DNA of 21,725 nt from a virus, in IMG/VR virus record IMGVR_UViG_3300025311_000019, positions 1-21,725 of that record; one strand, given 5' to 3'. Below are positions 1 to 21,725 of this stretch, piece by piece (the first letter of the stretch is position 1; each line of letters starts with the position of its first letter). The notes under the pieces were generated by a model. It did no database searches. It saw nothing but the letters and a program-made list of their open reading frames with translations, and was not told where the DNA came from. The translations under genes and the position numbers were made by a program.

Positions 1-56
1 TTGCTGCGCAGGCGCTTGCCCTTGACGGTGATGAATACTCGGCCGGTGAGTTGCAT
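1..56 (-). CDS. Tail tube protein, N-terminal fragment (Mu gpM-like)
   Basis: Only the first 18 codons are inside the window, reading MQLTGRVFITVKGKRLRS. In Mu the gene after the sheath gene L encodes the tail tube gpM, whose N-terminus has a similar short strand pattern ending in an 'I-V-G-x-x-L-x-S' style stretch. The ATG at 56 has an AAGGGGG ribosome binding site and starts 9 bp after the sheath stop. The assignment rests on position plus this short stretch, so it is moderate. The gene is cut by the window edge, not necessarily broken. Confidence 0.55.
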   Translation of the reverse strand, partial: MQLTGRVFITVKGKRLRS

Positions 57-65
57 GGTGCCCCC

Positions 66-1547
66 TTAGAGGATGTATTGAACGGCCGCCGCGAATACGT
101 CGAACTGATTGACGACGTTGGGCGGCAGGATGGCGTTGACACGGTTCTCGTCGGCGGACGAGCGCACGACGACCAGGTCGCGCTTGAACTGGGCGAGGTC
201 TTCGAGCAGCCCGGCGCCGGCAAGCTTGATGGCGGTGCCGATCAGGGTGTTGCGGATCAGCTTCGGCGTGGCGATTTTCTGCCCCGGCTGGATCTGCCCC
301 AGCACGTCGTCGCCGGCCAGCTTGTGCGCCGGGTAGTCGCGCACCACGTCCACGCGGAACTGGTAACGCATGTAATCGACCGTCCACTTGGTGTTGAGCT
401 TCAGCAGGCTGCGATCGTCGAGCCCGAAGCTGTCGGTCTGGTAGGTGGTGATCACCTGTTCGACCATCGCGGCGCCGTCCGGCCCGAAGATCACGGTACT
501 GACGCCGTCATGCAGCAGGAGGTTGCGCTCGGCATCGGTGAAGCGATCGACCTCGGCCGGGGCCATTACATCGGGCAGGCTGATGCCGCGGAACGGGATC
601 GCCGGATCGTTGGCGCCGGAGAACTCGACCGCCGCAGCCGCCTGTGCGGCGCACGCCCAGGGCAGCGCGGGGCCGTTCTTGAGCCCCCAGAAAGTGCTGT
701 GCGCGCTGTTGCGCGCCGCGCCGTAAGCCGCCAGCGTGGCATAGGTGCCCGACAGCCAGCCGAAGACATGACCGGTGCGCATGTCCAGGCCGCCCCAGCG
801 CGCGGCCAGCTCGGCCTCCATCGCGCCGACGTTGGCGGTGTCGGTCCAGGGCATCACGATGCTGTAATAGGCGCCGGTGGACATAGCGGCGATCGCCGTG
901 AGGACATCGGGGTTGCCGGCGCCGCTGGCCATCGCCGTGATGACGATGGCGAGGCCGGCAATGGCGCGCTTCTCGCCCTGGTAATAGCCGATGCGGATGT
1001 CGATGGTGTTGCCCTCGACCCCCTTGTGGCGCGCGGTGAGCGTGACCGTGCCAGTGACGGCCGCGGCGGTGGCGGCCATGTCGGCATCGGCGTTGATCGC
1101 GGCGGCGATCGCCGTGGCCACGGTGGCGGCCGCGGCGTTGGCGGCGATGGCCACCGCCACGCGGCGACCGCCGACATAGACGTAAAGCGTGGTGGTTTCG
1201 GTCGCCGTGCCGGTGACCGCGATGGTGCCGGTGGCCTTGACGCCGGCGACCAGGTCATCGAGGGCGAGCGCCCACAGTTCGGTGGTCTGGTTCACCTTGA
1301 GGCTGGCGGCGATCATCTGCGCCAGCATCGAGCCTCGGCCGAAGTAATCGACGCCGTCGGACGCCCGTGTAACGCGCGAAAGCACCCCCGCCGCCACGGT
1401 GCCGGTGGCCAGCCGCTGCCCGAGCAACAGGATCTTGTGCGGCATGTTGGACAAGCCGCGCACCGCGCGGGTGTGATCGATCTCGATCCACGCGCCCGGC
1501 ACGCGCCAGTCGGTGGGAATCGAAAGAAAGGTGATGTTGTCGGGCAT
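66..1547 (-). CDS. L: Contractile tail sheath protein (Mu gpL-like)
   Basis: 493 aa, the usual size for Mu gpL-type sheaths, which polymerise around the tail tube and contract during injection. The N-terminus (FLSIPTDWRVPGAWIEID) and the C-terminal stretch YMRYQFRVDVVRDYP are typical of the family. Residues about 100-210 form an Ala/Thr/Val-rich segment, probably a surface-exposed domain. The ATG at 1547 is preceded by a strong AGGAGG. It follows the DUF2635 gene and precedes the tube gene, the Mu order gp38-L-M. The assignment is firm. Confidence 0.92.
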   Translation of the reverse strand: MPDNITFLSIPTDWRVPGAWIEIDHTRAVRGLSNMPHKILLLGQRLATGTVAAGVLSRVTRASDGVDYFGRGSMLAQMIAASLKVNQTTELWALALDDLVAGVKATGTIAVTGTATETTTLYVYVGGRRVAVAIAANAAAATVATAIAAAINADADMAATAAAVTGTVTLTARHKGVEGNTIDIRIGYYQGEKRAIAGLAIVITAMASGAGNPDVLTAIAAMSTGAYYSIVMPWTDTANVGAMEAELAARWGGLDMRTGHVFGWLSGTYATLAAYGAARNSAHSTFWGLKNGPALPWACAAQAAAAVEFSGANDPAIPFRGISLPDVMAPAEVDRFTDAERNLLLHDGVSTVIFGPDGAAMVEQVITTYQTDSFGLDDRSLLKLNTKWTVDYMRYQFRVDVVRDYPAHKLAGDDVLGQIQPGQKIATPKLIRNTLIGTAIKLAGAGLLEDLAQFKRDLVVVRSSADENRVNAILPPNVVNQFDVFAAAVQYIL

Positions 1548-1574
1548 GACGCCTCCTGGGGTGGGTTGAGTGGC

Positions 1575-1772
1575 TTACTTCTTCGCCTTGGCGGCCGGTA
1601 CGTCGGCAGCGTCGGCAGCGTCCGGCATGGCATCGGTCAGCGTTACATCGCCATCGGCCTGGCGGCGCAGCCAGTACGCGGTGCGCAGGACCGGCTCGCC
1701 CTCGGCTTTCAGCAGGGCGCCGTCTTCCTTGCGGACGCGGGCGCCGGGGGTGGGGGTTGCGTGTACTTGCAT
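1575..1772 (-). CDS. DUF2635 family small tail protein (Mu gp38-like)
   Basis: 65 aa. The central segment 'LLKAEGEPV...YWLRRQADGDV' matches the conserved core of DUF2635 proteins, known in Mu as gp38, found immediately upstream of the sheath gene. The C-terminus is a low-complexity Ala/Asp/Lys tail ending AAKAKK. The ATG at 1772 has an AGGAGA ribosome binding site. It lies 9 bp after the gp37-like gene, in the tail-assembly part of the late operon. The biochemical role of the family is not established. Confidence 0.85.
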   Translation of the reverse strand: MQVHATPTPGARVRKEDGALLKAEGEPVLRTAYWLRRQADGDVTLTDAMPDAADAADVPAAKAKK

Positions 1773-1781
1773 GGATGTCTC

Positions 1782-2381
1782 CTACGGTTGCAGGGTGGTT
1801 TGGTCGGAAAGCTCGGGCTTCGACAACGTGTAATCGGGCGGGCTTTGCAGCCACTTGGCGTGCTCGGCGGCCGAGACGTGCGGCGGGATGTCGTAATCGG
1901 CGGCAAGGGTCGCGAACGTCGCCAGGGCGGTCTCGTCGAGTACGGCCGGCAGGGTAATGGCCGCCGTGGTCTCGATGCGCACCACGCCGGCATAGAGGCC
2001 GTTCTTGTAGAGCGTTTCATCGGCCAGGAAGTCGGCGCTGACGACACGCCACGTCGCGCCGCCGGCCGCCGCGTTGTCGGCCAGGGCGAGCAGGCTTTCG
2101 AGGATCTGGTACAGGCCGATGGCCTTACCGTCGCCCTTGCGCGCGGCGTCGTGGCCGCGGCTGTTCTTCGCCACGCCGGCCAGGCCGACCTTGAGCACGG
2201 CACCGCCGGAGGCGACCTGGAAGGAGGCCACCGACACATACACGGCCGGCGCTTCGGCGCCAAAGCGCTTGACCAGGTTGTCGCCGTCCAGCTCGGGCAA
2301 GCTGGCCACCGTGGCCAGCTTGGCGCCAAGCGGCGAGTCCTTGACCAGCGCGATCAGCGCGTCTTCGGCTTCAGCCAGCAT
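1782..2381 (-). CDS. DUF1834 family protein (Mu gp37-like)
   Basis: 199 aa from the ATG at 2381 (MLAEAEDALIALVKDS). The frame is open 11 codons further upstream to 2414, but the internal start is preferred because it looks like the usual N-terminus of the family and the longer form reads well into the preceding gene. It overlaps the end of the gpG-like gene by 11 bp, suggesting coupled translation. DUF1834/gp37 lies next to gp36 and gp38 in Mu-like phages and is thought to belong to the head-tail connector or tail terminator set. That role is inferred from position. Confidence 0.75.
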   Translation of the reverse strand: MLAEAEDALIALVKDSPLGAKLATVASLPELDGDNLVKRFGAEAPAVYVSVASFQVASGGAVLKVGLAGVAKNSRGHDAARKGDGKAIGLYQILESLLALADNAAAGGATWRVVSADFLADETLYKNGLYAGVVRIETTAAITLPAVLDETALATFATLAADYDIPPHVSAAEHAKWLQSPPDYTLSKPELSDQTTLQP

Positions 2382-2880
2382 GGAACCGCCCGCGCAGGCC
2401 AGCCAGGCGCGCATCGGTGTGCGCCTGCAAAATGTCGAGAATGCCCGCCCCGTCGTCGTCGGACACGCCTAGGTAAGGACGCGGCGGGATGCGCACCTGG
2501 CGCACGGTGACAAAGGCGCCGTTGGCCAGGCGGAACCTGAGCGCGCCGCCCTTGGCCTTGATGACGCCGCCGAACTGCTGGATCTCGGCATAGATGCGAT
2601 TGACGCCCCACTCGGCAAAGTCGCGACCGTGGCCGGAACTGATCGATGCGGCAAGATGGCCGTCTTTGGTGAGGGTGCGCCCGCCGGCGAGCTGGGCGCG
2701 CAGGCTGGGTTTCCAGCGCACGCCGTCCGGCCCGATCTCGCTGCGAAAACGCATGCGGGTGCTGTTCTCGCCCAGGGCGGCGATATCCGCCATTGCCGGC
2801 GAGGCATCGCGCCCGAGGGCAATCAGGTTCATCAGCCCGGCGCGGATCTGCGCGTCATCGACCTGGCCCCAGGCGTCCAT
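2371..2880 (-). CDS. Phage virion morphogenesis / tail completion protein (Mu gpG, P2 gpS type)
   Basis: 169 aa. Features of the Phage_tail_S/gpG family include an 'F..EIGPDGVRWKPSLRAQ' segment at about residues 46-64, a 'LTKDGHLAASI' segment at about 70-80, and the C-terminal 'IPPRPYLGVSDDD' element. Proteins of this group join or complete heads and tails. The start overlaps the upstream DUF1320 stop as TGATG. In Mu, G lies directly after F; here it lies between the gp36- and gp37-like genes, an arrangement seen in other Mu-like prophages. Confidence 0.82.
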   Translation of the reverse strand: MDAWGQVDDAQIRAGLMNLIALGRDASPAMADIAALGENSTRMRFRSEIGPDGVRWKPSLRAQLAGGRTLTKDGHLAASISSGHGRDFAEWGVNRIYAEIQQFGGVIKAKGGALRFRLANGAFVTVRQVRIPPRPYLGVSDDDGAGILDILQAHTDARLAGLRGRFHAG

Positions 2881-3380
2881 CAGCCCAGCCCCCCGTTCAC
2901 ATCGCGGCCGAAGACGCGCGCCGGTCCGCTGATTTCCACCGTGCCACCCTGGGGCGCCGCCGGCGCTGCCGGATCGCCCAGGCTGACCTTGCCGGCGGAA
3001 ATGTCGCGCAGCACCGCCTGGGCGCTGTCGCGGCGCTTCTGGATGGTTTCGGTGGCCTGATCGTCGTAGAGGTAGTAGCGCGCCAGGTCGCAGGCCAGAC
3101 GCGTAATCACCGCCGGCACCGGCGTCAGCGGCACGCTGTAGCGCGTCGCCACGTAACCGTCGATGTCGCTGTCGGCATCGGCCAGCGCCTGATTCAGGGA
3201 CACCAGCACCGCCGCCACCGCCGCTTGTTCGTCGGCCGTGTAGGCGGCCAGGCTGCCGCCCGCCGCGGCCGTGACCAGCATCGGCGCGGTGACCAGGCGC
3301 GGAATGCTGCGGTCCGCCCGCTGCGCGATTTCCTCGGCGGCGAAGCGGTCCAGCAGATCCGTGGCGGTGGCGTAGGTCAT
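2880..3380 (-). CDS. DUF1320 family protein (Mu gp36-like)
   Basis: 166 aa. The N-terminus 'MTYATATDLLDRFAAEEIAQRAD' and the 'ADSDIDGYVATRYSVPLTPVP' and 'LARYYLYDD' segments are characteristic of DUF1320, Mu gp36. The family is assigned to the head-tail connector region because it always sits between the major capsid gene and the tail genes. The stop is shared with the next start (TGATG). Residues about 146-166 are a Pro/Gly-rich tail. The family call is firm; the role is inferred. Confidence 0.88.
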   Translation of the reverse strand: MTYATATDLLDRFAAEEIAQRADRSIPRLVTAPMLVTAAAGGSLAAYTADEQAAVAAVLVSLNQALADADSDIDGYVATRYSVPLTPVPAVITRLACDLARYYLYDDQATETIQKRRDSAQAVLRDISAGKVSLGDPAAPAAPQGGTVEISGPARVFGRDVNGGLG

Positions 3381-3389
3381 GGCGCCGGC

Positions 3390-3596
3390 TTACTCCGCCG
3401 GGGCCTCGATCTCGCAGTCGGTCACGCGCAGACCGGGCTCGGCCTTCAGTGCGGCGATCTGCGTCTTGTTGAACTGCGCGGCTTCGACCTCCTCGGCCTC
3501 GGCGCCCCAGGCGCGGCCGGCGCGGCGGAAGCCGGCGGCCAGGGCGCTGATGCGCAGGCCGGGGACTTTCTTGGTTTTGACTTTGGGTTCTGCCAT
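3390..3596 (-). CDS. HI1506-related protein (Mu gp35-like)
   Basis: 68 aa. It has the short pattern of this family: 'GFRRAGRAW' in the first half, then 'FNKTQIAALKAEPGLRVTDCE', resembling the Mu gp35 pattern 'F..DQLAQL.AEP.L.VTE'. It follows the major capsid gene, the usual place for gp35. The ATG at 3596 has AGGAG at good spacing. The gene is separated from the capsid gene by an 89-bp gap containing a long hairpin. The family function is unknown; the N-terminus is Lys-rich. Confidence 0.8.
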   Translation of the reverse strand: MAEPKVKTKKVPGLRISALAAGFRRAGRAWGAEAEEVEAAQFNKTQIAALKAEPGLRVTDCEIEAPAE

Positions 3597-3613
3597 GTTG
3601 CTCTCCTAGGAAT

Positions 3614-3645
3614 GCCCCGGCCGGAACATCTTGCCGGCCGGGGGC
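3614..3645 (-). other. Intercistronic GC hairpin after the major capsid gene
   Basis: An inverted repeat, GCCCCGGCCGG (3614-3624) facing CCGGCCGGGGGC (3634-3645) around a 9-nt loop, with one extra G. It lies between the gpT stop and the gp35-like start. There is no T-run after it on the minus strand, so it does not look like a full intrinsic terminator. A partial terminator or 3' stabiliser that raises capsid mRNA relative to downstream genes is an inference. Confidence 0.5.
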
Positions 3646-3685
3646 TTCGCGGTACGGGCTCTACCAGCCCTCCTGGTTTATGCGC

Positions 3686-4726
3686 TTAGCCGAGCCGCGG
3701 ATCGACGACGAGATTGACGGCCTTGTAGTTCGTGTTGCTCTCGCCGGCGGCCAGGTATTCCTTCATCAGCACCGCCTCGGCTTCGGTGCGGCGGCTGGGG
3801 CCGCACACCAGGTGGGTAGCCACCACGGACTGCGGCGAGCCGTCCGGCCGGCGCTGGGTTTCCAGCGCCAGGCGCGCCGCGGCGAAGCTGGCGGCATCGA
3901 GCGTGGCCTTGCTGCCATAGGCCAACTGATGGAAGCCGAAGCCGGACACGTAACGGGCATCCGCGCCATAAAGGAACTGGCGGTTCATGAACACGTTCGG
4001 GTCTTTTTCGTTGTCCAGCGCGACGAATTGCGCTGCCTTGCGCTCCTGGAAGATCATCGGCTTCATGAAGCTGCGCGACAGATCCATCAGGAACCAGGGC
4101 GCACCGGCGCCGCCGCCGGTGTTGCTCCAGGAGGTCTCCGCGCCCGCCGCCGTGTAGCCGACGTGATCGGTGTCGAAGAAGTACTGCCCGTCGAAACCCT
4201 TGACCGCGAAGCCGGTGGGCAGCAAGCCCCAGACCAGTTCATCCGGGTGGCGGCCGACCGTCTCGCCCTGCATGGACAGCATCGGCGCGTAGATGCCGAG
4301 CTTGTCGTCTTCGATGTGGTTGCGATCGACGCCGATGGTGTGTTCCCAGTTCTTGTTGCGCAACTGGGCGCTGGTGGCTTCGAGGTTATGGACCACGCGC
4401 TGGCCGATCCATTCGCGCATGCCCGGCAGCTCCTTCATCCAGCCGTAGTTCTCCAGGTCGGCCGTGGAGGGCACGCGCATGGCGATCAGGTTCCAGGTCG
4501 ATTTGACCGAGCCGAAGCCCTGCAGGAAGGCGGCGTTGAAGCCTTGCTGCAGCGAACGCAGGGTGTCGCCGGTGATGACCAGGCCGGCCATCGCCACCAT
4601 CGGCATGTCGCCGCTGCCGTAGAGCGCCAGCCCCAGGGGGTCGGGGTCGGCCATCGCCGGCGCGGCGAAGATGACCGCCAGGCCGGCGGCGGCCTGGACG
4701 GCCAGGGTAAAGAGTCGTTTCATCAT
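3686..4726 (-). CDS. T: Major capsid protein (Mu gpT-like) with N-terminal signal-like segment
   Basis: 346 aa from ATG 4726 (MMKRLFTLAV), chosen over the longer open frame to 4777 because AGGAG sits 6 bases upstream. Residues about 48-346 match the Mu gpT pattern: 'ITGDTLRSL', 'YGWMKELPGMREWIGQR', 'EDDKLGIYAP', 'HPDELVWGLL', 'FDGQYFFDTDH', 'GFGFHQLA'. Residues 1-27 look like a Sec signal peptide: MMKR, a hydrophobic core, then APAMA before DPDP. Mu gpT starts near residue 48 of this protein, so the first ~47 residues are an extension. Cleavage or export is not shown; it could be an assembly-related peptide instead. Confidence 0.9.
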   Translation of the reverse strand: MMKRLFTLAVQAAAGLAVIFAAPAMADPDPLGLALYGSGDMPMVAMAGLVITGDTLRSLQQGFNAAFLQGFGSVKSTWNLIAMRVPSTADLENYGWMKELPGMREWIGQRVVHNLEATSAQLRNKNWEHTIGVDRNHIEDDKLGIYAPMLSMQGETVGRHPDELVWGLLPTGFAVKGFDGQYFFDTDHVGYTAAGAETSWSNTGGGAGAPWFLMDLSRSFMKPMIFQERKAAQFVALDNEKDPNVFMNRQFLYGADARYVSGFGFHQLAYGSKATLDAASFAAARLALETQRRPDGSPQSVVATHLVCGPSRRTEAEAVLMKEYLAAGESNTNYKAVNLVVDPRLG

Positions 4727-4749
4727 GTTGTTCTCCTGTGGATTCGGGA

Positions 4750-5166
4750 TTACTGGCCGAGGCCGATTTGGACCCACACGCCGTCGCTGTCGACGGCCAC
4801 GATCTGGCCGGCGCGGCTGCGGGTGTTGGTGGCGCTGGTTTTGGCGACCGTCTGGTCGTCGACGATGTAACAGTCGGCACCGACGTCGGCCTGAGCGATC
4901 AGGTCGCCGGCTGCCGAGTTGGCGAACTTGAAGACACCGCGCTTGACACGGGCGGACAAGTCGCCGGCGGCGCCGGCCGAGTTGTCATAGGTGTCCTCGA
5001 ACCGGCCGATGGCGACCAGGCCGGTGGCCGTGGCGCCCGGCGCGGCATAGCCGGCATCGAGCACGGCGATGCCGCCCTGGATCGCCTTGACGGCGGCCTT
5101 GACGGGGAAATCGAACACGTCGCCGGCGCGTTCCTTGGTGTTGCGTGCGGCGGAAAGAGCTGCCAT
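4750..5166 (-). CDS. Putative capsid decoration protein
   Basis: 138 aa between the protease/scaffold gene and the major capsid gene, where many Mu-like and lambda-like phages encode a head-stabilising protein. The sequence is Ala/Gly/Val-rich with predicted short strands: 'VFKFANSAAGDLIAQADVGADCYIVDDQTV' and a C-terminal 'AGQIVAVDSDGVWVQIG', a pattern like small beta-barrel decoration proteins such as DUF2190. ATG 5166 has AGGAGG 9 bases upstream and lies 3 bp after the protease stop. Function is inferred from position and style. Confidence 0.6.
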   Translation of the reverse strand: MAALSAARNTKERAGDVFDFPVKAAVKAIQGGIAVLDAGYAAPGATATGLVAIGRFEDTYDNSAGAAGDLSARVKRGVFKFANSAAGDLIAQADVGADCYIVDDQTVAKTSATNTRSRAGQIVAVDSDGVWVQIGLGQ

Positions 5167-5169
5167 GTC

Positions 5170-5685
5170 TTAAGCCTCCTGCTTGCCGACGGCGAACTGT
5201 TCGGCGGAAAGCCCGAGGGCTTTCATCACCGCGACATCGACGGCGGACGGTTGAGAATTTCCGGCGCCGCCCTGGCCGGCGCCGCCGGTTTGGGTTGCGC
5301 CGGGCTTGACCACCACGGGGGCGGCCTCGACGTAAGCCTTCAACGCCGCCAGGTCGGACTTGCCCAGGTTGCGCGCCCAGGTCTCGGTGGCCGGCGTGAG
5401 CTTGCCGGCGGCGAGTGCCGCGGTAACGACCGCATCGACTTCCGCGCTGCCCTTTTCGGCCCGCAGCGCGGCCAGCTCGGTACGCGCGGCGGACAAATCG
5501 CCCTGTACGGCGGTGAGCGCGGCGACTTCGATGTACTTCGCCGGATCGGGCGGGGTGGCCAAATGCGCGCCCTTGAGCGCGACCAGCTCGCCCTGGTGGG
5601 CGGATTTCAAGCCGGCCAGCGCGGCAAGCGCCTCGGCCTCGGTGGCCGTCTCGGGTAATCCGAGCGCGGCGAGCAATGCTTTCAT
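5170..5685 (-). CDS. Z: Scaffold protein from an internal start in gpI (Mu gpZ-like)
   Basis: An in-frame internal ATG at 5685 (MKALLAALGLPETATEAEAL) lies 6 bases after a strong GAGGAG, better than the ribosome binding site of gpI itself. The product would be 171 aa, Ala/Glu-rich and mostly helical, with coiled-coil-like stretches at about residues 25-75. In Mu, gpZ is made this way from the 3' end of gene I and serves as the capsid assembly scaffold. The gene shares all its codons with gpI. The internal initiation is well supported but unproven. Confidence 0.72.
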   Translation of the reverse strand: MKALLAALGLPETATEAEALAALAGLKSAHQGELVALKGAHLATPPDPAKYIEVAALTAVQGDLSAARTELAALRAEKGSAEVDAVVTAALAAGKLTPATETWARNLGKSDLAALKAYVEAAPVVVKPGATQTGGAGQGGAGNSQPSAVDVAVMKALGLSAEQFAVGKQEA

Positions 5686-6228
5686 GGGCATCTCCTCTTG
5701 GGGTTGGAAAAACTTGGCGGCAAACGCGGACAGGGCGGCCAGATCGGTCAAACCGTCGAGGCCGGCGTAATTGGTAAGCGCGGCGTGCAGCACAGCCAGC
5801 ACTTCGCCGGTGCGCTTGTCATGGGTGAACACGGGGCTGACGTAACGGTATTCGCGCGCCGCGATCATGGCGGCCGCGGCGGCGGTCCATTCGACATCGA
5901 CGGCCCACAGGCCGGCGTCGCGCGCTTCCAGCTTGCCGGCCCAGCCCGCGGCGGGCGCCGGCTTGCCGTTGGTTTCGGCATGCAGCGTCTGATGCTCGTA
6001 GTCGATCACGCGGGCGTCGCTGCGGGCATTGAAGGCGGTGGCCACCGCCACCGCCCTTGCCTTGTCGAGCTTCCAGCCGCCCTCGATGCCGAAGGGGCGG
6101 CCCGAGCCATCGGCGGCCTTGAAGCGACCGTAGGGCAACAGGCGGAACTCGCGCGGCGGCACATTGCCGGCGGCGGCCAGCTCGACGGACAGGGCGGCAA
6201 CAGCGAAGGGGGCGGCGTTGGATTTCAT
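5170..6228 (-). CDS. I: Prohead protease with fused scaffold (Mu gpI-like)
   Basis: 352 aa from ATG 6228. A GTG at 6237 is also in frame, but AAGGTG lies 6 bases before the ATG. The N-terminal protease domain (about 1-180) shows 'REFRLLPYGRF', 'ARVIDYEHQT' and 'REYRYVSPVFTHD', all characteristic of Mu gpI. The His in DYEHQT and the Ser in YVSPVF are plausible catalytic residues by analogy with other capsid proteases; this is inference. From about residue 180 the protein becomes Ala-rich and helical, the scaffold part. The gene follows a late-promoter-like motif and begins the second late block. Confidence 0.9.
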   Translation of the reverse strand: MKSNAAPFAVAALSVELAAAGNVPPREFRLLPYGRFKAADGSGRPFGIEGGWKLDKARAVAVATAFNARSDARVIDYEHQTLHAETNGKPAPAAGWAGKLEARDAGLWAVDVEWTAAAAAMIAAREYRYVSPVFTHDKRTGEVLAVLHAALTNYAGLDGLTDLAALSAFAAKFFQPQEEMPMKALLAALGLPETATEAEALAALAGLKSAHQGELVALKGAHLATPPDPAKYIEVAALTAVQGDLSAARTELAALRAEKGSAEVDAVVTAALAAGKLTPATETWARNLGKSDLAALKAYVEAAPVVVKPGATQTGGAGQGGAGNSQPSAVDVAVMKALGLSAEQFAVGKQEA

Positions 6229-6259
6229 GACGCCCACCTTATCGACCGACCCCCGGCGA

Positions 6260-6280
6260 CTCCATTAACCGGAGTTAGAA
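6260..6280 (-). promoter_or_regulatory. Late-promoter-like motif upstream of gpI (P-I equivalent)
   Basis: On the minus strand the core is TAACTCCGGTTA, a dyad (TAAC-N4-GTTA), flanked by TTC before and ATGGAG after. The same 21 bp recur with one mismatch at 15869-15889, before the lysis operon. Here 31 bp separate the block from the gpI ATG; there 32 bp separate it from the first lysis-operon ATG. Mu has C-activated promoters at exactly these two places. GTTAAT could itself be the -10 element, giving a leader of about 28 nt, or the dyad could be the activator site. Confidence 0.65.
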
Positions 6281-6323
6281 ACCATTCCCGCCAAGAGTCG
6301 GCGTTGGCGGCACGGCGATTCGC

Positions 6324-6352
6324 TTGACATCGCGCGGCGCGGCGCGGAAAAT
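6324..6352 (+). promoter_or_regulatory. Sigma70-type promoter of the cargo island
   Basis: A perfect TTGACA (-35) at 6324-6329 is followed after 17 bp by GAAAAT (6347-6352), matching the -10 consensus at four of six positions. The transcript would start near 6359-6361, reading into CTAGAACCAAAGG. It points away from gpI, so it is divergent from the late-promoter motif 44 bp to its left. A consensus -35 fits a unit expressed in the prophage state without phage activators; expression is inferred. Confidence 0.6.
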
Positions 6353-6358
6353 CGGCCG

Positions 6359-6436
6359 CACTAGAACCAAAGGCGGAAGTCACACCCGTAAGCCACGTGA
6401 CGACCGTCGCCCCTACCCAGGGGCGTTGTTGTTTGT
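6359..6436 (+). ncRNA. Putative short leader RNA of the cargo island
   Basis: Between the predicted start near 6359 and the terminator ending at 6436 lies a stretch of about 78 nt without a convincing reading frame. Its 5' end, CTAGAACCAAAGG (6361-6373), is complementary at 12 positions to CCTTTGGACTCTAG (6499-6512) further down the same transcript, and is a near copy of CTTAGACCAAAGG (6541-6553) at the ribosome binding site. It could act as a short RNA controlling downstream translation. No known family is recognised. Confidence 0.4.
6408..6436 (+). terminator. Intrinsic terminator / attenuator in the cargo leader
   Basis: A perfect 7-bp stem CGCCCCT (6408-6414) and AGGGGCG (6419-6425) with an ACCC tetraloop is followed by TTGTTGTTTGT (6426-6436). 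It lies about 50 nt after the predicted transcript start and 124 nt before the first gene. Most transcripts may therefore stop here, leaving a short RNA, with read-through needed to express the genes. Confidence 0.7.
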
Positions 6437-6446
6437 AGAGTTTCAC

Positions 6447-6555
6447 GGCGGGCCGAGAGTCGGAAATACAACACCCTCGGGGAATACCGGCCAGAGTTCC
6501 TTTGGACTCTAGTTGAGGCCCGCCACCATCAGAAGTCCAACTTAGACCAAAGGAG
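6447..6555 (+). promoter_or_regulatory. Structured 5' leader able to mask the ribosome binding site
   Basis: Three sets of pairings are visible. GGCGGGCC (6447-6454) pairs with GGCCCGCC (6517-6524). AGAGTTCC (6493-6500) pairs with GGACTCT (6504-6510) around a TTT loop with one bulged T. TCCTTTGG (6498-6505) can instead pair with CCAAAGGA (6547-6554), which contains the Shine-Dalgarno of the 73-aa gene. The last two are mutually exclusive, the arrangement expected of a translational switch. No known riboswitch class is recognised; the fold is judged by eye. Confidence 0.5.
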
Positions 6556-6560
6556 CCATC

Positions 6561-6782
6561 ATGGCTAATCATCTTGATATCAACGCGGAGGAAATCCGCG
6601 ACTGGGCAGCGCAGGCGCGCTACGTGATGCTCGCGGCGCGCAGCCTGGAGAACGGTCCGCCGACGGACAAAATGGAGCGCATCAACTGCATGCTCTACCT
6701 GCTGGAAGTGGCGGAGGATCTGGCGGAACGCGCCGAGAACGCGGCGGACCACCTGGCAACGTTCCTGCGGGAGCCCGCATGA
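6561..6782 (+). CDS. Small acidic helical protein, cargo gene 1
   Basis: 73 aa, not recognised. It is acidic and almost wholly helical in appearance, with heptad-like spacing in the second half (LLEVAEDLAERAENAADHLATF), suggesting a coiled coil or helical dimer. There is one Cys (44) and no signal or membrane segment. ATG 6561 has AAAGGAG at proper spacing, which the leader can mask. Its stop overlaps the next start as ATGA. The plus-strand orientation, own promoter and coupling support a real gene. A partner or antitoxin-like role is possible but not shown. Confidence 0.75.
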   Translation: MANHLDINAEEIRDWAAQARYVMLAARSLENGPPTDKMERINCMLYLLEVAEDLAERAENAADHLATFLREPA

Positions 6783-6940
6783 AGCCCGCCACGATCCTGC
6801 ACTGCCTGCGCGAGCTGCTGGCGTTACTGCATGCCGCCGTGCTTGCCCATCCCGATCCGCGCGCCGTGGCCGCCACGCTGCGCGCCCTGGCCGCCGAGTC
6901 GCAACGGCTGGCCTCGAAGCTGGACAGGAGGCTGTCATGA
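6779..6940 (+). CDS. Small helical protein, cargo gene 2
   Basis: 53 aa (MKPATILHCLRELLALLHAA...), not recognised. It starts inside the stop of the 73-aa gene (ATGA) and its own stop overlaps the next frame the same way. It is Leu/Ala-rich, with two amphipathic helices split by 'HPDPRA' at about residues 24-29 and a basic C-terminus (SKLDRRLS). The preceding gene is acidic, so the two products could form a complex; this is inference. It has no signal peptide, and its helices contain too many charged residues to be clearly membrane-spanning. Confidence 0.65.
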   Translation: MKPATILHCLRELLALLHAAVLAHPDPRAVAATLRALAAESQRLASKLDRRLS

Positions 6941-7026
6941 ACAGCTTGTCCACAGCTTGTGCACTTATCATCAGGCGCGAGGTGGTAAATAATCCCAGCT
7001 CACTAATCGAAAGGATGCTGCCGTGA
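6937..7026 (+). CDS. 29-aa micro-ORF, cargo gene 3
   Basis: ATG 6937 opens a 29-codon frame (MNSLSTACALIIRREVVNNP...) with an excellent AGGAGG 6 bases upstream. It overlaps the previous stop as ATGA, and its own TGA overlaps the GTG start of the 243-aa gene (GTGA). It may be a true micro-protein or only a coupling leader for the next gene. It also spans the DnaA-box-like repeats and a possible internal promoter. Not recognised. Confidence 0.45.
   Translation: MNSLSTACALIIRREVVNNPSSLIERMLP
6946..6964 (+). repeat. DnaA-box-like site and short tandem repeat
   Basis: TTGTCCACA at 6946-6954 resembles a DnaA box. It lies in an 11-bp tandem repeat, AGCTTGTCCAC then AGCTTGTGCAC. TT(G/A)TCCACAGCTT recurs in the same orientation at 7841-7853, so the two copies flank the 243-aa gene. 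DnaA binding is inferred from the 9-mer only. Confidence 0.4.
6965..6993 (+). promoter_or_regulatory. Possible internal promoter for the 243-aa gene
   Basis: TTATCA (6965-6970), a 17-bp spacer and AATAAT (6988-6993, five of six consensus bases) lie 30 bp before the GTG start. This would allow the antirepressor-like gene to be transcribed without the leader-controlled promoter. The 29-aa frame runs through it, so both readings are possible. Confidence 0.45.
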
Positions 7027-7754
7027 GTGTTCATCCCATGTACCCAATGCAGGTAGGCAAGCAGAAGGTAATGATCGTCGACGCCTTCGGGCGCATGTAT
7101 GTGCCGCTGCGCAGTCTTTTTACGTTGACGCTCGAAGCCGCATGGTCGAGCTCACGCGCCAAGGCGGTGAGGCAAATGGAAACCCGGTTGCAGTTAAAAA
7201 CCCTCACGGTCGCCGCGGCAAGCGGGCGCATCAGCATGCAGCCGTGCCTGCGCGCGTCGCGGCTGACGGCTTTCTTGTGGACGCTCAGGCCAGGAAAACC
7301 CGAAACACGGGCGCGACTCGCAGCGCTACAGGACGAATGGGAGACCGCGTTACTGAACCGCCTCAAGCTCAACGATACGGAGCTTGACGATGCACCCGTC
7401 GGAGCAGTTGCCGACCTGGTCGAAAATGCGCGGCGTCCGTTGTTGAAGGAACTGGAGGTGGTGCGCGGCGATTTGGCGAAAGGCGGGTTCAGGACGGGGC
7501 CGGACCTTACGATGCGCGACGCCGCATTACGGAGGTGGGGTACCCAAAAAGGCAAAGCCCTGACGACGGATGATTTCTTGGCAATGGCGGAAATGGGGCA
7601 AGAGGGCAGCAGCCCGTCCGAGATCGCCAAGGCGGCCGGATGTTCACGGACGGCCGTCAGCCTGTTCCTGTACGGCAAACTACCCACCAAAGCCGCCGTC
7701 GAGGCCGTCAAAATCCTCAAAACTCGCGGATGGGTGCCAAGGGTCGCCTCGTAG
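7023..7754 (+). CDS. Antirepressor-like DNA-binding protein, cargo gene 4
   Basis: 243 aa from a GTG start (AAAGGA 9 bases upstream; ATG 7038 is a later alternative). Residues about 13-110 resemble the N-terminal domain of P22-type antirepressors: 'VDAFGRMYVPLRSLFTLTLEAAWSS', then 'ISMQPCLRASRLTAFLWTLRP' and 'RLAALQDEWETALLNRL'. Residues about 197-218 (SPSEIAKAAGCSRTAVSLFL) form a clear helix-turn-helix. The two parts suggest a regulator of phage or host genes. It is the last gene of the plus-strand unit and is followed by a strong terminator. The exact target is unknown. Confidence 0.68.
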   Translation: MSVHPMYPMQVGKQKVMIVDAFGRMYVPLRSLFTLTLEAAWSSSRAKAVRQMETRLQLKTLTVAAASGRISMQPCLRASRLTAFLWTLRPGKPETRARLAALQDEWETALLNRLKLNDTELDDAPVGAVADLVENARRPLLKELEVVRGDLAKGGFRTGPDLTMRDAALRRWGTQKGKALTTDDFLAMAEMGQEGSSPSEIAKAAGCSRTAVSLFLYGKLPTKAAVEAVKILKTRGWVPRVAS

Positions 7755-7840
7755 CCCTCACGCCACCGCCCGTTCATGCGCATAAACAAGCGCCAGGCGC
7801 GGCGATCGCGTAATAGGTAAGGGTAGGTAGCCACAAAGAG

Positions 7841-7853
7841 TTATCCACAGCTT
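7841..7853 (+). repeat. DnaA-box-like site, second copy
   Basis: TTATCCACA (7841-7849) is a perfect match to the DnaA-box consensus, and the longer TTATCCACAGCTT matches 6946-6958 at 12 of 13 bases in the same orientation. It lies between the 243-aa gene and its terminator. A protein-binding role or a trace of recombination are both possible. Confidence 0.45.
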
Positions 7854-7868
7854 AAAACCCGCTTAAAC

Positions 7869-7894
7869 GCCCCGGCCCCTCCGGGGCTTTTTTT
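7869..7894 (+). terminator. Intrinsic terminator of the cargo island
   Basis: The 7-bp stem GCCCCGG (7869-7875) and CCGGGGC (7881-7887) has a CCCCT loop and is followed by seven T residues (7888-7894). It ends the plus-strand unit and faces the end of the first late block, so it may also slow minus-strand transcription, although only a short T-run follows on that side. Confidence 0.85.
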
Positions 7895-7982
7895 CGGGCT
7901 TCGGGTCGGCTACACTGCAAGTGCGGGCGCGACACGGTGATATTCCCCCGGCCGTAGCACGGCAGTGATGCCGGAGCGCCAT

Positions 7983-8018
7983 GTGGGGTTGCCGGGAAAC
8001 CGGACTGGGGGGCCCCAC
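7983..8018. other. Nested hairpin downstream of gpF
   Basis: An outer pairing GTGGGG (7983-7988) with CCCCAC (8013-8018) encloses CCGG-GAAA-CCGG. It lies just after the gpF stop on the minus strand, in the gap 7755-8036, which otherwise holds only the DnaA-like site and the plus-strand terminator. It could help end or stabilise the first late transcript. No T-run follows. Confidence 0.35.
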
Positions 8019-8036
8019 CGCCCGCATCCCCGCGCA

Positions 8037-9233
8037 TCACTTCTTCGCCTTCTTCAAGAGGCGCTTGATTTCCTCGTTGCGCTTCACTTCCTTGCTCGAC
8101 AGCCGCCGGAAGCTGGTCATGAACGCGGCGCGGCCGGTCTGCGTGGCCTTGATGACCGTGACGTAGCCTTCTTCTTCGAGCAGGAACAGCATCGCCGTGG
8201 CGGATTCCTGCACGGCCTGCCCGCGCGCCAGGGCGTCCTGGACGTAGCGGTACTCGGCGGCGGCGATCTCCGGGTGCTCGGCGGCCTGCTTGGCCATCGT
8301 CGCCGCCGACAGGCGCACCACGTCGGTGGCGAGCGCCAGATCGGCGGCGTGATTGGCGCGCAGCACGCCGATCGGCCAGTCGCCGGCCGGGGCCTGCGCC
8401 CAGGCGGCGAAGGCTTCGCCCGAGAGCGAGGCGACGGCGGCGGGACGCAGATCGGCCGGGAGCTGTTCGAGCTTGCCGGCCAGGGCGCCGACCAGGCTGG
8501 CGCGGCGGCCGCCCGGCGGGTAGTTGAATTCGGGGTCCACGCCGGCCGGCACGCGGCTGGTTTCGCCGGTGCGCTGGTTGGTGTAGTCGAGGTAACGCTC
8601 GGCCGGCGCCTGGCCGACCTTGAGGCCGTGGCGGTCGATCTGGCGCCGCCCCAATTGAATCCAGCGACATTTGCAGCCCCAGGCCTTGACCGGTGAATGC
8701 GCGGCCACCCACGGATCATCCACCGGCAGCACCAGGCCATCCCACGCGGCGTGTTCCTTGCGTTCGTGCGCGCTGGGTGTGTGGTCGTACATCAGGTACG
8801 GCATGCTGGCCTTGGCTTCCTGGATGCGCTCCCACTGGCCTTCGCTGTGCGCGGTGCGCAGATTGGTGTCGTAGATCACCTTGAGCCGGCGCGGGCTGCC
8901 GAGCTGCACGTCCTTGAGTTGGCCGTCGGCCGGATCGGCCATCGTGGCGCGGCCCCACCAGCCGCGCTTGACCAGCTCGGGCTTGAGCCCGGCCTTGAAG
9001 GTCTCGAAGGTGGTGCCGTTGGCGATCGCGCCGTCGACATAGGTACGGATCTCGCGCAGCAGATCCACCTGCATGGCCTTGGCCACAGTGAAGGCGGCCT
9101 GGTGTTCCTCCTGCCAGACATCGCGATGGTCGAAGCCGATGGCGTAACCCTTCTGGCGGAAAAAGGCGATGGCCTCCTCCGGCGGGCGCAGCCCCAGGCG
9201 GATGGCCGGCTCAGTTGCCATCTCAGTTGCCAT
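8037..9233 (-). CDS. F: Minor head protein (Mu gpF-like) with C-terminal BECR nuclease-like domain
   Basis: 398 aa from ATG 9233; a second ATG at 9221 is an alternative created by a 12-bp duplication. Residues about 1-240 are the Phage_Mu_F domain: 'EAIAFFRQKGY', 'VIYDTNLRTAHSEGQWERIQ', 'YLMYDHTPSAHERKEHAAWDG', 'WGCKCRWIQL'. The protein is a minor head component needed for capsid morphogenesis. Residues about 285-390, 'DVVRLSAATMAKQAAEHPE...VTVIKATQTGRAAFMTSFRRL', resemble the phage BECR-type (PBECR) RNase-like domains fused to such proteins. It is the last gene of late block 1. Confidence 0.87.
   Translation of the reverse strand: MATEMATEPAIRLGLRPPEEAIAFFRQKGYAIGFDHRDVWQEEHQAAFTVAKAMQVDLLREIRTYVDGAIANGTTFETFKAGLKPELVKRGWWGRATMADPADGQLKDVQLGSPRRLKVIYDTNLRTAHSEGQWERIQEAKASMPYLMYDHTPSAHERKEHAAWDGLVLPVDDPWVAAHSPVKAWGCKCRWIQLGRRQIDRHGLKVGQAPAERYLDYTNQRTGETSRVPAGVDPEFNYPPGGRRASLVGALAGKLEQLPADLRPAAVASLSGEAFAAWAQAPAGDWPIGVLRANHAADLALATDVVRLSAATMAKQAAEHPEIAAAEYRYVQDALARGQAVQESATAMLFLLEEEGYVTVIKATQTGRAAFMTSFRRLSSKEVKRNEEIKRLLKKAKK
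9210..9233 (-). repeat. 12-bp tandem duplication at the portal/gpF junction
   Basis: ATGGCAACTGAG occurs twice in a row on the minus strand (copies at 9233-9222 and 9221-9210). Each copy carries a potential gpF start, and the first contains the portal stop TGA. The duplication gives gpF the N-terminus MATEMATEP and two possible starts. Confidence 0.9.
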
Positions 9234-10800
9234 TGATTCGGCCCCAGACCACGGCCGCGAAATCGCCCTGGGCGATCTGCGCGGCCAGCGCCGCGGCATC
9301 CATCTGCGCTATGACGGCCGGCAGGCGCTCGCGGAACTGCTCCAGGCTGGCGCATTCGTCGGCCAGGCGCTCGATGGGCGTAACGAGCGGATCGAGCACA
9401 GGCTGCCATTCGCTGCCCATGTCGGCGGCGAGCCAATCCAGCTCGTCCTGGGTTTCGTCGGCGGCGCCCTGGGCTTTCAGCGCCGCGCGGGCGGCGGCCG
9501 GATCGGGCGGCGGCTTGCCGCCCTGGCCCGCCGTGTCGCCAGCGCCGACTTCCTTGCCCAGGGTCGCCTCGCCCTCGGCCGGCTCGGGAATACGCAGCTT
9601 CTCGTGCACCCACTTGACCGGGATCGTCCTCATGCCGGACGTGGTCAGCTTGTCGAGCCCGTCGGCCAGCGTGGCGATGTCGGCGGCCTCGCCGGTATCG
9701 AACACCAGGCGCGCGCAGCGGGACAGGCTGTCGACGCCGCGGTTGAGCGCCAGCAGCGGATAGAGGACATCGCGCGTGGCCGTGCCGGCGATCTGGCGCG
9801 CATCCGCATTGCGAATATCCTTGCGCACCTCGTTGTGCAGATCGGCCACGCCCGAGCCCATGCCGGTGGCCTTGGCCTCGGCGGAGAGCACCTGGCCGAG
9901 AATGGCCTTGCTCTGCGCGCCCTCGGCCCAGCCGACCATCGCCAGGTGCGGCGTGCCGCTGCCGTCGGCGGTGACCTTGTTGATCTCGATGGCCATGTCG
10001 GCCGGCATGATGGCGCGCGCATCGTGGCCCAGGGCCGTGACGGCGCGCATCAGGCTGGCTTTTTCGTCCTGGCTGGCGCCCTGGTAGTACTTGCCCAGCA
10101 CGATCGGCAGGCCGTAGGTTTCCAGGAACTCCGCGAAATCGCCGATGCCATAGGCTTTGTAGAGGAAGGGCCAGACCAGGGCGCGGTACAGGCCCATGCG
10201 GCCCTGGTAGCCGGTCTTCGCCTTGCCGTGGGTGTGCATGACCCAGCCGAAGGGGGCCAGCGGCGCGCCGTCGGCGCTGGCGTCCTGCAAGCGCAGCTCG
10301 CGGCGATGGCGGTCGAGGCGGAACCATTCCTGCGGGCGCGGGAAGAAGGCCGGCAGCCATTCCTTACCCTCCTGCCGCCATTCCAGTTCGACCGGGGCAA
10401 AGCCGTGGCCCACACCCTCCATCGCCGCCAGCAGCAGATCCTCGAACGGATCCACGGCGTCGGTCAGCACTTCCTTGAGCCACTCCGCGTCGGCCTTCTC
10501 CTTGGCCGTGGCGTTACGCGGCGGAACGATATCCCAGTCCAGGCCCATCACGGCGTTCTTGCGTTTGCCTATCTCGCACAGCAGGTGCGCATCGCGTTCC
10601 TCCATATCGGCGAACAGCCGGTGCTGGGCGGTGAGGTCGCCGTCGTCGGCCTGCCGCAGCACAGTGGACAGGCGCGCCGGCGTCAGCCCGGCGAGCATCG
10701 GGGTCAGGAAGCGGTTCTCCAGCATCGCAATACGGCTGGTCTGCGCCTCCTTGAGGACGCCGGTGTCGATCGGATTGCCGTACTGGTCAAGAATCTTCAT
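9223..10800 (-). CDS. Portal protein (Mu gp29-like, DUF935)
   Basis: 525 aa from ATG 10800; a TTG two codons earlier is also in frame but less likely. Family marks are 'DGDLTAQHRLFADMEERDAHLLCEIGKRKNAVMGLDWDIVPP' at about 50-95, 'VGHGFAPVELEW', 'KAYGIGDFAEFLETYGLPIVLGKY' and 'LHNEVRKDIRNADARQIAGT'. Portals form the ring at one capsid vertex through which DNA is packaged. The last ~100 residues are acidic and Ala/Gly-rich. It starts 2 bp after the terminase stop and overlaps the gpF start by 11 bp, the Mu order gp28-gp29-F. Confidence 0.93.
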   Translation of the reverse strand: MKILDQYGNPIDTGVLKEAQTSRIAMLENRFLTPMLAGLTPARLSTVLRQADDGDLTAQHRLFADMEERDAHLLCEIGKRKNAVMGLDWDIVPPRNATAKEKADAEWLKEVLTDAVDPFEDLLLAAMEGVGHGFAPVELEWRQEGKEWLPAFFPRPQEWFRLDRHRRELRLQDASADGAPLAPFGWVMHTHGKAKTGYQGRMGLYRALVWPFLYKAYGIGDFAEFLETYGLPIVLGKYYQGASQDEKASLMRAVTALGHDARAIMPADMAIEINKVTADGSGTPHLAMVGWAEGAQSKAILGQVLSAEAKATGMGSGVADLHNEVRKDIRNADARQIAGTATRDVLYPLLALNRGVDSLSRCARLVFDTGEAADIATLADGLDKLTTSGMRTIPVKWVHEKLRIPEPAEGEATLGKEVGAGDTAGQGGKPPPDPAAARAALKAQGAADETQDELDWLAADMGSEWQPVLDPLVTPIERLADECASLEQFRERLPAVIAQMDAAALAAQIAQGDFAAVVWGRINGN

Positions 10801-10802
10801 GG

Positions 10803-12356
10803 TCAAAACATCCTGCGGCTGTCGCCGCTGTAGTCGTCGCGGGAGTCGGCGCCGGTGCCGCTGGAGTCGGCGCTGGCGCTACGGCGCGGCATGGCGACAT
10901 AGCCGTCGCACACGGCAATCGCTTCGGAACGGCTGGCGGCATATGCCAGCAGGTAGGCAACACCGGCATCGCCGTGGCGCTGCTGACCATCCTTGCCTTT
11001 GGTGCGCGCGTCCGGCAGCAGCGGGATGCCCTTCACCACCTGGAAGGCGCGCAGATCGTCGAGATGATCGGAATCGCGGATCAGTTCGATGGTCTGATCT
11101 TCCAGACCGGCCTTGAAGGGCGCGGTATTGTCGCGATACCACGGCTGGGACAGCATGACCGCCTCGACGCGCGCCTCGCCCCACTTCTGCACCGCCTTCT
11201 CGGCGAGGTACTGGCCGTTGCCGCGTGCGTCGAGCTTGCCGGCAAAGAATCTAGGCAGGCGCTCGCCGATGTAGAACAGGGCCTCGCGCTGCTGATCGAA
11301 TGGGCAGTTGGACAGTTCCAGGGCGAAGACGAAGCGGCGGCGCAGTTGCTGGGTGATCTGGAAGGCCAGCAGGACGGAGAGGTCGCCATTGCGGCCGAAG
11401 TCCATGCCGAAGCCGCTGCGCAGTCCGGCATCGAGCGTGGCCAGCACCGGCAGCAGCTCGGCCTCCAGCCAATCGCGCATCTCTGCCGTGCGCAGGTGCT
11501 CGGGCCAGAGCGCGAAATCCTTGGCCGGCGGCTTCCAGCGCAGCACGGGCGCATCCAGCATGCGCGCCTCGATCAGCGCGCGGGAGAGCCAGGCACCGCC
11601 GCTGTTGCTGGGCACGCAGTCGAGTTCTTCCTCGGCGTCGGCGCCGTACTGGTCGTAGATGCCCTTGATCCATGCGGCCTTGCTGGCTTCGTCCGGCGCC
11701 TGGCCGGTGCGCAAACAGACCCGCTCGTAGAGGCCATCGGCGACCGCGTCGCGAAAGGCGACCCGGTGCAGCGAATAGGGCTTTTTGCCGGCGCGGATGT
11801 CCAGGCACAGCGCGTTGAATGGATTGTCGGCGCCATTGTGTGTTGAGATGACGTGCACCTCGCCACCCCAGATCAGTAACGCCAGCGCCGCCTTGAGCAG
11901 TTCTTTCTGGTCGCTGTGAAACGCGAACTCGTCGAGAATGACGCGGCCCTGCTTGCCGCGCAGGTTGCGCGGCGCGGAAGACAGCGCCTCGATACGCCAG
12001 CCGGAGGCGAAGCGCAGGGTGTAGACGAAGATGGATTTCCGCTCCTCGCCCTCAAGCCAGACCTCTTCGGTCTCGGCAATCTCCCCGGCGGCGATGGAAT
12101 AGGCCTTGGCGAACTCGGCGCAATCCTTGATGAACTCCTGCGCCATTTCCTTCATGTAGCCGATGTAGAAGGCGTTCATGCCGGACTGGCTGGCGGCGAG
12201 CAGCGCGGTGTCCGCCGCCTCGGCCCAGGAGAGGCCGATGCGGCGGCTCTTTTCGATGACCTTGACCTGGGCGCGATCCGCCGTCCAGCGCTGCTGGTAG
12301 CCCAGCAGGGCCATCGGCGTGCGCGCCTCGCGCGGCTCGGGAACCAGGGGCATCAT
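10803..12356 (-). CDS. Terminase large subunit (Mu gp28-like)
   Basis: 517 aa. The ATPase has a Walker A-like 'EKSRRIGLSWAEA' (about 35-47), Walker B 'RVILDEFAFH' (138-147) and coupling motif 'ISTHNG' (170-175). The nuclease domain starts near residue 315 with 'GMDFGRNGDLSV', whose Asp residues are the expected metal ligands. The enzyme pumps DNA into the prohead and makes the headful cut. The C-terminus (about 470-517) is Ser/Asp-rich. The start overlaps the gp27-like stop by 4 bp. All key motifs are present. Confidence 0.94.
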   Translation of the reverse strand: MMPLVPEPREARTPMALLGYQQRWTADRAQVKVIEKSRRIGLSWAEAADTALLAASQSGMNAFYIGYMKEMAQEFIKDCAEFAKAYSIAAGEIAETEEVWLEGEERKSIFVYTLRFASGWRIEALSSAPRNLRGKQGRVILDEFAFHSDQKELLKAALALLIWGGEVHVISTHNGADNPFNALCLDIRAGKKPYSLHRVAFRDAVADGLYERVCLRTGQAPDEASKAAWIKGIYDQYGADAEEELDCVPSNSGGAWLSRALIEARMLDAPVLRWKPPAKDFALWPEHLRTAEMRDWLEAELLPVLATLDAGLRSGFGMDFGRNGDLSVLLAFQITQQLRRRFVFALELSNCPFDQQREALFYIGERLPRFFAGKLDARGNGQYLAEKAVQKWGEARVEAVMLSQPWYRDNTAPFKAGLEDQTIELIRDSDHLDDLRAFQVVKGIPLLPDARTKGKDGQQRHGDAGVAYLLAYAASRSEAIAVCDGYVAMPRRSASADSSGTGADSRDDYSGDSRRMF

Positions 12357-12967
12357 CCTTTGCCCAGGATCTTGTTGCGGATCTGTTCGGCGGAATCGTC
12401 GGACAGGCCGCCCGCCTTGGCGGACTCGACGGCGCCGGCGGCGCGGGCGCGGGCGCGCAGCTCTTCGAGCCCGGCGGCGATCTGCATTTTTTTGGCGGCG
12501 GCAAAGCCGTCGAGCAGTTCGGCCAGCACCATGCCCTTGACGGGCGCGACCTCTCCCGCCCAGGCGGCCAGCGATTTCAGCATATCGACACCGATGGCGC
12601 GCGCGCTGGCTTCCGGCATGAACTGCTTGGCGGCCGCATTGAGCTTGGCGACGGTATCGCCCAGTGAGGCGAGCGCCTTGGCGGCCTCGATCGGATCATT
12701 CGCTGCGCCGGCGCCGGTAATGATGGCCTCGCAGCGCAGCAGCCCTGCGGCGATGATGCGCCCCAGGGCCTGCTCGATGCCGCCGCCGGAGACGATCATG
12801 GACGCCTTCTGGAAAGCATCCCAGTCGTCGCCCGCGGCCTTGGCGGCCCGGTACCAGTTGCGCGCCGTGGGATGCGGCACGCCGATCTTGTCGGCGGCCG
12901 CCTCCAGCGGCAGGCCGCCGATGTAGGCGGCGCGCAGTTTGACCTTCTTGTCGGGCGAGTGGGCCAT
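12353..12967 (-). CDS. DUF1804 family protein, probable terminase small subunit (Mu gp27-like)
   Basis: 204 aa. The N-terminus 'KKVKLRAAYIGGLPLEAAADKIGVPHPTARNWYRAAKAAGDDWDAFQKA' (about 7-55) is a helix-turn-helix typical of DUF1804. It is followed by a long Ala-rich helical region. In Mu the gp27-type protein precedes the large terminase and is thought to be the small subunit that recognises phage DNA. The TGATG overlap upstream and ATGA overlap downstream put it in a tightly coupled set. Confidence 0.85.
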   Translation of the reverse strand: MAHSPDKKVKLRAAYIGGLPLEAAADKIGVPHPTARNWYRAAKAAGDDWDAFQKASMIVSGGGIEQALGRIIAAGLLRCEAIITGAGAANDPIEAAKALASLGDTVAKLNAAAKQFMPEASARAIGVDMLKSLAAWAGEVAPVKGMVLAELLDGFAAAKKMQIAAGLEELRARARAAGAVESAKAGGLSDDSAEQIRNKILGKG

Positions 12968-13215
12968 CAGAACAAGGCCCGCAGGCGGTCGACGTGCTCG
13001 CGCCCTTCGGCGGTCAGCATCACGCGATCGCCCTCCAGGCGCAGCGCGCCGATGTCGGCCAGCACGCGCAGATCGGCGCGCACGCGGTCGAGCGTGGCCG
13101 GAACGTTGTGCACGCTCTCCAGCTCGTCGCGCAGCTCACGCGCCACGCTGGCGCCGCCGGCGAAGGCGAGCGAGGCGAGCAGGCTGTTGCGGCGCTTGCG
13201 ATCGTCATCGATCAT
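12967..13215 (-). CDS. Winged-helix-like phage protein (Mu gp26-like, VpaChn25_0724 family)
   Basis: 82 aa. The pattern 'RRNSLLASLAFAGGASVARELRDELESVHN' then 'LDRVRADLRVLADIGALRLEGDRVMLTAEGREHVD' fits a winged-helix fold ending in a beta-hairpin wing. Small proteins of this family lie before the gp27-like gene in Mu-like phages. The role is not known; DNA binding during packaging is plausible. The start overlaps the DUF2730-like stop as ATGA. Confidence 0.75.
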   Translation of the reverse strand: MIDDDRKRRNSLLASLAFAGGASVARELRDELESVHNVPATLDRVRADLRVLADIGALRLEGDRVMLTAEGREHVDRLRALF

Positions 13216-13553
13216 TTCAGACCCTTCTCCGTGATGCGCGACAGGATCATGCGCACGGTGGCATCGATCGAATCGAGCTTGCCGCCTTGGGCCGAGACCT
13301 GTTGATTGACTTTATTGACCTCGGTGTAGAGGTCGCCCAAGTCGCCGTGCGTGGGCGCCTGTTCGGCATGGGCTTCGAGGTGGGCAATGCGCTCGCCGTG
13401 GCCGTCGATCTTTTCCTCAAGCCCGGTTTCCATTTCGGTGATGCGCTCATTGGTCACCCGGTTCTTGTTGGCGATATAGACGTAGACGCTGCAACTGCCA
13501 ACGACGACGAACTCCAGCACCTGGAGCATGAATTTGGCGGTATCGAGATCCAT
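13212..13553 (-). CDS. Membrane-anchored coiled-coil protein (DUF2730, Mu gp25-like)
   Basis: 113 aa from ATG 13553; the frame is open further upstream, but this start overlaps the zinc-finger gene stop as TGATG. Residues about 8-27 (FMLQVLEFVVVGSCSVYVYI) are a transmembrane segment. Residues about 35-105 are a coiled coil (ITEMETGLEEKIDGHGERIAHLEAHA...). This layout matches DUF2730 proteins located between the lysis and terminase genes of Mu-like phages. The function is unknown. Confidence 0.75.
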   Translation of the reverse strand: MDLDTAKFMLQVLEFVVVGSCSVYVYIANKNRVTNERITEMETGLEEKIDGHGERIAHLEAHAEQAPTHGDLGDLYTEVNKVNQQVSAQGGKLDSIDATVRMILSRITEKGLK

Positions 13554-13813
13554 CAGCTCACGGCCCTTTCGAGATCGGTTTGACAGGTGATGCAGGTTTG
13601 CACGCCCGGCACCGCGCGGCGCCGGGCGACGGGAATGAGGGATTCGCAGACGCGGCAATGGGAGGCCGAGTCCTCGACGGTTTTCGCCTGCCCGAGAAAC
13701 GGAAACCCAGGCGCGCAAGGCGCGGCGAGGCCGGCGCGCCGGGCTTGGCGCTGTAACGCGACCTGGCGCTGTTGCTCTTCGATTTCAGAAGCACGGTCGA
13801 ATACATCGGTCAC
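13553..13813 (-). CDS. DksA/TraR-family C4 zinc-finger protein
   Basis: 86 aa. The zinc finger is CxxC at residues 53-56 (CRVC) and 74-77 (CITC), with 'IPVARRRAVPGVQTC' between them, the signature of DksA/TraR proteins. The N-terminus (about 1-30) is a Gln/Arg-rich helix. Family members bind the RNA polymerase secondary channel; phage versions of this size resemble TraR. Being in the late block it would act late, if it binds polymerase at all. Overlaps join it to both neighbours. Confidence 0.82.
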   Translation of the reverse strand: MTDVFDRASEIEEQQRQVALQRQARRAGLAAPCAPGFPFLGQAKTVEDSASHCRVCESLIPVARRRAVPGVQTCITCQTDLERAVS

Positions 13814-14316
13814 CGCCGCACCTCCAGCGTCGGCGCCACACCCATCCAGGCGGCCACGTCGCGCGGTGATGGGATAGACGGCAGGCCGCTGCGCGGCAGG
13901 CCGGCGTGCAGGTAGATCGAGGCCGACAGCGCCGAGCAGATCAGATCCTTGTCGTCGGCGGCCGGCAGCGGGCGGCCGAGCAGCTCGTGCTGGGCGATGC
14001 GCAGCAGGTCGCCAAAGTCGTAGCCGATGTCGAGGCCGAGCAGATCGAAGATTGCGCCCTCGGCCTCGGTCGAATGCACCGGGCAGGCGAACACATCGAA
14101 ATCGGTGTCGGCGTACTTGCTGGCCGGCACCAGGCAGGCGCCGCCGCCATTCATCTCGGCGAGCAGCAGCCGCGCGCCGAGCCAGATCGCCACGGCGGTG
14201 TGGGTGTAGGGGCTTTGGGTCACCACCCGCGTGATGGCGGAGAGGCCGCCGCGGTGCGAACGAACGGCGACCAGGTCGCCGGTGCCGATCAGGCCGCGGG
14301 CTTCAGCGTAGTTCAT
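13810..14316 (-). CDS. YiiX/NlpC-P60-like permuted papain-fold hydrolase
   Basis: 168 aa. 'IGTGDLVAVRSHRGGLSAITRVVTQSPYTHTAVAIWLG' (about 10-47) and 'DLICSALSASIYLHAG' (about 124-139) give the order His39 then Cys127 seen in permuted NlpC/P60 (YiiX/YebB-type) enzymes. Members cleave amide or ester bonds in cell-wall peptides or lipids. There is no signal peptide. It is coupled to the end of Rz by ATGA, so it belongs to the lysis operon. A wall-degrading role is inferred. Confidence 0.72.
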   Translation of the reverse strand: MNYAEARGLIGTGDLVAVRSHRGGLSAITRVVTQSPYTHTAVAIWLGARLLLAEMNGGGACLVPASKYADTDFDVFACPVHSTEAEGAIFDLLGLDIGYDFGDLLRIAQHELLGRPLPAADDKDLICSALSASIYLHAGLPRSGLPSIPSPRDVAAWMGVAPTLEVRR

Positions 14317-14566
14317 GGGTTTTCTCCAGCCAGTTGATCAGGCCCTGGAAGCGCTCGCGCGTCCGGTGGTAGAGCCCCGCCGTCTCGATGTGATTCAGCA
14401 GCAGATCGTCCAGGTGGTCGCTGGCCGGTTCCGGCAAGGTCGCCGGCGGCGGCTCGGTCAGGTGTGCCGGCGGGATCAGCGCCGGCGCCGCGATTGGCGG
14501 CGCGCCAGCGGCGCAAGCTGTCAGCATCCAGGCGACAATCAGCGGGAGCAGGGTTCGTTTGAGCAT
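14303..14566 (-). CDS. Rz1: Outer-membrane spanin, Rz1-like lipoprotein
   Basis: 87 aa. The N-terminus 'MLKRTLLPLIVAWMLTAC' is a lipoprotein signal with lipobox LTAC and lipidated Cys18. It is followed by a Pro-rich stretch (APPIAAPALIPPAHLTEPPP) typical of Rz1. ATG 14566 has AGGAGG 10 bases upstream. The gene is nested in another frame inside the Rz-like gene, ending only 10 bp beyond it. With Rz it would bridge both membranes and disrupt the outer membrane at lysis. The C-terminus (about 50-87) is helical and longer than in lambda Rz1. Confidence 0.85.
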   Translation of the reverse strand: MLKRTLLPLIVAWMLTACAAGAPPIAAPALIPPAHLTEPPPATLPEPASDHLDDLLLNHIETAGLYHRTRERFQGLINWLEKTHELR

Positions 14567-14810
14567 GGCTGTGGGCCTCCTGGAGCAGAGTGTCGGTGTG
14601 GGCTTCCTGGCGCGCCTCAGCGCGCACGGCAGCGCGCTCGACCGTGGCGCCGGCGGCGGCCTTGAGGTTGTGGGTCGCGATGGCCTGGGCCAGCGGCTTG
14701 ACCTTGGCGGCCTCATTGGCGTTGTGCGCGTTGCCGGTGGCGAACTGATAGACCCATACCAGGGACAGCAGCCACAGCAGCACCAGGCCGAGACCGACGC
14801 GGGGATTCAT
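14313..14810 (-). CDS. Rz: Inner-membrane spanin, Rz-like
   Basis: 165 aa. Residues about 5-22 (VGLGLVLLWLLSLVWVYQ) are an N-terminal membrane anchor. Residues about 28-85 form an Ala/Glu/His helical region, and 'DCRLDADSLRRWRAAN' near 90-105 is like the C-terminus of many i-spanins. The last ~60 residues share DNA with Rz1 and are Gly/Pro/Arg-rich, so their sequence may be set by the Rz1 frame. The start overlaps the endolysin stop (ATGA), and its stop overlaps the next start likewise. Confidence 0.78.
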   Translation of the reverse strand: MNPRVGLGLVLLWLLSLVWVYQFATGNAHNANEAAKVKPLAQAIATHNLKAAAGATVERAAVRAEARQEAHTDTLLQEAHSHAQTNPAPADCRLDADSLRRWRAANRGAGADPAGTPDRAAAGDLAGTGQRPPGRSAAESHRDGGALPPDARALPGPDQLAGENP

Positions 14811-15409
14811 GCGCAGACTCCCAAGCCCCAGCCGGCGCGGATGTAGATCGGCTCCAGCCGGGTCAGGATGCGCTGCGGGTAGCCGAGGTTCTCGCGGCAG
14901 TTGGCGGCGTTGCGGAAGGCCGCGCAGGGTTTGCCCGACTTCGCCTCACGCTGCAGCCAGCCCAGCCCGCCGTTGTAGGCGCGTAGAGCCAGCGCCATGC
15001 GCTCGCAGGGTTGGGCGTTACTGGCGACGGGCACGCGGGCATACAGCCAGGCGTCGTAACGCACCAGGGCGCGCAGCGCCCAGACCGGATTGCCGGTGTC
15101 GGCGGCGACCAGGGCCGGGTCGAGGTCGCCGATCCAGTCGGCGGTGGCCGGCGTGAATTGCGCCAGGCCGTGGGCGTAGGGCGAGCGGGCGTCAGGGCGC
15201 CAGGCGCTCTCCTGATGGATCTGCGCGCCGAAGGTGGCCACCGGGGCATCGAGGCCCCAGATCATGCGGGCGTTGCGGACGAGGTCGCGGCGGTACTGCT
15301 GGGCTTCGCGCGGGATGTCCTGGGCGAGGACCATGACCGGCAGACCGACCAGCGCCACCACGATCAGCGCCAGCGCCACGCGGGCCAGAAGGCGCGCCGC
15401 TGTCATCAC
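14807..15409 (-). CDS. Endolysin: SLT-type lytic transglycosylase
   Basis: 200 aa. Residues about 9-29 are hydrophobic and Ala/Val-rich and end VLAQD, which may be a cleavable signal or a SAR-type anchor. The catalytic domain has 'AQIHQESAWRPDARSPYAHGLAQFTPATADWI' (62-93), with Glu67 as the expected acid, and 'AYNGGLGWLQRE' (144-155), both classic lytic transglycosylase elements. It cuts peptidoglycan during lysis. It lies between holin and spanins with ATGA overlaps. Export by its own N-terminus would make the holin a timer more than a channel. Confidence 0.87.
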   Translation of the reverse strand: MMTAARLLARVALALIVVALVGLPVMVLAQDIPREAQQYRRDLVRNARMIWGLDAPVATFGAQIHQESAWRPDARSPYAHGLAQFTPATADWIGDLDPALVAADTGNPVWALRALVRYDAWLYARVPVASNAQPCERMALALRAYNGGLGWLQREAKSGKPCAAFRNAANCRENLGYPQRILTRLEPIYIRAGWGLGVCA

Positions 15410-15684
15410 GCCCCCATCCCCACGGCCAGCATCATCGCGGCGACGATGATGGCGCGGCGGACTTGCGCGGCGGCGAAGACGGTCTCGCGGCCGCAGGCCT
15501 GGAAGCGATCTGGCCGCGCATAGGGGAACAGCTCGCGATCAAGGTAGTAGCCGGCGACGCCGGCGCCGGTGACCAGGCTGAACTTGTAGAGGGTGACCAG
15601 CGCCTGGTGCGGCGCGAGCTGGCTGATGGCCAGGCCAAGCAAGATGGAAAGGACCGTCGAGACGATCATGCGGGGAAGCTTCAT
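15406..15684 (-). CDS. Putative holin
   Basis: 92 aa from ATG 15684 (GGGAGA upstream); the open frame extends further, but the new start overlaps the stop of a 51-aa gene. Segments at about 7-24 (IVSTVLSILLGLAISQLA), about 29-46 and 78-92 (AIIVAAMMLAVGMGA) are hydrophobic, and 'GYYLDRELFPYARP' lies between them, a hallmark of a putative holin family of Mu-like phages. It would form membrane lesions that time lysis. The stop overlaps the endolysin start by 4 bp. Confidence 0.78.
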   Translation of the reverse strand: MKLPRMIVSTVLSILLGLAISQLAPHQALVTLYKFSLVTGAGVAGYYLDRELFPYARPDRFQACGRETVFAAAQVRRAIIVAAMMLAVGMGA

Positions 15685-15836
15685 TTGATCTCCCGAAACC
15701 GGGGCGGGTTGAAGTGACAGCCCACCGCGTACCGGTGGCGGTAGTGCCAAGCGTCCAGGTGCGCGCAATTGCCGAAGCCGTGAAGGCTTAGCTTGCTGGT
15801 AGGGTCAAGACTGAAGGAGCGGCAGCGCGAGCACAT
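15681..15836 (-). CDS. Cys-rich 51-aa protein, first gene of the lysis operon
   Basis: ATG 15836 opens a 51-aa frame (MCSRCRSFSLDPTSKLSLHG...) ending in REIK, its TGA overlapping the holin ATG. Cysteines at 2, 5, 24 and 40 suggest a small zinc-binding knuckle. The style 'MC..CR.F.LDP......GFG.C' resembles small unnamed proteins I have seen in other prophages near lysis genes. There is no obvious Shine-Dalgarno, but its ATG is 32 bp from the late-promoter motif, as gpI's is 31 bp from its copy. Function unknown. Confidence 0.65.
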   Translation of the reverse strand: MCSRCRSFSLDPTSKLSLHGFGNCAHLDAWHYRHRYAVGCHFNPPRFREIK

Positions 15837-15868
15837 GGAGCTGAAGGCTACGCATGCGCGCGGCGCAG

Positions 15869-15889
15869 CTCCATTAACCGGCGTTAGAA
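15869..15889 (-). promoter_or_regulatory. Late-promoter-like motif upstream of the lysis operon (P-lys equivalent)
   Basis: The minus-strand core TAACGCCGGTTA, with flanking TTC and ATGGAG, matches the motif at 6260-6280 at 20 of 21 bases. It lies 4 bp after the middle-operon terminator and 32 bp before the Cys-rich gene. Mu places a C-activated promoter here. The Mor/C-family gene lies 0.85 kb upstream. Direct binding is inferred. Confidence 0.65.
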
Positions 15890-15893
15890 GCAG

Positions 15894-15927
15894 AAAGCCC
15901 CGCCGGGCGAAAACCGGGCGGGGCTTT
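15894..15927 (-). terminator. Terminator hairpin ending the early/middle operon
   Basis: An 11-bp perfect stem, AAAGCCCCGCC paired with GGCGGGGCTTT, encloses a 12-nt loop and is flanked by TTTTTTT upstream on the minus strand and TTT-CTGCTTCT downstream. It follows the last middle gene by 17 bp and comes immediately before the late-promoter motif, so it insulates middle from late transcription. Confidence 0.75.
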
Positions 15928-15943
15928 AAAAAAAGCTGTGGAG

Positions 15944-16369
15944 TTACTTGATGTTTTTGAGACTCATGTCGGGCTCAACAAGCGACCTCTTACACTCGGC
16001 ATGCCATCGTCGAAATTTGTCGACCGCGTAGCTGCGCCAGGTTTCGCTTGGGTCGCCCCGGTACCATGCATCGCCATACATCATCACCGCCGAACCAGCG
16101 TCGCGGCAATAGAAATAGGGGAAGATCGCGCGGTGGCCGAGGTGCATCTCTGGCCAATTCGACATCTTGGCCAGGAGCGGCCCCATCGTTCGATTATAGG
16201 AACGTTTGTCACCTGCCTTGATGAGCCCGTTCAGGCTCGCCCTGGTCGCGGATACCGACTGCTCCATATCGACGGCAATCTGCTTCGCTTCAGCGTCGGT
16301 TAGGTCACGGGCGGCCGCTATTGAGGCCGATCCGATCAAAGCCATCAGGACCGCAAATGGCCGGATCAT
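15944..16369 (-). CDS. Putative exported protein, last middle gene
   Basis: 141 aa from ATG 16369, 2 bp after the previous stop. The N-terminus (MIRPFAVLMALIGSASIAAA, then RDLTDAEA) is a typical signal peptide. The mature part is helical, with 'SYNRTMGPLLAKMSNWPEMHLGHRAIFPYFYCRDAG' at about 58-93 and a C-terminal 'WRSYAVDKFRRWHAECKRSL'. Two Cys may form a disulphide in the periplasm. I do not recognise the family. A cell-envelope function such as superinfection exclusion is only a suggestion. Confidence 0.72.
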   Translation of the reverse strand: MIRPFAVLMALIGSASIAAARDLTDAEAKQIAVDMEQSVSATRASLNGLIKAGDKRSYNRTMGPLLAKMSNWPEMHLGHRAIFPYFYCRDAGSAVMMYGDAWYRGDPSETWRSYAVDKFRRWHAECKRSLVEPDMSLKNIK

Positions 16370-16371
16370 TG

Positions 16372-16722
16372 TCACCCCACCGCCGGCGCCCACTCGCCGC
16401 AATGTTCCGTCTTGCGGCCCTTCACCTTGCTGCAAGTGCGCTCGACCTCGGCGCCGTCCGGCCGCGTGGTGCGCATGCGGATGAAGACCCCGCCCTGGAG
16501 CAGGAAGGAATCGATCACGCGGCGTGTGGCGCCTTTGGCAGCGGCCACGCGTTCTGCGCTGTCGGCTTTCTTCGTCAGCACTTTGATCATCAGCGTATTT
16601 CCCATCCCGTCGATAAAGGCGACCTTGCAGGCGATGCCGTCACGCTCGGCGGAGACGCCGTCGCATACCGAGGCCAGCGCCAGCATAGGCACCATCAGAA
16701 TCACAGCGAGAATTGCGCGCAT
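16372..16722 (-). CDS. Putative periplasmic protein
   Basis: 116 aa with an AGGAG ribosome binding site. Residues 1-18 (MRAILAVILMVPMLALAS) are a signal peptide. Four Cys remain in the predicted mature protein (VCDG, ACKV, TCSK, HCGE), enough for two disulphides. The core looks strand-rich (GIACKVAFIDGMGNTLMIKVLTKK; GGVFIRMRTTRPDGAEVERTC). It lies between the Mor/C-like gene and another exported protein. No family is recognised. Confidence 0.72.
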   Translation of the reverse strand: MRAILAVILMVPMLALASVCDGVSAERDGIACKVAFIDGMGNTLMIKVLTKKADSAERVAAAKGATRRVIDSFLLQGGVFIRMRTTRPDGAEVERTCSKVKGRKTEHCGEWAPAVG

Positions 16723-16732
16723 TGCGATCTCC

Positions 16733-17092
16733 TCAAAACAGCGCCGGCTGGCGCCTTTTCATCATCTCGGCGCCGACGGCCTTGACGATGCGGTAGATAT
16801 GAATAACCGATAAATCATACTCCCGCCCCAACTCGGTATGGTTGCGGCCGTCGAACTTCTCGTAGATTTCCAGGTCGCGCCGCGCGATGTCGATCGCGCA
16901 GCCCTTGGGAAAGTAGAACGAATCGCCGCCCCAATCCTTGCGCATCCGGTCCATTACCTTTACCCCGATTTCAGCGGCCTGCTCATCGCCAATGCCGGCC
17001 GCGACGAGTTCGGCGGCCACGGTATCGGCGAGCGCCTCAAGCAACTCAAGCTCGTCGCCGGCGACCCCGCTAAACTTCTCTTCCTGGTTCAT
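16733..17092 (-). CDS. Mor/C-family transcription activator
   Basis: 119 aa from ATG 17092, which overlaps the previous stop as ATGA; a start at 17113 is also open but less likely. The mid-region 'DWGGDSFYFPKGCAIDIARRDLEIYEKFDGRNHTELGREYDLSVIHIYRIVKAV' (about 53-106) is the Mor/C dimer strand and helix-turn-helix. These proteins bind inverted repeats upstream of weak promoters. Only one member is present in the window, so it may combine the Mor and C roles, or a second copy lies elsewhere. Its likely targets are the two 21-bp motifs. Confidence 0.9.
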   Translation of the reverse strand: MNQEEKFSGVAGDELELLEALADTVAAELVAAGIGDEQAAEIGVKVMDRMRKDWGGDSFYFPKGCAIDIARRDLEIYEKFDGRNHTELGREYDLSVIHIYRIVKAVGAEMMKRRQPALF

Positions 17093-17337
17093 CGCTTCAC
17101 TTCCTTCGGCCACTTGAATTCCTGCCCCTTGGGCATCCAGCAGTAGCCGTGCTGGTCGAGCCAGGCGGTGACCATGACGCCGTTGAGCTGGTTCAGGACT
17201 TCGGGCGTTACGGTCAGGTGCAGGGCCGCTTCCTTGTAACGGCTGGCGCGACGCTCGACGATGTGCAGCGCCAAAGTCAACCCGATGACGAGGCCGGCCA
17301 AAGCGGCGATCAGCAGGTGCCCGAGAGTGAGGTTCAT
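17089..17337 (-). CDS. Small single-span membrane protein
   Basis: 82 aa. Residues about 5-26 (LGHLLIAALAGLVIGLTLALHI) are a transmembrane segment, followed by a basic 'ERRASRYKE' and a soluble C-terminal part with 'LTVTPEVLNQLNGVMVTAWLDQHGYCWMPKG'. The ATG overlaps the GemA stop (ATGA) and has purine-rich AAGGAAGG upstream. Comparable small proteins occur near gemA in Mu-like phages; no function is known to me. Confidence 0.68.
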   Translation of the reverse strand: MNLTLGHLLIAALAGLVIGLTLALHIVERRASRYKEAALHLTVTPEVLNQLNGVMVTAWLDQHGYCWMPKGQEFKWPKEVKR

Positions 17338-17765
17338 GCCTTGCCTTCCTTGTACCTTGCGGTGCGCTCCAGCGGGCCGATCAGTTTCCAGAGTTCGGTG
17401 GCGTCCATCATCCGCAGATAGCGCTGATGGCCGTCGATGCGGGCGGCGACGCCTTCGGCATAGACGACCTGCTGGCCGCGCTTGATGCCGAGGTTGATGC
17501 AGACGCGGCGGATCTTCCAGAGGAAACCCTGCTTTTCGGCGTCGACCTTATTCACCCAGGCCCACTCGTTCTCTGCCGGGGCTCCGCGCGGCTTCTGCCC
17601 GCCCAGGGCGGCGACCACGCGCGCCAGCGCGGCATCGTCCAGATCGGCGGCGCTGCGCTGGCCGCTGCGCGCCTCCAGAATGTCGCGGTAGGCGTCATCA
17701 TCCCAGCCCTGCTCTTTCTTGATGCAGTGCAGGCGGGCGAGGAGCTTGTTGCGGGGGGCGGACAT
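17334..17765 (-). CDS. gemA: GemA-like regulatory protein (Mu gp16, DUF1018)
   Basis: 143 aa. The N-terminus 'NKLLARLHCIKKEQGWDDDAYRDILEARSGQRSAADLDDAALARVVAAL' (about 6-54) and the C-terminal 'RYLRMMDATELWKLIGPLERTARYKEGKA' are typical of GemA/DUF1018. In Mu this middle protein is reported to alter host gene expression and DNA supercoiling. It lies upstream of the Mor/C-like gene, as in Mu. There is no clear Shine-Dalgarno; the start is 2 bp after the previous stop, so re-initiation is likely. Confidence 0.88.
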   Translation of the reverse strand: MSAPRNKLLARLHCIKKEQGWDDDAYRDILEARSGQRSAADLDDAALARVVAALGGQKPRGAPAENEWAWVNKVDAEKQGFLWKIRRVCINLGIKRGQQVVYAEGVAARIDGHQRYLRMMDATELWKLIGPLERTARYKEGKA

Positions 17766-17767
17766 GG

Positions 17768-18037
17768 TTAAGGCGCAGGCAGGCGCTTGATGGTTTTGCG
17801 CGGGGCAGTCGCCGGCTCGCCCTGCGGCAGGATGATTTGATCGGCCTCGATCGAGCGCAGTTCGACAACGGTCGCGCGGGTCGCCCGGTACTTCATCGGG
17901 TGAGTTATGTAATCGATTTCACACTCGATCGAGCCGCGCATCAGCGCAATGATCTTCAGGCCGTTGTCGATCGGGATCAGGTAGTCGCTGTGCCCGATAC
18001 GCAGGCAGCACATTTCCTTTTTGAGGATGGCGCTCAT
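17768..18037 (-). CDS. Hypothetical early protein, 89 aa
   Basis: Starts at ATG 18037 (MSAILKKEMCCLRIGHSDYLIPIDNGLKII), overlapping the previous stop as ATGA. The first half has alternating strands; the C-terminus is Pro/Lys-rich (PATAPRKTIKRLPAP), probably flexible. Two adjacent Cys occur at 10-11. The frame is open further upstream, but that part reads as the shadow of the neighbour. Not recognised. Confidence 0.65.
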   Translation of the reverse strand: MSAILKKEMCCLRIGHSDYLIPIDNGLKIIALMRGSIECEIDYITHPMKYRATRATVVELRSIEADQIILPQGEPATAPRKTIKRLPAP

Positions 18038-18240
18038 TCGAGAATTTCCTCCAGAATCTCCTCGACCGTCTCGCCCAGCAGACCATCGGCGCGCTCGATG
18101 TAGGGGTCCAGCGTGGCACGATCGATGGTGTTGGTCATGCAGTCGGTCATCAGCTCGATGGTGGCGATCAGGTCGCGCAGGCAAAGTCGCAGCGCGTCAA
18201 GTTGGTCGGCGATCTCGCCAAGCGTTCTAGGTGCGGTCAT
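18034..18240 (-). CDS. Hypothetical acidic helical protein, 68 aa
   Basis: Predicted to be two or three helices (LGEIADQLDALRLCLRDLIATIELM; TLDPYIERADGLLGETVEEILEEILE), strongly acidic at the C-terminus. It may be a small adaptor or regulator; no family is recognised. Both ends overlap neighbours by 4 bp, so it belongs to the coupled early operon. Confidence 0.62.
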   Translation of the reverse strand: MTAPRTLGEIADQLDALRLCLRDLIATIELMTDCMTNTIDRATLDPYIERADGLLGETVEEILEEILE

Positions 18241-18486
18241 CTCAGGTTCTCCAGCTCAGCGATGGTGATGACGACATACCGGGTCGAGCCGGGAATCTCG
18301 CGTTGGTTCTTGAACAGCCGCGCGCGCTCGACCAACTCTCGGAACGTCTCCGCCCCCCCCCCGCGTGGCGAATTCTTCTTTGAAGATGCGGCGCGCCGGC
18401 CGCTTGGCGAAGGCGAAAAAAAAGGGCTCGTGATGCCGATACCTGATGCGATAGCGGCGCTGTTCGGCCATAACGTAGAAGCTCAT
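18237..18486 (-). pseudogene. Early gene with a frame break at homopolymer runs
   Basis: The frame from ATG 18486 (AGGAGG upstream; MSFYVMAEQRRYRIRYRHHEP) passes through T8 and G10 runs on the minus strand, then continues to a stop at 18256 with poor-quality sequence. In the next frame the DNA reads 'AETFRELVERARLFKNQREI...YVVITIAELENLR', ending at 18237 exactly over the next gene's ATG (ATGA), as genuine neighbours do. Removing one base from either run gives a single 82-aa protein. Sequencing error, slippage-based variation or true loss are all possible. Not recognised. Confidence 0.65.
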
Positions 18487-18529
18487 GCGGGTTACCTCCT
18501 GGCGGTGGTTTTAGGTTTGATGGGCATGC

Positions 18530-19216
18530 CTACTCCAGTGCCAAGCGTTCGCCGACGCCGCCGACGCCGCGGTTGAGCTGGGCTTCGGTACCGGCCGTGT
18601 GGCCGGCATCGACATCGCCGTAGTCACGCTCGGCGAGCTTGCGGCCGGCGCTTCGGTTGCGCCCGTGGAATCCTTTGAGCGCGTGCTTGTTTTCCAGGTA
18701 GGCGGTCACCTTGGCCTGCTGCGCCTCGCTGCCGGCAAAGGCTTTGATCAGCGCGGTGGCGGCTACCACCCAGCCTTCGCAAAACAGATCGGCGCGGCGC
18801 GTGCGGCTTGTGGGCCCGCAGCGCTTGAGGGCGGTTTTGATGTAGCTGGACCTGGAGCGCTTGACCTGGCGGAACATCACCTCGAAGGCATAGCGCGCGA
18901 TCTCGGCAGCCGGCGCCGCGCCGACGAAGGTCCACTTACCCACTGGCCAGCCACATGCCAGGAACACCTCGCAATCGAAGGCCTTGGCCACCCGCGTGGC
19001 GAGGCCGCATTCCCAGCGTGCCGGGTGCGACGATGCGCCGGCCTTTGTGGCCTCTTCCTGGATGTCGGCCGCCTCGATGTCGAAGTCGGTGATACCGTGC
19101 TGCTGCATCAGCCGCTGCGCCTGGCGCAGGGCCACAGCGGCTTCGTGCTCGTTATCCGACTTGGCGAGGGCCAAGCACTTCTTGATCTTGGCGATGATGG
19201 CGTCGCGGTTTGTCAT
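18530..19216 (-). CDS. DUF2786 domain protein
   Basis: 228 aa. The N-terminus 'AIIAKIKKCLALAKSDNEHEAAVALRQAQRLMQQHGI' (about 6-42) is the DUF2786 signature. The following region 'WECGLATRVAKAFDCEVFLACG...FVGAAPAAEIARYAFEVMFRQVKRSR' is the usual companion domain. Such proteins are common in Mu-like and other prophages; the function is unknown. The ATG has AGGAG upstream. The C-terminal ~45 residues are Gly/Arg-rich (KGFHGRNRSAGRKLAERDYGD). Confidence 0.85.
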   Translation of the reverse strand: MTNRDAIIAKIKKCLALAKSDNEHEAAVALRQAQRLMQQHGITDFDIEAADIQEEATKAGASSHPARWECGLATRVAKAFDCEVFLACGWPVGKWTFVGAAPAAEIARYAFEVMFRQVKRSRSSYIKTALKRCGPTSRTRRADLFCEGWVVAATALIKAFAGSEAQQAKVTAYLENKHALKGFHGRNRSAGRKLAERDYGDVDAGHTAGTEAQLNRGVGGVGERLALE

Positions 19217-19269
19217 GACGTCTCCTGCGCCTTGGAGGCCCTACTGAAGTCGCGTTCGCCGGGGGTCAT
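19213..19269 (-). CDS. Possible 18-aa micro-ORF
   Basis: ATG 19269 overlaps the Gam-like stop (ATGA), and the TGA overlaps the DUF2786 start in the same way. The product would be MTPGERDFSRASKAQETS. The double overlap fits the operon's coupling style, but the frame is very short, so it may serve only to carry ribosomes across the gap. Confidence 0.3.
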   Translation of the reverse strand: MTPGERDFSRASKAQETS

Positions 19270-19901
19270 GCTGGCACCGCCTTTCCTGCCTTCGCCTTGC
19301 CCTTCGCGGCGCGCGGCTTGTCGTCGTCGCCCTGGCGGGCGGCCGCGGCGGCGATGACCAGCTTGGTCAGCTTCTCGGCATCGTTGTCGCCGACCGTGAT
19401 GTAGTGGCTATCGACGCCAGTAACGGTGCGCACGCCGATCTTTTGCAGATCCTCGGGGCTCAGTGCGGCGAGCGCGTCGACCACCAGCGAGACCTGGGTG
19501 CGCACCAGGAGGTCGTATTGCTGCGGCAGCAGGGCCAGGATGCGCTTGGCGACGACTTCGTCATCGTCCCAATCGAGCGTGTCTTCGGCCTTGCGATAGC
19601 CGGCCTTGACGCCATCCACGGCCAGGCTGCGTGGTTTGGCGAAGAGGTGCGGACTGCGCACCAGCAGCTCGGTGAGTTGTGCGTGAGCGGCGGCCTCGGC
19701 GGCGGCGTAGGCGTCCATCGTGGCCTTGTAGCGATCCATGATCGGGGCGATGGCGCCCTTGATCTCGGCCTGCATCAGGGTGGCGCAGCCGGTGGTGTCG
19801 TTGTGCCGGGCGGCGAGGTATTCGGCGGCGACGCGGATGTCGGCGAGGGTCACCTGCCCGCGAAGCGGAATTCCAGGTGCGCAAAGCGGAATCGTGTTCA
19901 T
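19266..19901 (-). CDS. gam: Host-nuclease inhibitor, Mu Gam-like (probable)
   Basis: 211 aa. A helical N-terminal part (about 40-80, 'IMDRYKATMDAYAAAEAAAHAQL') is followed by 'FAKPRSLAVDGVKAGYRKAEDTLDWDDDEVVAKRIL' and 'LVVDALAALSPEDLQKIGVRTVTGVDSHYITV', which parallel the coiled-coil and strand pattern of Mu Gam. Gam binds DNA ends and shields phage DNA from exonucleases, like eukaryotic Ku. The C-terminus is a Lys/Ala tail. The position early in the operon fits Mu. AAGGAG precedes the ATG. Confidence 0.62.
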   Translation of the reverse strand: MNTIPLCAPGIPLRGQVTLADIRVAAEYLAARHNDTTGCATLMQAEIKGAIAPIMDRYKATMDAYAAAEAAAHAQLTELLVRSPHLFAKPRSLAVDGVKAGYRKAEDTLDWDDDEVVAKRILALLPQQYDLLVRTQVSLVVDALAALSPEDLQKIGVRTVTGVDSHYITVGDNDAEKLTKLVIAAAAARQGDDDKPRAAKGKAKAGKAVPA

Positions 19902-20245
19902 AGTCCAAAAGCTCCTTCTTGTTCGAGTTGGTCAAAATCAACGGGGGTGGCCCCTGCAAAGGCGTCCCGCAGGTGTTTGGCTTTGGTGAGGCTGTGCAGC
20001 CCCCGCTGGCGCAGGAACTCGGCGACGGCATCGACCTCGGCCTGCGTCTGGGCGATGTAGTAGCCGGTCGAGGGATGCGCGCAGACGGGCGTGCCTTCTT
20101 CGATCAGTTCGTCGGCGAGCTTCCTAACGGCGCGCGGCGTGGTGTCGAGCATGGAGGCCAGGGTTTCGACGCTCTGGCCGTTGAGCGCGCCGAGCTTCAG
20201 CGCGGCCTTGAGTGCGGCGGTGGTCACTGCTTTTTCAGTGCTCAT
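19898..20245 (-). CDS. Winged-helix-like DNA-binding protein
   Basis: 115 aa with a strong AGGAGGA. Residues about 10-68, 'ALKAALKLGALNGQSVETLASMLDTTPRAVRKLADELIEEGTPVCAHPSTGYYIA', read as a helix-turn-helix plus wing, like HTH_11-type domains. The rest is helical (QAEVDAVAEFLRQRGLHSLTKAKHLRDAF). A regulator or replication accessory protein is possible. The stop overlaps the Gam-like ATG. The exact family was not identified. Confidence 0.7.
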   Translation of the reverse strand: MSTEKAVTTAALKAALKLGALNGQSVETLASMLDTTPRAVRKLADELIEEGTPVCAHPSTGYYIAQTQAEVDAVAEFLRQRGLHSLTKAKHLRDAFAGATPVDFDQLEQEGAFGL

Positions 20246-20257
20246 GAATTCCTCCTC

Positions 20258-20599
20258 CTAGAGGTCGTAGGGGCCGACGGACTGCCGCCGGCAGGGACTG
20301 CACAGGCGGTTCATCGAATGCGCGGACTCAAAGGAATGACCGCAGCAGAGGCACTTGCGCCACTTTCGCTCGCCCAGCCCACCGTTCTTGACGTGCGCGC
20401 GCTGGCCGCTGGCACAGGCCGGTGCCGGATTACCCAGCAAGGCCGGTTGCCGGCGGCGGATGGCGAGCTTTCCCAGGCGGGACGGGATTGAGGACTCCGG
20501 TCGCCCCAGGTCGGCGGCGATCCACTTTTGCGTTTTCCCGGCGCCGCGAAGCGCGATGAGGCGCGCGTCTTCTTCCGGGGTCCAAAGTCGGCGCGTCAT
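20258..20599 (-). CDS. Myb/SANT-like HTH and zinc-ribbon protein
   Basis: 113 aa. The N-terminus 'RRLWTPEEDARLIALRGAGKTQKWIAADLGRPESSIPSRLGKL' (about 3-45) is a Myb-like helix-turn-helix. The C-terminus has CxxC at 83-86 and CxxC at 100-103 (CLCC ... CSPC), a zinc ribbon. Together they indicate a small DNA-binding protein made early in infection. The target is unknown. The start overlaps the HExxH gene stop (ATGA). Confidence 0.75.
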   Translation of the reverse strand: MTRRLWTPEEDARLIALRGAGKTQKWIAADLGRPESSIPSRLGKLAIRRRQPALLGNPAPACASGQRAHVKNGGLGERKWRKCLCCGHSFESAHSMNRLCSPCRRQSVGPYDL

Positions 20600-21006
20600 G
20601 GCCGTACCTCGATGCCGCGCCGCCGCAGCTCGCTGAAGATCGCGCCGGAGAGCAGGCCGACCGACAGCGCCAGCTCTTCGTCGTCGTCGCCGGCGGCGCC
20701 GCCATCGCCTGCCCCAGAAGGGGCGTTCCAGGCGGGCGACGCATGGACCACGGCGTGCACCACTTCGTGCGGCACCAGCTCGGCGAGCCGGCCATCGGCG
20801 GGCAGGACGACGATGCCGGCGACGCGCGCCGGGCGGCGGCCGCCGGTGAAGTAGGCATGCACGCGCCGGCGCTCGCGCCGCGCCGCGCTCCGCGGCCGGC
20901 CGTAGTACTCGGCATCGACGTCGGCGATGGTCGGCAGCACCCGGACATCGACGCGGATGCCGCGCTGGCGCACGGTGAACACCGCCAGGGCGCGGGCCGG
21001 CGTCAT
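20596..21006 (-). CDS. HExxH metallopeptidase-like protein
   Basis: 136 aa from ATG 21006, chosen because it overlaps the previous stop (ATGA); the longer open frame is a shadow. Residues 78-88 read VPHEVVHAVVH, a zinc-metalloprotease HExxH motif (His80, Glu81, His84). An acidic run follows, then 'EELALSVGLLSGAIF' (about 113-127), where a third Glu ligand could lie. Before it, 'RRPARVAGIVVLPADG' looks strand-like. The family is not recognised; activity against a host regulator is only an idea. Confidence 0.7.
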   Translation of the reverse strand: MTPARALAVFTVRQRGIRVDVRVLPTIADVDAEYYGRPRSAARRERRRVHAYFTGGRRPARVAGIVVLPADGRLAELVPHEVVHAVVHASPAWNAPSGAGDGGAAGDDDEELALSVGLLSGAIFSELRRRGIEVRP

Positions 21007-21197
21007 GACAGTTGCTCCTCGATCACGCAGCCCTCGACGAAGTTGAACAGGGCGCGCAGATCGTCGGCCGAGAGGCTGAGCGTTACGTCGCCCTTGACCA
21101 CCTGCAGGCGGCGCGTGGAGAACCACGCATAGACCGCGTCCGTCTCGCGCCTGGCGATGCAGCCGGGGATCTCGCTGGGCGTGTTGGGGGCGGTCAT
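21003..21197 (-). CDS. Hypothetical early protein, 64 aa
   Basis: Starts as MTAPNTPSEIPGCIARRE and contains a mixed region 'VYAWFSTRRLQVVKGDVTLSLSADDLRALFNFVEGCVI', suggestive of a small alpha/beta fold with a beta-hairpin. Both ends overlap neighbouring genes by 4 bp. No family is recognised. Confidence 0.62.
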   Translation of the reverse strand: MTAPNTPSEIPGCIARRETDAVYAWFSTRRLQVVKGDVTLSLSADDLRALFNFVEGCVIEEQLS

Positions 21198-21526
21198 GCC
21201 GGCACCCGCTCAAGCCATTGCACGGTAACGCCGCAGCGGCTGAATACGCCGACGCGATAGGCGCCGGTGTCGTCGGCGCCGGTGCGGTCGTAGCTGGCGA
21301 TGCCGACCCTCACCAGCTCGCGCACGTGGGGGCAATCCTTGAGCCAGAGGATCGGCGTTTTGCTGACGATGTCGGCCTGGAAGGCAATGACTTCGTAGTC
21401 GTTGCGCAGCAGGCTGTTGGCGGCTTCGAGGATGGTGTGCACGTAGGCATGCACGTTCATCGGCGGAACGACCGGCGCAGAGCGGCGCGGCGTAGCGACG
21501 CGCAGATGGGTGATGGTGGCAGTCAT
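21194..21526 (-). CDS. Hypothetical early protein, 110 aa
   Basis: Starts at ATG 21526 (MTATITHLRVATPRRSAPVV) after GGAGGG, overlapping the previous stop (ATGA). The middle reads 'NVHAYVHTILEAANSLLRNDYEVIAFQADIVSKTPILWLKDCPHVRELV', a helix followed by strands, then 'YRVGVFSRCGVTVQWLERVPA'. Part resembles a compact alpha/beta protein with two Cys; no family is recognised. It belongs to the coupled early operon. Confidence 0.65.
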   Translation of the reverse strand: MTATITHLRVATPRRSAPVVPPMNVHAYVHTILEAANSLLRNDYEVIAFQADIVSKTPILWLKDCPHVRELVRVGIASYDRTGADDTGAYRVGVFSRCGVTVQWLERVPA

Positions 21527-21725
21527 GTTTTTCCCTCCAGAGGCTTGAGCGGGCAGCGCTGGCATTCGCGCCAGATGCGCATGGCCAGCGGGTTGTGGGT
21601 GGGCGCGGGCTGGTTGGCCTTGCGGCATTCGGCGCGCGGGGCGCGGGTGCCGATGGCCGGGCAATCGACGTCGGATTCGAGATCGAGAACGCGCCGGATG
21701 AAGTCGCCGGGGACGTCCGAATAGC
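21523..21725 (-). CDS. Cys-rich hypothetical protein, C-terminal fragment
   Basis: The last 66 codons of a gene entering from the right edge: SDVPGDFIRRVLDLESDVDC..., ending CQRCPLKPLEGKT. Cysteines occur as one after ESDVD, one in 'AECRK' and a CxxC pair in 'RECQRCP', compatible with a zinc-binding site. It shares ATGA with the next gene. No family is recognised from this part. Confidence 0.6.
   Translation of the reverse strand, partial: YSDVPGDFIRRVLDLESDVDCPAIGTRAPRAECRKANQPAPTHNPLAMRIWRECQRCPLKPLEGKT

Follow-up and report, generated by a model that had tools for sequence, protein, structure and literature searches.

A Mu-like phage leader with a probable self-targeting antisense RNA of the sRNA-Xcc1 type

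The + strand leader at positions 6324-6560 of the 21.7-kb virus record analyzed here (the window) is probably a self-targeting antisense immunity-type module of the sRNA-Xcc1 type, working in the manner of the CI RNA of phage P4 and the c4 RNA of phage P1. What sequence comparison reveals is an attenuator and three elements that pair and co-vary; from these we infer repression by masking of the Shine-Dalgarno sequence (SD), a role for the 5' copy, processing of the RNA, either termination or titration as the mechanism, and the part played by the adjoining cassette. The original prediction had described a leader with an attenuator, an SD that can be masked, and three elements able to pair with one another. 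Our analysis supports that description and places every element at the coordinates proposed, and the three-way logic behind it is largely right.

RESULTS

The leader belongs to a divergent accessory cassette

The window carries a Mu-like late region on the - strand, with genes for the sheath, gpT, protease I, MuF, and portal proteins. The leader and the cassette that it precedes, comprising ORFs of 73, 53, and 243 aa, lie divergently on the + strand with MuF on one side and protease I on the other:

5170-6237, - strand: protease I gene
6561..6782, + strand: 73-aa target ORF, with a 35% identical homologue in L365
6779..6940, + strand: 53-aa ORF, overlapping the stop codon of the 73-aa ORF; no matches
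6965-6993, + strand: promoter-like site of the 243-aa ORF, from a consensus scan
7023..7754, + strand: 243-aa regulator with a P22_AR_N-like N-terminus and a C-terminal HTH resembling that of the L365 Bro-N protein
8037-9299, - strand: MuF gene

The 73-aa ORF has no match in Pfam, PHROG, or NCBIfam. The 243-aa protein matches P22_AR_N with an E value of 3e-5, under the curated cut-off, and its C-terminal part gives weak matches to DNA-binding and repressor families. Positions 6940-6993, 5' of the 243-aa ORF, hold DnaA-box-like words (TTGTCCACAGCTTGTGCACTTATC) and adjoin the promoter-like site at 6965-6993. Searches for homologues of the 73-aa and 243-aa proteins among phages, plasmids, and viral contigs were empty, and the 243-aa protein has no match among 369 genomes. 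For the 73-aa protein, a search of genome contigs was likewise empty, and a later, sensitive family-level search of whole genomes led to L365.

In the closest relative of the window (L003/L006), the corresponding slot is occupied by unrelated genes, which indicates that the slot is accessory; for the same reason, this relative is uninformative about the leader. Its slot (L003:2999-4535, L006:468-2004) encodes membrane-type proteins of 321 and 193 aa on the late-gene strand. We presume that the slot of the window's cassette is the anti-CRISPR slot of Mu-like Pseudomonas phages. Anti-CRISPR genes of these phages lie in accessory loci (PMC4378225).

The leader contains a divergent relative of sRNA-Xcc1

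A permissive covariance-model scan of 821 nt matched the leader to a single Rfam family, sRNA-Xcc1 (RF02221):

6447..6532, + strand: sRNA-Xcc1-like (RF02221) structured element with the putative antisense loop

The match scores 42.7 bits across model positions 1-87 of 87 (E 4.4e-6) and follows the consensus structure over its full length (E 1.4e-6 to 4.4e-6); the AAUACAA.ACCC..GGGGAAUA core, the outer stem, and the second hairpin of sRNA-Xcc1 are all shared. As 42.7 bits falls below the gathering score of 53, at which Rfam returns nothing in the window, the element is not a member under Rfam's rule and we file it as a divergent relative. The corresponding elements of two other loci described below, L365 (53.6 bits) and L140 (65.2 bits), do reach the gathering score. 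We also built a model, R1, which has only 3 base pairs because MAFFT misaligned the outer stem (A5 was also misaligned); it was used solely as a sequence detector, and since the window is in its training set, what the window scores with R1 is no independent evidence. The original prediction held that no riboswitch or sRNA class of this shape was known. That was wrong, given the RF02221 relationship of the middle element and the analogues known in P4 and P1 (PMC4825925, PMC8546580).

According to the parts of the literature available to us, sRNA-Xcc1 is a discrete RNA of about 88 nt in Xanthomonas (PMC2996969), precedes symE in integron cassettes of Xanthomonas (PMC12444791), is described in Xanthomonas and Xylella as trans-acting with many predicted targets (PMC2996969, PMC12189769), and is linked to virulence. 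These same partial accounts contain neither a self-target rule, nor the 5' copy, nor an antirepressor context, although prior description elsewhere is possible. The RNA family is known; the self-targeting rule and antirepressor context that our comparisons suggest are seemingly new for it.

Three segments of the leader are mutually complementary, and one is predicted to mask the SD

The features of the leader surrounding this element are as follows:

6324..6352, + strand: sigma-70-type promoter, TTGACA-17-GAAAAT, with the RNA start predicted near 6359
6359..6437, + strand: predicted short terminated 5' RNA, both ends deduced
6361..6373, + strand: 5' copy CTAGAACCAAAGG, seqA-like, with the core CCAAAGG at 6367-6373
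6372..6408, + strand: candidate antiterminator stem GGCGG/CCGUC, 6372-6376 with 6404-6408, from folding
6408..6435, + strand: intrinsic terminator or attenuator, CGCCCCUACCCAGGGGCG plus UUGUUGUUUG, from a consensus scan
6493..6510, + strand: hairpin 2 of the element, with the antisense loop UCCUUUGG at 6498-6505
6499-6512, + strand: inverted partner CCTTTGGACTCTAG, coordinates verified
6541..6555, + strand: SD copy CTTAGACCAAAGGAG, seqC-like, with the SD AAGGAG at 6550-6555; CTTAGACCAAAGG is 6541-6553

The 5' copy, loop, and SD copy of the window read CCAAAGG, CCTTTGG, and CCAAAGG, respectively. We verified both the proposed folding of the inverted partner on itself (6493-6510) and the proposed complementarity of 6498-6505 to 6547-6554; the loop is perfectly complementary to 7 nt of the 5' copy and to 8 nt at the SD. 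Among 5000 dinucleotide shuffles, complements of the loop as good as these arose upstream in 84, downstream in 18, and on both sides in none. Thermodynamic folding, which had been proposed as a check on the arrangement, found the read-through leader to be more stable than shuffled sequences (z -2.69), with a pairing probability of 0.92 for the loop-SD helix and a probability of at most 0.07 that the SD is unpaired. When 6495-6511 was held unpaired in silico, most of the SD flank opened. The first 13 nt of the 5' RNA are predicted to be single-stranded, exposing the 5' copy. In cofolding, the 5' RNA invades the closed element weakly (-60.6 vs -59.8 kcal/mol), which implies that kissing or an RNA chaperone would be needed.

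Related loci preserve this arrangement with different sequences. L365 encodes the 73-aa homologue together with a Bro-N/HTH protein that matches the 243-aa protein in its HTH region, both on the strand opposite a gpG-like morphogenesis gene, which points again to a Mu-like prophage. Its leader is 72% identical to that of the window, conserves the position of the promoter, and holds an RF02221 element (L365:634-719, +) opposite the late genes. The 5' copy, loop, and SD of L365 read TGATAAG, CTTATCA, and TGATAAG, so that all three have changed together relative to the window. This is the kind of compensatory change, CCAAAGG to TGATAAG in all copies, that the original prediction had proposed to look for in homologous prophages; it had regarded homologues that kept the genes and lacked the repeats as evidence to the contrary, and L365 presents the opposite case. 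In another Mu-like phage, L140, the module occupies the slot upstream of protease I with the code CTACTAG, the element (5522-5605, -) again lying on the strand opposite the late genes. The named phage Aaphi23 carries it between Q and ant (CAAACAG/CTGTTTG/CAAACAG). Judged chiefly by covariation in homologous loci, the three-segment arrangement is far beyond chance.

Loops co-vary with their own leader and SD across the sRNA-Xcc1 family

We surveyed sRNA-Xcc1 elements more broadly, finding them in 26 of 369 genomes of one class, 49 of 300 genomes of the Pseudoxanthomonas order, and 2 of 155 genomes of a third group, as well as in at least 120 viral stretches by pattern. The resulting 191 elements reduced to 152 non-redundant loci, window included. 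At each locus, the hairpin-2 loop was compared with the SD of the next gene and with a copy about 80 nt upstream, adjoining the attenuator. Both copies are at the required places in 86 of the 152 loci, among which 77 loop cores are distinct. Downstream, the match mostly stops 6-11 nt ahead of the start codon, as expected of SD spacing. At the thresholds used, at least one copy is missing in about 43% of non-redundant loci; some of these absences arise because the choice of hairpin was automatic and crude, and since loops were sometimes picked wrongly, the counts are probably lower bounds.

A swap test, which controls for composition and general SD-likeness, was applied to the 151 non-redundant loci with enough flank (3000 swaps; upstream region -125 to -40, downstream region +1 to +75). 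The mean score of a locus's own loop was 16.8 upstream and 16.2 downstream, as against 12.5 and 12.3 for swapped loops (sd 0.18-0.19), and none of the 3000 swap sets approached the own-loop scores. The presence of related loci in the sample makes this test conservative. Covariation between loci is thus what establishes, at the level of sequence, the three-way pairing.

In the Xanthomonadales group, the match of the loop to the 5' copy is strong (own 18.7 vs swapped 13.9), and the match to the SD is not significant in the swap test (14.1 vs 13.6). Retention of the former without the latter favors a separate role for the 5' copy. The sRNA-Xcc1 elements of the Xanthomonadales genomes L337-L361 are 83 nt long, and many of the ORFs downstream of them resemble one uncharacterised family (MSTxxxDxxxTGYFLPEDSQxRLxKLREY...).

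A predicted promoter and an attenuator precede the element

The predicted promoter begins with the TTGACA at 6324-6329 that had been pointed out originally, and scores 10/12 in our consensus scan; its -10 box (GAAAAT) is weak, and the scan found 2 sites where shuffles lead one to expect 0.2. Across the family, TTGAC occurs at -220..-90 of the element in 101 of 152 loci, as against 12 of 152 in a downstream control. The proposed 7-bp terminator hairpin is also present: 7 pairs at 6408-6425 followed by TTGTTGTTTG, included in the scan's terminator list. A T5 run at -90..-10 of the element, between the 5' copy and the element, is found at 123 of 152 loci.

The candidate antiterminator stem of the window shares GG with the 5' copy and one nucleotide with the base of the terminator, and that one nucleotide is the whole of the overlap between antiterminator and terminator here. 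A strict 1:2/2:3 attenuator with a T-run, starting at the end of the 5' copy, was detected in 45 of 127 loci, compared with 12 of 720 random anchors. In 39 of these 45 attenuators GCGG starts at the last G of the 5' copy, and in 95 of the 127 loci CGG is found where the 5' copy ends.

Most downstream genes encode antirepressor-type or SymE proteins

Pfam matches among 81 target ORFs were to Rha (12), KilA-N (12), P22_AR_C (11), Bro-N (10), AntA (7), SymE (7), ORF6N (6), and P22_AR_N (5), counts in which families may overlap within one protein. Most of the 81 thus belong to antirepressor-type families or SymE, and the typical target appears to be an antirepressor-type phage regulator. The target in the window is a small protein without a family match, within a cassette that also encodes the 243-aa regulator, a candidate antirepressor-type protein.

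Other conserved elements of the window

The window has two further features of note. A 104-nt non-coding element with a branched structure follows directly after MuF (7922-8026, - strand) and recurs at L003:2867-2971 and in L104, L103, L102, L056, L159, L099, and L169. Phages whose protease I proteins share only about 58-66% identity have this element with 98% identity, and 10 of its 32 predicted pairs show double compensatory changes; we found no conserved reading frame in it and no Rfam match at gathering threshold, only one at chance level (E 0.6). Model searches located weaker copies at L074:4412-4499, L105:4429-4511, and L160:3869-3955, those of L105 and L160 just after MuF. It appears to be a structured RNA of Mu-like phages not described before. 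The second feature is a 21-nt repeat with the dyad TAAC-N4-GTTA, present in the window only at 6260-6280 and 15869-15889, where it shortly precedes the protease I and lysis operons of the - strand. L020, L100, L102, and L104 conserve the dyad at a distance of 40-73 nt upstream of their protease I match, and the repeat is probably the site at which a Mu C-like late activator acts on the PI and Plys promoters.

DISCUSSION

A model for self-targeting control and its alternatives

We propose that transcripts from the 6324-6352 promoter would mostly end at the attenuator (6408-6435), and that the read-through RNA would carry the Xcc1-like element. The loop of hairpin 2 would then pair with the SD copy at 6547-6554, in cis or, once the element is processed, in trans, so that the 73-aa ORF would not be translated. 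This loop could also pair with the 5' copy (6367-6373) of nascent leaders and disturb the stem that adjoins it, so favoring termination. Through its action on both the SD and the 5' copy, the RNA would limit its own operon at two levels. Conversely, an excess of the short 5' RNA could titrate the loop, leaving the SD free. A lysogen with a matching private 7-nt code would keep the cassette silent, and expression would follow where the RNA is titrated or is absent, as upon zygotic entry. Provided that the module is real, control by termination, alone or in combination, seems somewhat the better bet: both the Xanthomonadales pattern and the overlap of the 5' copy with the candidate antiterminator favor a termination-type, P4-like role over titration.

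The strongest competitor is activation in trans. As with IsrK, the short 5' RNA would mimic the SD in trans, occupy the loop of read-through transcripts, and turn translation on, the 5' copy being a decoy and no target for termination. The 5' copy is identical to the SD and sits in a 5' tail that is predicted to be single-stranded; in silico, the SD opens once the loop is blocked; IsrK of Gifsy-1 acts in this way on the orf45-antirepressor operon downstream of antQ (PMC4825925); and Aaphi23 has the matching order Q, leader, ant. However, a pure decoy would not explain why Xanthomonadales loops match the 5' copy without a significant SD match, and the overlap of the 5' copy with the attenuator stem suggests a role in termination in cis. 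We therefore regard activation of this type as a tentative second reading, clearly less probable than self-repression.

Other explanations fare considerably worse. That the repeats are DNA operator half-sites, through which the HTH protein of the cassette represses itself as Aca proteins do at anti-CRISPR loci, would fit the presence of that protein, a site at the transcription start, and the occurrence of anti-CRISPR genes in accessory slots of Mu-like Pseudomonas phages (PMC4378225). The copies, however, always run sense, antisense, sense, the antisense one forming the loop of a hairpin and one of the sense ones being spaced like an SD; the motif differs in 77 loops across targets from many families; and operators do not predict an RNA-family match. 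We consider this reading very unlikely. More improbable still is a trans-acting sRNA directed at host or virulence genes, with incidental local complementarity. This is how sRNA-Xcc1 is described in the portions of the literature that we could consult (PMC2996969, PMC12189769), but its loops co-vary locus by locus with the adjacent 5' copy and SD, and as nearly all loops differ, a common host target is excluded; a host target as the main role is strongly disfavored by this co-variation. A ligand-binding riboswitch or a simple leader attenuator with chance repeats, which the attenuator and maskable SD might call to mind, has next to no likelihood given that RF02221 is the only Rfam match; chance repeats are refuted by the co-variation of L365 and L140 and by the 0 of 5000 joint shuffles.

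Implications of a self-targeting rule

Extending the model of self-targeting repression to the whole sRNA-Xcc1 family is a somewhat bolder step, but one that we judge reasonably likely to be correct: the family would be a portable phage immunity switch in which a private 7-nt loop acts both on an attenuator, by way of an upstream copy, and on an antirepressor-type gene, whose SD it masks, and diversified codes would define mutually blind immunity groups. That almost all loop codes are distinct suggests RNA-level heteroimmunity among prophages. If so, a family without an established target would acquire a testable rule, by which the loop has two partners, the 5' copy in the leader and the next gene's SD. 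The rule predicts which genes are silenced (antirepressors, SymE, and small unknown phage proteins) and which 7 nt switch each of them. The current reading of sRNA-Xcc1 as a virulence RNA acting in trans would need revision, and one switch would be common to Mu-like phages, other temperate phages, and integron cassettes.

Comparison with known antisense immunity systems

Several characterized systems share parts of this design. SymE/SymR is a type I toxin-antitoxin pair in which an RNA controls a toxin-like protein, and 7 of the 81 target ORFs match SymE_toxin; SymR, however, is encoded on the strand opposite its target, whereas the element of the window lies upstream on the same strand and its target is not SymE. 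IsrK of Gifsy-1 (RF01394) resembles the module in that one promoter yields a short terminated RNA and a read-through mRNA, with a small ORF and then an antirepressor downstream of a Q-like gene (PMC4825925). It differs in that its pairing partner lies inside orf45, without a separate structured antisense element, and searches with the IsrK covariance model were empty both in positions 6240-7060 of the window (up to E 1) and in eight loci of the family (up to E 0.1).

Closer in architecture is phage P4, whose CI RNA, seqA, and seqC bring about premature leader termination (PMC4825925). In both cases, an antisense RNA has a complement on either side of itself in the transcript, one upstream and one downstream, and a terminator, present in the window as well, separates the upstream target from the antisense RNA. 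Here, however, the RNA is of another family, its downstream partner is the SD of a small or antirepressor-type gene, and termination control and immunity are proposed properties of the window's module. The c4 RNA of P1 and P7 (RF01695) is likewise a small antisense RNA that acts at a ribosome-binding site and controls antirepressor synthesis (PMC8546580, PMC12197685). Its covariance model gives no match in 6240-7060 at E values up to 1, and, in the part of the c4 description at hand, an upstream copy of the target and an attenuator are absent. By analogy of function, the repression of Ant synthesis by P1 c4 (PMC8546580) is the closest parallel to the control proposed here. If our reading is correct, a structurally distinct and widespread class joins the phage antisense immunity RNAs of P1, P4, P22, and Gifsy-1.
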